From NCBI RefSeq assembly GCF_900143265.1, contig NZ_FRDJ01000006.1:1-64000 (forward strand): a stretch of 64,000 bases of DNA, given 5' to 3'. Positions 1 to 64,000 of the stretch are shown here, piece after piece; the stretch's first letter is position 1, and each line of letters opens with the position of its first letter. The notes below the pieces were generated by a model that made no database searches, was not told the DNA's origin, and was given only the letters and a program-made list of their open reading frames with translations. The stretch is from Fervidobacterium gondwanense DSM 13020. Its GTDB lineage: Bacteria > Thermotogota > Thermotogae > Thermotogales > Fervidobacteriaceae. The translations under genes and the position numbers were made by a program.

Positions 1-1
1 A

Positions 2-217
2 ACGAAAAAAGGGAACAAGTATCTAAGAACATACCTAGTAATGGCAGCGAACGGAGTAAAGACATACGATCCTGTATACAAAGAATATTATCGCAAAAAG
101 TACGCAGAAGCAACAACACACAAACACATGAGAGCGCTAATATTAACTGCAAGGAAATTAGTAAATTTAGTGTATTATTTACTAAAGAACAACGTACCGT
201 ATGTACCGATGAAATAG
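2..217 (+). CDS. IS110-family transposase, C-terminal fragment (cut by window edge)
   Basis: The frame enters from the left edge and encodes the last 71 residues of a transposase of the IS110/IS116/IS902 type (Transposase_20 region). The C-terminal pattern KKGNKYLRTYLVMAA, then YYRKKYAE and a closing ARKLVNLVYYLLK helix, is typical of this DEDD-type site-specific transposase, which moves circular elements without making target duplications. The protein ends at a TAG, and no frame break is visible in the part shown. The rest of the gene lies outside the window, so I cannot say whether the element is intact. IS110 elements lack standard terminal inverted repeats, so the right end of the element cannot be placed from sequence alone; it should lie somewhere in 218-540. 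Confidence 0.8.
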   Translation, partial: TKKGNKYLRTYLVMAANGVKTYDPVYKEYYRKKYAEATTHKHMRALILTARKLVNLVYYLLKNNVPYVPMK

Positions 218-274
218 GTAAAAAGAACGAAATCAAGTATGTGAAGAATGAAAGTGAAATATTAAGTTATTGAA

Positions 275-312
275 AGTCAAAGTGTTGACTAGGTTTTTTA
301 TTTTTCTATTTT
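275..312 (+). terminator. Possible terminator after transposase
   Basis: A 6-bp stem (AGTCAA at 275-280, TTGACT at 285-290) with a 4-base loop is followed by AGG and long T runs. The stem is short and has few G-C pairs, which is weak for a thermophile, so this is only a candidate for ending transposase transcription. Confidence 0.3.
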
Positions 313-428
313 TTCTCCTCTTGACTTATTACCGGAAATCTTTTAAATGGTGTGGAAACGGTGTAGCCCCCCAATTTTACAAAGCCGTATCTTTTTTGGT
401 ACAGTGATATTATACTACAAATTCGTCC

Positions 429-496
429 CGTAATGCAAATATGTTTACTTGAACAAACAATATTATACAGAAAATAGCAAGAATTATTGCATTACG
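429..496. repeat. 10-bp inverted repeat before HD gene
   Basis: CGTAATGCAA at 429-438 is repeated as its exact reverse complement at 487-496, with 48 bases between. It lies upstream of the probable -10 box of the HD gene. It could be an operator pair or part of an element end; nothing in the sequence decides between these. Confidence 0.4.
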
Positions 497-552
497 TTTT
501 TATATTTCCAACTTTTGTGGTAAAATAAAAGCGTGAATTGGAGGTGGTGGGT

Positions 553-2049
553 GTGTATTACAAAGTTTCTCGCGATCCAATTTATTCGGAAATCATGCTG
601 TACCCTATTGAAATAATAACAATAGACACCAAAGCGATGCAAAGGTTAAGATATCTTAGTCAGCTTGTTGGAGCTGAATATGTGTATCCAGGCGCAACGC
701 ATACGAGGTTCGCTCATTCCTTGGGTGTTATGCACTTATCCGGTGTTTATGCTGAGCATCTATATGACACACCTGACAAAGTAAGAGTTTTACGCCTTGC
801 CGGTTTGCTCCACGACATAGGACATGGTCCTTTTAGCCATCAATTCGATGATGTTGTTTACAAAAGGTTGGGCTTCAAAGATGGACATGATGATTTTAGG
901 ATGAGACTCCTGAGAGAATATTTTCCAAAAGAATTGACAAGAAAGTATGAAGAGGCCCCTTCTCAGTTAAAGAGAGCAATAGTTGAAGACTTAGAAATAA
1001 CACTCGGGCAGATTTCCGAAAATATGACAGAGAACTTCGCACAATTGATGGAAGAGATAATCAAAGTATATGAAGGAGAGAGTTCTGGAACAATAGATTT
1101 CGCTATTGTCCAAGGACCACTCGGTGCTGATAGGCTAGATTTTGTGCTGAGGGATTCATATTATGCCGGAACAAGAGGGTTTGGCACTGGTGCAATAGAT
1201 AGGCTGATACGCAACTCAATGATAGTTGAACGCGATGGAAAGGAAATTTTGGCCTATGATTCAAAAGTTGTGGACGAAATTTATACAATACTTTTTGGAA
1301 GATTTATGATGTACAAAAATGTCTATTTTCATAAGACTTCCAGAGCCGCAGATATGATGATACAAGAACTTTTGGATCTCTCTTACAAAGCACTCAGATT
1401 AGATGAAAGAGTGCCAAATTTGGAAACTTTCCTCGATCTAACAGACCAAACAATTATCAATGAAGTGATATTCAACTTTTACAACCTTGTCCAGCAGTAC
1501 GGTGGAGATGAGGAAACAAAGCAAGCACTGTTAAAGTATGAAATCGATCTACAACCACTTGAACTTGATATAGTCATGGCTTATGAAATCATCGAAAGAT
1601 TAAAATCGAGAAATCTCTGGAAGGTTGTTCTGGAAACGCCGTTTTCCATTGAGGGTGTAGATCCAACATTGGTGAGTCAAGGAATCGCAAGCGACTTGCT
1701 CCAAAAGATTCGTTTAAGGCTTGAAAGAGCAATCGAAATAGCTGATGAAGAGGACAAGAAAGTTATAAAACATGTCATGAGCAATTTCGATGAGATATTC
1801 AGAATCGATACACCATACAAACTCACAGTTGTGCATCCGGAAGAATTTTTGAGAAGCAATATATACATAATCAAGAAACATCATCTCATGACTTTTGAAG
1901 AGTACGTCCGTTCATATCCCGCATATAATTTCATGAAGAGTAATCTTATTCAAATAATAAGAATTTATGTTACAAAAGACATAAGGGAAATTCTTGAAAA
2001 ATACAAAATCTTGCCAGAGACAACTATGGAAATAACAACTCGCTGGTAA
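553..2049 (+). CDS. HD-domain phosphohydrolase (COG1078/SAMHD1-like)
   Basis: This 498-residue soluble protein belongs to the HD superfamily of metal-dependent phosphohydrolases, close to the dGTPase/SAMHD1 group of dNTP triphosphohydrolases. The metal-binding set is intact: H55 in AHSLGVMHL, H87-D88 in LLHDIGHGPFSH, and D193 in GADRLDFVLRD. The likely reaction is removal of phosphate from a nucleotide, but the substrate cannot be read from sequence. An in-frame TTG lies at 538, but GGAGGTG at 540-546 is a ribosome site that would overlap it, so I place the start at GTG 553 (six-base spacing). It opens the cluster that continues with coaX 33 bases downstream. Confidence 0.85.
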   Translation: MYYKVSRDPIYSEIMLYPIEIITIDTKAMQRLRYLSQLVGAEYVYPGATHTRFAHSLGVMHLSGVYAEHLYDTPDKVRVLRLAGLLHDIGHGPFSHQFDDVVYKRLGFKDGHDDFRMRLLREYFPKELTRKYEEAPSQLKRAIVEDLEITLGQISENMTENFAQLMEEIIKVYEGESSGTIDFAIVQGPLGADRLDFVLRDSYYAGTRGFGTGAIDRLIRNSMIVERDGKEILAYDSKVVDEIYTILFGRFMMYKNVYFHKTSRAADMMIQELLDLSYKALRLDERVPNLETFLDLTDQTIINEVIFNFYNLVQQYGGDEETKQALLKYEIDLQPLELDIVMAYEIIERLKSRNLWKVVLETPFSIEGVDPTLVSQGIASDLLQKIRLRLERAIEIADEEDKKVIKHVMSNFDEIFRIDTPYKLTVVHPEEFLRSNIYIIKKHHLMTFEEYVRSYPAYNFMKSNLIQIIRIYVTKDIREILEKYKILPETTMEITTRW

Positions 2050-2082
2050 GTTGGAAAAATCTTGAAAAAGGTGGTTGGTTAA

Positions 2083-2838
2083 ATGGTCCTCCTCTTTGAC
2101 GTTGGCAATACTCATACAACGGTTGCCTTAACTCGAAACGGCAAGGAATTTGAGAAATATAGACTATCAACGGTACGCTATGAGACAGAAGATGAGCTGT
2201 ATGCATTCTTGAAGAGCTTTTACAAAGAATATATTGAAAACATTCCTATTGTTGTTTCTTCTGTCGTGCCTTCTATGAACGTGATTTTTGAGTATTTTGC
2301 AGAAAAGTACGGAAATGGGCAAGTGTATTTCGTCAGCGCACTTGGATATGATAAGATTAAATGGAATGTCTCTTATCCAAAAGAAATTGGTGCTGACAGG
2401 GTTGCCGATGTCATAGCCGCTTACAAAGACTATGGAGAAAATTGTATCGTCATTGACTACGGTACAGCTATAACTATCGAGGTTATCAAAGACGGTTCGT
2501 ATGAAGGCGGGGCGATATTACCTGGCTTTGCGATGATGATAAACGCGCTTTTCAAAGGTACAGCTAAATTGCCTCTTGTTGAAATCAAGCCATATAATGG
2601 ATTCATCGGAAAAGATACAGAATCAAACATACAAATAGGAACAATAAATGCAACCGTGGGAGCTATCAAATACGTTATCGAAAACATAGTGAAAGAATAT
2701 CAGACTCAACCAGTTATAATTCATACAGGTGGTCAGTCTGTTTTTGTGAAAGATATTGTTGAAGGAATAGTTGATAAAGATTTGACACTGAAAGGGATGT
2801 ACTATTTCTATGAGGAAACGAAAAATTCTACTCGTTAA
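2083..2838 (+). CDS. coaX: Type III pantothenate kinase
   Basis: CoaX phosphorylates pantothenate with ATP in the first step of coenzyme A synthesis. It is an ASKHA-fold enzyme, recognised by the N-terminal phosphate motif DVGNTHTTVAL, the central GADRVADVIAAY segment with the conserved Asp, DYGTAITIEVI, and GGAILPG. At 251 residues it is the usual length. The ATG at 2083 is preceded by AAAGGTGG. Its last 29 bases overlap the start of the radical SAM gene, which suggests translational coupling. The genome also uses panB (28476) to make pantoate for the same pathway, although the two genes are far apart. Confidence 0.95.
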   Translation: MVLLFDVGNTHTTVALTRNGKEFEKYRLSTVRYETEDELYAFLKSFYKEYIENIPIVVSSVVPSMNVIFEYFAEKYGNGQVYFVSALGYDKIKWNVSYPKEIGADRVADVIAAYKDYGENCIVIDYGTAITIEVIKDGSYEGGAILPGFAMMINALFKGTAKLPLVEIKPYNGFIGKDTESNIQIGTINATVGAIKYVIENIVKEYQTQPVIIHTGGQSVFVKDIVEGIVDKDLTLKGMYYFYEETKNSTR

Positions 2839-4168
2839 CCCTTGGATAGAAGACTTTGCAGCTTACGACTTTTGGCTTAAACCTTTAGGCTTATTATATG
2901 TTGGAAGTTTTCTCAAGAAGCTTGGAATAGAAGTTGACTTAATAGATTTGATGAATAGATATGATCCTTTACTCCAAAGTGAAGTGACCGTGCCAAGAGA
3001 TAAGTTCTATGGAACTGGTAAGTTTCCACACACGGTCATACCAAAACCAAAAATTCTTAGCTTCATGCCAAGAAGATACAAAAGATACGGAATGCCTGAA
3101 GAATTATTCAGAAAAATCTTGAGAGAGCATAGAGGAGAAGTAGGCTCAGCTTTTGTAACTTCTACACTGACTTACTGGTATCCCGGTTATTTCGATACGA
3201 TAAGGGTAATAAAAGAAGAACTCGACGTGCCAGTATTCTTCGGCGGTTTTTTTGTCAGAAATCAACCTCGTATAGCATTGAACTCAGGAGCCTACATTTT
3301 CACAAAAACTGATTTGAGGTTTTTGCCAAGATTTTTAAACGATGTTTTGGACTGGAACATCCCTGAAACGAATATTGACTGGTTTACTGAACTCTCACCA
3401 GCTTATGAACTTTATCAACGAATCGGTTATGTAGTGCTTTTGACGACGATTGGTTGCCCTTACAGATGTACTTATTGTATAGCACACAGAAATTGGGAAA
3501 AGATGAAATTCAAAAGTCCAGAGAAGGTTATAGAAGAGATTGAAACCTTTTCGCAAATGCATGGCGTAAAAGATATAGTTTTCTTTGATGATGCGATTCT
3601 AATAAGTAAAGAAAGACATTTTAAACCAATTCTCAGGTTGATTTTAGAAAAAGGATTGAATAAGCGTCTAAGATTCCATCTTCCAAACGGCATACATGCA
3701 AGATTGCTTGATGACGAAACTGCGCATTTGCTTTACGAAGCGAATTTTAAAACTATAAAGCTTGGGTATGAAACATCTGGAAAACTTCAGATAACCACTG
3801 GCGGAAAAGTGCGTGATGAAGATCTCGTGAGAGCTTCAGAAATTCTTCACAAAGCCGGATTTACGCACAATGAAGTGAGCGCGTATATAATGATCAATCT
3901 GCCGGGACAGTCGCCAGAAGATGTTACAAATGCAATAGATGTTTGTGCCTCGGTCGATATTGATTTCTCCGTAAATGAGTTTACGCCAATTGTTGGGACA
4001 GATATTTGGCTTGATTTGGTGAACTCTGGAAGGTTAACAGGTTTGGAAGATCCCTTGTTACTTAACAATACTGTCTTGCCTTATTGGTGGAATAATATGA
4101 CATACGAACAAATCCACGAAGTAAAAGAATATGCTAAGAATAAAAAACAGGAACTTGGCTGGAAATAA
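2810..4168 (+). CDS. B12-binding-type radical SAM protein, function unknown
   Basis: This 452-residue protein has an N-terminal cobalamin-binding-like Rossmann region (about residues 1-190, beginning KILLVNPWIEDF, with GLLYVGSFLKK) and a radical SAM barrel whose iron-sulfur ligands C216, C220 and C223 stand in GCPYRCTYC. The barrel continues with a DIVFFDDA strand and a GYETSG segment near residue 325. Proteins of this class methylate or rearrange unactivated carbons, but the substrate is not predictable here. A typical DxHxxG B12 motif is not obvious, so cobalamin may not actually bind. The gene overlaps coaX by 29 bases and precedes a membrane protein, so it is part of the same transcript. 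I do not recognise a named member. Confidence 0.8.
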   Translation: MRKRKILLVNPWIEDFAAYDFWLKPLGLLYVGSFLKKLGIEVDLIDLMNRYDPLLQSEVTVPRDKFYGTGKFPHTVIPKPKILSFMPRRYKRYGMPEELFRKILREHRGEVGSAFVTSTLTYWYPGYFDTIRVIKEELDVPVFFGGFFVRNQPRIALNSGAYIFTKTDLRFLPRFLNDVLDWNIPETNIDWFTELSPAYELYQRIGYVVLLTTIGCPYRCTYCIAHRNWEKMKFKSPEKVIEEIETFSQMHGVKDIVFFDDAILISKERHFKPILRLILEKGLNKRLRFHLPNGIHARLLDDETAHLLYEANFKTIKLGYETSGKLQITTGGKVRDEDLVRASEILHKAGFTHNEVSAYIMINLPGQSPEDVTNAIDVCASVDIDFSVNEFTPIVGTDIWLDLVNSGRLTGLEDPLLLNNTVLPYWWNNMTYEQIHEVKEYAKNKKQELGWK

Positions 4169-4207
4169 TTGAAATATTAAGAAGCATGTAAAGGGGAGGG
4201 GGATTCT

Positions 4208-4813
4208 CTGAAAGAATTATTTCTTTCCGTTACTAAGAATTTACTGTACGGTCTAATTGCTTACGTTCTGATCAGCCTACCTCGAGAGATATTACGGTGC
4301 TTGTTCTATAATTTTTTAACACCTAAGGAAAGCCGAAAAACATTGCCTTCCTTGAATCCATTTCGTTACATAGACCCTGTTGGAATTTTCGCATTCATAT
4401 TTTTTAACTTCGGCTGGACGAGAGCTCCGTTCATAGATTTTACAAAGATGAGAAAGAAAAAGCTCTTCACATATGCTTCGTTCGGAATACTTTCAAGTTT
4501 TGTTCTTGCATTCTTGTATGGTTTTTTAGCACGGATTGCTAATCCCGTATTTTTTGATGTCTTATACAGAGCGTCTTTATGGAGTTTCACTTACGGGTTA
4601 ATCTCTATCCTCCCAGTACCACCACTCGATGGTTCAAGGTTGCTCTTGGCTTTTCTTCCAACTAAATCGTACGAATGGTACATAAAATTCAATGTCTATG
4701 GTATTATATTTATGCTTGGACTACTGGTATTGTGGATTTTGCCACTGATAATGCAGCCGTTAGTCATTTTTATCACAACTGTTACAAACTATATTGTTTT
4801 TGGAAACTGGTAA
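4208..4813 (+). CDS. Catalytically degenerate M50 (site-2 protease-like) membrane protein
   Basis: The protein aligns by motif with the YwhC-type M50 site-2 proteases: SLNPFRYIDPVG matches the LNPxxHIDPxG segment, FFNFGWTRAP matches the FGWAKPVP segment, and LPVPPLDGSRLL keeps the NPxPPLDG Asp. The zinc motif HExxH is replaced by R-E-I-L-R at about residues 26-30, so both His ligands are Arg (CGA and CGG). The Glu remains. Proteolysis is therefore unlikely; a scaffold or binding role is an inference. Four or so hydrophobic segments suggest an integral membrane protein of 201 residues. The only start with a ribosome site (GGGAGGGGG, 4194-4202) is CTG at 4208; the next candidate, TTG at 4301, has none and would remove the motif region. 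It lies before the coiled-coil/ZapA pair. Confidence 0.75.
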   Translation: MKELFLSVTKNLLYGLIAYVLISLPREILRCLFYNFLTPKESRKTLPSLNPFRYIDPVGIFAFIFFNFGWTRAPFIDFTKMRKKKLFTYASFGILSSFVLAFLYGFLARIANPVFFDVLYRASLWSFTYGLISILPVPPLDGSRLLLAFLPTKSYEWYIKFNVYGIIFMLGLLVLWILPLIMQPLVIFITTVTNYIVFGNW

Positions 4814-4834
4814 AACGCAAGGGGGCGTGGTATA

Positions 4835-5086
4835 ATGAATGAAAAAGCGCAAGAACTCGAGAGATTGGTTGAAGGTATTGTTACGAGTTATACGGAACTT
4901 AAGAAGGAAAATGAAAAGCTCTGGAATGAGCTCAATAGAGCTATTGAGAAGATAAGTGAGTTGGAGCGCGAAAAGAATCATCTGGAAAGTTTGCTCAGGA
5001 ACAATGAGGAAATAATAAACAAATTGGTCGTCAGGGTTAAAGACCTGATGAGGATATTGGAAGTGAGCGAACATGAGGAAAGTTAA
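4835..5086 (+). CDS. Small coiled-coil protein (ZapB-like by context)
   Basis: This 83-residue protein is almost entirely heptad coiled coil, with ELERLVEGI, ELKKENEKLWNEL and ISELEREKNHLESLL patterns. It has no membrane segment. The next gene is a ZapA-type cell-division protein whose ATG lies inside its last codons (14-base overlap), so the two are probably made together. ZapB is also a short coiled coil that works with ZapA at the division ring, so a similar role is reasonable, but sequence similarity among coiled coils is not proof. A good ribosome site (GGGGGCG, 4821-4827) precedes the ATG. Confidence 0.6.
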   Translation: MNEKAQELERLVEGIVTSYTELKKENEKLWNELNRAIEKISELEREKNHLESLLRNNEEIINKLVVRVKDLMRILEVSEHEES

Positions 5087-5333
5087 AATATCGGTTTTTG
5101 GAAAAGACTATGAGTTCGCCACTGACGGTTCTGATGAATTGATAGATTATGTACAAAAGAGGCTCAGAGAACTTCAAGTGACTTATAGATCACTTTACGA
5201 AGAAATTCCTTTTGATGAACTCTTGGTGTTAATCGTCTGTGACCTGCTTGAACAAGAATACAACTCACAAAGACAAATTGACGAACTATACATGCGAGTA
5301 AAAGAAAAAATAAAGCTTCTGGAGGGAAGATAA
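5073..5333 (+). CDS. zapA: ZapA-like cell division protein
   Basis: The 86-residue protein has the ZapA layout: an N-terminal strand segment KISVFGKDYEF, then two helices rich in DELIDYVQKRL and EIPFDELLVLIVCDLLEQE. ZapA binds FtsZ polymers and bundles them at the future division site in the cytoplasm. The overlap with the preceding coiled-coil gene and closeness to murI fit a role in division and wall synthesis. The family is short and poorly conserved, so the call rests on the beginning, the length and the helix pattern. Confidence 0.75.
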   Translation: MRKVKISVFGKDYEFATDGSDELIDYVQKRLRELQVTYRSLYEEIPFDELLVLIVCDLLEQEYNSQRQIDELYMRVKEKIKLLEGR

Positions 5334-5338
5334 GATAG

Positions 5339-6145
5339 ATGACTATTGGATTGTTTGACTCAGGAATTGGTGGTCTCTCGGTTTTAAAAAAGCTAATTGA
5401 GACGCTACCGGCCCATTATATTTACGTAGCGGATACCCTTCGTGCCCCATACGGTACGAAATCAAAAGAGACAATAGAAACTTTTAGCCGTGAAATAATC
5501 GGCTTTTTGGTGGAACGAAAAGTCGAGCGGATATTTGCCGCTTGTAATACGTCTGACTCAACGTTAGCAAAATACAGGCACGCGTTCAAAATACCATACC
5601 ACAGTATAATACAAGCTGGCGTTAACGCATCTAAATATGACCGCGTTGCAGTCATAGGTACTCACACAACAGTTCAAAGTGGCATCTACAAACATGCATT
5701 GGAAGAGAGAGGCAAAAAGGTATCGCAAAGACCAGCTCAGTTGTTCGTATCTCTCGTTGAAGAAGGTATCTTTTATGGAAATATGGTAGAGGCTGTTGTA
5801 AAGTTCTATCTTGAACCTTTCAGAAGATTTAAACCTGATGAGCTAATTTTGGGCTGTACGCATTTTCCTTTCTTGAAAGACATAATATCAAGGGTTATGG
5901 AAAATGTTAGGATCATAGATCCTGCCGATGAGATGGTGAGAGAAGTGATACATCTTGTCGGAAGTGGAAAACCTTTCGTAGAATTTTATGTTACTGGAAA
6001 CCCTGAGGAGTTTGAAAAGAAATTGAAGAAAATAGGGTTCAGGCACCCATACCAAGTCAAACACTTAGAGGTGTCTCAACTTGAACAGAAGGTGATCTAC
6101 TTTGAAAGAGCTTGTGATATTGACAGGGTACTCGGGAGCGGGTAA
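5339..6145 (+). CDS. murI: Glutamate racemase
   Basis: MurI interconverts L- and D-glutamate to supply D-Glu for peptidoglycan. Both catalytic cysteines are present, C69 in AACNTSDS and C173 in LGCTHFPFL, together with the N-terminal FDSGIGGLSVL containing the catalytic Asp-Ser. Length (268 residues) is normal. The segment after the first Cys reads NTSDS where most homologues have NTATA or NTASA, a mild deviation. The last 44 bases overlap rapZ, so the two are translated from one message. GGAGGG at 5321-5326 is the likely ribosome site, somewhat far (12 bases) from the ATG. Confidence 0.93.
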   Translation: MTIGLFDSGIGGLSVLKKLIETLPAHYIYVADTLRAPYGTKSKETIETFSREIIGFLVERKVERIFAACNTSDSTLAKYRHAFKIPYHSIIQAGVNASKYDRVAVIGTHTTVQSGIYKHALEERGKKVSQRPAQLFVSLVEEGIFYGNMVEAVVKFYLEPFRRFKPDELILGCTHFPFLKDIISRVMENVRIIDPADEMVREVIHLVGSGKPFVEFYVTGNPEEFEKKLKKIGFRHPYQVKHLEVSQLEQKVIYFERACDIDRVLGSG

Positions 6146-6950
6146 GTCAACAGCAGCAGGGCTTCTTGAAGATCTTGGATTCTTTTGCATAGATAATCTT
6201 CCGCCAGAGGTCGCTTATCAAGTTGCAAGCATTGTACTCCCGAGTGTAGAGAAGCTTGCAATAGTTATTGACGTAAGGGGATACATGTTCGGAAATGTTA
6301 TCAAAGCGATAAAAGATGTAAAAGAGAGATTTCCATTTACGAAAATCGTTTTCTTAACAACAAAGAAGGAAATCCTTATTCAGCGTTTTGCGCACACCAG
6401 GCGTTCTCACCCACTTTCTAAACAGACAACTTCCATATCCGAGGCAATAGATCTGGAAACTGAAATGATGAAGGATGTTTTCGACATCGCTGATATCTTG
6501 ATAGATACTTCTCAACTCAACCCCCACCAACTTCGTGAAAAGCTTACAATGTTGCTCGAAAGTAAACAACCAACTGGTTTTACTGTTCACGTGATAAGCT
6601 TTGGTTTTAAATACGGCATACCGTTGGATGCCGATTTTGTTTTTGACGCAAGATTTTTCCCAAATCCCTTCTATATTCAAGAACTTCGCTCAAAAGATGG
6701 ACGCAACGAGGAAGTGAAAGAATTTCTAAGGAACGTCGACGGGGTAAACGAATATGTAGAGAAGATCAGAAGCATCTTAGAATTTGCTATAGCTCGCTAC
6801 AGAACTGAAGGCAGAAAAGAAATCACAGTTGCCGTAGGCTGTACGGGAGGACGCCACAGGTCTGTATACTTTGCTGAAGAATTATCAAAAGTCTTTGAAA
6901 ATGCGGGATACGAAACAACGGTTGAGCATAGGGATGTGGCTCTCGGATGA
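6102..6950 (+). CDS. rapZ: RNase adapter / nucleotide-binding protein RapZ
   Basis: RapZ (YvcJ) is a P-loop protein with Walker A GYSGAGKST at residues 9-17 and the C-terminal GCTGGRHRSV motif of the RNA- and metabolite-binding half. In enterobacteria it steers RNase E to the small RNA GlmZ and so controls glucosamine-6-phosphate synthesis; in other bacteria its partner is less clear. The TTG start at 6102 lies within murI and is preceded by AGAAGGTGAT. The rapZ-yvcK-whiA order is a conserved trio in many Gram-positive bacteria and Thermotogae, linking wall-precursor supply, central carbon flux and division. Length (282) is normal. Confidence 0.93.
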   Translation: MKELVILTGYSGAGKSTAAGLLEDLGFFCIDNLPPEVAYQVASIVLPSVEKLAIVIDVRGYMFGNVIKAIKDVKERFPFTKIVFLTTKKEILIQRFAHTRRSHPLSKQTTSISEAIDLETEMMKDVFDIADILIDTSQLNPHQLREKLTMLLESKQPTGFTVHVISFGFKYGIPLDADFVFDARFFPNPFYIQELRSKDGRNEEVKEFLRNVDGVNEYVEKIRSILEFAIARYRTEGRKEITVAVGCTGGRHRSVYFAEELSKVFENAGYETTVEHRDVALG

Positions 6951-7924
6951 AAGTAGTAGCAGTTGGTGGAGGCACAGGACTCTCCACGCTTTTAAGAGGG
7001 CTCAAGAATTTTGATTGTAATCTAACCGCAGTTGTCACTATAACTGACGAAGGCGGAAGCTCAGGAATACTGCGCGAAGAACTAAACGTCCCACCGCCTG
7101 GTGATATAAGAAATAACCTTGTAGCTTTGGCAAGTTCTGAAAATATCCTTAGCGCAGTTTTGAACTACAGATTTGAAAACGGATCGCTGGCGGGTCATAC
7201 TGTCGGAAATATATTGTTAGCCGCTTTAACAAAGATGACCGGTAGCTTTACCGAAGCCATTTCAAAAGTATCAGACATTTTGGCAATTAAAGGAAAGGTC
7301 TTGCCAGTCTCGTTAAAAATGGCAAGGCTTTTAGCGATATTTGAAGATGGTGAAGAAATTTGCGGTGAGACAAATATAGTAGAATATTGCAAAAGCTCAA
7401 GAAAGAGAATAAGAAAATTGACACTCGAAAACCCGGTTGAAATCAATCCCGAAGTTGAACATGCAATTGTTGAAAGTGATGCGATTATTTTTGGACCGGG
7501 AAGTTTGTATACAAGTATCATCGCCAACTTTGTGGTGGACGGTTTTTCAAACGCAGTCAAAAAATCGAAAGCCTTGAAGATTTATGTAAGTAACATAATG
7601 ACTCAGCCAGGTGAAACAGAAGGTTATACATTGAAAGACCACGTTTATGAAATAGAGAGATACCTTGGTACAAATTTAAATTATATAATACATTCATTAC
7701 CACCTGAATCTAATGTACTTGAAAGATATGCACAGAAAAGCTCGTATCCAGTAAAGATTGACATCGATGACACAAGACTTGTCGTTGGACACTTTTCACG
7801 AGTACTTTACGAGACAGAGCACAGGATAAGGCACGACTCTTTCGCAGTAGCAAATGCTATTTTTAATCTGCTAACATCAAAAATAGAAAATATTGATAAA
7901 GCACAATCAGAGGTGACAATGTGA
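6947..7924 (+). CDS. yvcK: YvcK/CofD-like gluconeogenesis factor
   Basis: YvcK belongs to the CofD-like fold and begins with the typical GGGTGLSTLLRGL loop; EGGSSGILR (positions after TDEG) and FGPGSLYTSII are further family motifs. The family binds UDP-sugars and supports wall synthesis during growth on gluconeogenic carbon. Its ATG overlaps the rapZ stop by four bases (ATGA) and its own stop overlaps the whiA GTG by four bases, a pattern of tight coupling. Length of 325 is normal. Confidence 0.93.
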   Translation: MKVVAVGGGTGLSTLLRGLKNFDCNLTAVVTITDEGGSSGILREELNVPPPGDIRNNLVALASSENILSAVLNYRFENGSLAGHTVGNILLAALTKMTGSFTEAISKVSDILAIKGKVLPVSLKMARLLAIFEDGEEICGETNIVEYCKSSRKRIRKLTLENPVEINPEVEHAIVESDAIIFGPGSLYTSIIANFVVDGFSNAVKKSKALKIYVSNIMTQPGETEGYTLKDHVYEIERYLGTNLNYIIHSLPPESNVLERYAQKSSYPVKIDIDDTRLVVGHFSRVLYETEHRIRHDSFAVANAIFNLLTSKIENIDKAQSEVTM

Positions 7925-8844
7925 AATACACATTTTCCGAGGAAGTTAAAGGTGAATTGTGCCAAGTCGAAATACTCAGCATCGAGGAAGCTCGTGCTGA
8001 GTTAAGTGGTTATTTAAAAGGTAGGGGAACATATGTAAAAACTTCTGTTGATAGCTACATATCATTAGAAGTCGGATTTATTCCAGCAGCTCGCAGAATA
8101 ATGAATTTAATGCATACATTGGGGACAGATAAGAAAAAACTCACATTGATTAAAAACCGGCTACAAAGAAAGAGAGTTCAGATTTTTATCCCTACGGATA
8201 TTCTTGAAAAGCTCGAGATTTCAATAATCACTGTTCCGGAAGGCATAGAAAAAGATATAGGTCTTTTTGGAGCATTTTTGCGTGGGTTGTTTGTTTCAAC
8301 TGGTTCTGTAACTGACCCATTGAGGAGTTATCATTTTGAAATTGTTTCTTACAATGAGCAGCTACTGTACTATATTCAAAAAAATCTGGATGAAATTCTC
8401 GGCGTATATGGTAATATTACAAAATTGAGGTATAATTATAGATATTATCTCAAAAGCGGGCAAGATATACAAGAACTCTTTGAACTAATGGGAGCTATAA
8501 GAGCATCAGCTCATTTGGAAAAGATAATAACATCAAGAGAGATAAAGGCGGATATAAACCGCACACTTAATTTTTTAAGTGCTAATGCCAAAAGAACTGG
8601 TGAAAGCAACGCAAAGCAGATTGAGATTATAAACAAGATCAAAGAAGCTGTCGGGCTTGAAAATCTTCCTGAGGATTTAAGACTATTTGCTCAGCTGAGA
8701 TTAGAAAACGAAGAATTGTCACTTACAGAAATTGGCGAACTGTATGATCCACCTCTCACAAAAAGCATGGTATACACGAAAGTTAGGAAACTGATGAAAA
8801 TATACGATCAACTCGATAGTCTTGTGAGAGAAAAAAATGTGTAA
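7921..8844 (+). CDS. whiA: DNA-binding protein WhiA
   Basis: WhiA combines a LAGLIDADG-endonuclease-like N-terminal half, here with GLFGAFLRGLFVSTGSVTDP as the core repeat, with a C-terminal helix-turn-helix (LSLTEIGELYDPPLTKSMVY). It has lost nuclease activity in studied members and acts as a DNA-binding factor for sporulation, division and chromosome segregation. The GTG start overlaps the yvcK stop. The 307-residue length is typical. Thermotogae do not sporulate, so a role in division is more likely. Confidence 0.92.
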   Translation: MKYTFSEEVKGELCQVEILSIEEARAELSGYLKGRGTYVKTSVDSYISLEVGFIPAARRIMNLMHTLGTDKKKLTLIKNRLQRKRVQIFIPTDILEKLEISIITVPEGIEKDIGLFGAFLRGLFVSTGSVTDPLRSYHFEIVSYNEQLLYYIQKNLDEILGVYGNITKLRYNYRYYLKSGQDIQELFELMGAIRASAHLEKIITSREIKADINRTLNFLSANAKRTGESNAKQIEIINKIKEAVGLENLPEDLRLFAQLRLENEELSLTEIGELYDPPLTKSMVYTKVRKLMKIYDQLDSLVREKNV

Positions 8845-8856
8845 ATACAAATAAGA

Positions 8857-9336
8857 GTGGTGAGGTACGTGAGATGTCCATTCTGCGGTTACGAAGATAC
8901 GAGGGTTTTGGACTCCAGAGAACTCAGCGAAGGAAGAGCAATTCGAAGAAGGCGCGAATGTCCCAACTGCCACGCAAGATTTACAACATACGAGCGATAT
9001 GAAACAGGCCCAATAACTGTTGTAAAAAAAGATGGTCGAAGAGAAAAATTCGACAGAAAAAAAATTCTAAATGGACTGCTAAAAGCATTTGAAAAACGGC
9101 CAGTCACTACTGAAGATATAGAAAGAATTGTTGATAATGTTGTTTCCACTCTTCAAAAAAGCGGCGCGATCGAAATCAGCACTGAACTGATAGGGAAAAT
9201 AGTGATGGAAGAACTGAGGAAAATAGACCAAGTTGCATATGTGAGATTTGCGTCTGTTTACAAAGATTTCAGGGAAATTGATCAGTTCATAGAAGTCATT
9301 AAAGAACTTAGAAACGAGAATCAAAGTAAATTCTAA
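8857..9336 (+). CDS. nrdR: Transcriptional repressor NrdR
   Basis: NrdR represses ribonucleotide reductase genes by sensing ATP/dATP. It has an N-terminal zinc ribbon (RCPFCG and ECPNCHARF supply four Cys) and an ATP-cone domain, beginning [17 protein letters not shown]. The start is uncertain: GTG codons lie in frame at 8857, 8860 and 8869. Most homologues begin directly with MRCPFCG, which favours 8869, but the ribosome site GAGGT would then be only two bases away. I give the longest form. It follows whiA by 12 bases and is probably in the same operon; its target nrd genes are not in this window. Confidence 0.9.
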
Positions 9337-9377
9337 TAGTTTTAAAATGCGAAAGAGCGCGTAGGAGGGATTTACGG

Positions 9378-9848
9378 ATGGAAAAAGTGAAACTCACGAA
9401 AGCAGGTTACGAGAAACTTAAACAAGAACTCGATGAATTAAAAAGACAACTCATGTTTGAAATTCCGGAGAGAATTAAAGCTGCAAGAGAGCTCGGAGAC
9501 TTGTCAGAGAATTCAGAATATCAAGAGGCAAAGAATGAACAAGGAAGAATAGCTTCAAGGATAAATGAACTCGAACAGATGCTCATGAATGCAGAGATAA
9601 TAAGTGACAATTTTGATTCTTCAACTGTCGGTTTGGGCGATTGGGTACTCCTTAAAAACCTTGAGAACGGTAGCGAAATGAAAGTACAGCTTGTCAACCC
9701 TCAAGAAGCAGATATATTTGCAAATAAGATAAGCATAGATTCTCCACTCGGTAGAGGAATAAACGGTGCTAAAAAAGGTCAGACAATAAAGATTAAAGCA
9801 CCAAAGGGCATAGTGAAGTATCAGATAATGGATATAACCGCTGAATAA
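9378..9848 (+). CDS. greA: Transcription elongation factor GreA
   Basis: GreA enters the secondary channel of RNA polymerase and stimulates cleavage of backtracked transcripts. The N-terminal coiled coil carries the acidic tip within RELGDLSENSEYQEAKNEQ, and the C-terminal half is the FKBP-like domain ending IKAPKGIVKYQI. Length is 156, as usual. GTAGGAGGG precedes the ATG. It is followed 39 bases later by lysS, the same order as in several other Thermotogae and Firmicutes. Confidence 0.95.
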   Translation: MEKVKLTKAGYEKLKQELDELKRQLMFEIPERIKAARELGDLSENSEYQEAKNEQGRIASRINELEQMLMNAEIISDNFDSSTVGLGDWVLLKNLENGSEMKVQLVNPQEADIFANKISIDSPLGRGINGAKKGQTIKIKAPKGIVKYQIMDITAE

Positions 9849-9887
9849 TCTTGGCTTTAAGTAGTAAATCCATAGGAGGGATTTATC

Positions 9888-11405
9888 TTGTTAAAGGATT
9901 TTAGGGAGCAACGAATCAGGGAAATTGAAGAAATCAGAAAACTTGGAATCAACCCGTATCCTTATTCATATAACAAAACACACACAACAGAGGAAATAAA
10001 AAAAGATTTCGAACACTTAGCCAATGGCGAAGTCACAGACAAAAAAGTATCTACGGCCGGAAGAATCATGTCTATCCGTGAACACGGTAAGAGTGCGTTC
10101 TTCCACATAAAGGACACATTTGGTCGTATACAAGCTTACGTAAGAAAAGATAAAACTGAAAACTATGAATTTTTCAAAGAACATATAACAATGGGCGACA
10201 TAATAGGTGTAGAAGGCGTCGTTTTTAAGAGTAATACGGGTGAAATCACGATACTTGTAGAGAAGTTTGAATTACTCAATAAACCACTCAGACCAATGCC
10301 AGAGAAATGGCACGGAATAAAAGATAAGGAAATACTTTACAGACAAAGATACGTCGACATGATCGCAAATGATGAAACAATAAAGAGATTCAGAATGCGT
10401 TCTGATATAATAAGAATGATAAGAGAATTCTTAACACAAAAAGGCTTCTTCGAAGTTGAGACGCCTATTTTGCAGTACCTTACCGGCGGGGCATCAGCAA
10501 GGCCCTTCATCACACACCTCAACGCTCTTGATATCGAAATGTACTTGAGAATAGCTACTGAACTCCATCTGAAGAGATTTATCGTCGGCGGTTTTGATAA
10601 AGTATACGAAATAGGAAAAATATTCAGAAACGAAGGTATCTCATACAAACACCACCCAGAATTTACGTCTATCGAGCTGTACCAAGCATATGCTGATTAC
10701 GAAGATATGATGAACCTTACAGAAGAGCTAATCACATACCTTGTCGAACAGCTTTACGGAACGACTAAAATCACGTACCAGGGGCAAGAAATAGATTTCA
10801 CAAGGCCGTGGCGTAGAGTTAAGATGCGTGACTTCATCAAGGAAAATTTAGGCATCGATATTCTCGAAGATAGCGACGAAAAAATGGCTGAGTTCCTGAA
10901 ATCAAGAGGTGTAGAAATAGACATAAACGATAGAGGCCATATGATTGAAAAGCTGTGGGACCTTGTTGAAGACAAGGTTGTGCAGCCCACATTCTTGTTG
11001 GAACACCCAGTTGAGATTTCGCCGCTTGCAAAAAAGCATAGGGAAGACCCAAGAGTTACGGAAAGATTTGAACTAATTATCTACGGTAGAGAAATGGCAA
11101 ATGCATTCAGTGAGCTTAATGACCCTGTTGATCAACTTGAAAGATTCATGAACCAACTCAAGCTAAGAGACCTTGGCGACGAAGAAGCGCACATGATGGA
11201 TAAAGACTTTGTCAGGGCTCTTGAATATGGAATGCCACCAACAGGCGGATTGGGAATTGGTATAGATAGGCTCGTTATGCTCCTCACAGACAGTGCAAAT
11301 ATCAGGGACGTCATAGCATTCCCGCTTGTAAGGCCTGAAGGCGATGTAGATATTGAAGAAATCGAAATTTCTGAGGAAGCAAAAGAAGGGGGAGAAGGAA
11401 GATGA
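9888..11405 (+). CDS. lysS: Lysyl-tRNA synthetase (class II)
   Basis: LysS charges tRNA-Lys with lysine. The N-terminal OB-fold anticodon domain (about residues 50-140) is followed by the class II catalytic core: motif 2 as FRNEGIS and motif 3 as [10 protein letters not shown]. The start is TTG at 9888, placed seven bases after GGAGGG (9875-9880). The protein has 505 residues, normal for the family. Its TGA overlaps the next gene's ATG by four bases, so the SurA-like protein is probably co-translated with it. Confidence 0.96.
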
Positions 11406-13078
11406 GTAAGGAAAGTAAGGATGTAAAGCTTAGGAAAACTATTAGCAAGTGGCAACAGATTTTCATCTGGGTTATAGCTATCGCATTTATCGCAGGTATA
11501 GCACTCTGGGCTTTGGCAGTTAACTACTCACCGAGCGCAAAGAAAGCAAAGAGGACTATCGAAGAAGCAGTCGGATACTTGACAGTAGATGGCACACCTG
11601 TGAAAAACGAAAAGTATTGGATTTTCCCAGAAGAAGTTGAGCAGACATATGGTGACCTTCTTGCACAATACAATAACCCAACATTGGACCCAGCATTCGA
11701 ACAACCATACGTCAAAACGCTTGTGGCAGTAGATCTACTCAACAAGAAAGTGATACTTTACTACGCCGAACAAAACAAAATTAAAGCTGATCCAGCCAAA
11801 GTAAAAGAAGAAGTGAAAAAAGAAGTAGACGCAGTAAAGAAAGACCAATCAAAATCTCAACAGATTAAGACGCAGTACGGAAGCATATCAAATTACGAAA
11901 AGGAATTCAAAGCTCAAAAGGAAGTAGAACTAACAATCCAGGCAGTTAAGGACAAACTCGGCGCAGTTTCTGAAGACGAGATGAAGAAATATTACGAAGA
12001 GAATAAAGCTGATGTAATCACTAAATACACAAAAGCGGAAGTCGCATACGCTACATTTGATACGAAAGAAAAGATGCAGAACTTTGTTGCACTCGCAATG
12101 GATAAAGGCGTTACAGCCGCTGCTTCTGAAGCATCTGTTACTTTCACAGACTACACACTTACAAAAGGTACACTACCTGAAGAACTTGAATCACAAATAT
12201 TCGATGCAACATCAACCATCGTTTCGTTCCCATACAATGAGACATATTTCGTTTTTAATGTAAAGAGTGTGCAGAAAGTCGATACATTTGACAACTTCAA
12301 GGCCTCAAGCGCGTACAGTGAAGTGCTCGGAGAATTACAAAACAAGAAATTTGCTGAGAATTTAAACAAATGGAAAGAAGAAAACAAGGTAGACATAGCA
12401 TTTAACGATCCGGTTTACAAGACCTGGTATACTGCATTATCTTCTGAAGAAAAAGATTTATTAAATGCTTACAAAAAATTGTATGAAGAACTTTTCAGCG
12501 AAGATGAAAATGTTAGAACGGATCTTCCATACGAGCAAAAAGCAGCGTTTATAGTAGTTGCTGATAGGATCGCAGCAAGCACCGACACAGCATTAGAAGT
12601 AGTAAAAGCAGATGTCAAAGAATTTGAGAAAAAGATCGTTCAGTCCATATACGACCAAATAAAAGGTTCTTCGCTCGAGATATTAAGAAGAATGAAAGAA
12701 TACTATCCTGAAAAGAAAGACATCGCGTATGATTACTACTCAAAGCTTTATGATCAAATAAAACCATACCTCTCAGTAGGTGGAGCATACTACGTAATGA
12801 ACCAACTCTTTGAAATCTATCAAGGTTTCGCAGATCTTGCTGAATCCACTTCGACAGATGTAAAGATACGTGCAGATTCGTACTACAAGCTGTACGATAT
12901 GAACAAACAACTCGACGATCCAAAAACGGCAAAGGAGTACCTCGCAAAACTTAAAGAGATTAAACCAGATTACAGCATTAATTTCGAAACCGCCGAAAAA
13001 GAACTCGAAGATATGATGAAGCAAAAGGAAACAAACAATCAGACAAACGAAGCAACACAAACAAGCCAGAACAAATAA
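11402..13078 (+). CDS. Membrane-anchored SurA/PrsA-like chaperone without a clear PPIase core
   Basis: The protein (558 residues) begins with a basic cytoplasmic stretch and one transmembrane helix (about residues 17-40, [18 protein letters not shown]), so most of it should face the periplasm-like space. Residues 55-210 resemble the SurA N-terminal helical domain ([37 protein letters not shown]). The parvulin motifs expected next are not evident, and the C-terminal 200 residues look helical and repeat-like, ending in a Gln/Thr/Asn-rich tail. A folding role for exported proteins is an inference from the family. It overlaps lysS by four bases, ends at a strong terminator, and is followed by a shorter paralogue. 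Confidence 0.7.
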
Positions 13079-13087
13079 GCAATCAAA

Positions 13088-13120
13088 AATCCCCCGCATT
13101 AGGAGTGCGGGGGATTATTT
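13088..13120 (+). terminator. Rho-independent terminator of the lysS cluster
   Basis: An 11-bp G+C-rich stem (AATCCCCCGCA at 13088-13098 with TGCGGGGGATT at 13106-13116) and a 7-base loop, followed by a short T-rich stretch. It lies ten bases after the first SurA-like gene and probably ends the long transcript that starts before the HD gene. Confidence 0.85.
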
Positions 13121-13155
13121 ATTGAGCTACTACTTCAAAATCTGGAGGTGTGCGT

Positions 13156-14475
13156 ATGATTAACTTGAGAAGAGTATTTTCATTTTTGGTACTTTTGTCT
13201 GTTGTTCTATTTCCCGTTATTGCTCTTTCTGTACAACAATCTACAGAGGTTAAGATTCTTGGATACTTAGAAATGGACGGAAAAGCACTTGAAGGTTCGC
13301 AAATAACAGAAAGCGACGTTGAAGATATTTACCAAGCATATCTTGACTATTACGGTTCTTTCGATCACATTTTCGAAGAACCCTACGTTAAAGCGTTGGT
13401 AATAGACCAAATCCTGAAAGATAGATTCATAGAATACCTTTCAAAAAAGGAAGGATTAAGCATCGAAGAATTTGAGGAAAAACATTCACAAATTACTGAT
13501 AAAGACATGGAAGAATATTACGATGAAAATCGTGCAGAAATCATGGAGGAACAATACGTTGATTTTGATTATGCGGTTTTCGAAACACAGGAAGAGGCGT
13601 CTTCGTTCTACGAGCTGGCGCAAAAATTAGGTTTCCAAAAAGCTTTGGAGTCTCTCCCAGAAACGTCGACGCATGAAACAGACACATATGAAGGACTGAA
13701 AAAATCAGAAACAGGAGATGCTTTTGTAGACATACTCTTTGGCGATTATGAAAATAAATTGAGACTGCACTCGACAGAGAATGGGAATTTTGTTTTTTAC
13801 ATAAGGAAATTAAACGATCTTTCAACGTTTGAGCAATTCAAAGATTCTCCGCTCTATGCAGAAGTTCAGTCTAATCTTTCGCAGAATAAATTCCAAAAAT
13901 ACATAGAAGAAAAAATCAATAGTGAGAAGGTTAACTACGTTACTGCGAAAGAGTATGAAATCTGGGTAAAGATAGTCCGAGGGATTCCAGCTGAAGAAAT
14001 ATTGAATCATCATATTAAAGATGTGTTTGATTCCACCGGTAATTTAACCACTGAAGAACCTTGGACTATATCTGCAATCCTAACGGTTATAGAGGACGCA
14101 AAACTTCAAGATGAATTTTCGAAAGAATACGAAAATGGAATCCGCAAACTATACGATTTGGGCAACAAATCTTTCTTAGTTTTGGCAAGGTTAAAGCAGT
14201 ATGATAATTCCGAAAAGGTGTCAATTGAATACAACGTCGAGCTTTCCAAAATACTTATTTCTTACATTGAAAACGGGGACACTCTCTCTGTAATGCAATA
14301 TATATACAACAACATTATGGAATTGAGTAACTTAAGCGATTCATCAAATCCTGAAATTAGGCAGACCGCTCTTGAGTATCTCTATAAGATGTATGAGGCT
14401 TTAGGAGACGATGAGGCCGCAGAGGTATATCTTGAACAATTAAAGAATGAGAATCCAAATTATGAAGAAGAATGA
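13156..14475 (+). CDS. Secreted SurA-like paralogue
   Basis: This 439-residue protein has a clear signal peptide (RRVFSFLVLLSVVLFPVIALS) and repeats the plan of the preceding gene: GYLEMDGK, FEEPYVKALVIDQIL and DKDMEEYYDENRAEI line up with segments of the first SurA-like protein, and the middle and C-terminal regions follow in the same order. It is a tandem duplicate in which the membrane anchor became a signal peptide and the spacer after the first domain was shortened. No parvulin catalytic motif is visible. The start is ATG 13156, five bases after GGAGGTG; an in-frame GTG at 13150 overlaps that site. It has its own leader because a strong terminator separates it from its neighbour. Confidence 0.65.
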   Translation: MINLRRVFSFLVLLSVVLFPVIALSVQQSTEVKILGYLEMDGKALEGSQITESDVEDIYQAYLDYYGSFDHIFEEPYVKALVIDQILKDRFIEYLSKKEGLSIEEFEEKHSQITDKDMEEYYDENRAEIMEEQYVDFDYAVFETQEEASSFYELAQKLGFQKALESLPETSTHETDTYEGLKKSETGDAFVDILFGDYENKLRLHSTENGNFVFYIRKLNDLSTFEQFKDSPLYAEVQSNLSQNKFQKYIEEKINSEKVNYVTAKEYEIWVKIVRGIPAEEILNHHIKDVFDSTGNLTTEEPWTISAILTVIEDAKLQDEFSKEYENGIRKLYDLGNKSFLVLARLKQYDNSEKVSIEYNVELSKILISYIENGDTLSVMQYIYNNIMELSNLSDSSNPEIRQTALEYLYKMYEALGDDEAAEVYLEQLKNENPNYEEE

Positions 14476-14518
14476 TCAAGAGTAATTAGAGAAATTCTTT
14501 GGTACTGGGGGTGTGATG

Positions 14519-15163
14519 ATGCACTGGGTGATAACTGGTGCAAATCGTGGTATAGGGCTTGCCATCACAAAACAATTGTTAAAAGAAGGTGAAAAAGTTA
14601 CTGTGGGCATTAGAACATCGATGCCCTTTGAACACATTAACCTAACTGTTTTGAAAGTCGATACGTCAAATCCTGTTTCTATCTCAGAATTTGCTGAAAA
14701 AATAGATGAACCAATCGACGTACTAATAAACAACGCAGGAATACTGATTGAGGAAAGATTTCCAAACGTTACCGAAGAAGGCATGCTGTTATCTTTCAAA
14801 GTCAACACGATGGGGCCCTACATGCTGATTCAAGAGTGCGTTAAACTGAACAAGCTGAAAGACGGTTCAAAGATAATCAACATCTCAAGTATCCTCGGCA
14901 GTATAGCAAACACGGGTGGGACAACATCCGTTCCCTACTCTATTTCAAAAGCAGCACTGAATATGGTTACGAAATTGATGGCTCACAGGTTGAGAAATAT
15001 GTACGTTATTTCTATGCACCCCGGTTGGGTTAAGACAGACATGGGTGGTGAAAATGCTCCAGTATTGCCCGAAGAATCGGCATCGGGTATAATTAATGTA
15101 ATAAGAAAACTTGATAAAACAGGGGTTTTCTTAGACTACACTGGAAATTCCATAGAGTGGTAG
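14519..15163 (+). CDS. Short-chain dehydrogenase/reductase
   Basis: A classical SDR of about 214 residues. It has the nucleotide-binding TGANRGIG at the N-terminus, NNAGIL, the catalytic Ser in the ISSILGS segment, and YxxxK as YSISK. The enzyme reduces or oxidises a carbonyl or alcohol with NAD(P), but the substrate cannot be predicted. ATG codons at 14516 and 14519 and a GTG at 14513 are possible starts; GGGGGTG at 14507-14513 best fits 14519. It is short for the family and lacks extra C-terminal elements. It stands between the SurA-like gene and purH with no clear terminator on either side. Confidence 0.85.
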   Translation: MHWVITGANRGIGLAITKQLLKEGEKVTVGIRTSMPFEHINLTVLKVDTSNPVSISEFAEKIDEPIDVLINNAGILIEERFPNVTEEGMLLSFKVNTMGPYMLIQECVKLNKLKDGSKIINISSILGSIANTGGTTSVPYSISKAALNMVTKLMAHRLRNMYVISMHPGWVKTDMGGENAPVLPEESASGIINVIRKLDKTGVFLDYTGNSIEW

Positions 15164-15245
15164 AATTTCTTAAAATGTTTAGTAGAAACAAGCTCCCGTA
15201 ATTAAAAAAGTGAAATAGAATAGTAATCATTGGGGGTATCTTCAT

Positions 15246-16535
15246 ATGAATATAAAGCGTGCACTGATAAGTGTATCGGACAAAACAGGTATTGTAGAAT
15301 TTGCGAAGGAACTTGAGAAACGAGGTGTTGAAGTAATCAGCACTGGCGGAACTGCTCATCTCCTTTCTGAATCTGGAATAAATGTCAAGCAAGTATCTGA
15401 CGTAACAGGGTTTCCAGAAATATTGGGAGGCAGGGTCAAAACTCTTCATCCGTTCATTTTCGGAGGAATACTTGCAAATTTTGACGAAAAATCCCACATA
15501 CAAGACCTTGAAAGGCACAACATAACCCCAATAGATATGGTAGTTGTTAATCTGTACCCATTTGAAGAAATTCAAAAACAAACAAGAGACGAGGACGTGC
15601 TCATCGAAAACATAGACATCGGTGGAGTTGCACTGCTGAGAGCGTCAGCAAAAAACCATCGAAACGTTGTCGTTGTCTGTGATCCGGCAGACTACGAGAA
15701 AATTATCAAATCACTTGACTTATGTGGAGACGTGCAGTTGCATGATAGAAGAATCTTGGCACTCAAAGCATTTTACTATACTATGAAATACGATGCGACA
15801 ATCCATAGAGTGCTATCTGAGCTGTTTGCTTCGGAAAAATTTGAACACATGACGTTCGAAAGATTTTCCAATCCACACGTAGATTACGAGGTTCTTGACA
15901 AAGTTGATGACAAATTAATAAAACTCAGTGAGCACACATCAGAATCGTTAGCTATCACATTGGGCGCCATCGTTGTTTCACTTGACCATAGCCTTATAGT
16001 CGGTTTCAACGATTCCACACCAACTTCTATGGTAAACATACGAAACTCAGGTGGTAGGTTGTGCGATTTAACAGGTACAACCGTTGTGCTCAGAAGGTTG
16101 ACAAACGACATTGCAAGGAAACTTAAGGAAAGTACGTTCAAGACTATCGCCTGTGAGGAAATAGAAGACATAGACTTTGCAAAAGAAAGCTTAAAAAATA
16201 AAAAGATAATAACGTACTCTTACTTAAAATCGTTAGATAACCTTGAAAATATAAAAACAGCATCGCTGTTAGAAAACATACTTTTAAGAACAACAGTAAA
16301 TGTTTCCAACGCACCTCAACTTCTCTTAGCACTAATGCCGAAGTATAGCATCATCGCAGAATTAGAAGATGGGTTCTTCAAATTCGAAGTTGACCTATTA
16401 AGCCCAACAGAAGCTCTTGAAAAGATATTAGAAAAGACTCCTGTAAAGATAATAAACGTATACGTAAATGGTCCAGTGGATAGTTTATTTAAGAAAATGT
16501 GCGGCGAAAACGGAATAAACATCTTCACTATTTAG
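15246..16535 (+). CDS. purH: PurH-like protein: intact IMP cyclohydrolase, non-canonical C-terminal half
   Basis: The first 195 residues are a standard IMP cyclohydrolase: [35 protein letters not shown] and [17 protein letters not shown] carry the known substrate-binding residues. This domain closes the ring of FAICAR to give IMP. The remaining 230 residues should be the AICAR transformylase, but none of its signatures are present: no RYGxNPH, no KHxxPCG and no SDAFFPF, and the C-terminal RHF is missing. Only weak echoes remain, for example [12 protein letters not shown] and the ending GENGINIF. At 429 residues it is shorter than usual PurH (about 450-520). The transformylase step may be lost here and done by another enzyme. 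GGGGGTATC precedes the ATG. Confidence 0.8.
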
Positions 16536-17541
16536 AAATTGGCACGGTTTTTAGAATAACCCCTTTAGCCAAGCTTGTGAGCATGCTCACAAGCTTTTTT
16601 GTTAATTCGTACAAATTCTCCAATCTTCCTTCTTCCTCAGCTTTCTGAAAATCTTCTATCCGAACTCTTCTTTCAAAAAGGATTGATCCGAACGCTTTCT
16701 TAATCTCTTCGTGTATCGAAAAAAACGATGTGTATGAGTAAACAATGGCTTCATAAATCAGCTGTTCATCGGAAATTGGAAGTATGAGTGGCTTTGAGGA
16801 CTTTATCAACTCCCGAAACTCATACTTACTTTTTGAAAAATATAAAAGAAACGTCATATAATCATCGTAAGCGGAATGTGCGTTTCTCAATAACATTCTC
16901 ATCCTTTCGTCGAACAGATACAATAGCAGTTCTGGAACTGTTCCGGGTCTGACATGATACGGCTGCATCAAATCCTCCAAATAGTGCAAAGAATATGCTA
17001 GAAACCTATAACCCCAGTACTTATCACCTTTTTGAAAAGCATTCTTAGACATGTTGAGAAAGTGTAAAAATGACTTATCGCCCTCAAAGTATTCGAAGAA
17101 CGAGACCTTAAAATATCCATGTCTATTTGCCTGTGTTTGTCCGAGAAAAAGAGAAGCGAAGAAGTTATCTTCAACAAAGTCCATACCATTATCCGGCAGT
17201 GATGAATATACTAAGTAAATCATCCAAACCGGAACCTTCCCATCGGAAAGATCTAAATCTGGCACAATATCTATAACTGTTTCTTGCAGTATGTCGTCCT
17301 CTCTATCTATCTTCTTCTCACCTTTTTGGACTAAATCATAAGTAATGTACCTTCCTGGCTTGTAATTTCGAGATTCTGAATATGAATATTCCGAAATTTC
17401 CACCAATTTGCTGTAATCAAAACCGTCGATTGAAGTGACAACAAGAAAAGTGAAAACACCGTGCGAGCTCCAAGAAAATGCCGTTATTTGGAAAATGAGT
17501 AGTATAATTAAGAAAAACAATGCAATAGATAATCTTTTCAT
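16528..17541 (-). CDS. Secreted zinc-dependent phospholipase C / S1-P1 nuclease-like protein
   Basis: A signal peptide ([23 protein letters not shown]) is followed at once by WSSHGVF. In the zinc phospholipase C/S1-P1 nuclease superfamily the mature N-terminal Trp is itself a zinc ligand, so cleavage before this Trp would fit. The second signature, [11 protein letters not shown] within a YSLHYLED context, matches the family HYxxDxxQPxH zinc motif. The enzyme would cut phosphodiester bonds in phospholipids or nucleic acid outside the cytoplasm; which one is not clear. The rest of the 337-residue protein is divergent. ATG 17541 fits AAAGGAG; an in-frame TTG six bases upstream is less good. The 3' ends of this gene and purH overlap by eight bases. 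Confidence 0.7.
16571..16600 (+). terminator. purH terminator inside the convergent gene
   Basis: A perfect 26-bp palindrome (16571-16596, arms AAGCTTGTGAGCA and TGCTCACAAGCTT) followed by more T's. It lies 36 bases past the purH stop but within the coding region of the convergent phospholipase/nuclease-like gene, where it encodes part of its C-terminal helix. Confidence 0.75.
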
Positions 17542-17654
17542 ATACAATCTCCTTTTTCAAATTCTTGTGTATTATATTGTGCGACTATTATATCACTGAA
17601 AACGCATATTTATTCCTTTAAGAAACTCAAAAGATGCGAGTAGGGGGGGATATT

Positions 17655-18728
17655 ATGAAAATAGTTCACACCTCAGACCTTCACTTAACAGATGATGAAA
17701 AATACCAGCACAGATGGGATGCACTAAAAGAAATTGTGGAAGTCTTCAAGAAAGAACAAGCAGACATTCTAGTGATTGCAGGAGATTTATTCGATTCTGT
17801 AACCGATGCCAACAAAACATATGAAAAGCTGCGGAAGATACTCGATGAAATCCAAGTTATTATCCTTCCTGGAAACCATGACAATGAGTTTTACAACATA
17901 GAAGGCAAGCATTTGGGCAGTAATGTTACCGTAATAACAAGTATTGATGCGTACTTAGATTTTGATAACGTTAGAGTATTAGGATTACCGTACGAAGAAG
18001 GGTTAAACACTACAGAAAAAGTATATGAAAAGCTCCGGTATGCATCAAGTTTAAAAAAAACAGACAAGCTTAACATACTGCTCTTTCACGGCGAGCTTCT
18101 CAGCACATCTTACACTACTGCGGACGATTTCTACGAAAAAGGCAGGTACATGCCTGTTGAACTTGAAACGTTAAATTCCTTAGGGTTCAGCTACATTTTG
18201 GCAGGGCATTTTCACACAAGGTATGATGTAAGAAATATGGAAAACGGATACTTTATATATCCTGGTTCTCCCGTTTCAATCTCTCAAAAAGAAAAAGGCA
18301 AGCGGAAAATTAACATCGTCAAGTTGGGGGAAACACCGAAGCCTGTAGAACTGAATTCGTTCCACTACATTGAAAAAGAGGTACGCTTAAGTATAGACGA
18401 TGACCCTATCGAAAGAATAGATACTACTGTCCAACAAACATTCCAAGAATCCCAGAACAGCAAATTCCTGCTCCTTCTCAAAGTAACGGGGTATTTCAAT
18501 GGAGCTAAGTTTTCCATCACAGAACAGATGGTGAATATGCACTTAAATAGCCTGAAAAGAGACTACAATATTGAATGCCAATTCGATGCAAAAGACATAG
18601 GAAACATTATCGCTAACGACAAGTTAATGCGAAAAATTATCGAAAAAATAAACAGCAAAGGATTAGACGAAGAAAAGCGATATGCCATTATCAAAAGACT
18701 TGTAGACGCATTTTTGGAAATCAAGTAA
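17655..18728 (+). CDS. SbcD/Mre11-type exonuclease (YhaO-like)
   Basis: A calcineurin-like phosphoesterase of about 357 residues with all the metal-binding blocks: SDLHLTDD, AGDLFDS, PGNHDNE, LFHGE and AGHFHTRYD. Such proteins are the nuclease half of SbcCD/Mre11-Rad50 complexes that process broken or hairpin DNA ends. The start is ATG 17655 behind an AGGGGGGGA ribosome site at 17642-17650; an earlier in-frame ATG at 17634 would overlap that site. The partner ATPase gene follows 16 bases downstream. Because the partner carries membrane helices, the pair resembles Bacillus YhaO/YhaN more than SbcD/SbcC. Confidence 0.82.
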   Translation: MKIVHTSDLHLTDDEKYQHRWDALKEIVEVFKKEQADILVIAGDLFDSVTDANKTYEKLRKILDEIQVIILPGNHDNEFYNIEGKHLGSNVTVITSIDAYLDFDNVRVLGLPYEEGLNTTEKVYEKLRYASSLKKTDKLNILLFHGELLSTSYTTADDFYEKGRYMPVELETLNSLGFSYILAGHFHTRYDVRNMENGYFIYPGSPVSISQKEKGKRKINIVKLGETPKPVELNSFHYIEKEVRLSIDDDPIERIDTTVQQTFQESQNSKFLLLLKVTGYFNGAKFSITEQMVNMHLNSLKRDYNIECQFDAKDIGNIIANDKLMRKIIEKINSKGLDEEKRYAIIKRLVDAFLEIK

Positions 18729-18744
18729 CACTGGAGGGATAAAA

Positions 18745-21129
18745 ATGAGAATAAAAGAAATAAACATCAAAAAATACGGACCTATTGAAAACAAAGTATA
18801 CAAACTTGGGAACTTCACGCTCTTTTACGGACCGAACGAAAGCGGAAAGACGATGATGGTTGATGCTATATTAAGATTACTAATTGGGAAGAAGAAGGGT
18901 AATTCTAGTATTTACAAAGATATAAAAGGAATAGATAGAGTCAGTGAAGACCCGGCAGGTTTTGTATTAATCGACAAAAATGGTGAAGAGGTAACGATAA
19001 GCAGTGGTGAATTTGCCAAGACCTTTAAAATACAACCTGATGAACTGAGGGGAATACTAATCATAAGAAATAGCGACTTAACGATAACCGAAAACGAGTC
19101 AAGCGTCTATTCACAAGTTGCAGATAAACTGGTGTCAACAGACATAAACAAGATTAAGGTGATAAGGGAGAGAATATCAGACAGAGCTGTTACAACAGAC
19201 AGAGGGGAATATAAGAACCAAGAAGGTAAGAAATATAAAGATAAGTACAACGTTGCAAACCTATTGGTCGAAGAAATTGAGAAACTCACCAGTACCTTAA
19301 AAGAGAAAAAATACGACACAATGGAAATTGAGATGTCCGAACTTTTGGAAGAACAAAAACAAATAGAGGATACTATTAAAAAGGTAAAGCTTCTAAAGAA
19401 GAAGGAACTTGTAAAAGACTGTAAAAAACTGTTGGAAGATTTAAAAAGAATTGAAAAGGAACTAAGTACAGTTGAGATATATTCTGAAAATGACCTTGAA
19501 AACATATCAGTTAGAGAATCTAAAATCGAAAATACCAAAAAACAGTTAGAAGGATTAGAAGGTGAGATTAACAGACTTAGAGAAAAACTGAACAACATAT
19601 CTGTAGAACTAAGGGACAAGAATTATTATTTACCAGAAAAGATAAGTCTGAACAACAAAGCTGAGTCGTTAATAGATGAAATCTCATCTTACAAGCAAAC
19701 ATACATAAAAAAAGATGTCTACAAGAGAAGGGCAGCTACACTCAAAAAATGGAGTTATATACCGCTCGTAGCTGCAGGTATTATTTTTCTCATATTCCTT
19801 CTTTTAAATCGAAATTTGATACTTCCTTTCTTAATCTCAGCTGGCCTCACAGTGATAAGCATTGTTTGCTTTGCAGTCTTAAAAAATACCAATAACTATC
19901 TAAAAAAAGAAGAGGAAGAGAAGAACAAGATACTAAGTGAGGGAAGTGCCATTTTTTCTATGGGCTTCAATGACATTGCAGAGTTAGAGTATGAAATAAT
20001 GAAATCTCAAAAACAGTTCAAAGAATTCGATGAGGAAAGGAAGAGGTTAGGGTTTGAGGAAACTTCGCACGAAACGTTCAAAAACGATCTTGAAAAGAAA
20101 CACCAAGAACTTCTTGCAGAACTAAGCAGAGAGCAGGATTTGTATAACAAGACACTTCTTGCATTGAAGGTTGCCAACAAAGAAGAACTTAAGGAAAAAT
20201 TAGAACACAAACATTTATTAGATTCGGAAAGGAAAAAAGTCCGAAGCATTCTTGTTAAGAATTTAGAAGTACTGACTAACAGTAAGCTGAACGACAACGA
20301 ACCAATAGAACTGCTTGAACATACTATAGAGTCACTTTTAAGCCAAGAGTTAGCACTACTTGAGAACCAAAGTGATGAAGAACTTGGCTCGCTTATAAGA
20401 TTGGATATTGACGAGCTCGACGAAAAGAATGCAGAAATTAACCAAAGACTTGAGAAGCTACGCTCTGCAATAAGCATATTCCAAAACACTATCCATAAAA
20501 TCGCTGCTGAGGCTTTAAGATATGGGCTTAGTGAATGCCTTCCTGTCGACGACATAGACAATTTGTACATTTCCGACATCGAAAAACTAAAAGAAAACCT
20601 TCTCAAGTTTATCAAAGAGCTTGAAAGACAAAAAGAATATGATGAAATAGCAAGAAATATCCTCAGTGAAATCGAAGTCGAAGAGAAAAGCACAATAAGC
20701 AGACTATTTACAGAAAGCAATTTGATAAAGATATTTACGGATATAACCGACAACAGATACACCGTTCAATATGATGATAAAAAGAACAGACCTGTGGTAA
20801 TTGACGGACGAGGCAGAACGTTTGAGCCCTATCAACTCTCCGCTGGCACATACGATCAACTCTACTTTTCCATACGCCTTGCGTTAGCTGAACAATTATT
20901 CGGGAACGAAAAAGCGTTTTTCATATTGGACGATCCGTTTATAAAATACGATAAAAATCGGCTCAAGAAACAGCTCGAAAAGTTATTTGAACTCTCCAAA
21001 CAAGGTTGGCAGTTTGTGTATTTTACGGCAAAGGATGAGGTACTGGAAACTTTGGAAAACCTCCAAGTGCCTGATTCAACCAACAATGCGCTAAAAGATA
21101 TTCAAATATATAACATTGTTGATAGTTAA
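18745..21129 (+). CDS. Rad50/SbcC-like AAA ATPase with two membrane helices (YhaN-like)
   Basis: This 794-residue protein has the ABC-ATPase halves at its ends: Walker A GPNESGKT (residues 29-36) and, near the C-terminus, the signature YQLSAGTYDQLYFSIRLALAEQ followed by Walker B FFILDDPF. Between them lie two long coiled-coil arms. In the middle, where Rad50 has its zinc hook, two hydrophobic helices occur at about residues 336-355 and 359-378; no CxxC hook is seen. This layout matches Bacillus YhaN. It would tether a nuclease-linked ATPase to the membrane. It is probably co-transcribed with the nuclease gene 16 bases upstream and ends at a strong terminator. Confidence 0.8.
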   Translation: MRIKEINIKKYGPIENKVYKLGNFTLFYGPNESGKTMMVDAILRLLIGKKKGNSSIYKDIKGIDRVSEDPAGFVLIDKNGEEVTISSGEFAKTFKIQPDELRGILIIRNSDLTITENESSVYSQVADKLVSTDINKIKVIRERISDRAVTTDRGEYKNQEGKKYKDKYNVANLLVEEIEKLTSTLKEKKYDTMEIEMSELLEEQKQIEDTIKKVKLLKKKELVKDCKKLLEDLKRIEKELSTVEIYSENDLENISVRESKIENTKKQLEGLEGEINRLREKLNNISVELRDKNYYLPEKISLNNKAESLIDEISSYKQTYIKKDVYKRRAATLKKWSYIPLVAAGIIFLIFLLLNRNLILPFLISAGLTVISIVCFAVLKNTNNYLKKEEEEKNKILSEGSAIFSMGFNDIAELEYEIMKSQKQFKEFDEERKRLGFEETSHETFKNDLEKKHQELLAELSREQDLYNKTLLALKVANKEELKEKLEHKHLLDSERKKVRSILVKNLEVLTNSKLNDNEPIELLEHTIESLLSQELALLENQSDEELGSLIRLDIDELDEKNAEINQRLEKLRSAISIFQNTIHKIAAEALRYGLSECLPVDDIDNLYISDIEKLKENLLKFIKELERQKEYDEIARNILSEIEVEEKSTISRLFTESNLIKIFTDITDNRYTVQYDDKKNRPVVIDGRGRTFEPYQLSAGTYDQLYFSIRLALAEQLFGNEKAFFILDDPFIKYDKNRLKKQLEKLFELSKQGWQFVYFTAKDEVLETLENLQVPDSTNNALKDIQIYNIVDS

Positions 21130-21143
21130 GGTTAAAACTTCAA

Positions 21144-21175
21144 AAAGCCGGCATATGCCGGCTTTATTTTTTGTT
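21144..21175 (+). terminator. Terminator after YhaO/YhaN pair
   Basis: A 9-bp stem (AAAGCCGGC at 21144-21152 and GCCGGCTTT at 21157-21165) with a 4-base ATAT loop, followed by a long T-rich tail. Strong Rho-independent terminator. Confidence 0.9.
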
Positions 21176-21213
21176 GTTTTTTCTACATTAATATTATCAC
21201 CACTATTTGATGC

Positions 21214-21227
21214 GTAACATATGTTAC
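21214..21227. promoter_or_regulatory. Perfect palindrome, probable CRP/FNR-family operator
   Basis: GTAACATATGTTAC is a perfect 14-bp palindrome with the 5-4-5 half-site spacing of CRP/FNR-type sites. Its centre lies 41.5 bases upstream of the start of transcription expected from the TATAAT at 21250-21255, which is the class II activator position. From memory, HcpR-type nitrosative-stress regulators use GTAAC-like half-sites; I could not check this. It would control the hemerythrin and cupin genes. Confidence 0.55.
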
Positions 21228-21249
21228 AGTATTTCCACAGCACAACTTG

Positions 21250-21255
21250 TATAAT
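21250..21255 (+). promoter_or_regulatory. -10 box of the hemerythrin-cupin genes
   Basis: A perfect TATAAT with no recognisable -35 hexamer at the usual distance; the palindrome at 21214-21227 occupies that area instead. This is the arrangement expected of a promoter that needs an activator. Confidence 0.6.
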
Positions 21256-21303
21256 AATGATGACTTAGGCAAAACTAATTAATAACTTTTTGGAGGTGGT
21301 AGT

Positions 21304-22572
21304 ATGGCAGAAGTTTTCAACAAAAGAGAATACTTGAAGAATCTCATCAGAAGAGCTGATAAGAATCCGGAAGAGCTTGAAAAACTGAAGGAAGAGATAA
21401 AGGCAGTTATCAAAGAGCTCCAACCAGTCGAAATCGCAATTGTAGAGAACGAGCTTTCAAGAGAAGACGGCATAAGTGTCGAGAAAATTAGAGAAATCTG
21501 CGACATCCATCTTGAACTTATGGAAGAGTTCCTAACCGAAGAACCAAATCTCGAGCACTGGCACCCGATATACATATCAATGAAGGAGCACGAGAAGTTG
21601 CTCATACTTATGAAGCAGATGAAGAATCTCGTTGAAGCAACTGTCTCCAACCCGACTTTTGAAAATCTCTTAACTCTCGCAAAGTTAACCGAAGATTTGA
21701 AAGGAATAGAATTGCACTTTCAAAAGCAGGAATACGGAATATTCCCGTACGTGGAAAAATATGGTGTTGAGCAGCCACCGAAGGTGATGTGGTCAGAACA
21801 TGATACGATGAGAGCTATGATAAGAGACTTTGCACAGATAATAGAAAACAGGGATTTGGAAGGTTTAAAATCACGCGGAGCACAGATAATGACTCAACTG
21901 CTCGAGATGTTCATGATGCACGTGCATAAAGAGAACCACATATTGTTCCCAACAGCTCTCAGCCTAGTTTCGGAAGATGAGTTCAAACTCATCAGGAAAG
22001 TCTTTGACGAAATTGGATACTGCTGCTACTTCCCTGAAGCGTTCACTGAAAGTTTACAAGAGCAGAAGATTCCAAGCAGCGAAGGAATTGAAAAACTCAT
22101 AAGTGCATATAAGGAGATGAAGAATGCCTTAAAAGCGATCGGATACATAGACGAAGAAGATACAGACACCGTAAAACTTCCCTCTGGAAGCTTTAGGAAA
22201 GAAGAACTCGTTGCAATGCTCAATACATTACCATTTGATATCACGTTCGTAGATAAAGATGACAAAGTGAAATACTTCAGCGAAGGAAAGGATAGAATAT
22301 TCTTAAGAACACGCTCCATCATTGGAAGGTCAGTTCAGAACTGCCACCCGCCAAAGAGCATACACATAGTTGAAAAGATTCTGAACGATTTCAAATCCGG
22401 CAAGAGAGACCACGCAGATTTTTGGATAAAGCTCGGTGACAAATACGTACTCATCAGATACTTTGCGGTAAGGAATGAAAAAGGCGAGTACCTTGGTACG
22501 TTGGAAGTCACACAAGATATAGCACCTATCCAGAAGATAACAGGTGAAAAGAGAATTTACGATGAAGAATAA
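21304..22572 (+). CDS. DUF438 - hemerythrin - PAS protein
   Basis: The 422 residues divide into a short N-terminal DUF438 region (about 1-65), a hemerythrin-like four-helix bundle (about 80-220) and a PAS-like domain (about 300-410, beginning LPFDITFVDKDDKVKYFS). Candidate di-iron ligands are H96 (KEHEK), H138 and E143 (HFQKQE), H166 (SEHD) and the cluster at H206-H212 (HVHKENH). Such proteins bind O2 or NO, or react to redox change, and the PAS domain may pass a signal on; no enzymatic output domain is present. GGAGGTGG precedes the ATG. The cupin gene 23 bases downstream is probably co-transcribed, and the upstream palindrome suggests redox or NO control. Confidence 0.8.
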   Translation: MAEVFNKREYLKNLIRRADKNPEELEKLKEEIKAVIKELQPVEIAIVENELSREDGISVEKIREICDIHLELMEEFLTEEPNLEHWHPIYISMKEHEKLLILMKQMKNLVEATVSNPTFENLLTLAKLTEDLKGIELHFQKQEYGIFPYVEKYGVEQPPKVMWSEHDTMRAMIRDFAQIIENRDLEGLKSRGAQIMTQLLEMFMMHVHKENHILFPTALSLVSEDEFKLIRKVFDEIGYCCYFPEAFTESLQEQKIPSSEGIEKLISAYKEMKNALKAIGYIDEEDTDTVKLPSGSFRKEELVAMLNTLPFDITFVDKDDKVKYFSEGKDRIFLRTRSIIGRSVQNCHPPKSIHIVEKILNDFKSGKRDHADFWIKLGDKYVLIRYFAVRNEKGEYLGTLEVTQDIAPIQKITGEKRIYDEE

Positions 22573-22595
22573 TTGAACAAGAAGGAGGTAAAGCC

Positions 22596-22901
22596 ATGGT
22601 TTACAAAGTAGGTGATGTAGAGAATCTAATGAAAGGTCCAATCGATGCGAGAAGGTTTTACAACTCAGAAAAAGCTATCGTAGCAAAAATCACGCTCCAA
22701 CCAGGAGCAGTGCTTGAAAAACATTCATCAAAAGAATTTGCATTGCTTTTTGTGCTCAGCGGTTGCGTAGAGGTGGAAATCGGAGATAACGTTTACGATT
22801 TAGAAAAAGATTCTCTCATAGAATTCCCAGAAAACATACTTCACAGTGTTACAAACAAAACAAGCGAGGTAGCAGAAGTCTTGGTTGTCAAGATTAAATA
22901 A
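22596..22901 (+). CDS. Small cupin-domain protein
   Basis: A single cupin barrel of 101 residues with the first motif around EKHSSKEFALLFVLSG and the second around FPENILHSVTN. Only some of the usual metal-binding His are present, so metal binding is uncertain. Proteins of this size often bind a small ligand or metal, or protect against stress. GAAGGAGGT lies before the ATG and a terminator follows, so it forms a two-gene unit with the hemerythrin/PAS protein. Confidence 0.8.
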   Translation: MVYKVGDVENLMKGPIDARRFYNSEKAIVAKITLQPGAVLEKHSSKEFALLFVLSGCVEVEIGDNVYDLEKDSLIEFPENILHSVTNKTSEVAEVLVVKIK

Positions 22902-22917
22902 ACTCTCTAAATACGAG

Positions 22918-22950
22918 AAGAAGCCGGTATTTCCGGCTTCTTTCTTGTTA
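22918..22950 (+). terminator. Terminator after the cupin gene
   Basis: An 8-bp stem (GAAGCCGG 22920-22927, CCGGCTTC 22933-22940), extendable by flanking A-T pairs, with a 5-base loop and a T-rich tail. Confidence 0.88.
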
Positions 22951-22971
22951 TTTTTTAGTTCGTAGTTGGTG

Positions 22972-22977
22972 TATAAT
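22972..22977 (+). promoter_or_regulatory. -10 box of the small secreted protein gene
   Basis: A perfect TATAAT stands 49 bases before the start of the next gene. A -35 partner is not clear; the only TTGTTA in the area is 21 bases upstream. Confidence 0.45.
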
Positions 22978-23020
22978 TATAAATACCGCTACCGTATCCA
23001 CTCTGAAGGGAGGTGGAAAT

Positions 23021-23482
23021 ATGAAGCACAGGAATGTTATCGTCTTTCTTTTAGTTACTATGCTTATTTTTTTGAGCACTTCAGGCTTTGCTAAATGGAC
23101 TGAAAAGAAAGAAAAGGATCCAAAAACCGGTAAACCTGCGGTCATTATAGTTTCTCCAGAAGGGAAAGCAAATCCGAACAAATCACTTCCAAACCTTACG
23201 GCAAGTCTTGTTATATCAACAGTAGGCTCTTCAGAGAACGTATACATTCGCTTTGGGATAGCATTGCCATTTGTCATTAAAGAGATACCTGCTCAAATCA
23301 AAATTATTCAGCCAGGTAAGAAAAACCCAAAGGTAGTAGATGCGAAGCTTGTGAGTTACAACGGCTATTGGTACATCGTTGATGGTCACAAATTCTCAAA
23401 AGATTTGAAAAATGCTTCAAGCGTTGAGCTTATACTTAACTTCGGGATGTTTTCAGTGACGGTGAATATCCCTATAAACTAA
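23021..23482 (+). CDS. Small secreted protein of unknown function
   Basis: A 153-residue protein with a standard signal peptide (VIVFLLVTMLIFLSTSGFA, cleavage likely before KWTEKKEKD). The mature part, about 129 residues, looks like a beta-sandwich, with alternating hydrophobic strands such as ASLVISTVGSSENVYIRFGIAL and SVELILNFGMFSVTVNI. It has no Cys, no known motif and no lipobox. It sits alone between two terminators with its own promoter, so it is a single-gene unit. I do not recognise the family. Confidence 0.65.
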   Translation: MKHRNVIVFLLVTMLIFLSTSGFAKWTEKKEKDPKTGKPAVIIVSPEGKANPNKSLPNLTASLVISTVGSSENVYIRFGIALPFVIKEIPAQIKIIQPGKKNPKVVDAKLVSYNGYWYIVDGHKFSKDLKNASSVELILNFGMFSVTVNIPIN

Positions 23483-23483
23483 A

Positions 23484-23511
23484 AAAACAAAATGGGCGGT
23501 TTTATCCGCCC
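23484..23511 (-). terminator. Shared terminator of dnaK and the secreted-protein gene
   Basis: A 6-bp stem (GGGCGG 23494-23499, CCGCCC 23506-23511) between two convergent genes. On the minus strand it is followed by a T run (complement of the A run at 23481-23489), so it works best for dnaK; the plus-strand tail is poor. Confidence 0.8.
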
Positions 23512-23536
23512 GGTTTGCTTAGTTAACTATAATCGC

Positions 23537-25327
23537 TTATTGTTGTTCTCCAGCTGTTCCACCTTGTGACTGTTGTTTGTAGAGGTACTCTCCTATCTTC
23601 ATACTTTCTCTCTGTAAGTCATCGAAGAGCATCTTGATTTTTGCAATATCATCTCTGTTGATCGCGTCTCTAAGGTCTTTGATAATCTCCTCAAGTCTTT
23701 CCTTCGTATCAGATGGTATCTTCTCGCTGTTTTCCTTAAGGATCTTTTCTATGTGATATGCAAGGTCGTCCGCTTTGTTCTTCAATTCAACTTCTTCTCT
23801 CTTCCTCTTGTCTTGCTCTTCGTACATCTGGGCTTCTCTAATCATTTTTTCAATTTGGTCGCTGCTCAGCTGTTGTCTTCCTGTGACAACCATGGACTGC
23901 TCCTTACCTGTACCGAGGTCTTTTGCAGACACGTGGACAATTCCATCACTGTCTATATCAAACGTAACCTCAATTTGTGGTACTCCTCTTGGTGCCGGTG
24001 GAATTCCGACGAGCTGGAAGCTTCCAAGGAATATGTTATCCCTTGCCATTGCGCGTTCACCCTGGTAAACCCTTACCTCAACACTTGTCTGTCCATCCTC
24101 AGCTGTTGTGAAGACCTTGCTCTTTTTGACAGGAATCGTCGTGTTCCTAGGTATAACAGGTTCTAAGAGTCCACCTTTTACTTCAACGCCAAGCGTCAAC
24201 GGTGTAACGTCAACAAGCACAACGTCTTTGTCTTTTGCACCTTCTGTACCGCCAAGAATTGCCGCTTGAATTGCCGCACCTATCGCGACGGCTTCGTCTG
24301 GGTTCACGTTCTTGTTTGGATCTTTTCCAAATATGTCCTTGATGAACTTCTGGACCATCGGTACCCTTGTCATACCACCGACGAGGATTATTTCGTCTAT
24401 GTCCTGCGGTGAAAGTTTTGCATCGCTTAATGCTCTTTCAATCGGTTCTCTTGTCTTTTCAACAAGGTCTCTTGTAAGTGATTCGAACATAGCTCTTGTA
24501 AGCCTTATTTCAAGGTGAAGTGGACCTTCCGCTGTTGCAGTAATGTACGGCAAGCTTATGTCCGTCTCAAGTTTTGAAGAAAGCTCTATCTTTGCCTTTT
24601 CAGCAGCATCTCTCAATCTTTGCAATGCTTGTTTGTCGCTTCTTAAATCTACACCGTACTGTTTCTTGAACTCATCTGCAAGATAGTCAATTATTCTCTG
24701 GTCGAAATCGTCACCGCCGAGGTGGTTGTTACCGCTTGTTGCGATAACTTGAATAATTCCGCCACCTATTTCGAGTATCGAAACGTCAAACGTTCCACCG
24801 CCAAGATCGTAGACAAGAACCTTTCTTTCGCCTTCCATTTTGTCAAGACCATAAGCAAGAGCAGCAGCAGTTGGTTCGTTGATGATTCTAAGAACTTCAA
24901 GGCCGGCTATGATACCAGCTTCTTTTGTTGCTTGTCGCTGAGCATCGTTGAAGTAAGCTGGACAAGTAATAACTGCCTTTTTAATTTCACCACCGAGGTA
25001 TTCTTCTGCGTCTTTTTTGAGCTTCTTAAGTATGTACGCACTGATTTCTTGTGGAGTGTATTCTTTGTCATCGATCCTCACCTTGTAGTCAGAACCCATT
25101 TTTCTCTTTATAGACTTAATGGTTCTTTCTGAATTGAGAATAAGTTGCCTCTTTGCCGGTTCACCAACGAGTATCTCGCCACTCTTTGTAAAAGATACTA
25201 TAGATGGGGTCGTCCTGTTTCCTTCTGCGTTTGAAATGACTTCTATGCTTCCATCTGGCTTCATCCAAGCAATAACTGAGTTTGTCGTTCCAAGGTCTAT
25301 TCCAACAACATACTCCTTCTTCGCCAT
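23537..25327 (-). CDS. dnaK: Chaperone DnaK (Hsp70)
   Basis: DnaK binds unfolded proteins in an ATP cycle driven by DnaJ and GrpE. Phosphate-1 motif [24 protein letters not shown] and GGMTRVP mark the ATPase domain; the substrate domain and a helical lid ending QGGTAGEQQ follow. The start is the ATG at 25327 (MAKKEYVVG), with GGAGGTGG upstream. The protein has 596 residues, as in other Thermotogae. It is not next to grpE/dnaJ, which lie at 59931-61753 with hrcA. A CIRCE-type operator overlaps its promoter. Confidence 0.97.
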
Positions 25328-25376
25328 ATCTATCCACCTCCATATATAATTATTTTTTATATCGCGCACCGTTCAT

Positions 25377-25405
25377 ATTTTAGCAGATTAGCACTCAATT
25401 GTCAA
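25377..25405 (-). promoter_or_regulatory. dnaK promoter
   Basis: On the minus strand a perfect TTGACA (25400-25405) and a TAAAAT (25377-25382) are separated by 17 bases. The -35 box lies within the CIRCE element, so HrcA bound there should block RNA polymerase. Confidence 0.85.
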
Positions 25406-25414
25406 GAGTGATAA
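25388..25414. promoter_or_regulatory. CIRCE operator (HrcA site) of dnaK
   Basis: TTAGCACTC-N9-GAGTGATAA, differing in one base from the consensus TTAGCACTC-N9-GAGTGCTAA. It covers the -35 box and spacer of the dnaK promoter. The repressor gene hrcA is also in this window. Confidence 0.93.
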
Positions 25415-25423
25415 TTATGAAAT

Positions 25424-25461
25424 TATAAAAATGCCCGAAGTCTTGAAAGCTTCGGGCATTT
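25424..25461 (-). terminator. galM terminator
   Basis: A 12-bp stem (AAATGCCCGAAG 25429-25440, CTTCGGGCATTT 25450-25461) with a 9-base loop and, on the minus strand, a T-rich tail. It separates galM from the dnaK promoter. Confidence 0.88.
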
Positions 25462-25475
25462 GAGATTTAAGGATT

Positions 25476-26549
25476 TTAATGGATTAATTGGAATTTAAAT
25501 ATTGTAATGTGATTGTATATCTCGTTTGGTCTCAACACAGTTGATGGAAAGTTCTCGTGGTTTGGCGAGTCCGGGAAGTGTTGGGTTTCAAGACAAAATC
25601 CTGTATGTTTATCGTATATGCTACCTCTTTTACCCCACCATCCAAGCAAATAGTTCCCAGTGTAAAATTGTAGTCCAGGCTGCGTTGTGTATACTTCCAC
25701 GAGTACCTTTGATTCCGGGCTAAATACACTTGCTGCGTGTTTTAACACCTTATCGTCTTTCTCAGATAGTACATAGTTTATGTCAAATCCATTAATGCCT
25801 TGCTTTTCAAGTTTTAATATGGCATCACCAATTACAGTTTCATTTCTCAAATCGTACCCTGTTCCTTCAACTGATTTGATTTCTCCAGTCGGTATTAGGT
25901 TCTCATTCGCAGGTGTAAACTTCTCAGCATATATCTGTACTTGGTGGTTATAAATCTTCCCTTTCCCAGAAAGATTGAAGTACGTGTGCTGCGTGAGATT
26001 GATGATAGTCGGTTTATCAGTCTTTGCAGTGTATTCTATCCTCCATTCGTTATCATTCGTCAGCGTGTATACAACTGTCGCTTCAAGATTTCCTGGATAT
26101 CCTTCTTCTCCATCGTGGCTTGCGTATTTTAAGATCAATTTCGGACCTTCGGGTGTAATTTCCGTAGTTGCGTTCCACACTTTCTTATCAAAACCTTTCC
26201 ATCCTCCATGCAATGCATTGGACCTTTTACCACCGCCATCATTAAGCGCGAGTTGATATTGCACGCTATCGATAACAAACCTGCCATTCGCTATTCTGTT
26301 TGCGTATCTCCCAATAATTGCGCCCAAGTAACCGGGATTTTTCTCGTATTCTTCCAAAGTGTCATACCCAAGTACCACATCTACAAACTGCCCATCTCCG
26401 ATCGGTATCCACAACTCCCTTACAATTCCGCCATAATTCAGTACGTTCATAATCATGCTGTTTCTGTTTATTAGGATGTATTCGTATACAGGTATTCCCT
26501 CTTTTGTGTAACCAAAGAATTCTTTTTGAATACTACCGTAGTCTAACAA
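25476..26549 (-). CDS. galM: Aldose 1-epimerase (galactose mutarotase)
   Basis: GalM interconverts the alpha and beta anomers of aldoses, feeding the Leloir or other sugar pathways. The family residues are visible: the catalytic His in LTQHTYFNLSG, a first His in NALHGGWKGFD, and the C-terminal catalytic Glu in FCLETQHFPDSPN. At 357 residues it is full length with no signal peptide. The start is TTG at 26549, four to five bases after GGAG; the upstream GGAGTTGGAGC offers more than one ribosome site. It lies 30 bases from the stop of its upstream neighbour (the M3 peptidase), so the two may be one transcript. Confidence 0.9.
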   Translation of the reverse strand: MLDYGSIQKEFFGYTKEGIPVYEYILINRNSMIMNVLNYGGIVRELWIPIGDGQFVDVVLGYDTLEEYEKNPGYLGAIIGRYANRIANGRFVIDSVQYQLALNDGGGKRSNALHGGWKGFDKKVWNATTEITPEGPKLILKYASHDGEEGYPGNLEATVVYTLTNDNEWRIEYTAKTDKPTIINLTQHTYFNLSGKGKIYNHQVQIYAEKFTPANENLIPTGEIKSVEGTGYDLRNETVIGDAILKLEKQGINGFDINYVLSEKDDKVLKHAASVFSPESKVLVEVYTTQPGLQFYTGNYLLGWWGKRGSIYDKHTGFCLETQHFPDSPNHENFPSTVLRPNEIYNHITIFKFQLIH

Positions 26550-26579
26550 TTTGCTCCAACTCCTTTCCTTTTGTCATTC

Positions 26580-28343
26580 TCACATATTCAAGAACTCATC
26601 GACCGCCTCTTCTATAACTCTAAGCGAGGACTTCCAAAATTCTTTCTTTGTTATGTCTATTCCGACAGTCGCTGCAACTTCTTCCGCTGTTCCTTTTCCT
26701 GTCGAAGAAAGCAATTTCTTGTACGTTTCGAAGAATCCTTCATCGTTTCTTTTTGCATAAATGCCAAGCCCGAAGAGCATGCCGAATGTATACGGGAAAT
26801 TGTAGAAATGGAACGTCGGCGAATAATAATGCGGTTTTACAAGCCACATGTATGGGTGCTGGACATTCTCATCGAGTCCTTCTCCGTAGGCTTTTTTTTG
26901 AGCATTTGCCATTATCTGTTTAAGCTCATCAACGCTTAGAGGTCCTGAAACTCTCTTTTCGAAAACTGCCTTTTCGAATAGGAATCTGCTGTAGATGTCG
27001 ATAATTATCTGAACAGCATCGGAAAGTTCTTTGTCTAACAAGGCAAGTTTTTCCTCAATTTTTGATCCCTCTTTTATCTTGTTGAGCAATAGTGTCTCAT
27101 TGAAAATCGATGCTGTCTCCGCCAATGTAGCCGGAGTAGTGCTGTTAAGCGGTGTTTCATCTTTCAAGCAATAATTGTGGAATGCATGTCCAAGCTCGTG
27201 AGCTAATGTTAACACATTATCGAGCGTTCCATCAAAACTCATGAGAATCCTCGATTCTTTAAGCGCTTTTACAGAAGAACAGAACGCACCACCACGTTTG
27301 CCCGGCCTTGTTTCTGCATCTATCCACTTTCGTTCAAATGCTTGGTCTATGAATTCGCCAAGTTCTTTTGAAAATTCAGACAATTTTTCGACGATAAACG
27401 TTCTTGCTTCTTCGAACGACCAAGTTTTTGTGTATCCACCAAGCGGTGCAAACAAATCGTACCAAGGCAAACCTTTTGAGCCGTCCGAATGTCCTAATAT
27501 TTGAGCCTTCTTTTGCAGGTATTTTCTCAGTTTGGGCATACTTTCTTTCACAGCTTCCATCATTGCGTCGAATGTTTCTTGTGAAATTCTGTTCTCAAAA
27601 AGCATTGGTTCAAGCGGAGAAGAGTAACCTCTGAGCTTGACTTCGGTCAAAAATTCTCCTTTTATGCTGTTGAGACATTGAGCTATGACCGACGCAACAC
27701 TTTCGCAAGCTTTCAGCTCTGATTCATATGCCTTTTTCCTGACCTCCTGGGATTTATCGTATGCTAAGTTCCTTATTCTCATGAGTGGGAGCTTTTTCCT
27801 TTCACCGTTGAGCTCTATGTCACAAAGTAAATTTGAAGTCGTTTTTTCGTATAAGTTATTCCACGCATTGCCTCCTGTAAGCCTCATAAGGCTGATGATT
27901 TTTTCTTCATTTTCAGATAGCATGTACTTTGAAAGTAACTTTTGCTCCCTGATAAAAAATTTATGTGACTTTACAATTTCGGACTTCGAGCTACCGATGT
28001 TCGATATGTCCAAATCTTTTAGGAACTTTCTCAGTTTTGTACGAGCGAGCGACAGGTCAACGAATTTGCTCCTGATAACATCGAGATACTTTGCAGCCAT
28101 TTCGTTGTTCGCATCAGCGCTGAGCGTCAAACTCGCAAAGTTGTAAAGCTTCCCAGCCAAGAGAGATAGCTCATTCAAATTTGAAATTACGTATTCAAGT
28201 TTTTCCTCTGCGTTTTCAACCGTCTGAAAATTCTCGTCCATCCAGGATAGAAACGCCTTAACTTCATTTTCAAGTCTCGCTATGTCTGCTTTGAATTCTT
28301 CTGATTCAAACGAAGAATAGATGTTTGACAAATCCCACTTCAT
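26580..28343 (-). CDS. M3-family oligoendopeptidase (PepF-like)
   Basis: A cytosolic zinc metallopeptidase of 587 residues with the catalytic HELGH at residues 382-386 and a downstream Glu in the ETASIFNETLL segment as third ligand. M3 oligoendopeptidases break down small peptides. The C-terminal GGKGTAEEVAAT-like stretch also matches the family. The ATG at 28343 is preceded by AAAAGGGGTG. It is transcribed away from panB, with which it shares an intergenic promoter region. Confidence 0.88.
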   Translation of the reverse strand: MKWDLSNIYSSFESEEFKADIARLENEVKAFLSWMDENFQTVENAEEKLEYVISNLNELSLLAGKLYNFASLTLSADANNEMAAKYLDVIRSKFVDLSLARTKLRKFLKDLDISNIGSSKSEIVKSHKFFIREQKLLSKYMLSENEEKIISLMRLTGGNAWNNLYEKTTSNLLCDIELNGERKKLPLMRIRNLAYDKSQEVRKKAYESELKACESVASVIAQCLNSIKGEFLTEVKLRGYSSPLEPMLFENRISQETFDAMMEAVKESMPKLRKYLQKKAQILGHSDGSKGLPWYDLFAPLGGYTKTWSFEEARTFIVEKLSEFSKELGEFIDQAFERKWIDAETRPGKRGGAFCSSVKALKESRILMSFDGTLDNVLTLAHELGHAFHNYCLKDETPLNSTTPATLAETASIFNETLLLNKIKEGSKIEEKLALLDKELSDAVQIIIDIYSRFLFEKAVFEKRVSGPLSVDELKQIMANAQKKAYGEGLDENVQHPYMWLVKPHYYSPTFHFYNFPYTFGMLFGLGIYAKRNDEGFFETYKKLLSSTGKGTAEEVAATVGIDITKKEFWKSSLRVIEEAVDEFLNM

Positions 28344-28392
28344 TTGCTCACACCCCTTTTTTAATTAATCATAAACTAATGTGGATATTTAT

Positions 28393-28398
28393 ATTATA
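28393..28398 (-). promoter_or_regulatory. -10 box of the oligopeptidase/galM genes
   Basis: A TATAAT on the minus strand, preceded by TGC, giving the extended TGnTATAAT form. No -35 hexamer is clear. Confidence 0.5.
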
Positions 28399-28407
28399 GC
28401 ACGTTGG

Positions 28408-28416
28408 TGGTATAAT
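28408..28416 (+). promoter_or_regulatory. Extended -10 box of panB
   Basis: TGGTATAAT (TGn-extended TATAAT at 28411-28416) on the plus strand, with no good -35. It stands 18 bases from the divergent oligopeptidase -10, so the two promoters share their upstream DNA. Confidence 0.55.
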
Positions 28417-28475
28417 TGATTCGCATCGCTATCTTTCCATAAGTGATTTTAGAGTTCTGTCAGGGGGTGTTAAAT

Positions 28476-29261
28476 ATGGTTACAACGAAGAAGATTATAG
28501 ATATGAAAGGTAAAGAACCAATTGTAATGATTACAGCATATGATTATCCAACGGCAAAGATTGCTTCTGAGTCGGGCGTAGAAATAATCCTCGTTGGTGA
28601 TTCCCTCGGGAATGTTGTACTGGGATATGACAGTACGATACCAGTTACGATGGAAGATATGCTTTTTCATATCAAGGCAGTTAGAAGAGGGGCACCAGAC
28701 GCGTTTATAGTCGGCGACATGCCGTTTTTATCGTACGAGGTTAGCATTGAGAAGGCTGTCGAAAATGCCGGTCTGATGCTTAAAGCTGGTGCAAACGCGA
28801 TTAAGTTAGAAGGTGGGCAGGAATACGAAGAAACGATTAGAAAAATAATAGCTGCTGGCATACCGGTTATGGGGCATCTCGGCTTTACGCCACAGTCGGT
28901 TAATCTTTTAGGCGGGCACAGGGTGCAAGGAAAAACTCAAGAGAGCAAGGAAAAGCTGCTTAGAGATGCTAAAGCACTCGAATCAGCCGGGTGTTTTGCT
29001 ATCGTGCTTGAACTTGTTGTGGAAAGTGTCGCAAAGGAAATAACCGAGAGTATTAATATACCTACCATAGGCATAGGTGCTGGACGTTATTGCGATGGAC
29101 AGGTGCTCGTCTTCCATGACGTTGTTGGATTGAGCACGGCGAATTTTAAATTTGTCAAAAAGTACGCAAATACTTACGAAATAATGGCCGAGGCTGTTAA
29201 GAATTATAAGAACGAAGTGAAGTCAAGAACCTTTCCAACTCAGGAGAATGTTTTTGAGTGA
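28476..29261 (+). CDS. panB: Ketopantoate hydroxymethyltransferase
   Basis: PanB adds a hydroxymethyl group from methylene-tetrahydrofolate to ketoisovalerate to make ketopantoate, an early step of pantothenate and CoA synthesis. It is recognised by MITAYDYPTAKIASESGV, LVGDSLGNVVLGYDST, VGDMPFLSYE and IKLEGG with MGHLGFTPQ. The start is ATG 28476, behind CAGGGGGTG; an earlier in-frame ATG at 28443 has no ribosome site. The 261-residue length is normal. It is transcribed alone and ends at a bidirectional terminator. Confidence 0.95.
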   Translation: MVTTKKIIDMKGKEPIVMITAYDYPTAKIASESGVEIILVGDSLGNVVLGYDSTIPVTMEDMLFHIKAVRRGAPDAFIVGDMPFLSYEVSIEKAVENAGLMLKAGANAIKLEGGQEYEETIRKIIAAGIPVMGHLGFTPQSVNLLGGHRVQGKTQESKEKLLRDAKALESAGCFAIVLELVVESVAKEITESINIPTIGIGAGRYCDGQVLVFHDVVGLSTANFKFVKKYANTYEIMAEAVKNYKNEVKSRTFPTQENVFE

Positions 29262-29263
29262 TG

Positions 29264-29292
29264 AAAAAAGTCCCCAAGACTGGGGACTTTTT
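29264..29292. terminator. Bidirectional terminator between panB and the AI-2E transporter gene
   Basis: An 11-bp stem (AAAAAGTCCCC 29265-29275, GGGGACTTTTT 29282-29292) with a 6-base loop. A-T runs at both sides allow termination from either direction; it ends panB and the long minus-strand run. Confidence 0.9.
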
Positions 29293-29307
29293 GTTATTCC
29301 TACGTGG

Positions 29308-30303
29308 TCAACCTTTTATGAATTCATTCCACACAGTGACAAAGAATATTGCAACAGGTACGGCAAAGAAAGTTCCTACAAGTCCGTACGTCAGGCCTAT
29401 GACAAATATAAATATTATCATCAACACAGGATTTATATCAGCCTTGTATTTCATTATAAATATGAAAAACAAAAACGCACCAAGATGGACGAGCGCAACA
29501 ATGATGTTGACGATGATAAAATCTTTAAGCCCAAGCGCGAGCGTGACGATAATCACTGGTATCCATTCTATTACAACACCAACTATCGGTATCAAATTAG
29601 TTATGAATCCCCAAAATGCAAGTAAAACTTTATACTGCGGAAGATATGCCGAGAACAGTACGTAAAAACTCACAGAAACAATGACTGCACCAAGTAGAAG
29701 AATATCAACATAGCTTTGTAAAGATGTTCCCAGCTTTTTTAGAAAATCTTCCACAATGGGTCTTACCTTCTTTGGAAATAACCCAGGAAGTGAGCTGGTT
29801 GTCCATCTTGTATAAATCGTTATGTATATTGTAAACAGTATGCTGTAAAAAAGTATCACAAGGAAATTTGGTATTTTCTTTGCAAATTCTAAAAGGTAGT
29901 TATTGAAAACTTCGCTAATCTGCGGACTTGCCCAATCGGCGATTTTTCCTATTATTTCAGATAACTGAGGATTGTCTTTTAGATACTCTTGCCAGTATTT
30001 TGAATCAAGGATGTTTCTCATGAACTCGTAAAATGGCCCAACTTGTTTCACTACAACAGGTATTATGTTAACAAAGGCGTATATTAGTACGCCGAAATAT
30101 ACTGCCAAAGAAATAATGACTGCAAAAGCATGAGGAATCTTAATTCTGACAAGGTTTTTGTATATATAATTGACAACCAATATGGAAATCAACGAGAACA
30201 CGAAGACGTATAATAGCGTCTTCGAGATCATAAATGCGATGAAAAAGGCAACTGCGTAAATGATTATGTACAACAAAGCCTGTTGCTTAATGCTCAATTT
30301 CAC
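29308..30303 (-). CDS. AI-2E family (PerM-like) membrane transporter
   Basis: A 331-residue membrane protein with seven or eight hydrophobic helices. Family segments include the N-terminal QQALLYIIIYAVAFFIAFMI and the C-terminal helices around GLTYGLVGTFFAVPVAIFF; the central FITNLIPIVGVVIEWIPV stretch is the most conserved part of this family. Members export small molecules or ions (AI-2 in one case), but the substrate here is unknown. The start overlaps the ansA stop by 17 bases. It is the last gene of the minus-strand run. Confidence 0.85.
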   Translation of the reverse strand: MKLSIKQQALLYIIIYAVAFFIAFMISKTLLYVFVFSLISILVVNYIYKNLVRIKIPHAFAVIISLAVYFGVLIYAFVNIIPVVVKQVGPFYEFMRNILDSKYWQEYLKDNPQLSEIIGKIADWASPQISEVFNNYLLEFAKKIPNFLVILFYSILFTIYITIYTRWTTSSLPGLFPKKVRPIVEDFLKKLGTSLQSYVDILLLGAVIVSVSFYVLFSAYLPQYKVLLAFWGFITNLIPIVGVVIEWIPVIIVTLALGLKDFIIVNIIVALVHLGAFLFFIFIMKYKADINPVLMIIFIFVIGLTYGLVGTFFAVPVAIFFVTVWNEFIKG

Positions 30304-31294
30304 TCATCATACCTCCAATATGAATCTCAAAGTATTTTCTAATCTCTTCTATATCAGAAGTTATTCCAAGTACCAACATTAATTTAATCCTTGCTTTCTG
30401 CGATAGCGGATGTTCACTGAGTATAGCACCCTTCCTGCGAAGATCCGCTCCTCCACCGGCATACCCATATATCGGATAAACCCTTCCTTTAAAACACCTC
30501 GAAGTTATAACAACCGGGACCCCTGATTTTACTATCTCCTCAACAGCTTGTGCAGCTTCTGGCGGAACGTTTCCTCTTCCAAATCCTTCAAGAACTATCC
30601 CTTTGTATCCCATATTGTGTACTGCACGCAAAATAGCTCCGTCATCACCCGTAAACGCCTTTACCACCGCAACTCTTTCTTCTATTTTGTCAGTAATTAT
30701 CTTCTCCCTCGTAAGTGACTTTCGAAAGTATATAACGTTATTTTCATCGACAACGCCCAGCGGTCCGTAGCCTGGCGAGTCAAAGGTTGCCACATTACTG
30801 GTATAAGTCTTAGTAACTTCTCTTGCAGCGTGAATCTCGTCGTTTAAACATACTACAACTCCCATCCCGTAGCTGCTGTCTGAAGACGCTACAAGCACTG
30901 AAGAAAGTACATTCCTTGGACCATCTGTACTTAACTCGCTGATATTTCTCATCGATGCAGTTAGAACAACAGGTTTCTCTGTTCTTAAAATTAAATCGAG
31001 AAAGTACGCGGTTTCTTCGAGCGTATCTGTGCCGTGCGTAATAACTGCACCATCATAATCATCCTTTTCAAGAAATTCATCAATCTTTTTGGCAAGCTCT
31101 AACATCAGCCTTGGTGTCATCTGAGGACTTGGGATATTCGAAAATTCGTACAGCTCCACGTCAGCTATTTCATGTAATTCTGGAATATCCGTCACAAGTG
31201 CGTTTCCCTTGTCAAAAGGAACAACTGTTCTTCCTTTCTTAACCATAGCTATCGTTCCGCCCGTACTTATGATAATTATCCGCTTTTTATCCAT
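30287..31294 (-). CDS. ansA: L-asparaginase (type I)
   Basis: The enzyme hydrolyses asparagine to aspartate and ammonia. The nucleophile Thr14 stands in STGGTIAM and the second catalytic set in THGTDTLEET; VLEGFGRGNVP is a further family marker. No signal peptide, so the cytosolic type I form. The start is ATG 31294 after AAAGGAGA; longer in-frame starts upstream overlap the rhomboid gene. 335 residues, normal length. It could also be the GatD-like subunit of the archaeal amidotransferase, but that is a longer, archaeal protein. Confidence 0.9.
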   Translation of the reverse strand: MDKKRIIIISTGGTIAMVKKGRTVVPFDKGNALVTDIPELHEIADVELYEFSNIPSPQMTPRLMLELAKKIDEFLEKDDYDGAVITHGTDTLEETAYFLDLILRTEKPVVLTASMRNISELSTDGPRNVLSSVLVASSDSSYGMGVVVCLNDEIHAAREVTKTYTSNVATFDSPGYGPLGVVDENNVIYFRKSLTREKIITDKIEERVAVVKAFTGDDGAILRAVHNMGYKGIVLEGFGRGNVPPEAAQAVEEIVKSGVPVVITSRCFKGRVYPIYGYAGGGADLRRKGAILSEHPLSQKARIKLMLVLGITSDIEEIRKYFEIHIGGMMSEIEH

Positions 31295-31316
31295 CCCACT
31301 CTCTCCTTTTCGCAGA

Positions 31317-31967
31317 TTAATACCAATATCTCTTTTTTCTGACCCTGAATCCAACCAAGACACCATAAATGAAACCACCTGCGTGTGCCCAATAAGCTAC
31401 TCCTGTACCCGTGATGTCCGCATACATGCCGTTAAGTATCTGCATAATGAACCACAGGAATAAGTAAATAACAGCTGGAATCTCAACAAGAAAAGGCAGA
31501 ATGAAAAACACAAGCGAAACTATGCGTGAATAATAAAACAACACAAGGTAAGCACCCATAACGGCGGATATAGCACCTGAAGCACCAACCAATGGGTAAG
31601 GAGAGAATGGATTAAAAATTATATGGAAAAATAGCGCAAATATGCCACCCGTTATGTAAAAGAGAAAAAATTTGAAATGCCCCATCGCGTCTTCAACGTT
31701 GTCTCCAAAGATCTTCAAAAACCAAAGATTTCCAATTATGTGAGCCCACCCTCCATGAATAAACATGTGTGTGAAGAGAGCCAATATGGGAAAAGAATAG
31801 AACATTTTTTCAGGCACAAAACCAAAGTTGTAGAAAAACGCGTTTAGAAGTTCTTCGTCCCAAAAAAGCGTTAATTCATACAGAAACACCAAGATGTTTG
31901 TAAATATTATTATATAATTAACCACAGGACGTTTCAGGCTTGGGATCGTGTCATATAATGGGAACAT
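31317..31967 (-). CDS. Rhomboid-family intramembrane serine protease
   Basis: A 216-residue membrane protein with six or so helices. The catalytic Ser130 is in GASGAISAVMG and the His195 in YWAHAGGF; H76 and N80 (HIIGNLWFL) line the oxyanion site. Rhomboids cut transmembrane helices of other proteins near the outer membrane face. Substrates cannot be predicted. It ends 22 bases before ansA and begins 12 bases after the DUF218 gene, so it is in the middle of a shared transcript. Confidence 0.92.
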   Translation of the reverse strand: MFPLYDTIPSLKRPVVNYIIIFTNILVFLYELTLFWDEELLNAFFYNFGFVPEKMFYSFPILALFTHMFIHGGWAHIIGNLWFLKIFGDNVEDAMGHFKFFLFYITGGIFALFFHIIFNPFSPYPLVGASGAISAVMGAYLVLFYYSRIVSLVFFILPFLVEIPAVIYLFLWFIMQILNGMYADITGTGVAYWAHAGGFIYGVLVGFRVRKKRYWY

Positions 31968-31979
31968 TGAATCACCACC

Positions 31980-32696
31980 TTATTTTTTAAAAAGAGCGTA
32001 CTGGAGGATTCCAATCCACTCATAAAAAACTTGACTGAACGTATAGAAACCGCCATGATTCGGGACATAGTCAAGATAAACGTTGCGAAAGTCGATAGGA
32101 TAATCAGCCTGAACGTGGTAAATTTTACTAAAAAACTTACCAAAAGACAAAAGAGATCGCCTCATGTGTGTTGTACTCGTCACAAGCGTTATAGGGACAC
32201 TGCCTACCAACTCATACGTGTATTTTGCATTTTCGTATGTATTTCGAGCTCTTTCTTCGACTATTATATTTTCTTCTGGAACCCCAAAGCTAACGAGAAC
32301 ATCTCTCATAACCGAAGCTTCTGGTATACCTTTCGTCACAACTCCTCCGGTAACAATTATTCTCCTTGGGTTTTTCAAGTACAACTGATATGCTCTATAA
32401 AGGCGCCTGAGTGTATGCTTACCAATTTCTCTTTCACTGTTATATATATCAATTCCGCCACCTAACACTACTATATATCGGCCGTTATCGTCAGTATCGG
32501 GAATATACAGAGTTTTGCTAACCAGATACGCAAACCAGTTCGATGAAGCAATATAGAAAACAAAAGACAACGCCAAGAAAATTCGCCAAGCTTTGTTGCG
32601 CTTTTTATATAGAATGAAGCTCAAAACCAAGAAAAGTAGAACGATTATTCCGGGAAAAACGACAAATGATGAGATGATTTTTAGCAAAGCAAACAT
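31980..32696 (-). CDS. DUF218 (YdcF/ElyC-like) membrane protein
   Basis: Two N-terminal membrane helices (FVVFPGIIVLLFLVLSFILY and WRIFLALSFVFYIASSNWF) lead into a Rossmann-like DUF218 domain, with VVLGGGID, IVTGGVV and EERARNTYENAKYTYEL as its motifs. The related ElyC/SanA proteins affect peptidoglycan and envelope integrity. The domain probably lies outside the membrane. The gene is near murC/murG/ftsW in the same-strand cluster, which fits an envelope role, but its chemistry is unknown. Confidence 0.8.
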   Translation of the reverse strand: MFALLKIISSFVVFPGIIVLLFLVLSFILYKKRNKAWRIFLALSFVFYIASSNWFAYLVSKTLYIPDTDDNGRYIVVLGGGIDIYNSEREIGKHTLRRLYRAYQLYLKNPRRIIVTGGVVTKGIPEASVMRDVLVSFGVPEENIIVEERARNTYENAKYTYELVGSVPITLVTSTTHMRRSLLSFGKFFSKIYHVQADYPIDFRNVYLDYVPNHGGFYTFSQVFYEWIGILQYALFKK

Positions 32697-32754
32697 ATAT
32701 TATCCTCCGTTATTCTCCGCTTGCTAATTCTTGCTAATGTGGTTTTTCCAAACC

Positions 32755-33189
32755 CTAAGTTCCAGAAGTGTTTCTAATGTACTTTTGAAGTGCAACTTCG
32801 TCGATAACTATTCTCTCTTTTCTATCATTTTCAATCATTTGTGATCTGATATATCTTTCTTTAAGTTTTTCAAAGCTCCTTCGTTCTGTTCTCTTTTCCA
32901 AATACATTTGCAGGGTCTTCTCTTCAAGAAGTCTCAATTCAGATAGTTTCAATCTCAAGTTTCCAATGTGTTCATTGTACATCTTTATTAGGTATATGAA
33001 AAAAGCAACTTGCGTGCCGGTTTGAGTACCGGTACGAAGTTGCATTTCTATCTGTTTTTTAGAATTTTCAACGTTATCAATTTCTTCTTCAACTTTTCTA
33101 ATCTCGGTTCTGATTCTGCTCAGTTCACTCTTCAATGATTCCTCTTCTTTTGCTCTTAAATATAAGAGTTTCTCAAGTCTGAAAGCCAA
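32755..33189 (-). CDS. fliJ: FliJ-like flagellar export protein
   Basis: A 144-residue coiled coil beginning FRLEKLLYLRAKEEESL, which is the recognisable start of FliJ, with a long second helix of YLIKMYNEHIGNLR and LLEEKTLQMYLEKR type. FliJ works with the FliI ATPase in flagellar type III export. The call rests on the N-terminal pattern and length, as coiled coils are weakly diagnostic. It is the only flagellar gene in the window and follows the PAS/GAF gene by 23 bases. Confidence 0.7.
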   Translation of the reverse strand: MAFRLEKLLYLRAKEEESLKSELSRIRTEIRKVEEEIDNVENSKKQIEMQLRTGTQTGTQVAFFIYLIKMYNEHIGNLRLKLSELRLLEEKTLQMYLEKRTERRSFEKLKERYIRSQMIENDRKERIVIDEVALQKYIRNTSGT

Positions 33190-33212
33190 ATTTCAATCCT
33201 CCAAAATTGAAT

Positions 33213-34433
33213 TTACTTGCCGGATAAGAAAGCAGACAGAAGCTCGACAAGTATTTGGAGAACTTTCTTGCTTGTTTCTGAAAATCTTTGCCCTTCAAAA
33301 TTATCGAGTGAGATTATTATAACTTTCTTATCTCCCACTCTCACGCTTCCGACAAGCGGTATAAAGTTTGGAGTTGTGACTCCTGCTCTTTCCCACATTT
33401 CCCGTTGCTTGCTTTCAAGATTGAGACGGTAAGCGTCGAGTAACTCAACAACCTTGTTTTCTCCGATATTTGGTCCGTAATTATCATCTGATGCTTTGTT
33501 TAGGACGTTCTTGACTTCATCATCGTAGTTGTGCACAGCAACGCACTTGTATGTATCCTTTTCCAAAAGCCAAATGGATGCTTTCTGTGTTTCTGGCACA
33601 AGCTTCACAAGGTCATCTAAGATTCTTTCAAGGTACTCTTCAAGTGTATTCGATTCGTTCCAGAGACTAATAATTCTAATTATCGAGTCAAACTTCTCTA
33701 TTATATCTTTGTACATCCTTTGATTTTCTATAACTTTCATAGCTGCAAGCACCTGTGAGGCGAGGAACGAAGATAGTGCCTTTGCAAGGCTTAAATAATG
33801 CTCTGGTACATGGACAACAAACTTAAAATTCTCTATCGGGATTACTTGGTAGTTCTGCTTTTCGTGAGTAAATGTCTTTACCTCGTCGATTTGCTTTACC
33901 TTTTCAATTAGTTTATAGTCTTCAGAACCTATCAAGTATTCGTTGTCTTTCAAAAGCACAACTGCTGTATGTGGATACTCGGCATGAAATTTCCTCGAAA
34001 AAGTCGTGACGAACTTATCCAAATCACCCTCAGCTTCACCAAGCGATTCAAGGATTTTTTGCTCAACGAAGGACAAGAGTTTGTACAAAGTTCTTTCAAG
34101 AATTTTTTCCGTAATATCATACATCAATCCTGCAACGCCGTAACCACCGGTTCCCAATCTTATTGGCATTCTTTGGATGTTGTAATGTCTCCCAGCGATC
34201 ATGAGTTCGTGAGATTGATTTCTTCTATTCTTCATAACCTTCTTATCTATTTCATCTATTTCTTCGACTCCAAGTATTTCCGATTCTTTCTCACCGACAA
34301 CTTTCTCTTCCGGCAATCCTAAAACGTTTTCAAGTTCCTTATTAATCCACAGATACCTTCCCTTATTGTCTTTTATGAACGCTGGTGTAGGTAGTTTTTC
34401 GAAAAATTGCTGCAAAAAGTATAAGTACCTCAT
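33213..34433 (-). CDS. PAS/GAF sensor protein without output domain
   Basis: The 406-residue protein begins with a PAS domain (LPTPAFIKDNKGRYLWINKELENVLG, about residues 13-110) and continues with one or two GAF-like domains (a clear one from about residue 260 to 400: LVKLVPETQKASIWLLEKDTYKCVAVHNYD). No kinase, GGDEF or DNA-binding output is present, so it would act through a partner. The ATG overlaps the smc stop by four bases (ATGA), which ties its translation to smc. Confidence 0.7.
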   Translation of the reverse strand: MRYLYFLQQFFEKLPTPAFIKDNKGRYLWINKELENVLGLPEEKVVGEKESEILGVEEIDEIDKKVMKNRRNQSHELMIAGRHYNIQRMPIRLGTGGYGVAGLMYDITEKILERTLYKLLSFVEQKILESLGEAEGDLDKFVTTFSRKFHAEYPHTAVVLLKDNEYLIGSEDYKLIEKVKQIDEVKTFTHEKQNYQVIPIENFKFVVHVPEHYLSLAKALSSFLASQVLAAMKVIENQRMYKDIIEKFDSIIRIISLWNESNTLEEYLERILDDLVKLVPETQKASIWLLEKDTYKCVAVHNYDDEVKNVLNKASDDNYGPNIGENKVVELLDAYRLNLESKQREMWERAGVTTPNFIPLVGSVRVGDKKVIIISLDNFEGQRFSETSKKVLQILVELLSAFLSGK

Positions 34434-37400
34434 GCTGTTACCTCCTCTATCTTCACTTGAATAATTTTTGATATGCCGTCAACCATGGTCACTCCGTGTA
34501 CTATATCTCCAGCCTCCATTATCAATTTGTTGTGGGTGATTACTATAAATTGTGAGTTCTGCTGTTCGAGTAGTCTTCTGAACTTCTCTGAATTGTAGTC
34601 ATCGAGAGGTGCGTCTACTTCATCCAAAACGTAGAAAACACCTTTGTTAGATTCAAGCATCGCCATTATTAATGCAATTCCAACAAGTGCTTTCTCACCG
34701 CCCGAAAGCAACTGCAATCTCTGAACCTTCTTTCCCATTTTAGATATATTTATCTCTATGCCTGCTTCGAATATATTAACATCATCTGTAAGACGCATGC
34801 TACCTGTTCCACCGTAGAAGAGCCCTTCGATATATCCTTTGAATGCCTTGTTGATTTGATTAAATGTCGCTAAGAACTGTTCTCTTGCTTGTATATCAGT
34901 TTGCTCTATCAGCTCTTCAAGTTTTTTCTTCGCATCTTCTAAGTCAAGTTTTTGCTTCATTAGTTCGTTATACTCTTCTTCAACCGCTTTGTACTCATCT
35001 ATTGCTGATAAATCAACCGCACCAAGCATCCTAATTTTGTTTTCTAAATCTCTCATCTGTTCACCGAGTTCGTCGATCTTTTCAGGATCGAGTTCAATCG
35101 GCTCTCTGTACTCTTCTGGAATATTAGATATTCTAAACCTTATTTCTTGGAGTCTCAAGTCAGTCTCGTGGATTCGTTCTTTTGTTGTTTCTATCTCTGC
35201 CTTTACCTTTCTTATTTCTTCCTCGAGGTATTGCAGCTGTTGCAGTTTCTCTTCCTTTCCGCTCTTCCTCTCTTTTATGCCTGTAAAAATGTCCTGTGCA
35301 GTTGCTTTTAGACTTTCGAGCTCTCTCTCGTTTTCAATCAAGAACTGCTTTGTGTTGTTTATCTCTTCTTCGAGCCTTGCAATAATGTTCTTTGCTTCGC
35401 TACTTTCTTGAGCTATCTCTTCAAGCCTCTTGTTCGCTCGTTCATTCTCTGCAGTGTACTGTAATTTTCTTTCGTAGAGGTTCTTCACTTCAGCCCTGTA
35501 CGTTGCGATGCTTTCATTCAACGCTTCAAGCTGTTTCCTACGCTCTTCAAGCTCTTTTGAGAATTCACTAACGCTACTTTGAAGTTCTTTCCGTTTCTCT
35601 TCCAGCGATTTTGTTTCTACTTCAAGATTCTCTATTCTCGCGACATTGCCCTCGTACTTTGCATTGTATTCAGCTTCGAGTTTGGTCAACTCAGAAAGTT
35701 CATTAGAAACGTCTTTTAGAGCTTTCTGTATTTCCTCGAGAACCCTCCTTGAAGATAAAGATTTGCTCGAAACACTTGCCAGCTCTTCTCTTATAAGGTT
35801 TATGTTGTCCTGAATTTGTTTCATCTCGTTGGAAATATCTTCTATATCACTTTCGAGATGAGTCTTTTCTTTTGTCATATTCTCTAATTCTTCCTGCAAA
35901 GTTTTAAGCCTGACTTTTCTAGCGATGAGGGAATTTGAGTAATCTTCTTTAGACTTGCCACCGCTCATCGAGCCTCTGCCAGATATTAATTCGCCATCTA
36001 AGGTTACGATTCTGGAGCGCAAGTTATATTTTCTCTTTATACTTATGGCCGAGTCTATGTCTTTAACTATTATATCGTTTCCAAACAAATAATATGGAAG
36101 GGTCTCGTATCTACGAGAAACATTTACAAGCTTTGCAGCGTATCCGACAAATCCGGGCTCATTTTCAACTCCGGCAATCGGGCTGAAAGAAGTGTCAATG
36201 AGGTCGAGGGGTATAAAAGTGGCGCGTCCGTACTCTCCAGCTTTCAAAAATTCAATAATCCTCTTACCGTCTTCGGCTGTTTCAACAACCACATGTTGGA
36301 CAGCCCCACCTAAGAGTGTTTCGTAAGCTGTCGATAATGACTTTTCGAAGTCTATTAAATTAGTAACAACGTCAATTAGGCCTGCAAAGATATCTTTGTT
36401 CTCAAAAATCTTTCTAATAGCAAACCCAAAGCCATGGTACTCCGAAATCTGTTTGTTTACAACCTCTATTTCTGCCTTAATTTCTTTCTCATGTCTTAAT
36501 ATTGCATCGAGAGTTTTCATTTTTCTCTCTTTATCTGAGCTTAATTCTTCCAACTTAGCCTTCGCTATCTCAAGCTCTTTTACCAATTCGTTTTCTTTTT
36601 CAGTTATCTCAAGCAAATGATTTTCCAGATCTTTGATTTCTTCTTCCAGCTCAATCTTTCTTGTTTCCTTAGTAGTTCTTTGGTTATGAATCATCTCAAG
36701 TCTGTGCGAGATATCTTGGTTGTTTTCTTTTAACCTTATAATCTCGTTGTGTATTTTAGAAAGCGATTTGTCTACTTCCTCATATTCCTGTTTTTTCTTC
36801 AGTATCTCTCGTTCTTGTTCTGAGTACTGAGTGTATATCTGCGACTTTTCTGCTTCGAGTTTTTCCAATTCTTCCTCTTTTTTTGCGAGTTCTTCAGATA
36901 TCTTCGAAACGATTAGCTTTATCTCTTCATATCTATTCTTTATAGATTCCGACTCGTTACTCAGCATGTCGAGCCTTGTAGTTGTTTCTATGTACTTGCT
37001 CTCAAGCTCGTTAAGTTTCTTTGTGAATTTTTCCCTTATTTCTCTGAGTTGGTCTTCACGCATTTTGAATTCTTCGAGAGTCTTTGTATAGCTCTCCATC
37101 TCAACGTCTATTTGGTTGAATTCTTCTCTAAGAGTAGACCAATTTATCTCGAGCTGAGCAACGTGTCTGAGTTTCTCTTTGAGAGAAATATTCAGTTCGT
37201 TATAATAACTTTCCATATCCGCAAGTCTTTGAGACTCTACTTTGAAAACAGCTCCGAAGTACTGTTTTTTGATTTTCTGAAGTTCTTCTGAATACTCTAC
37301 ATACCTTTCCGCTCTTTTAGCTTTCAAGTAGAGAGATTTTCTATTCTTATCTACTTCGAAGAGGACATCACTTATTCGACTAAGATTTATCTGTGTAGCA

Positions 37401-37924
37401 TCGAGTTTGACTAAGGCTTCTTTCTTCTTCTCTCTGTATATCCCAATACCTGCGATCTCTTCTATCATCATCCGCAAGCTTTCAGGCGTAGCTGATACTA
37501 TCTTGTCTATTTGACCTTGACCTATTATCGAATAAGGATTCTTACCGTAACCATGCGACATCAACAGTTCCCTGATGTCTTTGAGCCTTGCATCATCACC
37601 ATTAAGAAGATATCTGCTCGTACCATCTCTTGATAATTCCCTGCCTATGCTTATCTTATTTCCTTGATCATCGAATACAAGCTCGACATACGCATATTGA
37701 GCTGGTGGTCTTCTCTCATTTCCCCAGAAGACAACATCATCGCGCTCTTGTGCGCGAATTTCTTTCATTGATTGCTCACCAAGTACCCATCTAATTGCAT
37801 CAACAACATTGGATTTTCCCGATCCATTGGGTCCAACTACAACCGTAACTTTATCTGAAATATCCAGTTTTACGGGATCTGCAAATGACTTAAAACCTTT
37901 AATAAAGATCTCTTTGAGGACCAC
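34430..37924 (-). CDS. smc: Chromosome segregation protein SMC
   Basis: SMC forms the condensin ring that compacts and separates chromosomes. Walker A GPNGSGKS occurs near residue 32; two long coiled coils surround a hinge (about 510-660, GFAIRKIFENKDIFAGLIDV); the C-terminal signature LLSGGEKALVGIAL and Walker B FYVLDEVDAPLDD complete the ATPase. Length, about 1164 residues, is full. The start is GTG 37924 or TTG 37927: after GGGAGG, the GTG has the better spacing. Its neighbours (murC, murG, ftsW) are wall genes. ScpA/ScpB are not in the window. Confidence 0.96.
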   Translation of the reverse strand: MVLKEIFIKGFKSFADPVKLDISDKVTVVVGPNGSGKSNVVDAIRWVLGEQSMKEIRAQERDDVVFWGNERRPPAQYAYVELVFDDQGNKISIGRELSRDGTSRYLLNGDDARLKDIRELLMSHGYGKNPYSIIGQGQIDKIVSATPESLRMMIEEIAGIGIYREKKKEALVKLDATQINLSRISDVLFEVDKNRKSLYLKAKRAERYVEYSEELQKIKKQYFGAVFKVESQRLADMESYYNELNISLKEKLRHVAQLEINWSTLREEFNQIDVEMESYTKTLEEFKMREDQLREIREKFTKKLNELESKYIETTTRLDMLSNESESIKNRYEEIKLIVSKISEELAKKEEELEKLEAEKSQIYTQYSEQEREILKKKQEYEEVDKSLSKIHNEIIRLKENNQDISHRLEMIHNQRTTKETRKIELEEEIKDLENHLLEITEKENELVKELEIAKAKLEELSSDKERKMKTLDAILRHEKEIKAEIEVVNKQISEYHGFGFAIRKIFENKDIFAGLIDVVTNLIDFEKSLSTAYETLLGGAVQHVVVETAEDGKRIIEFLKAGEYGRATFIPLDLIDTSFSPIAGVENEPGFVGYAAKLVNVSRRYETLPYYLFGNDIIVKDIDSAISIKRKYNLRSRIVTLDGELISGRGSMSGGKSKEDYSNSLIARKVRLKTLQEELENMTKEKTHLESDIEDISNEMKQIQDNINLIREELASVSSKSLSSRRVLEEIQKALKDVSNELSELTKLEAEYNAKYEGNVARIENLEVETKSLEEKRKELQSSVSEFSKELEERRKQLEALNESIATYRAEVKNLYERKLQYTAENERANKRLEEIAQESSEAKNIIARLEEEINNTKQFLIENERELESLKATAQDIFTGIKERKSGKEEKLQQLQYLEEEIRKVKAEIETTKERIHETDLRLQEIRFRISNIPEEYREPIELDPEKIDELGEQMRDLENKIRMLGAVDLSAIDEYKAVEEEYNELMKQKLDLEDAKKKLEELIEQTDIQAREQFLATFNQINKAFKGYIEGLFYGGTGSMRLTDDVNIFEAGIEINISKMGKKVQRLQLLSGGEKALVGIALIMAMLESNKGVFYVLDEVDAPLDDYNSEKFRRLLEQQNSQFIVITHNKLIMEAGDIVHGVTMVDGISKIIQVKIEEVTA

Positions 37925-37975
37925 CAACCATCCTCCCTATACAAAAAGAATAATAAATCTCAAAAATTTCTAATA

Positions 37976-39337
37976 CTATCCTTTTGCCAATTCCTTTCTT
38001 ATAGTCTGTGAAATTTCATATATATCTCCTGCACCAACGAACATATAAACGCTGTTGCTATCAAATCTGATCTCTTTTAGTTGTTCCAATTTTTCTACAA
38101 ATACAGCCTTCGGGATTCCTTCGACTATTTTTCTTGCACTTACGCCATTCTTGCTTTCGAATGCTCCATAAACTTCTGTTATGTATATCTCGTCAGCATC
38201 TTTCAAAACATCTCTAAATCTTTCAGCCTCTCTTTTTAATCGAGTGTAGCGATGGGGTTGGAAAACAACTACTATTTTTCTGTCGGGATAAATCTCTTTT
38301 GCGGTTTTCAATATGACTTCGAGTTCATCCGCCGTATGTGCGTAATCATCAACAAGCGTTAGGTTACGGCTCTTATCGTCATAGCTTACATTGAATCTTC
38401 TTCCGGGTAATGAAAAATCTCTGAAAGATGATAAAACATCGTCGATGTTGTACCCTATGCTTGAAAGTAACGAAACCACAGCTAATGCGTTCAATGCGTT
38501 ATGATATCCTGGAACAGGCAAAAACAATTTCTTCTCACCCCATGGTGTTAAGAGCGTGATTATTTGTCCAAAGCCATCTTGTTTACGCTCGACCATTTTG
38601 AAGTCACCAGAGTATACACCGTAACTGACATTTCCTGAAAACTTCTTTTCGTCTGCAAACGTCACAACGAATTTTGAATTTTTTATAAGTGTTTCAAATG
38701 AAGCATAATAGTGCTCTAAATTCTTGTAATTCTCAAGATGGTCTTCTCTGATATTTGTTATTATCAAATACTCCGGCTTGAATAATTCAAATCCCGGTTG
38801 GCTTTCATCCAGTTCGTAAACAGCTATCTCTTTCCCTTTCCTATAATTGCCGTGTTCGAGCTTTTGGTGCAACGCTCCAAGAAAGACATATGGGTCAGCC
38901 CCGAGGTTCATTAGGCTGTTTGCCAACATCGAGGTTGTTGTAGATTTTCCATCTGTCCCAGTAACAGCGAACCCTTTGTAAGGCTCTAAAATCCTTCTAA
39001 AGTGATCTATTCGCATTGTTATTTTAATATTATTTTCAACTGCATGAAGATACTCAGGATTTTCTTTCGATATAGCCGGTGTTACGACTATTTCATCCAT
39101 GCCTTCGACGTTTGATTCTTCGTGTTTGTCGTACACCTTAATTCCCAAATGTTTCAAATAAACCGTTCTCTCTGAACTGTACGGGTCACTGCCTGATACT
39201 GATTTTCCGTTAAAGTGTTCATGCATGGCTTGAGCACTCATTCCAATGCCACCAACGCCTACGAAATGAATTCTGTAAACATCCTTTGATTTTTCAAAAT
39301 TTTCAAGCTTTTTAGTCGAGTCAAATTTCTCACCCAT
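37976..39337 (-). CDS. murC: UDP-N-acetylmuramate-L-alanine ligase
   Basis: MurC adds the first amino acid, L-alanine, to UDP-MurNAc in peptidoglycan precursor synthesis. The N-terminal FVGVGGIGMSAQAM, the ATP motif GTDGKSTTTSM and the C-terminal DDYAHTADEL are all recognisable. Two positions differ from the most common form: GTHGK reads GTDGK and YAHHP reads YAHTA, so Mpl-type relatives should be considered, but context (next to murG and ftsW) favours MurC. The ATG is preceded by CTGGAGGTATAG. Confidence 0.9.
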   Translation of the reverse strand: MGEKFDSTKKLENFEKSKDVYRIHFVGVGGIGMSAQAMHEHFNGKSVSGSDPYSSERTVYLKHLGIKVYDKHEESNVEGMDEIVVTPAISKENPEYLHAVENNIKITMRIDHFRRILEPYKGFAVTGTDGKSTTTSMLANSLMNLGADPYVFLGALHQKLEHGNYRKGKEIAVYELDESQPGFELFKPEYLIITNIREDHLENYKNLEHYYASFETLIKNSKFVVTFADEKKFSGNVSYGVYSGDFKMVERKQDGFGQIITLLTPWGEKKLFLPVPGYHNALNALAVVSLLSSIGYNIDDVLSSFRDFSLPGRRFNVSYDDKSRNLTLVDDYAHTADELEVILKTAKEIYPDRKIVVVFQPHRYTRLKREAERFRDVLKDADEIYITEVYGAFESKNGVSARKIVEGIPKAVFVEKLEQLKEIRFDSNSVYMFVGAGDIYEISQTIRKELAKG

Positions 39338-39401
39338 CTGCTATACCTCCAGGTCATAGTTTTATCTCAATAATATTAAATAATATTACGTTCTGTGAAT
39401 T

Positions 39402-40436
39402 TTACAAGTCTAAATCTTTTTCTATCATCTGAACAATTTTCTTCGATGGATTTTCACGTTCTTCAAACTTTCTACCTTTCTCGAGCATTTTCCTCACCAG
39501 TCCAACTATCTTCTCAGGTGTGTATTCCCCTTCACGCACCATCGTACCGAGTCCTTCTTTTTCGACAATCTTGGCATTGATTACCTGATGAGATTCGGTT
39601 GCACCTTCCCAAGGTACAACAATTGCAGGGACGTTGAAATGAATGAGCTCTGAAATAGTCGTTGCCCCTGCACGTGTTATTGCCAAATCAACACTTCGCC
39701 AGTAAGCGTACATGTTTTCAATATAATCTCTCAATTCAACATTCTGCGGAACAACACCATCTAATTTCTTTCCGCCAGTCGATAAAATAAAATTAACGCT
39801 CGGTAGTAATCGCGCAACTTCGATCGTTACACGATTTAAGAACTCACTACCACCACTACCACCTATCACTAAAACCGTCGGATGACGAATTTCTGCAACG
39901 CCTTCCTTAGTCCAGACCGGATTTCCCGTCACAGCTATCTTGCTCTTTGCACTTTCAGGAAAGTGCTGTACGCTCTCCTCGAAAGCCGCAAAGACTCTTT
40001 TAGCAAAATTGGAGATAACCTTATTCGCTCTTCCTGGAATCGTATTTTGCTCTTGCACATATACAGGCAATCCGAGTTTTTTTCCTGAAAGTGCCACTGG
40101 ATAGCTGACATATCCACCGGAGACGTAGATAAAATCAGGTTTGAATTCTCTGAGTTCTCTTCTTATACGAATTCCGTTTGCTCTCAATTTGAAAAATCTA
40201 AACACGTTCTCTGGATGAATTATTGGGCGCCTTAATCCTTTGACAGAGATACTTACTCGTCTGTATTCAGGATGAACCTTAGGAAGCAACCGCTCTTCAA
40301 TTTTTCCTTCAACACAAAAGTACAAAACTTCTGAATCGTACTTCTTGGCGAGTTCTTCAAGCACCGCGAGATTAGGATAAAGATGACCACCTGTCACGCC
40401 ACCTGCTACCGCGACTTTCAATTTGCCTCTGCTCAT
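39402..40436 (-). CDS. murG: UDP-GlcNAc transferase (lipid II synthase)
   Basis: MurG adds GlcNAc to lipid I on the inner membrane face to make lipid II. The N-terminal glycine-rich loop reads GGVTGGHLYPNLAV, YVQEQNTIPGRANK matches the acceptor site, and PWEGATESHQVINA the UDP-GlcNAc site. I start at ATG 40436 (AAAGG four bases upstream); ATG 40448 is also in frame and overlaps the ftsW stop by 11 bases but is too close to GGGAGAG. Length is about 344. Confidence 0.94.
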   Translation of the reverse strand: MSRGKLKVAVAGGVTGGHLYPNLAVLEELAKKYDSEVLYFCVEGKIEERLLPKVHPEYRRVSISVKGLRRPIIHPENVFRFFKLRANGIRIRRELREFKPDFIYVSGGYVSYPVALSGKKLGLPVYVQEQNTIPGRANKVISNFAKRVFAAFEESVQHFPESAKSKIAVTGNPVWTKEGVAEIRHPTVLVIGGSGGSEFLNRVTIEVARLLPSVNFILSTGGKKLDGVVPQNVELRDYIENMYAYWRSVDLAITRAGATTISELIHFNVPAIVVPWEGATESHQVINAKIVEKEGLGTMVREGEYTPEKIVGLVRKMLEKGRKFEERENPSKKIVQMIEKDLDL

Positions 40437-40437
40437 A

Positions 40438-41529
40438 TTACCTTTCATTCTCTCCCGTCTCGTAAGATTTTCTATTTAGCAAGCCGGATAATATTATACC
40501 AAAACCTGTAAGAAGTGCCATCATCGAACTTCCACCAGTACTTATGAATGGTAGCGGAATCCCAGTTACAGGAAAAACACCAGCAAAAACACCGAGGTTA
40601 ATCGATACGTGAAACAAGATCACAGTTGCATAAGACCAAGTGAACGTTCTAAGTGCGATATCATCTATATAACCTGCAATCCTCATCAACGAATAGCTTA
40701 AAAGCAAGTAGGCAACACTGACAAGCAAGATTCCAAAAAACCCAAAGTCTTCTCCGATAACAGCGAGGACAAAGTCACTCTCAGCCTCAGGAACATAGAC
40801 TTTAAGCCAACTGTTCCCGATGCCCCAACCTGTTGCCCCAGAATTCTTTATCGTTCTCAATGCAATGTCAACTTGCGGAGCAACTTCACCGCTGAAAAAG
40901 TACCTCAACCTTCCAAGTTGATAAGAATGGAGAAACCCACCAATAGTGGCAACGATAAAGAGAGCAATTACAATAAAAAGTAGTATCAAAAAATACTGAA
41001 ATTTAGTTCCTCCATAGTATAGTGTAATTGCGGCGATCATGAAAGTGAAAAGCGCTGTACTTAAGTTTGGTTCGATCAAAATTAAGACAGCGTAAACTCC
41101 TCCTAAAAGTAGCGGGAAAAGAAAGCCGCGCTTAAATTCTTCCATTCTCCCCTTGTTATTTTTTGCATAGATTGAAAGGTAAAGGATTAGTATTATCTTC
41201 GCAAACTCAGAGGATTGCAGTGTAAATCCACCAATTCTTATCCACCTATGCGCCCCGTTGATAGACGGGAATAAAAAAACTAAAATTAACAAACCTATAC
41301 CTATGAAATAGAACAATGTCGCGTTCTTTTCATAAAAACTGAAAGGTATGTTCATCGCGGCAATCATCATTACCAAACTTAAGACAAGCATGATAACGTG
41401 CTTTTGGAAAAAGCTACTCGACGTACCAAGCACTTGCTCTCTGGCAATATCTAAACTGTACATAGCGATTGCACCAAGTACAAAAAGGATCAGGTATGCG
41501 ATTATCGTAACAGCAATTTCTCTCCTCAC
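40438..41529 (-). CDS. ftsW: SEDS-family glycosyltransferase FtsW
   Basis: A polytopic membrane protein of 363 residues with nine or ten helices. SEDS signatures include GAHRWIRIGGFTLQSSEFAKI, LIEPNLSTALF and the C-terminal PVTGIPLPFISTGGSS. FtsW polymerises lipid II into glycan strands at the septum. RodA is the close alternative; its place right before murG and murC favours FtsW. The GTG start overlaps the hemW stop by four bases (GTGA). Confidence 0.9.
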   Translation of the reverse strand: MRREIAVTIIAYLILFVLGAIAMYSLDIAREQVLGTSSSFFQKHVIMLVLSLVMMIAAMNIPFSFYEKNATLFYFIGIGLLILVFLFPSINGAHRWIRIGGFTLQSSEFAKIILILYLSIYAKNNKGRMEEFKRGFLFPLLLGGVYAVLILIEPNLSTALFTFMIAAITLYYGGTKFQYFLILLFIVIALFIVATIGGFLHSYQLGRLRYFFSGEVAPQVDIALRTIKNSGATGWGIGNSWLKVYVPEAESDFVLAVIGEDFGFFGILLVSVAYLLLSYSLMRIAGYIDDIALRTFTWSYATVILFHVSINLGVFAGVFPVTGIPLPFISTGGSSMMALLTGFGIILSGLLNRKSYETGENER

Positions 41530-42650
41530 TTGAAGTACTCCTCCCAGATATTGAGCATTGTCACAAAAAAGAGATTACTGAAGTCCATACCTTTTTCTGA
41601 AAGTTTCACCCCATCAAAGAAATCAAACCTTCGCTTCAAAATATCAATAATCTCAGATATATCTATGTGAGTTTTCTCTTTAAGTCGGTTAACATCAACT
41701 CCCCATTTTGTTCGGAGTGACATGAAGAGTGTCTCCAACGCCTCCCTTTCAGGAGTATTCAACACTTCATAAACTCTCGGTAATCTTTTCTCGGATATAG
41801 CAATAAAATAATCACTTAGAGATTCGTAATTATTGTACCTAATAAATCCAATATGCCCACCAGCAGCAACACCTAAACCGATGTAGTCTGCATTGAACCA
41901 GTATTTCAAATTATGCAAACAATACTTTCCGTTTAGAGCAAAATTAGATATTTCATACCTTTCATATCCCAAATTTTTAACTGCATCTAAGAACATTTCA
42001 TATCTTTGAAACGTCTGTTCATCCGGCCTTTTCAAGATTTGATTGCCATTCTCACCGTGCACTTCAAGCATGTAAATAGATATATGATCTGGTTGAAAGT
42101 CATTAATAAATCTCACATTCTCTTGGATGCTTTTCCAACTTTCACCAGGTAAGCCAACTATAAAATCGACATTGATGTTATCAAAATATCTTCGCGCCAA
42201 ATCAAACTTTCGCAAGAATGTTTCGAAATCATATAATCTACCCGACTTCTTTAAAACTATATCATCCGCACTTTGCAATCCCATGCTCAATCTGTTTATG
42301 CCGAGGGCTCTATACCCTTTCGCAAGTTCTTCGCTCAACGAATCAGGATTAACCTCTATTGTAAACTCTTCTAAACTTAGGTACTTTGAAAGTTTTTCGA
42401 ATATCATTGCTATATTCCTCAAAGGAAAAATACTCGGAGTGCCACCGCCAATGTATATGGTGGAAATGCCAGTCGAAAGGTATTCACTGTACATGTCAAT
42501 TTCTTTTAAGAGATACTCTGTGTACTCTTCGTAGTTCTTATCAACAAAACTCACGAAATCACAATAGATACATCTACTTTTGCAAAACGGAATGTGAATG
42601 TAAACCCCTAAACCATTCGGAACTCTCTCTAACAAGATATCTTCACACAA
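41526..42650 (-). CDS. hemW: Radical SAM heme chaperone HemW
   Basis: A radical SAM protein with iron-sulfur ligands C23, C27 and C30 in PFCKSRCIYCDF, followed by IYIGGGTPS and, further on, the HemW-specific HNxxYW motif (CLHNLKYW). HemW binds heme and passes it to apoproteins; it is often mistaken for HemN coproporphyrinogen oxidase, which has a different C-x3-C-x2-C-x-C pattern. TTG codons at 42659 and 42650 can both start; GGAG at 42661-42664 leaves no room for the first, so I choose 42650. Length is about 374. Confidence 0.88.
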   Translation of the reverse strand: MCEDILLERVPNGLGVYIHIPFCKSRCIYCDFVSFVDKNYEEYTEYLLKEIDMYSEYLSTGISTIYIGGGTPSIFPLRNIAMIFEKLSKYLSLEEFTIEVNPDSLSEELAKGYRALGINRLSMGLQSADDIVLKKSGRLYDFETFLRKFDLARRYFDNINVDFIVGLPGESWKSIQENVRFINDFQPDHISIYMLEVHGENGNQILKRPDEQTFQRYEMFLDAVKNLGYERYEISNFALNGKYCLHNLKYWFNADYIGLGVAAGGHIGFIRYNNYESLSDYFIAISEKRLPRVYEVLNTPEREALETLFMSLRTKWGVDVNRLKEKTHIDISEIIDILKRRFDFFDGVKLSEKGMDFSNLFFVTMLNIWEEYFK

Positions 42651-42680
42651 TTTACCCAACTCCGTAAAAAATATCTGTTT

Positions 42681-43607
42681 TCAGTCGGAAAATTTAAACC
42701 TAAAGTAAGCAACATTATTTTGAATTATTAAATCTCCTGAGACAGGCGAGAGGAACCTCATCCATATCCCATACTTTATACTCTCTGAAGACGGGACATA
42801 TGTACCGTACGCAGCAAAGAAAAATCTAAAATCTTGAAAGTCTATGAATATCCTACCACCTAATATTCCTACAGGCCTACCTTCTTCAAAATCCCAACCG
42901 AGATTAGCTGTTACACCCTGCTCAAGTGATTTATCAGCGAAGACATAAAATCCAAGTGAATGTATACTGCCAAGCTGGACATAACTCAACTGGAGTGAGT
43001 CTATCCCTGCAAACCCCCTTCTGATATTTATGCTCGGTTGATTTATACCCATTTTGCTAAGTGAAAAACCTTCGTAATTGAGTGAAAATGGACCAATTGT
43101 ACCTTCACCAAAAGGAATACTTGGTAGCGAGAACCAGGTCTTTGAATACTCGGTTTGAATGACTTGGTTTTGTGAGATATAATAAGTCCTCTCAAAACCT
43201 GTACTCGGTATTGAATAATTTTCATATCCTAAAGTAAGTGCTACACCATATGTCTGACCAACAAAGGTAAGCAGGTCAAAATAACTTTTGTCCACTGTTC
43301 TTTTCGCAGTTATAAATCCAAGTTTATAACTCTCGGTTCGAATATTTTCATCATGCAATCTCAAACCAACAGCCAATTTCGAATCTTCGTAGACCAAAGA
43401 AAGGTTCCACAAGTTGAAAGAAACAGAACTATACAAACCACTTACCCATGGTTGCAAACTTTTAATGAATCTCTCTCCGTAAAAAAGTTCGCCATCATCT
43501 GAGAAACCAATTGTCGACACCAAGACGAAGAGTACTATAACAATTGTAATCTTAAAACTCGAATGTATAGGAGTTTTTTTCGACACTCTATACGGTTTGA
43601 AATCCAT
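42681..43607 (-). CDS. Secreted, probable beta-barrel protein of the outer sheath
   Basis: A 308-residue protein with a basic N-terminus and a hydrophobic segment (FKITIVIVLFVLVSTIGFS) that should direct export. The mature part consists of alternating polar/hydrophobic strands with many aromatic ends and closes in YFRFKFSD, a beta-signal-like ending as in outer membrane barrels; Thermotogae have a toga of such proteins. No homologue is recognised. The gene lies between gatB and hemW with short gaps, so it is part of the long transcript although its function seems unrelated. Confidence 0.6.
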   Translation of the reverse strand: MDFKPYRVSKKTPIHSSFKITIVIVLFVLVSTIGFSDDGELFYGERFIKSLQPWVSGLYSSVSFNLWNLSLVYEDSKLAVGLRLHDENIRTESYKLGFITAKRTVDKSYFDLLTFVGQTYGVALTLGYENYSIPSTGFERTYYISQNQVIQTEYSKTWFSLPSIPFGEGTIGPFSLNYEGFSLSKMGINQPSINIRRGFAGIDSLQLSYVQLGSIHSLGFYVFADKSLEQGVTANLGWDFEEGRPVGILGGRIFIDFQDFRFFFAAYGTYVPSSESIKYGIWMRFLSPVSGDLIIQNNVAYFRFKFSD

Positions 43608-43633
43608 ACTTTCCCCCCTTAAAAAGCTGAAAA

Positions 43634-45067
43634 TTATCCTCTCAAAAGTTTATTAAGAACATCGTTAACGGTCTTTGGATTTGCCTTCCCTTTCAGTTCT
43701 TTCATAACTTGTCCCACAAAGAACCCGAAAAGACCTTCCTTGCCAGCTTTGAACGTTTCCACTTGTTGTGGATAGCTTTCGATCACTTTCTTTGCTACCT
43801 CTTCTATCAACGATGAGTCATCAACCTGCTTAAGCCCCTTTTCCTCGACTATTTGCCTTGGCAACTTGCCAGACAATGCAGATTCTTGGAAGACTTCTTT
43901 TGCCATATTTCTTGATATTGTTCCGTTTTCTACGAGTTCTATAATTTCTACGAATGTATCACTTGTCACACTAAGTCTTTCTTGTCCGTATTCTCCGTAA
44001 AGTCTGAAGAGCTCCGTTAAAAACCAATTAGCTACTTCTTTCGGTTTATTCACTTTTCTCACAACTTCTTCATAGAAGTCGGCTATCTGTTTATCTTCAA
44101 CAAGAACCCACGCTTCTTTTTCGCTCAGTTTATATTCAATGACAAATCTGTCCAATCTCTGGTCTGGTAATTCTTCCAAGTTATTTTTCACATTCTCTAT
44201 ATAATTTTGAGTTAAAATAATTGGTGGTATATCAGGTTCTGGAAAATATCTATAGTCGTGCGCTTCTTCTTTACTTCGCATACTGACAGTTGTTTTCGTA
44301 CTAAGATTCCAACCTCTCGTTTCCTTTTCAACTTCCAAACCTTTTTCCATTAAATCTATGATTCTTTCATACTCGTACTGCAACGCCTTTTCAACAAACT
44401 TAAAAGAATTCATGTTCTTAACTTCAACTTTATTACTTTGCTTACCTGTGAGAGTGTCAATCACAGAGATATTCGCATCGCATCGCATAGCACCTTTCTC
44501 CATATCTCCCGTGCTTACATTTATATACCTCACGATGCTTCTAAGTTTTTCCATAAAAATTCTTGCTTCTTCAGGAGACTCTATGTCAGGTTCTGTAACA
44601 ATCTCGGCGAGCGGAATACCACATCTATTCATATCCACAAGAGAGTGTTCTGCTTCTGTTATGCTATCACCTGCATGAAATAATTTACCGGCATCTTCTT
44701 CCAAGTGTATTCTTCTTATCCTGACTTTCTTGCCATTAACTTCCAAGTATCCATGCTCTGCAAGTGGATAAAAGAACTGTGTTATCTGATATCCTTTTGG
44801 TAAATCAGGGTAAAAGTAATTTTTTCGATCAAACCTCGAGTATGTATTTATTTTGCAGTTCAGCGCCAAGCCAAGTTTTGTGCCAAGGAGAAACATCTCC
44901 TCCGAAGGTACAGGTAACGCACCAGGTTGACCAGTACAAACTGGACATATCGATGTGTTCGGTTCAAGCTCAAACACATCTGCACTGCAGTCGCAGAACG
45001 CTTTTGTCCTTGTGTTAAGCTGTACGTGTATTTCAAGTCCGATTACTGGCTTGTATCTTTTATCCAT
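43634..45067 (-). CDS. gatB: Asp-tRNA(Asn)/Glu-tRNA(Gln) amidotransferase subunit B
   Basis: GatB binds misacylated tRNA and activates the carboxyl group with ATP so that GatA can donate ammonia. The start [11 protein letters not shown], the zinc-binding Cys (FCDCSAD and [12 protein letters not shown]) and [13 protein letters not shown] are typical. The start is ATG 45067, behind AAGGAGGAAGG; a longer frame begins 18 bases earlier but overlaps that ribosome site. The length is 477 with the C-terminal tail domain present. gatA is just upstream; gatC is not seen. Confidence 0.96.
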
Positions 45068-45108
45068 CACACCTTCCTCCTTCAATTAAAACAGTTGATT
45101 AAAACATA

Positions 45109-46482
45109 TCATTTAATATTTCTCTCTATTTCATCGGCTATGCCAAGCACGAGTGCATCAGAGAATCTTGGTCCCATGATCTGAATGCCAACTGGAAGAT
45201 TCTGCGACTTACCAAAAGGTACGCTGATAGCTGGCAGTCCAGCAAGATTTGCCGGAATTGTGAATATATCCATCAAGTAATACACGAGCGGATCACTGAC
45301 CGAGCCAACTTCAAACGCGGTTATTGGCGATGTCGGAGTTACTATGAAGTCGTAATTTTCAAATACCTCTGATAACTTTTTTGATATCTTTCTTCTTACT
45401 TTCTGTGCCTTTTCGAAATAAGCATCGTAGTAAGCTGAGCTCAAAGTAAACGTTCCGATAAGTATCCTTCTCTTCACTTCTTCACCAAAGCCGTATCCTC
45501 TCGTCTTTTCATACATTTCGCGAAGGCCTTCTGCGGAAATTCTATATCCATACTTCACACCATCGAACCTCGACAAATTAGAACTCACTTCAGCAGGAGC
45601 GATTATGTAGTACGTTGCGACGGAATACTTTATCTCATCTATATCTACAAGCTCAACTTCATGACCAAGCGACTCAACAAATTTTGCGAATTCATCAACT
45701 CTCTGTTTGATACCATCATCAACACCTTCACCGAAGGACTGTTTTGCAATAGCAAATCGTTTCTTTGGCATTTTCTTACCTATGAACTGAGTGAAGTCTA
45801 TATTGCGCTCCACTGTCGTTGAATCCATTTCATCTTTTCCTGCTATTATATTCATGACTATGGCACTGTCTTCAACATTTTTTGTAATAGGACCTATCTG
45901 ATCAAGTGACGAAGCGAAAGCAACTAAACCGTACCTTGAAACTAATCCATACGATGGTTTAAATCCGACAACACCACAAAATGCTGCGGGCTGTCTTATA
46001 GAACCACCGGTATCACTGCCGAGCGCAACGACAACCTCACCAGATGCAACGGCCGCGGCGGATCCACCACTGCTTCCACCCGCTACCCTGCTCTTATCGT
46101 GAGGGTTTCTCGTGGGACCAAAAGCAGAATACTCCGTACTTGCTCCCATTGCAAATTCATCAAGGTTAGTTTTTCCAACAATCGAAAAATTCATTGATTT
46201 AAGCTTCTTAACTACAGTCGCGTCGTAAGGAGCGATGTAATCTTTCAAAATCTTTGAAGCGCAAGTCGTTCCAAGACCTTTTACATTTATATTATCTTTT
46301 ATGCCTATCGGTATGCCGGGTTTGGCGTCTTTATTCACACTTATGAAGGCATTTAGAACACTATCTTCCTTTTCTATAACCTCTAAAGAAGTCTTTACAA
46401 GATATTCTCCATAACCTTGCTCAACTAATTTCGAAGCTTCACTTATAGTAATTTTTTCGAATTCTACAGTACCGAACAGCAA
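45109..46482 (-). CDS. gatA: Asp-tRNA(Asn)/Glu-tRNA(Gln) amidotransferase subunit A
   Basis: GatA is the amidase of the complex that releases ammonia from glutamine. The amidase signature [14 protein letters not shown], the first catalytic Lys in [10 protein letters not shown] and [15 protein letters not shown] give the Ser-Ser-Lys triad. TTG at 46497 is in frame but overlaps GGAGGTG (46490-46496); TTG at 46482, five bases after that site, is the better start. Length is 457, slightly shorter than usual (about 480), mostly at the N-terminus. First gene of the long minus-strand run. Confidence 0.94.
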
Positions 46483-46545
46483 ATTAAACACCTCCAAAGC
46501 AATCCAGAAATTTCGATATTAAAATTAAAGCGCACTCTGGATGAA

Positions 46546-46554
46546 ATTATACCA
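46546..46554 (-). promoter_or_regulatory. Extended -10 box of gatA
   Basis: On the minus strand TGG directly precedes TATAAT (46551 down to 46546), the TGn-extended form. No -35 hexamer is seen at the normal spacing. It probably drives the long gatA-to-transporter run. Confidence 0.55.
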
Positions 46555-46580
46555 CACATTCAGCAAAATGTACTTATATA

Positions 46581-46589
46581 TGTTAAAAT
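46581..46589 (+). promoter_or_regulatory. Extended -10 box of the flavin reductase-like gene
   Basis: TGTTAAAAT on the plus strand (TGn-extended TAAAAT), about 40 bases before the gene start; divergent from the gatA promoter. Confidence 0.45.
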
Positions 46590-46630
46590 AATAACGGTAA
46601 TCCAAGACTTAGTAATTGGGAGGTGCAATA

Positions 46631-47203
46631 ATGATTTTTGAAAAGAATAGTTCGAAATATTATTTTCACTACCCATTCCCAGTCGCTATCATCGGTGTCA
46701 TTTCGGAAGGAAGTGTGAATTTCATGTCTGCTGCGTGGCACACTCAAATATCCTTTGATCCTCCACTGTATGGGGTACTGATATCACCAAAGAGATACAC
46801 AAATCAACTGATTCAAAAATCGAAGATGTTCTCAGTCAACTTCTTAAAGTACGAAGATTACAAAATAGCTGGATATGTCGGAAGAACTTCCGGAAAGGAA
46901 ATAGACAAAGTAAAACTTTTCAACTTAAAATATTCACGGGGTAATGTTTTAGAAGTTCCATTACTTGAGAATGCAATTGCGTGCTATGAGTGTAAAGTGG
47001 TTGACGAACGCACTTACGGTGACCACATTTTATACGTCGGAGAAATTCTTGGTGTGCACTATGATGAAAATTTTTACAAGGAGAATCTTTCAAGAGAACT
47101 GTTGCTCTACCATGGCAACGATAGATACACATTCGCAGTAACGGACAGTGTAAAATTTGGAAAAGATGAAGTTTTGGAAGAGTTAAAAAAATCTAATTTT
47201 TGA
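46631..47203 (+). CDS. Flavin reductase-like domain protein
   Basis: A single FMN-binding split-barrel domain of 190 residues of the flavin reductase-like group. The N-terminal YPFPVAIIGV, FMSAAWHTQISFDPPLYGVLISPKRYT and FSVNFLKYEDYKIAGYVGRTSGKE segments fit this family. Such proteins reduce flavin with NAD(P)H or act as flavoproteins in redox stress; the substrate is open. The start is ATG 46631 after GGGAGGTG; an in-frame TTG at 46616 would overlap that site. It is transcribed with its own promoter next to the transaldolase gene. Confidence 0.82.
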   Translation: MIFEKNSSKYYFHYPFPVAIIGVISEGSVNFMSAAWHTQISFDPPLYGVLISPKRYTNQLIQKSKMFSVNFLKYEDYKIAGYVGRTSGKEIDKVKLFNLKYSRGNVLEVPLLENAIACYECKVVDERTYGDHILYVGEILGVHYDENFYKENLSRELLLYHGNDRYTFAVTDSVKFGKDEVLEELKKSNF

Positions 47204-47209
47204 AAAAAG

Positions 47210-47229
47210 TGATATAATTTTGATATAAT
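47210..47229 (+). promoter_or_regulatory. Tandem extended -10 boxes before transaldolase
   Basis: TGATATAAT occurs twice in a row (47210-47218 and 47221-47229) as part of an exact TGATATAATTT direct repeat with an 11-base period. Both are TGn-extended TATAAT boxes. No -35 is clear. The first begins just seven bases after the upstream gene's stop. Confidence 0.6.
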
Positions 47230-47261
47230 TTTATCTAGGACGTGTATGGGAGGTGGAAAGT

Positions 47262-47915
47262 ATGAAAATTTTCCTTGATACTGCAAACATCGACGAGATA
47301 AGACAAGGCGTTGAGTGGGGGATAGTTGATGGTGTTACCACAAATCCAACACTCATAGCAAAGGAAGGTGCGGACTTCGAGAAACGAATCAAAGAGATCT
47401 GTGAACTCGTACAAGGACCGGTTTCGGCAGAAGTAATCTCTTTGGATTGGAAAGAGATGGTCGAGGAGGCAAGAAAACTCGCCTCAATAGATGAATATGT
47501 GGTTGTTAAGATTCCAATGACGCCAGATGGTATAAGAGCAGTAAAAGTGCTCTCGGCAGAAGGCATAAAAACAAACGTCACGCTCGTATTCAGTGCCAAC
47601 CAAGCGCTTCTTGCAGCCAAAGCTGGTGCAACGTTTGTCAGCCCGTTCATTGGGAGAATAGACGATAATGGAAATGACGGATTAAGATTGCTTGAAGAAA
47701 TAATGCAGATATACACAAATTATGGATTCGAGACAGAAGTCATAGCGGCAAGTGTACGCCATCCTATGCACGTTGTTGAGACAGCGATGATTGGAGTAGA
47801 CATCGCAACGATACCTTTCGATGTTTTGAAAAAGATGTTTTTACATCCACTTACAGATGTCGGAATCAAAAGATTTCTTCAGGATTGGGAGGCATATAAA
47901 GCCAACAAGAAGTGA
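47262..47915 (+). CDS. tal: Transaldolase (FSA/TalC type)
   Basis: A small class I aldolase of 217 residues that moves a three-carbon unit in the non-oxidative pentose phosphate pathway. The Schiff-base Lys83 is in [10 protein letters not shown], the N-terminus reads [13 protein letters not shown], and GVTTNPTLI and [11 protein letters not shown] are family markers. The short TalC/FSA form could alternatively be fructose-6-phosphate aldolase. The start is ATG 47262, behind GGGAGGTGG; a GTG at 47253 overlaps the ribosome site. Confidence 0.93.
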
Positions 47916-47939
47916 AAATACGGACAGGGAGGAAAATAG

Positions 47940-49664
47940 ATGTATAGGACACATACTTGCGGTGAATTAAGAGCATCTGACGAAGGTAAACGTGTAGTAT
48001 TGGCTGGATGGATCGAAAGGATTAGAGACCTCGGTGGTGTAAAATTCATAGTACTGAGGGACAGATACGGTAGAACACAGATAGTTGTAAATCCGGATTC
48101 TCCAGCTTACGAGACTGTTACTCAACTCTCACGAGAAGACGTGATTAACATCGAGGGGGTTGTTAGAAAAAGACCACCTAATGCGGTTACATCTGAACTA
48201 ACCGGTGAGATAGAGGTTCTTGCAGAGAAATTAAACATACTCTCAAAATCTGATCTCCCTCCATTCTATCCGGGCGATGATGTTTCCGAAGAAATGCGTC
48301 TGAAATACAGATACCTCGATTTAAGGACTCAGCGCATGACAAATAACATTATTACGAGGCACAAACTCGCCTTCGCAGCAAGAAGATATCTTTCGGAAAA
48401 CAACTTCCTTGAAATAGAAACACCGTACCTTACAAAAAGCACACCGGAAGGCGCTCGTGACTTCTTAGTACCATCTCGCCTTAAAAAAGGTAGCTTCTAC
48501 GCGCTTCCGCAAAGTCCACAGCTTATGAAGCAGATACTAATGGTCTCGGGAATGGATAGATACTTCCAGATAGTGAGATGCTTCCGTGACGAAGACTTAA
48601 GAGCAGACAGACAACCCGAATTCACTCAAATAGACATCGAAATGTCTTTTGTTCATATGGAAGACGTATTGCAGCTGGCAGAAGAACTCATAAGATCAAT
48701 GTACGCGGAAGTTGGAATAAAACTACCAGAAAAATTCGACAGGATAAGTTACGAAGAAGCGATGGAAAAGTACGGTTCAGACAAGCCAGACAGAAGATAC
48801 GGCATGGAACTCCAAGATTTGACTCAATTTTTCAAAAGTTCAGAATTCAAAATAATCCAAGACGTCCTATCGAAAGGTGGTTCGGTCAAGGGATTTAAAG
48901 CTCGTATACCGATGAGTAGGAAAATAGCAGATGAGTATTCCGAATTTGTCAAGAATTTCGGACTTGGTGGTGTGCTCTGGTTTAGGCTTGAAAATGGTCA
49001 AATCGCATCGACAACAGTTAAATATCTTGAAAAAGAGTACACAGAGATCTCGAAAGCGTATTCAATGGAAGAAGGAGACGTATTCATATTGGCAGCACAT
49101 GATAATAGAGAAAGGCTTAGCGAGGCGCTCGGAGCCTTGAGACTCAAAATCGGAAGAGAACATGTGAAAGTCGAAGGTTTCGATGCACTGTGGGTAATCG
49201 ACTTCCCGTTCCTCGAATGGAGTGAAGAAGAAAATAGATTCGTCGCGAGACACCACCCATTCACAATGCCGTATGAAGAAGACATAAACAGCGGTGTGGA
49301 ACTCTCAAAAGTCAGAGCTCACGCATACGACATGGTAATTAACGGCTTTGAAGTCGGTGGCGGGAGTATAAGGATACACTCAAGAGAACTCCAAGAAAAA
49401 GTTTTTGATATAATAGGACTGACAAAGGAAGAGGCACAAGAGAAATTCGGCTTCTTCTTAGATGCTCTTAGATACGGTGTACCACCTCATGGCGGTATAG
49501 CATTTGGTTTAGATAGACTTGCTGCCATTGCGGTTGGTGCGGATAATATAAGAGAAGTTATCGCATTCCCAAAAACATCGAGCGGAACGTGTCTACTTAC
49601 AAACGCGCCGTCAAAAGTTTATCCATCGCAGCTTGAAGAGCTCGGTATCACTCTGAAAGAGTAA
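47940..49664 (+). CDS. aspS: Aspartyl-tRNA synthetase (bacterial type)
   Basis: AspRS of 574 residues with the OB-fold ([14 protein letters not shown]), class II motif 2 region ([18 protein letters not shown]), the bacterial GAD insert, and motif 3 (GIAFGLDRL). It charges tRNA-Asp and, where AsnRS is absent, often also tRNA-Asn, which GatCAB then amidates; GatA and GatB lie close by on the other strand. Whether this one is non-discriminating cannot be read with certainty. AGGGAGGAAAATAG precedes the ATG. Confidence 0.96.
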
Positions 49665-49698
49665 GTATTTTTGAGATAACAAATCAGGAGGTGTGGTT

Positions 49699-50028
49699 AT
49701 GGCTATTAAATTTGACAAGAAGGAACAGGCTGACAAGCTAATTGTTATTATTCATGGCGAAATTGATGCATACCATTCTGGAGAAGTGAAGAAATTTCTT
49801 AAAGATGTCATCACTGAGTCCAAAACTAACAAAATAGTGCTCGACATGTCAGAAGTAAATTACATTGACAGCGCTGGTTTGGGCAGCCTGGTTGCACTTT
49901 ACAAAGATGCGCGAATGGCTGAAAAGGAGTTAGTCCTCGCGTCGTTAAAACAAACCGTAATGCGTATATTTGAAATGACAAGGCTTGATAGAGTATTTAA
50001 GATAGTTCAGACAGTCGAGGAGGCTTGA
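49699..50028 (+). CDS. STAS-domain anti-sigma factor antagonist-like protein
   Basis: A single STAS domain of 109 residues, close to SpoIIAA/RsbV. The phosphorylatable Ser58 stands in YIDSAGLGSLVAL. Members bind a kinase-type anti-sigma factor when not phosphorylated. No partner kinase or sigma factor is in the window. The start is ATG 49699 after GGAGGTG; the GTG at 49693 overlaps that site. It is followed after four bases by cmk, an unusual neighbour, so the two share a message. Confidence 0.88.
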   Translation: MAIKFDKKEQADKLIVIIHGEIDAYHSGEVKKFLKDVITESKTNKIVLDMSEVNYIDSAGLGSLVALYKDARMAEKELVLASLKQTVMRIFEMTRLDRVFKIVQTVEEA

Positions 50029-50032
50029 TAAA

Positions 50033-50704
50033 TTGTACTGCAAAATAGCAATAGACGGACCAGCCGGATCCGGGAAGACTACTGTTGCCAAAGAGCTTGC
50101 CAGAAGGCTTAACATAGATTACCTCGATACTGGTGCTATGTACAGAATTGTTGGGCTTTATCTTAAAGAAAGTGGTATAGGTCCCGATGCTGACGAAGAA
50201 GAAATTCAGAAAAAACTTGAGAATTTGTTTATTGAATACAAAGATGGGAATTATTTAGTTAATGGTAAGATTGTAGGAGATGAGATTCGTACCGCCGAAG
50301 CCGGAGTTTACGCTTCGCAATATGGTGCCAATCCGGCGGTGCGAAATTTTCTTACTAACTTGCAGAAAGAGATATGTAAGAATCGAAGCATAGTTGCAGA
50401 GGGGAGAGATATCGGTACAGTTGTGATGCCAGATGCACAAGTGAAAATCTTCCTTGTAGCATCTCCAGAAGTCCGAGCTAAAAGAAGATACGAAGAACTT
50501 AAAGCAAAAGGAAAAGAAATAAGTTTTGATATCTTGCTTAATCAGATCATTGAACGCGACAAAAACGACACATCAAGAGAGATTGCACCACTTGTTAAAG
50601 CTCCAGACGCGGTAGAAATCGACACTTCAAATATGACAATAGAAGAAGTGATAGAAGAAATTTTGAGAATAGTCAAGAACAAATGCAGAGTGATTGACAA
50701 TTAA
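50033..50704 (+). CDS. cmk: Cytidylate kinase
   Basis: CMP/dCMP kinase of 223 residues with Walker A GPAGSGKTT, then DTGAMYRIVGLYL and VAEGRDIGTVVMP, the CMP-binding segments, and RRYEELKAKG as part of the lid. It makes CDP for nucleic acid and lipid synthesis. TTG 50033 is the start, behind GGAGG (50020-50024). The cmk-ispH/S1-der order is a known arrangement in Thermotogae and several Firmicutes. Confidence 0.95.
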   Translation: MYCKIAIDGPAGSGKTTVAKELARRLNIDYLDTGAMYRIVGLYLKESGIGPDADEEEIQKKLENLFIEYKDGNYLVNGKIVGDEIRTAEAGVYASQYGANPAVRNFLTNLQKEICKNRSIVAEGRDIGTVVMPDAQVKIFLVASPEVRAKRRYEELKAKGKEISFDILLNQIIERDKNDTSREIAPLVKAPDAVEIDTSNMTIEEVIEEILRIVKNKCRVIDN

Positions 50705-50724
50705 TCTATTAGGGAGTTTCACAT

Positions 50725-53292
50725 ATGCCAGCCAAAATTTTGATTGGTCCGTATGGTTTTTGTTTTGGCGTTGAACGAGCTGTGGATAATGTAATTGCAT
50801 TATTGGAAAAAGGCGAAAAGCTTTTCACAGATGGCGAGGTTGTTCATAACAAGAACGTAATTTCGCACTTGAAAAGTCTCGGATTAAGCTCGGAACCTGT
50901 TGAAAATGGCACTTTTGTAATAAGAGCACACGGACTGCCGCCAAAGATAACTCAAGAAATAGCAAAGAACCATAAAATATTGGATCTTACTTGTCCAATC
51001 GTGCTGAACGTCTTTAAATTAGCAGAAAAACTGAATTCTCAAGGTTTCACGATAGTTGTATTTGGGAAACCCGACCATGCAGAGATGATCGCGCTGAAAG
51101 GGCATGTCCAAAGCGCTATCATAACAAAAGAACCTCTCAAAATTGATTCAAAGAAGATAGCGTTACTCAGTCAAACGACAAGCTCAAGCGATGACTTCCA
51201 TACATTTGTCGAAAAAATGAAGGAATTGAATTCTGATGCCGAAATATCTGTATACAACACGGTATGTGGTGTTACCACAGAACGGGAAGATGCAGCAAAA
51301 GAACTCTCAAAAATGTGCGATTTAGTAATAGTAGTTGGTGGAAAAAACAGCTCGAATACAAGAAAACTTTACGATATCTCTTCAAAAGGAACCTTAACAC
51401 TTCATGTTGAAGATTTGAAAGAATTCGAAGAGATGTTAAAAAGCAAAGCAGAGATTGAAAGCATCATTACCAATGAAAATTCAACGATTGGAGTGCTCAG
51501 TGGAACGTCAACATCACAAAGAGATGTTAATATCCTTGTGAAACACATTCTTGAAAAATACGGTGGGAGGGAAAGTTTCATGGCGGAATTAAACAGAAAC
51601 AGCACATCACAGGTCGAACAACAGGAAAACTTCGAAGAACTTCTCGAGCAGTACGAAAGAGCAACAGAGGCAAGCCCTGTGGGTAGGGGGAAAATAGTAG
51701 AAGGCATCGTCACAGAAATTACGCCAACAGGACTAACCGTAGACTTTGGATGGAAAGGCACAGGCGTTGTACCATTGGAAGAGATGTACAAAGAATTATC
51801 AGAGTACAAAGTCGGTGACAAAATCATTGTGAGGATAGAAAAGCTGAACGAAGATGAAGGCACAGCTCTGCTCTCCGAAAAGAAACCGATGGCAAGGAAG
51901 GTAATTGAAAACATAGGCAAAGCTTATTCAGAACAGAAAACAGTATATGGAAGAATAATCGAAAGGATAAAGGGTGGTTACAGAGTTATTCTCGAGAATA
52001 TTGTCGAAGCATTCTTGCCTGGCAGCGAATCTAATATAAAAGAGGGAGAAGAGCTTCCAAGGGAAAAAATGCACTTTGCAATTATAAACTTCGAACAGCG
52101 CGGGAAGAAATTGAACATAGTAGTCTCCAGAAAGCGCTTATTCCAAAAACTAATAAATGAATTTTTTGAAACGCGTAAACAAGGCGATGTCATAGAAGGA
52201 ATAGTGGAGCAAATAGATGAAAGGGGCGCGTTTGTAAAGATTGGTGGCATACTGACTGGATTCTTACCAAATAGCGAAATATCTTATAACTCATCGATCA
52301 AGGCATCCGATGTATTAAGCATAGGTAAAGTTATGAAATTCTTAGTTAAAGAATTAGACCCAGCACGAAAGAGAATAACGCTGAGCCTCAAAGCACTGAT
52401 GCCAGACCCATGGGAAAGTGTTGATAAGAAATTCAAGGTCGGTCAAAACGTAACTGGCGTGGTGACATCAGTCAAACCGTTCGGATTCTTTGCCAAAATA
52501 GATGATGGAATTGAAGGTCTCGTTCCTGTTTCTGAAATTTTTTGGGGCAAACCCGGCAAAGTTACAGATGTCGTAAATGTTGGAGAGCATGTAAAACTTC
52601 AAATATTGGAAATCGTACCTGAAAAGAGAAGGATACTCCTTAGTTATAAGTCCGTCGAAGGTGATATATGGGAAAGGCTCCAGCAAAAACACCCTGAAGG
52701 TAGTGTCGCAGAAGGAAAGGTTATAAAAGTTTTACCAAATGGTGTAATAATTGAAATCGAGCCAGGACTCACTGCCTTCTGCAATATATCGGAAATTTCC
52801 TGGAATTTTGTTGACAAAATCGAAGATGTCGTAGCAGAAGGTCAGCATGTAAAATTCCAAATTCTCTCAATCGACAAAGAAAACAAAAAGGTCAGAGTAA
52901 GCATTAGAAAAGCAACCGAAAATCCATGGGAGAAATTTGCCGCAGCACACAAAGAAGGAGATACAGTCAGTGCTAAGATAATAAAAAGCGTAGATAAAGG
53001 CTACATCGGCGTGTGTGAAAATGTAGAGGTGTACATTCCGAAAACACAAGTTTACGAAAATTTAAGCATTGGAGAAGAAGTAAGTGGTAAAATAATAAAG
53101 TTGGAGAAACAAAAAGACATTTATAAAATAATCGTCAGTCCAAAAGCATACGGAAGCGAAACAATGAAAAATATGCAAAATCAAGAAAAAACGAACTTTT
53201 CAAATGTAACTTTGGAACAAACGCTGGAGGGAAAAGCAAATAATGCCACTGAATCGGAAAGAACCGAAGAAACAACCGGAGGAGAAAAGTGA
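50725..53292 (+). CDS. ispH: IspH - ribosomal protein S1-like fusion
   Basis: Residues 1-285 are HMBPP reductase, the last step of the MEP isoprenoid pathway, with iron-sulfur ligands C13 (YGFCFGVERA), C90 (DLTCPIV) and C181 (NTVCGVTTER). Residues about 324-830 hold six S1-type RNA-binding repeats (for example VEGIVTEITPTGLTVDFG, VTGVVTSVKPFGFFAKI). S1 helps initiate translation; IspH is an enzyme, so the fusion joins two unrelated tasks. Such fusions are known in Thermotogae and Clostridia. A strong ribosome site and an in-frame ATG (residue 286) stand exactly at the junction, which could also produce S1 alone. The 3' end overlaps der by 50 bases. The C-terminal tail is rich in Glu, Asn and Thr. 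Confidence 0.93.
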   Translation: MPAKILIGPYGFCFGVERAVDNVIALLEKGEKLFTDGEVVHNKNVISHLKSLGLSSEPVENGTFVIRAHGLPPKITQEIAKNHKILDLTCPIVLNVFKLAEKLNSQGFTIVVFGKPDHAEMIALKGHVQSAIITKEPLKIDSKKIALLSQTTSSSDDFHTFVEKMKELNSDAEISVYNTVCGVTTEREDAAKELSKMCDLVIVVGGKNSSNTRKLYDISSKGTLTLHVEDLKEFEEMLKSKAEIESIITNENSTIGVLSGTSTSQRDVNILVKHILEKYGGRESFMAELNRNSTSQVEQQENFEELLEQYERATEASPVGRGKIVEGIVTEITPTGLTVDFGWKGTGVVPLEEMYKELSEYKVGDKIIVRIEKLNEDEGTALLSEKKPMARKVIENIGKAYSEQKTVYGRIIERIKGGYRVILENIVEAFLPGSESNIKEGEELPREKMHFAIINFEQRGKKLNIVVSRKRLFQKLINEFFETRKQGDVIEGIVEQIDERGAFVKIGGILTGFLPNSEISYNSSIKASDVLSIGKVMKFLVKELDPARKRITLSLKALMPDPWESVDKKFKVGQNVTGVVTSVKPFGFFAKIDDGIEGLVPVSEIFWGKPGKVTDVVNVGEHVKLQILEIVPEKRRILLSYKSVEGDIWERLQQKHPEGSVAEGKVIKVLPNGVIIEIEPGLTAFCNISEISWNFVDKIEDVVAEGQHVKFQILSIDKENKKVRVSIRKATENPWEKFAAAHKEGDTVSAKIIKSVDKGYIGVCENVEVYIPKTQVYENLSIGEEVSGKIIKLEKQKDIYKIIVSPKAYGSETMKNMQNQEKTNFSNVTLEQTLEGKANNATESERTEETTGGEK
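51565..51582 (+). promoter_or_regulatory. Internal ribosome site and start at the IspH/S1 junction
   Basis: GGGAGGG at 51565-51571, eight bases before an ATG at 51580 that is in frame and encodes residue 286, at the end of the IspH domain. It matches the best ribosome sites in this window. If used, it would give a free S1-like protein of about 570 residues. Confidence 0.55.
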
Positions 53293-54622
53293 ATTAACTG
53301 GATCAAAATTTGGAAAAGCGCCTATAGTTTTGATAGTAGGTAAAAGTAATGTTGGAAAATCGACACTTTTTAACAAACTGATTGGAAAGAGGAAATCAAT
53401 TGTTGCAGATGAACAGGGAACAACAAGAGACGCGGTCATAGACCGCGTCCTTTGGTATGATAAATCATTCCAGCTGGTGGATACTTGCGGTATATTCGAA
53501 GGAAAAGAAAATGAAATATACGAGAGAAGTAGAGACGCAACCATTAAAGCTCTTGAAGAAAGTGCTCTTGTTCTTTTTATTGTCGACGGCAAGAATGGAT
53601 TATCGTCTGAAGATCACACTATAGCTTCAATTCTAAGAAAATCAGGTGCGGACGTACTACTGGTCGCGAACAAAACCGAAAGCGAGAAATACTACCAGAA
53701 GGTTTATTCTGAACTCTTTTCATTGGGATTTGGAGAGCCGTTCCCAGTTTCGGCAGAACAGAGCAAGAACTTGGACGAGCTAATAGAGAATGTGATCAGC
53801 AGGCTTGAGGAAAAAGGCTTCGATTTAGAATACACTGAAAATAACGAAAATTTGATCAGAGTAACGATAGCTGGCAAACCAAATGCTGGCAAATCCTCCC
53901 TCTTTAACATGATAATTAATGAAGAAAGGGCTTTAGTCACTCCCATAGCTGGCACTACGCGAGACACAATAGACGAAATTGTAAAAATAGGGGACAAGAA
54001 TTACCTATTTGTCGACACAGCAGGGTTAAGGAAAAAAAGCAAGATTGAAGACTTCATAGAAAGAATAAGTACTTTGCGAACAATAGAGGCAATTGAAAAA
54101 TCCGATGTCGTCGTTCTGGTAATCGATTCGACCCAAGGAATAACAAGACAAGATCAGAGAATTGCCGGTCTTGCCGAGAAGAATGGGAAGGGCCTCGTTG
54201 TTGTTTTCAACAAATGGGATCTTGTGAAACACGCAGACAGGCGTGTAAAAGACTTTATGGACATGTTTAAGGAAAAGCTCTACTTCGTTGATTTTGCTCC
54301 CGTAATCTTCACCAGTGCGGTTAACAAAGTTGGATATAAAGAATTGATGAAGGCTATTAACACTGCTTACGCTTCGCTCCATAAGAAAGTACCTACAAGT
54401 GCTGTTAATGCCGCTATACAAAGAATGATAGCTAAGCCACCTCACGGACTGAAGTTGTATTATGGACTTCAAGTGGATATAAGGCCTCCGACATTTTTAT
54501 TCTTCGTAAACAAAATCGAAGTTCCGGAAAGCTTTCAGAACGCTATAAGGAAAAACATAAGGGAGCAAATTGATCCATTTACAGGTGCACCTATATTCCT
54601 GAAATTCAAAGAAAGAGAGTAG
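53243..54622 (+). CDS. der: GTPase Der (EngA)
   Basis: Der is an essential GTPase with two tandem G domains, needed for assembly of the large ribosomal subunit. First G1 is GKSNVGKST, the second GKPNAGKSS; DTCGIF and DTAGLR are the G3 motifs and NKTE and NKWD the G4 motifs. The C-terminal KH-like domain ends the protein, with 459 residues in all. The ATG overlaps the end of the fusion gene by 50 bases; GGAGGG lies 11 bases upstream, which is rather far, so the first 20 or so residues may not be exact. Confidence 0.95.
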   Translation: MPLNRKEPKKQPEEKSELTGSKFGKAPIVLIVGKSNVGKSTLFNKLIGKRKSIVADEQGTTRDAVIDRVLWYDKSFQLVDTCGIFEGKENEIYERSRDATIKALEESALVLFIVDGKNGLSSEDHTIASILRKSGADVLLVANKTESEKYYQKVYSELFSLGFGEPFPVSAEQSKNLDELIENVISRLEEKGFDLEYTENNENLIRVTIAGKPNAGKSSLFNMIINEERALVTPIAGTTRDTIDEIVKIGDKNYLFVDTAGLRKKSKIEDFIERISTLRTIEAIEKSDVVVLVIDSTQGITRQDQRIAGLAEKNGKGLVVVFNKWDLVKHADRRVKDFMDMFKEKLYFVDFAPVIFTSAVNKVGYKELMKAINTAYASLHKKVPTSAVNAAIQRMIAKPPHGLKLYYGLQVDIRPPTFLFFVNKIEVPESFQNAIRKNIREQIDPFTGAPIFLKFKERE

Positions 54623-54627
54623 CGCTA

Positions 54628-54960
54628 ATGAAGAAAGATAATGACGCGCAAAGAACAGAACCGCTTACGGATGATTTTATTAAAAACTTAGAAAAACTCA
54701 TAGAAGAAACTGACTGTCCAGAATGTGTAAAATGTGGCTGGTGCTGTAAACATACGGTGTGCTATTATGGCGAATGGGATTACGAAAAGAGACAGTGCAA
54801 ATTTTTAACGGAAGAAAATCTATGCAGTAAATACGATGAGATAAATGCTTTTGAGGATAAGATAAGGTTGGACAAGAAGAGCAGATTATTTGGAAGCGGT
54901 TGCTGCTTAAACTATGAAAACCCTTATAGGCTCGAAATTCTCAGAAGGTTAGGTAAATAA
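54628..54960 (+). CDS. YkgJ-type cysteine-cluster protein
   Basis: A 110-residue protein with ten Cys, concentrated in CPECVKCGWCCKHTVC (C30-C45), plus C57, C66 and C92-C93. This matches the YkgJ (zinc/iron-chelating domain, formerly UPF0153) family. It probably binds a metal or iron-sulfur cluster; the function is unknown. It is in the same run of genes, five bases after der and 27 bases before the HD-GYP gene. Confidence 0.75.
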   Translation: MKKDNDAQRTEPLTDDFIKNLEKLIEETDCPECVKCGWCCKHTVCYYGEWDYEKRQCKFLTEENLCSKYDEINAFEDKIRLDKKSRLFGSGCCLNYENPYRLEILRRLGK

Positions 54961-54987
54961 AATAGATCGTTTTACGGGGGGCGAAGG

Positions 54988-56709
54988 ATGTACGATTCTA
55001 AAAAGTTGAAGAAGGTAGTAATGTACAGAAATTTGACAGTAGCCTTAATAACAACGATAGTCATTGGAGTCATATTCTTAATGTGGCTCAACGTTTTTAT
55101 CACAAAGGATTCAGAAAAGAATTTTGAAATCATAGACAGTGCTTTCCAAAACATCTTGAGCGCACTGAAAGAATCGTTAACTCTTCAAACAAGTAATGTC
55201 GATAAGTTTCTCTTAAATAATCTACAACTTGCGAAATCTTTGGTATTAAACCTTGGTGGATACGACGCTCTAAAATCGATAGAGAAGATATATGAGTCTT
55301 CCTTAGAAGATGCTGGTGAAGTCTTCGTCGATATTGATGTTGCTTTGGTTGACCTAAACGGAAAGGTACTTTCCTCAACGGGATATCACTCTAACGTCAG
55401 CGAACTCAGATTCAAGCCTTCAGAACCATCAGATCAGCAAACTCCGAAATTCCTCACATTCCTGCCAAACGAAAACCGATTGGTAATCTATTCTTGGTTT
55501 AGGATAAGCAACAATGAATTCTTAACGTTTATCCTTTATCCAGACCCACGACTGTATGTGAACTTGATAAAAGGATTAGCAACACTCAAAATTGGAAATA
55601 CAAAAGAAATCGCAATATATGTAGACTCGGAAAATAGACTGGATATTTCTGGAAAGGTCTTAGATTCGGTTATAGACGCGGGAATAAAAGACAAGATTAT
55701 AGTAAGGAGAATAACAAGCACTACGCTTTACAAACCATACACTTTATCAACTTACGAAGGTCTGACGACGAATTTATACCTCAAAGTAACGTTTGACTAC
55801 ATGAACTATGTATACATCATAGCCCTCATAATAGTTTTATTTATACTTATTGTCTTGATATTCACATATCTTTCAACACGTTCGGCGATAACCCCATTTG
55901 CAAGTGACATGACAAAATTGGGAATTGCAGTTCGGGAGGTCGGAAATTCTGGAATCCTTCCACCAGCAGGAACATTCAATCTAAGAGATACTCAGGAATT
56001 TTATGAAACACTTTCAGCCATAATGCAAGAGCTCAGTGCAACTCTTGAAGAACTCGAAGCAACAAACGAGGAACTTGAAAAGGCATACAATGAAGTGTCC
56101 GCAAAAAGTGAAGAGTTTAGGCGTTTGTTGTTAAACATGTCTGAGAGACTTGCCATGATTGCGGAAGGATATGACGAGGAAACTGGTCATCATATTTACA
56201 GAGTCAAAATTCTGTCGCGCTTCTTAGGTGAAAAGTTGCAACTCGATGATGAAAGAATTGAAGAACTTGGCATGTTTGCAAGCTTGCACGATATTGGAAA
56301 GATATTCATACCGCATGAAATACTAAAAAAACCCTCGCGCCTCACACCTGAAGAATGGGAAATAATGAAGCAGCATACAATACTCTCAAAAAGAATCTTA
56401 GACGTTCCCGGCTTCGAGACAGCGCTTAACATTGCTCTGTACCACCACGAAAACTACGATGGAACAGGTTATCCATTTGGTCTGAAAGGTGAGGAGATAC
56501 CTATCGTGGCACATATTGTCAAGCTTGTAGATGTATACGATGCGCTTAGGTCGGAACGGTCGTATAAAAAGGGACTTTCGCACGAAGAAACACTAAGAAT
56601 TATCTTAGAAGGGGATGGTAGAACTTCACCAAGCCATTTTTCACCAAAACTTCTAGAAGTTTTTGAAACGCACAACAATGAAATAGATGAACTTTGGAGG
56701 AGTATTTAA
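54988..56709 (+). CDS. Membrane sensor with HD-GYP phosphodiesterase domain
   Basis: The 573-residue protein has a membrane helix at about residues 17-38, an external sensor domain of about 230 residues, a second helix at about 273-295, a coiled-coil linker and a C-terminal HD-GYP domain. The catalytic set is present: HHIYRVK near 399, HDIGK near 433 and HHENYDGTGYP near 485. HD-GYP enzymes degrade cyclic di-GMP, so the sensed signal would lower that messenger. The GYP motif is intact. No GGDEF partner is in the window. It has no visible own promoter and precedes the rpsB promoter. Confidence 0.88.
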   Translation: MYDSKKLKKVVMYRNLTVALITTIVIGVIFLMWLNVFITKDSEKNFEIIDSAFQNILSALKESLTLQTSNVDKFLLNNLQLAKSLVLNLGGYDALKSIEKIYESSLEDAGEVFVDIDVALVDLNGKVLSSTGYHSNVSELRFKPSEPSDQQTPKFLTFLPNENRLVIYSWFRISNNEFLTFILYPDPRLYVNLIKGLATLKIGNTKEIAIYVDSENRLDISGKVLDSVIDAGIKDKIIVRRITSTTLYKPYTLSTYEGLTTNLYLKVTFDYMNYVYIIALIIVLFILIVLIFTYLSTRSAITPFASDMTKLGIAVREVGNSGILPPAGTFNLRDTQEFYETLSAIMQELSATLEELEATNEELEKAYNEVSAKSEEFRRLLLNMSERLAMIAEGYDEETGHHIYRVKILSRFLGEKLQLDDERIEELGMFASLHDIGKIFIPHEILKKPSRLTPEEWEIMKQHTILSKRILDVPGFETALNIALYHHENYDGTGYPFGLKGEEIPIVAHIVKLVDVYDALRSERSYKKGLSHEETLRIILEGDGRTSPSHFSPKLLEVFETHNNEIDELWRSI

Positions 56710-56720
56710 CAAAACATTAA

Positions 56721-56748
56721 TTGACTAATTTGAAATATATGGTACAAT
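56721..56748 (+). promoter_or_regulatory. rpsB promoter
   Basis: TTGACT (56721-56726) and TACAAT (56743-56748), 16 bases apart, 12 bases after the HD-GYP stop. Best-defined plus-strand promoter in this region; transcription would start near 56755, giving a leader of about 110 bases. Confidence 0.75.
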
Positions 56749-56769
56749 TCTGCTTGCTGATAAAAAAAT

Positions 56770-56838
56770 CCGCACGCTTTCCGTTTCCCACCTCGGTGCT
56801 CTGAATTCTAATCGGAGTCGGTGGGTTAAAGGGGGCGG
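56770..56838 (+). promoter_or_regulatory. Structured rpsB leader, possible S2 autoregulatory site
   Basis: Four nested helices can form: CCGC/GCGG (56770-56773 with 56835-56838), CTTT/AAAG (56777-56780 with 56828-56831), CCCACC/GGTGGG (56787-56792 with 56820-56825) and CTCTGA/TCGGAG (56799-56804 with 56812-56817, 7-base loop). Ribosomal protein S2 is known to repress its own message in several bacteria through a leader; whether this shape matches those is not checked. Confidence 0.5.
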
Positions 56839-56865
56839 AGGATAAAACCAAATGGAGGTGCAGGT

Positions 56866-57639
56866 ATGCCAGTCGTAACGATGAAACAACTTTTAGAAGC
56901 AGGTGTTCACTTCGGACACAGAACTCAAAGATGGAACCCCAAGATGAAGCCGTATATCTACGGAGCAAGAAAAGGTATCTACATTATTGACCTTCAAAAG
57001 ACCGTAAAGCTCTTGGACGAAGCCTACGATTTCGTTAGAGACGTAGCAAGCAAAGGCGGAACGATCCTCTTCGTTGGAACAAAGAAACAAGCTCAACAGG
57101 TTGTTAAGAACGAAGCAGAAAGATGCGGTGGATTCTACGTTAACAACAGATGGCTCGGTGGACTTCTCACAAACTTCTCAACGATTCAATCAAGGATTCA
57201 AAGACTCATCGAACTCGAAGAGATGGAAGCAAACGGGGAGCTCGACAGGCTTCCTAAGAAAGAACAAAGCAAATTGAGAAAAACGCTCGAAAAACTTAGA
57301 AAGAACCTGGGTGGCGTCAAGAATATGAGAAGTTTACCAGATGTCATATTTGTCGTGGACCCGAGGAAAGAAAAGATAGCTGTCGAAGAAGCGAATTACC
57401 TTGGAATTCCTATCGTAGGTATGGTAGATACAAACTGTGACCCAGATCCAATCGACTACGTAATTCCATCAAACGATGACGCAATAAGGGCAATCGCTCT
57501 TATCGCAGCCAAGATAGCGGATGCTTACTTGGAAGGCAGAGAAGGCGTTGCGTACTCAGCAGAAGAAGCTCAGGTAGTATCCGAACCAGAAGAGATAGAG
57601 ATAAACATTCCAGAAAACCTTGAAGAAGAAGAAATATAA
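56866..57639 (+). CDS. rpsB: 30S ribosomal protein S2
   Basis: S2 is a protein of the small ribosomal subunit needed late in assembly. It is recognised by [47 protein letters not shown] and [12 protein letters not shown]. It has 257 residues, with an acidic C-terminal extension ending [18 protein letters not shown] precedes the ATG. rpsB is usually followed by tsf; here a strong terminator follows, so tsf is elsewhere and rpsB is monocistronic. Confidence 0.97.
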
Positions 57640-57665
57640 CAATTGAACAAAATATAAAAACACAA

Positions 57666-57696
57666 AAGACCTCGGCGTCAAGCCGAGGTCTTGTTT
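57666..57696. terminator. Bidirectional terminator of rpsB and the EamA transporter gene
   Basis: An 11-bp stem (AAGACCTCGGC 57666-57676, GCCGAGGTCTT 57682-57692) with a 5-base loop and T runs on both strands. The stop codon of the convergent transporter gene (57678-57680) lies within the loop. Confidence 0.9.
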
Positions 57697-58568
57697 TTAG
57701 CTCTCGAACTAAGGTACGAATTGGCAACAAGTGATGCAAGTATCATGACCATACCGATTATTTGAATAAAGAGTATCTTTTCATGACGAATCAGGCTACC
57801 AGCCAATACAGAAACGATTGTCGTCAAATTAGAAAATAGAGACGAAACGGTCGGTGAGACTTTGCTGAGCATGTAATTTACCAAGAAGAAAGCAACTGTT
57901 GAAGATAAAACACCAAGGTACAGAGCACTGATAATTGCTGATAAATTCGTCGTTATCTCGAACTGACCAGTGATTAAACTCATGGTTGTGAAAAACAAAA
58001 AACCTGTCAGCATCATTGTGAATGTTATTTCCATAGGTTCGAAGAGCGCTGATAACTTCCGCGAGAAAATATTATAAAGTGCTGCAGAAAAGACGGCACA
58101 CAGAACTAACACCTTTCCTATGAAAGCTCCTTTTTCAAATCCGCCGCCTCCAACTATTAGAGAGACGCCCAAGAAGCTTGTGAATGCAAACAAAACCTGA
58201 AACCAGTGTAGCTTTTCCTTAAGCATGAATGGACTGAGAAAAGCAATAACAATGGGTATCATCGCTATTATCATACCAGCCTCTGAAGAAGTTGCGTACC
58301 TCAAACCATTCGTTTCAAAAATAAAATACATTATAGGCTGGAAAATAACAACTTTCCACAGCTTCCAGTAAGGCTTCCTACTTATACGGACAACTTTCAG
58401 AAAACTTAGCAACAGAATAGCAGCGGTTGCTATACCAAACCTATAAGACAAAAACGTGTAAATCCCCACGTACTCAATGCCAGCCTTTGTGAACAAAAAA
58501 GAAAGTCCAAATATCAGCGAAACGGTAACTCCAGCAAGATAAACTCTCCAGTTTCCATTCTTCCCCAT
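57678..58568 (-). CDS. EamA/DMT-family transporter
   Basis: A 296-residue protein of ten hydrophobic helices in two EamA repeats; the first repeat has FSLFTKAG-like FLFTKAGIEYVGIYTF, the second SALYLGVLSSTVAFFL. DMT transporters export or import metabolites such as amino acids or drugs; the substrate is unknown. The start is ATG 58568 after AAAGGGGA, with a longer in-frame ATG 39 bases upstream that has no ribosome site. Its last codons are part of the terminator stem shared with rpsB. Confidence 0.85.
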   Translation of the reverse strand: MGKNGNWRVYLAGVTVSLIFGLSFLFTKAGIEYVGIYTFLSYRFGIATAAILLLSFLKVVRISRKPYWKLWKVVIFQPIMYFIFETNGLRYATSSEAGMIIAMIPIVIAFLSPFMLKEKLHWFQVLFAFTSFLGVSLIVGGGGFEKGAFIGKVLVLCAVFSAALYNIFSRKLSALFEPMEITFTMMLTGFLFFTTMSLITGQFEITTNLSAIISALYLGVLSSTVAFFLVNYMLSKVSPTVSSLFSNLTTIVSVLAGSLIRHEKILFIQIIGMVMILASLVANSYLSSRAKNKTSA

Positions 58569-58616
58569 TATTATTCCCCTTTCACAGGAATTCACGAAAA
58601 TTCTCATGGAACATCA

Positions 58617-58709
58617 ATGGTTCGCAAAGCGTACCATGTTCACAACAATATTTTAAACCATAATCCTGAGCTTGAAAAGATAGGAATGTTCGGACTTCTC
58701 AAAAGCTAA
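58617..58709 (+). CDS. Possible short ORF or gene remnant before hrcA
   Basis: A 30-codon frame (MVRKAYHVHNNILNHNPELE, then KIGMFGLLKS) with a protein-like composition and no convincing ribosome site. The frame stays open upstream to about 58575. It could be the end of a lost gene or chance. It lies between the EamA gene start and the hrcA promoter. Confidence 0.2.
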   Translation: MVRKAYHVHNNILNHNPELEKIGMFGLLKS

Positions 58710-58713
58710 AGAA

Positions 58714-58742
58714 TTGACAATAGTACACATTTATGGTAATAT
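58714..58742 (+). promoter_or_regulatory. hrcA-grpE-dnaJ promoter
   Basis: A perfect TTGACA (58714-58719) and TAATAT (58737-58742) with a 17-base spacer. The CIRCE-like element begins one base later and covers the expected transcription start. Confidence 0.8.
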
Positions 58743-58743
58743 T

Positions 58744-58770
58744 TTAGCAGACAAAACATATGATTGCTAA
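58744..58770. promoter_or_regulatory. CIRCE-like operator of hrcA
   Basis: TTAGCAGAC-N9-GATTGCTAA, matching the CIRCE consensus in 15 of 18 arm positions. It lies directly downstream of the -10 box, unlike the dnaK site, which covers the -35. The three mismatches suggest weaker binding. Confidence 0.75.
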
Positions 58771-58830
58771 TTTGTTTGACAATTCACAGGATATACTTTT
58801 ATCGATTTCGTAATATCCGGAGGTGATAGA

Positions 58831-59871
58831 ATGGACATCACCGAAAGGCAGAAAAAAGTGCTGTACTGTATTGTACAAGAGTACATAAACACGAAAGCTC
58901 CAGTAAGTTCGAAGAGAGTCTTAGAAAACGCTGCACTTGAAAGGTCAGGCGCAACTGTCAGAAATGACATGAACAGGTTGATGAAGGCTGGTTACATATA
59001 TCAGCCACACACATCGGCGGGTAGGGTACCTACCGATAAAGGTTTGAGATTTTACGTTAACGAACTCAGAAAAATAAGAGATGAGATAAAGTCAAAGAGC
59101 ACCCACGTTGAGACAGTTGCGAATTTCCCAATGGGCGATATGGAAAAAGTGCTAACTGGGGCAGCCAAATTGCTGAGTTCATCAACAAAAGGCATGGTAG
59201 TTATAGAGAAGCCAAGTCCGTTGAATCTTAGGATCAAAAGAATTGTGATAACACCTGTTAGCAGAAACTTTTCTATTGCAAATGTCGTAACTTCGCTTGG
59301 TCTGAGTTCTTCTATACCTCTCCAACATGCAGAAATCGATAGCGGCGAAGAGATAACACACATTGAGGAAGTCCTGAACAAGCTGATTCAAGGTCTAACA
59401 CTTAACGAATTCAGAACGAAATTGAAAGACATCTTCTCGAAGTTAAACAATCTCAATAGCATAAACGGCTTTGAAATAAGTAATATGAGCAAGGGATTCT
59501 TGGAGATAACTGAACGCTTATCGATGGAAAGCTACGAGGATTATATCACCGAAGGACTTTCAAACCTTTTAACAAACGACAGGATTAATTTACGAAAACT
59601 GCAGAATATACTTGCTTATGTATCAACCGATGTTTTCTACAAAGACCTCTTAGAACTCAAGAATGATGTCTATGTGGGTAAAGAACATGGTTTGCGTTTC
59701 TTGGATGACTTCTCAGTCATTATAGGACCATTCTATGCGGAAAACAACCCAATAGGACGAATCGCCGTCTTATTTGATAAGTTCAGCCGATATGATCATG
59801 TGTTCGAAAGCTTTGAATTCATGCTCAATAGATTGACTGAATACTTCACAATAGTCTCGAGAAATGTGTGA
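58831..59871 (+). CDS. hrcA: Heat-inducible transcription repressor HrcA
   Basis: HrcA binds CIRCE elements and is kept active by chaperonin, so heat shock frees the promoters. The N-terminal winged-helix (RQKKVLYCIVQEYINTKAPV, then GATVRNDMNRLMKAGY and the HTSAGRVPTDKGLRFYV motif) is unmistakable. 346 residues, full length. CCGGAGGTGATAG precedes the ATG. It opens the hrcA-grpE-dnaJ operon, and a CIRCE-like site before it makes it self-regulated; dnaK has its own CIRCE 33 kb away. Confidence 0.96.
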   Translation: MDITERQKKVLYCIVQEYINTKAPVSSKRVLENAALERSGATVRNDMNRLMKAGYIYQPHTSAGRVPTDKGLRFYVNELRKIRDEIKSKSTHVETVANFPMGDMEKVLTGAAKLLSSSTKGMVVIEKPSPLNLRIKRIVITPVSRNFSIANVVTSLGLSSSIPLQHAEIDSGEEITHIEEVLNKLIQGLTLNEFRTKLKDIFSKLNNLNSINGFEISNMSKGFLEITERLSMESYEDYITEGLSNLLTNDRINLRKLQNILAYVSTDVFYKDLLELKNDVYVGKEHGLRFLDDFSVIIGPFYAENNPIGRIAVLFDKFSRYDHVFESFEFMLNRLTEYFTIVSRNV

Positions 59872-59930
59872 AATGTGTTAAATGCGTAAACTAATAAAAT
59901 ATATAAAAGATGAACTGAGGAGGGAAAAAT

Positions 59931-60614
59931 ATGGAAAAGGAAAGAAAACTGGAAAATTTAGAAGAGAAGGAAAGGAAAATTGCTTCAGATAACACAGATA
60001 ATTTGACTGAAAATAAAGAGGAAGTTTCGAATCTTGAAAAGGAAAACAAGGAGTTAAAAGAAAAGATCTCCGAGCTCGAAGCGCAGTTGAAAGAAATCCA
60101 AAACGCGGCTCGGGTTATAAAAGCAACATTCGAAAATTACAAGTTAGACGCCGACAGGCAGATAAGAGATGCGAGCAGAGCTACCTCTTTAAGGATTATG
60201 AGAGCGATGATACCTCTCTTAGACGATTTCAAACGAGCTTTTAAACATTTTGAGCTATCAAACAACCTCGAGGAATTCAAAACTGGAGTGGAAAAGATAT
60301 ACGAGAAATTTGTCAGAACACTTGAAAATGAGGGGTTAAAACAAATTGATGCAACTGGCAAGTTTGACCCGTTCAATCACGAAGCATTCGAAAGGGAAGA
60401 AAGAGAAGACTTGGAAGAATACACGATCACCGAAGTTATAGAAGATGGTTATACCTTCAACGGTCAGGTTATTAAACCTGCGAAAGTAAAGGTTGCAGTC
60501 AAGCCAAGAAAGAAAAAAGAACCTGCAGAAAATACTGAGAACACAAACAGTAACAAAGACAACAGTGAAGGTAAAAGCTCTGAAAGCAGTGCGGAAAATA
60601 GAGGTGAGGCATAA
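59931..60614 (+). CDS. grpE: Nucleotide exchange factor GrpE
   Basis: GrpE releases ADP from DnaK. The protein has an acidic, long N-terminal coiled coil (EKENKELKEKISELEAQL), then the conserved core RALRIMRAMIPLLDDFKRA-type stretch and FDPFNHEAFERE, and a C-terminal beta domain with DGYTFNGQVIKPAKVKV. It is 227 residues with a Lys/Ser/Glu-rich tail longer than usual. The stop codon and the dnaJ ATG share one base. Confidence 0.95.
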   Translation: MEKERKLENLEEKERKIASDNTDNLTENKEEVSNLEKENKELKEKISELEAQLKEIQNAARVIKATFENYKLDADRQIRDASRATSLRIMRAMIPLLDDFKRAFKHFELSNNLEEFKTGVEKIYEKFVRTLENEGLKQIDATGKFDPFNHEAFEREEREDLEEYTITEVIEDGYTFNGQVIKPAKVKVAVKPRKKKEPAENTENTNSNKDNSEGKSSESSAENRGEA

Positions 60615-61753
60615 TGCCAGCTAAAAAGGATTATTACGAGATACTTGGTATTCCAAAAAATGCCTCTGACGATGAAATTAAAGCCGCTTACAAGAAGCTT
60701 GTCAAAGAATGGCATCCAGATAGGCACGCCGGAGACAAAAAGAAGCAAGCGGAACAGAAGTTTAAAGAGATTCAAGAAGCTTACGAAGTGCTCAGCGACC
60801 CGCAAAAAAGAGCAATGTACGATAAGTTTGGTTACGTAGGTGAAGGCGGTTATGTATACGAACCGAATGGGACAAATTTCGGCACTGGTGGTTTTGGTTT
60901 CGGATTTGAAGACATTTTCAGAGATTTCGATGATATATTCAACATATTCTTTGGAGGGCAGAGAACTTCAACAGCTTCTCAATCGTCCCAGAGAGGAACA
61001 CGCAGAAGCTCTCGAAGAGGTGAAGATATAAATGTTGAGTTAGTTATAACAGATGCAGATATATTCACTGGAAAGGATGCAACAATTGAATACGATAGAT
61101 ATGATGCTTGCGAGAACTGTCATGGCGAAGGTGTTGAACCTGGCAGTAAGTGGGTAACCTGTTCAAAATGTCACGGTACTGGCGTTGTAAGAGAAGAAAA
61201 ACGCACCCCATTTGGAGTATTTATTAACCAGCACACTTGTGACGCTTGTGGTGGTACAGGTTCGATTCCCGGAGAAACATGCCATGTCTGTCGCGGCAGT
61301 GGAAGGATAAAGAAGCGAACCACTGCTGTGGTAAATATACCATCAGGAGTCGAAGATGGAAGCGTATTGCGAATTCCTCGGAAAGGAAACGCCGGCAGTT
61401 ATGGTGGTGAATACGGGGATTTGTATGTGCATATCAGAGTCAGACAAACAAGTGATTACAAACGCGAGGGTGATGATATAATAGTAACTGTGCCAATAGA
61501 TTACGTAACAGCAATTCTTGGAGGAACAGCGTTCGTTGAACTTCCGAATAAAGAGAAAATCGAGGTAGAAATACCTGCCGGCACACAGCCAAATGATAGA
61601 GTTGTTATCAAAGGCAAGGGAATTCCAAATACAAGGACAGGTAGACGCGGGAACTTGGTTGCAGAATTTAAAGTTTCGATACCAAAGAAGGTATCAGGTA
61701 AAGAAAGGGAACTTTTGAAAGAAATAGCAAAAGAAAGGGGTATTAAGGTTTGA
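60614..61753 (+). CDS. dnaJ: Chaperone DnaJ (Hsp40, type I)
   Basis: DnaJ delivers substrates to DnaK and stimulates its ATPase. J domain with HPD in EWHPDRHAG, a Gly/Phe-rich linker (GTGGFGFGFED), four zinc motifs of CxxCxGxG type (CENCHGEG, CSKCHGTG, CDACGGTG, CHVCRGSG), and the C-terminal substrate domains. Full length at 379. Its stop overlaps the next gene's TTG by four bases. Confidence 0.97.
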   Translation: MPAKKDYYEILGIPKNASDDEIKAAYKKLVKEWHPDRHAGDKKKQAEQKFKEIQEAYEVLSDPQKRAMYDKFGYVGEGGYVYEPNGTNFGTGGFGFGFEDIFRDFDDIFNIFFGGQRTSTASQSSQRGTRRSSRRGEDINVELVITDADIFTGKDATIEYDRYDACENCHGEGVEPGSKWVTCSKCHGTGVVREEKRTPFGVFINQHTCDACGGTGSIPGETCHVCRGSGRIKKRTTAVVNIPSGVEDGSVLRIPRKGNAGSYGGEYGDLYVHIRVRQTSDYKREGDDIIVTVPIDYVTAILGGTAFVELPNKEKIEVEIPAGTQPNDRVVIKGKGIPNTRTGRRGNLVAEFKVSIPKKVSGKERELLKEIAKERGIKV

Positions 61754-63150
61754 GACTTGACAGGAACAAATTAGAAAATGCTCACAAAAAAATGTATAGA
61801 AGACTTCCAAACAGTAGAAAGAACAGCAGAAATGGATCCAATAGTTTCAAGCTTTTTTCTGCTATTTTCTTGATATTAGTGATAGGTTTATTCTTCATTG
61901 GTTTTTCCACAATTATAAACTCTGAAAATAACACAATGAAACTTTTTTCTTTTCTGAAGCAAGCTGATAAAACGAATAACGAAAATGTAAATGAGGAGAA
62001 AGAAATCTTTCTTGACTTTGGGCAAGAAACACGAATAACGAAGGTTTTGAAAGTCAACGACGAGTATTTAGTTGTAGGTGATGTACTGACAAACGAGAAG
62101 GAAAAATACCAGATCTTTTTAGCAAAGTTGGATAAAGATGGCAATATAATTTCAAAAACGTTTTTTGGAAACGATGGAGACGAATTTGCATATGATGTTA
62201 TTAAGGAGAGCGACGGTTACATAGTCGTAGGGGTTTCTTCTTCAAAAAGTTTCGGAGTCCGTGGCAGGTACGATGCTCTGCTTATAAAATACAATGAACA
62301 AGGAAAAATCCTTTGGTACAAAGTTTACGGAGGACCTGACTGGGATAGAGCATACAAAGTTCTGAAAACAGAGAACGGATACGTCATCGTAGGTGATAAT
62401 TACGCAAAAGGCGGAGATGTGTCGCAAAATTTTGGCGAACACGACTACTGGATTGTGAGCTTGTCAAGAGATGGAAAGATTCTATGGGACAGGAGCTTTG
62501 GCGGTATAAGATGGGATAGAGCGTATTCAGGTGGCTATGTTGAAGCACAAAAATTGATTCTCTCTGTCGGTTCTTCAAACTCGTTCACAGATGGGAATCG
62601 GTACGATGGATACGTTGTAGCTTACGATACAAAGGGTAATTTAGTTTGGAAGTCTACGTTAACAAACTCTTATACACTGTGGCCTCTCGATTTAGTTGTT
62701 ACAAATAACTCAATTTACGTCGCAGGATATGTTTACGAAAAACTGTCGTCAGACTCTGCTGGCAACAATTCGCAAAATGCCTTAGGAGTTGAAAAGGGCT
62801 TCATCGCAAAGCTTTCGGAAAGCGGTCAAGTCGTATACCTTAAAACGTTTGGAGAAAATGCGAGAATACATTCGATAGCCGTTGATTCTTCAACAATAGA
62901 TAACAAAGATGAGAGCAAGACAATCATGTTTGTTGGTTATAAAACCGATAAAGACGTAAAGATACCGTGGTATGGTTCTTTCATCTTCCGAACGGATATG
63001 GAGAAACCTACTATTATAGAAAAATACTTGGACACAGAATATGGTATGTTGTTTAACATTCTAAAATCAGAAGATGGAGTCGTTATATCCGGAAGCAGTA
63101 TGAAAGAAGGGAAAATTGTTGGGCTACTGAGGATAATGCCAAATATATAA
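61750..63150 (+). CDS. Membrane-anchored beta-propeller-like repeat protein
   Basis: A 466-residue protein with a basic N-terminus, one transmembrane helix (about residues 36-57, LFSAIFLILVIGLFFIGFS) and an external part of repeats. Each repeat has a consensus like KLDKDGNIL-W-K-YGG-DWDRAY-V followed by DGYIVVG and GRYDALLIKY. This fits a beta-propeller or delta-60-type repeat protein. Function unknown. TTG start at 61750, within the dnaJ stop; coupling to the chaperone operon is odd for a surface protein, and it may only share the message. Confidence 0.65.
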   Translation: MRLDRNKLENAHKKMYRRLPNSRKNSRNGSNSFKLFSAIFLILVIGLFFIGFSTIINSENNTMKLFSFLKQADKTNNENVNEEKEIFLDFGQETRITKVLKVNDEYLVVGDVLTNEKEKYQIFLAKLDKDGNIISKTFFGNDGDEFAYDVIKESDGYIVVGVSSSKSFGVRGRYDALLIKYNEQGKILWYKVYGGPDWDRAYKVLKTENGYVIVGDNYAKGGDVSQNFGEHDYWIVSLSRDGKILWDRSFGGIRWDRAYSGGYVEAQKLILSVGSSNSFTDGNRYDGYVVAYDTKGNLVWKSTLTNSYTLWPLDLVVTNNSIYVAGYVYEKLSSDSAGNNSQNALGVEKGFIAKLSESGQVVYLKTFGENARIHSIAVDSSTIDNKDESKTIMFVGYKTDKDVKIPWYGSFIFRTDMEKPTIIEKYLDTEYGMLFNILKSEDGVVISGSSMKEGKIVGLLRIMPNI

Positions 63151-63161
63151 GTGCTTAAGTC

Positions 63162-63893
63162 TTATTCGAGCAACTCTTTTAAAGACTCCTTGTAATTTCT
63201 TCCAACTGGCACAATATCGCCATTTGAAAGTTCGAGGGCCACGCTCCCAAAGTAATTCCTGATTATTTTCTTTATGTGCTCAACATTTATAATATACGAT
63301 TTATGAACTCTAAGGAATTTTTCCGCAGGTAGTTTTTCTTCACAAACCTTTAAAGAAGTTTTCGTAGTCAATTTTTCTTCATTTGAGACGACAACTACTT
63401 CACCTTCGCTTGCGTAAATGTATAAAATTTTGCTGATATCCAAAAACAACACCTCTCCGTCAACTTCGACGGAGAATTTTTCTTTTTTCATCTTCTTTAT
63501 GAATTCTCTCATTTTTGACTCTTGAAGTACGTCCTCTTTGTTGCTTTCTATAATCTTCCTTACCTTCTCGATAGCAGTCTTCAAGCGTTCTTCCCTTATA
63601 GGTTTTAAAAGATAGTCAATTGCATTTTCTTCGAAAGCCTTTACAGCGTATTCTGAATAAGCAGTCGTAAATATCACATAAGGCCTATGCTTGACGTTTT
63701 CAAGAACATAAAAACCGTCGTATTCTCCCAAGTTTATATCTAGAAAAACCAAATCGGGCATTTTTGTATTGATCATCTCGATAGCTTCACGTGCGTTAGA
63801 TGCTATGCCTAATATATCTAAACCTTCCTCTTTCAACATCTTTTCAAGTACAAGAGCAAGCAACTTTTCATCTTCAACAATTACACAAGTCAT
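63162..63893 (-). CDS. LytTR-family response regulator
   Basis: A 243-residue two-component regulator. The receiver domain has E7-D8, the phospho-acceptor D52 (VFLDINLGEYDG) and the LLKPI Lys; the C-terminal LytTR DNA-binding domain includes KFLRVHKSYIINVEHI and VPVGRNYKESL. Such regulators act with LytS-type kinases on cell wall, carbon-source or peptide signals. GGAGGTAAAGG lies before the ATG. The kinase gene ends 43 bases upstream, so the two are a pair. Confidence 0.92.
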   Translation of the reverse strand: MTCVIVEDEKLLALVLEKMLKEEGLDILGIASNAREAIEMINTKMPDLVFLDINLGEYDGFYVLENVKHRPYVIFTTAYSEYAVKAFEENAIDYLLKPIREERLKTAIEKVRKIIESNKEDVLQESKMREFIKKMKKEKFSVEVDGEVLFLDISKILYIYASEGEVVVVSNEEKLTTKTSLKVCEEKLPAEKFLRVHKSYIINVEHIKKIIRNYFGSVALELSNGDIVPVGRNYKESLKELLE

Positions 63894-63936
63894 ATTCTCA
63901 CCTTTACCTCCAATTCACTAATTTTATGTCAAACTC

Positions 63937-64000
63937 TTAGCGGGTAGCAAGCCATCTCAGAAATACCTTTGTTCCTTTTCCTGGTGATGTCTCATAAATT
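63937..64000 (-). CDS. Histidine kinase, C-terminal end (cut by window edge)
   Basis: The last 20 codons of a gene on the minus strand, ending TSPGKGTKVFLRWLATR then TAA. The GKGT motif and terminal beta-strand are typical of the last part of the HATPase domain of LytS-type sensor kinases. It is followed by the LytTR response regulator, which supports the call. The rest lies outside the window. Confidence 0.75.
   Translation of the reverse strand, partial: IYETSPGKGTKVFLRWLATR

Follow-up and report, generated by a model that had tools for sequence, protein, structure and literature searches.

The perfect palindrome situated upstream of a gene for a DUF438-hemerythrin-PAS protein in Fervidobacterium gondwanense DSM 13020 is, judged from its sequence and setting, very probably an HcpR2-type operator in the class II position. 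It lies in the window analysed here, a stretch of 64,000 nucleotides corresponding to positions 1 to 64,000 of contig NZ_FRDJ01000006.1. According to the mechanism that we propose, HcpR, a CRP/FNR-family activator encoded beside hcp, a gene of nitric-oxide defence, would bind the palindrome as a dimer centred at -41.5, substitute for a -35 element and recruit RNA polymerase to the TATAAT hexamer by class II activation. It would in this way switch on a two-gene operon that encodes a DUF438-hemerythrin-PAS protein resembling RIC/YtfE, along with a small cupin. The likely signal would be nitric oxide or a related nitrosative stress, as in other HcpR proteins, whilst a further dimeric site at +4 to +17 would most likely allow a regulator of Fe-S/cysteine status to repress the same promoter. 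For this explanation taken as a whole, that is class II activation of the operon by HcpR, an NO-type signal and repression through the second site, we estimate a probability of about 85%.

The operator, GTAACATATGTTAC, occupies positions 21214-21227 of the window (no strand assigned), and a sequence check established that it is a perfect 14-bp inverted repeat with arms arranged 5-4-5 (GTAAC-ATAT-GTTAC) and a centre at 21220.5. The -10 hexamer TATAAT is located at 21250-21255 on the plus strand, from which the transcription start (+1) was predicted at 21262 on the same strand. Since the centre-to-centre distance between the palindrome and TATAAT is 32 bp, and the -10 hexamer spans -12 to -7, the centre of the palindrome falls at -41.5. 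A promoter search revealed no sigma-70-like -35/-10 pair at this promoter, the hexamer 17 bp 5' of the -10 element being CAGTAT. Each architectural detail of the original prediction, namely the perfect palindrome, the position of TATAAT, the centre at -41.5 and the missing -35 element, was confirmed. With the start taken from the -10 hexamer, this arrangement is that of CRP/FNR class II promoters, which likewise combine a dimer site centred at -41.5 with a good -10 and no -35, although the motif here is that of HcpR2 and not that of CRP or FNR, and activation is predicted. The palindrome fits the published HcpR2 consensus, GTAACnnnnGTTAC, exactly (PMC1274295), and the likeness to HcpR half-sites (GTAAC), which the original prediction had pointed to, proved to be right. 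A predicted intrinsic terminator (21144-21165, plus strand) of the upstream gene (18745-21129) sets the promoter apart from that gene, and inspection of the sequence placed a ribosome-binding site, GGAGGTGG, at 21292-21299 on the plus strand.

A search of the genome for additional palindromes, which had been proposed alongside the original prediction, returned three perfect copies of GTAACN4GTTAC in 2.15 Mb, compared with two for a reversed control pattern. By copy number the motif is not unusual, and the count by itself proves nothing. Two of the perfect copies are intergenic, these being the site in the window and one between the divergent hcpR and hcp genes, and the third, which lies within a sugar ABC permease gene, was taken as a chance occurrence.

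The evidence beyond chance is the conservation of the site before orthologous genes, and not its count. A search for orthologues covered 45 genomes of the order, and the upstream regions of 28 orthologues were examined. The absence of the palindrome before orthologues had been named as grounds for abandoning the prediction; it was found at class II spacing in 14 of the 28 regions, with no mismatches in nine, one in three and two in two, and all 14 sites were situated 64-91 bp 5' of the start codon. Dinucleotide-shuffled upstream regions never yielded a site without mismatches, and yielded one with a single mismatch in 0.13% of cases. In all 14, a TAnnnT hexamer stood at a distance of precisely 32 bp from the centre of the palindrome, with any other offset occurring in at most three, and in three genomes (G012, G013 and G008) this hexamer was either not the best or not the sole good -10. 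Between-species identity reached 93% and 90% in the two half-sites, against 38% in the upstream flank and 39% in the spacer, and in G023 and G024 both arms had been altered jointly to GTAAT...ATTAC, such that the palindrome was preserved. Where the genome encodes HcpR, 14 of 19 orthologue promoters have the site; where it does not, none of nine does (Fisher p 0.0006, phylogeny not corrected). The five orthologues lacking a site despite HcpR in the genome all belong to family f3, which includes Thermotoga-like genomes.

Only one protein in the F. gondwanense genome exceeded the Pfam cut-offs for a CRP-type HTH as well as for a sensor domain of the cNMP type, and this sole full CRP/FNR protein is HcpR-like and divergent from hcp (hcpR at G000:C5:49981-50658, equivalent to L001:782-1459, minus strand). 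The prediction had required a CRP/FNR-family gene and suggested a regulator that is perhaps HcpR-like; both parts are supported by this single gene, and by the site at hcp. Its neighbour scored 619.6 bits against the hcp model TIGR01703 (cut-off 360.8). The best PDB match of HcpR was 1o5l, labelled as a CRP-family regulator and presumably a Thermotoga maritima protein. The recognition helix of HcpR has the sequence RPALSR. Each of the 30 HcpR proteins compared from the order shares R180, P181 and R185, residues published as determinants of this motif; Pro181 with Arg180 and Arg185, together with the genomic link to hcp (TIGR01703), assigns the protein to the HcpR2 branch. Amongst hcpR-hcp loci of family f1 with a site in between, a TAnnnT hexamer is found at 32 bp towards hcp in seven of seven, and in G022, G025, G028 and G030 no more than about 2 kb separates hcpR from the hemerythrin gene. 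Domains of the cNMP-binding type that lack a CRP-type HTH are also encoded near hcpR (G000:C5:38500-39553 and 46266-47489), including a 407-aa two-domain protein.

Comparison with published HcpR regulons, likewise proposed at the outset, demonstrated that the motif equals the HcpR2 consensus. That consensus, GTAACnnnnGTTAC, was derived as the HcpR2 motif in anaerobes including Thermotogales, and has been tied to a Pro at recognition-helix position 181 (PMC1274295). The present system shares with the HcpR2 regulon an identical operator, the Pro at 181 and the hcpR-hcp linkage, and is unlike it in the addition of the DUF438-hemerythrin-PAS operon and of a second operator at +1 (PMC1274295). In 2005 the Thermotogales HcpR2 regulon was listed with hcp only, and hemerythrin-like genes had already been noted in HcpR regulons (PMC1274295). 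Because that list held hcp alone, the hemerythrin-PAS operon would join the Thermotogales regulon as a new member.

Three other accounts of the palindrome were weighed against activation by HcpR. HcpR might bind the site but repress, or act both ways, with NO releasing the repression, and the HcpR2 of Desulfovibrio desulfuricans has indeed been modelled as an hcp repressor released by NO (PMC5701242). We regard this as unlikely, given that a centre at exactly -41.5 in 14 of 14 cases and a window promoter without a -35 element constitute the geometry of an activator, and that the HcpR of Porphyromonas gingivalis activates hcp (PMC12750200). Another CRP/FNR-like factor or an unrelated protein could instead occupy the palindrome, leaving HcpR to govern hcp alone. 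Other proteins encoded on the same contig gave four more matches to cNMP-binding domains and might supply such a factor, but none of them scores above the Pfam cut-off for a CRP-type HTH, an identical sequence is found at hcp, and the site tracks the presence of HcpR, all of which renders this alternative very improbable. The notion that the palindrome arose by chance and serves no function draws on the genomic count of three being near the control count of two; it is contradicted by the conservation and fixed spacing in 14 orthologues amid diverged flanks, and is scarcely credible. Activation of the operon by HcpR remains the preferred reading.

The F. gondwanense HcpR is homologous to that of P. 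gingivalis, whose structure we take to be PDB 9day, along most of its length (phmmer E 5e-22). The P. gingivalis protein regulates hcp in response to NO and binds heme via Met68 (PMC12750200), a ligand that is replaced by Phe in the HcpR studied here. Phe occupies the position aligned to Met68 in this protein and in 16 close relatives, whilst His is found in most Thermotoga-type HcpRs and Met in G008, G022 and G025. Since the Met68 equivalent is Phe, the sensing of NO through heme is doubtful for the F. gondwanense protein. Cysteines near positions 10, 46 and 154 are kept in most members of the Phe group, and a tree placed the HcpRs of this group apart from the others, with deep branches that were poorly supported. 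Genus g3 includes two species with the Phe type and two with the Met type, and all four harbour the operator, at 0-2 mismatches, ahead of the hemerythrin gene. DNA specificity has thus been retained across differing sensors. The Phe substitution also opens to direct testing how an HcpR senses when the known heme ligand is missing, and the protein is likely to be thermostable.

The first gene of the operon (21304-22572, plus strand) encodes a 422-aa protein with DUF438, hemerythrin (RIC/YtfE-like) and PAS_10 domains. The second (22596-22901, plus strand) encodes a Cupin_2 protein of 101 aa, as identified by a domain search, and is kept in two same-genus relatives; an intrinsic terminator at 22917-22943 (plus strand) closes the two-gene operon. 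The 422-aa protein is homologous across residues 84-420 to PF0695 of Pyrococcus furiosus (PDB 3cax; E 3.8e-66), which is recorded with function unknown and is unlike it in being archaeal and in having Asn and Met for His at two candidate metal positions. Against the RIC model TIGR03652 it scored 25 bits, far below the cut-off of 204.7 and hence outside the family as modelled. It shares a hemerythrin-type domain with the RIC/YtfE/ScdA iron-centre repair proteins, but has an N-terminal DUF438 instead of an assigned ScdA_N domain. Of the candidate metal ligands, relatives share H87, E143 and E210 without exception, and H166 is present in 26 of 27; H96, H138 and H206 are His in the 422-aa protein and variable among relatives. 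A similar architecture, a YtfE-like hemerythrin with a PAS domain, is found in Ddes_1165 of D. desulfuricans, which is NO-induced (PMC5701242). By analogy, the operon is likely to act in nitrosative stress or in the upkeep of iron centres, owing to the homology with PF0695, the weak RIC/YtfE match and the NO-induced Ddes_1165, and this would tie a widespread protein family of unknown function to nitrosative stress and Fe-S maintenance. Searches for literature on DUF438 with hemerythrin, or on Fervidobacterium hemerythrin, retrieved none.

Genes related to the cupin gene of the window were also observed directly 5' of DUF438-hemerythrin-PAS genes in Bacteroidota (L050, L054, L048, L025 and L068), and the pairing therefore recurs across phyla. 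The palindrome was not enriched overall before distant homologues, which are mostly from Bacteroidota (two perfect sites among 77, control 0.1% per region). Perfect HcpR2-type palindromes precede DUF438-hemerythrin-PAS genes in two Bacteroidota genomes (L021, at -68, and L027, at -223), and these may be real because the control rate is only 0.1% per region.

A second conserved candidate operator, TTAGGCAAAACTAA, which had been missed in the original prediction, sits at the predicted transcription start (21265-21278, no strand assigned; +4 to +17) and is common to the promoters of cysE and of sufC, a gene for the assembly of iron-sulfur clusters. In relatives of family f1, with the exception of G022 and G025, TTAGG-N5-CTAA follows just past the -10 in the hemerythrin leader, seven times perfectly and three times with one mismatch, where a perfect match arises in 0.3% of shuffled leaders. 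Variants were also present in several hemerythrin leaders of family f3. All f2 hemerythrin leaders depart from the motif at two or more positions, and f2 genomes yielded no SufC match at the cut-off used. A family-wide search with TTAGGNNAAACTAA located the motif before hemerythrin, sufC, cysE, cysteine-synthase-like, MFS transporter and cytochrome-b5-domain genes. All 30 sufC loci examined carry it with no more than one mismatch, close behind or abutting the -10, and further copies in the F. gondwanense genome are situated at G000:C7:55608-55621 and on G000:C5 upstream of sufC (L259, -49). On this distribution, TTAGG-N5-CTAA would mark an Fe-S/cysteine regulon that is apparently undescribed in the order. 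The location of the second operator at the transcription start suggests that its regulator is a repressor, and the promoter would probably combine two inputs, NO through HcpR and the state of Fe-S or cysteine supply.

The motif at 21265-21278 might alternatively be a 5' hairpin or other RNA element rather than a DNA operator, as it falls within the predicted leaders of the hemerythrin, sufC and cysE mRNAs. This is the less likely interpretation, albeit one to be taken seriously: the stem is short, A-U-rich and weak at the temperatures presumably faced by a thermophile, mismatches are frequent in its outer pairs (e.g. C versus T in the window), and in L210 the motif lies upstream of a -10-like sequence. 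For a DNA operator, the natural candidate regulator is the one Rrf2 protein encoded in the genome, the distribution of which is not a clean match, in that Rrf2 also occurs in f2 genomes without the second motif and is missing from some genomes with a variant motif. No copy of the motif was found upstream of rrf2, and autoregulation of Rrf2 through it was rejected for that reason. No literature on Rrf2 with sufC in Thermotoga was found. PerR was likewise rejected as the owner of the motif: the copy near a Fur/PerR-like gene abuts the -10 of the divergent cysE and is even-centred, as Fur/PerR boxes are not known to be, and the motif recurs at sufC. The Fur/PerR-like regulator adjoins rubrerythrin and is divergent from cysE (L185:899-1348 and 316-819, both minus strand).

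A more elaborate model of a two-input promoter, which we put forward tentatively, would combine these features. An HcpR lineage independent of heme, with Phe for Met68 and the three cysteines in most members, would sense nitrosative stress by an undescribed chemistry and activate the RIC-like hemerythrin-PAS protein, whilst an undescribed Fe-S/cysteine regulator of Thermotogales, acting on TTAGG-N5-CTAA as at sufC and cysE, would gate the promoter at +1, the sensor differing within one genus as the operator stays the same.

A short frame starting with ATGGGGTGC (Met-Gly-Cys, 5-15 codons) was additionally observed near the second operator and the cysE start in ten of ten loci checked (L254:1566, on G000:C7, L235, L236, L249, L238, L246 and L214-L217, with L246 situated before the cysteine-synthase-like gene), and is possibly a cysteine leader peptide.
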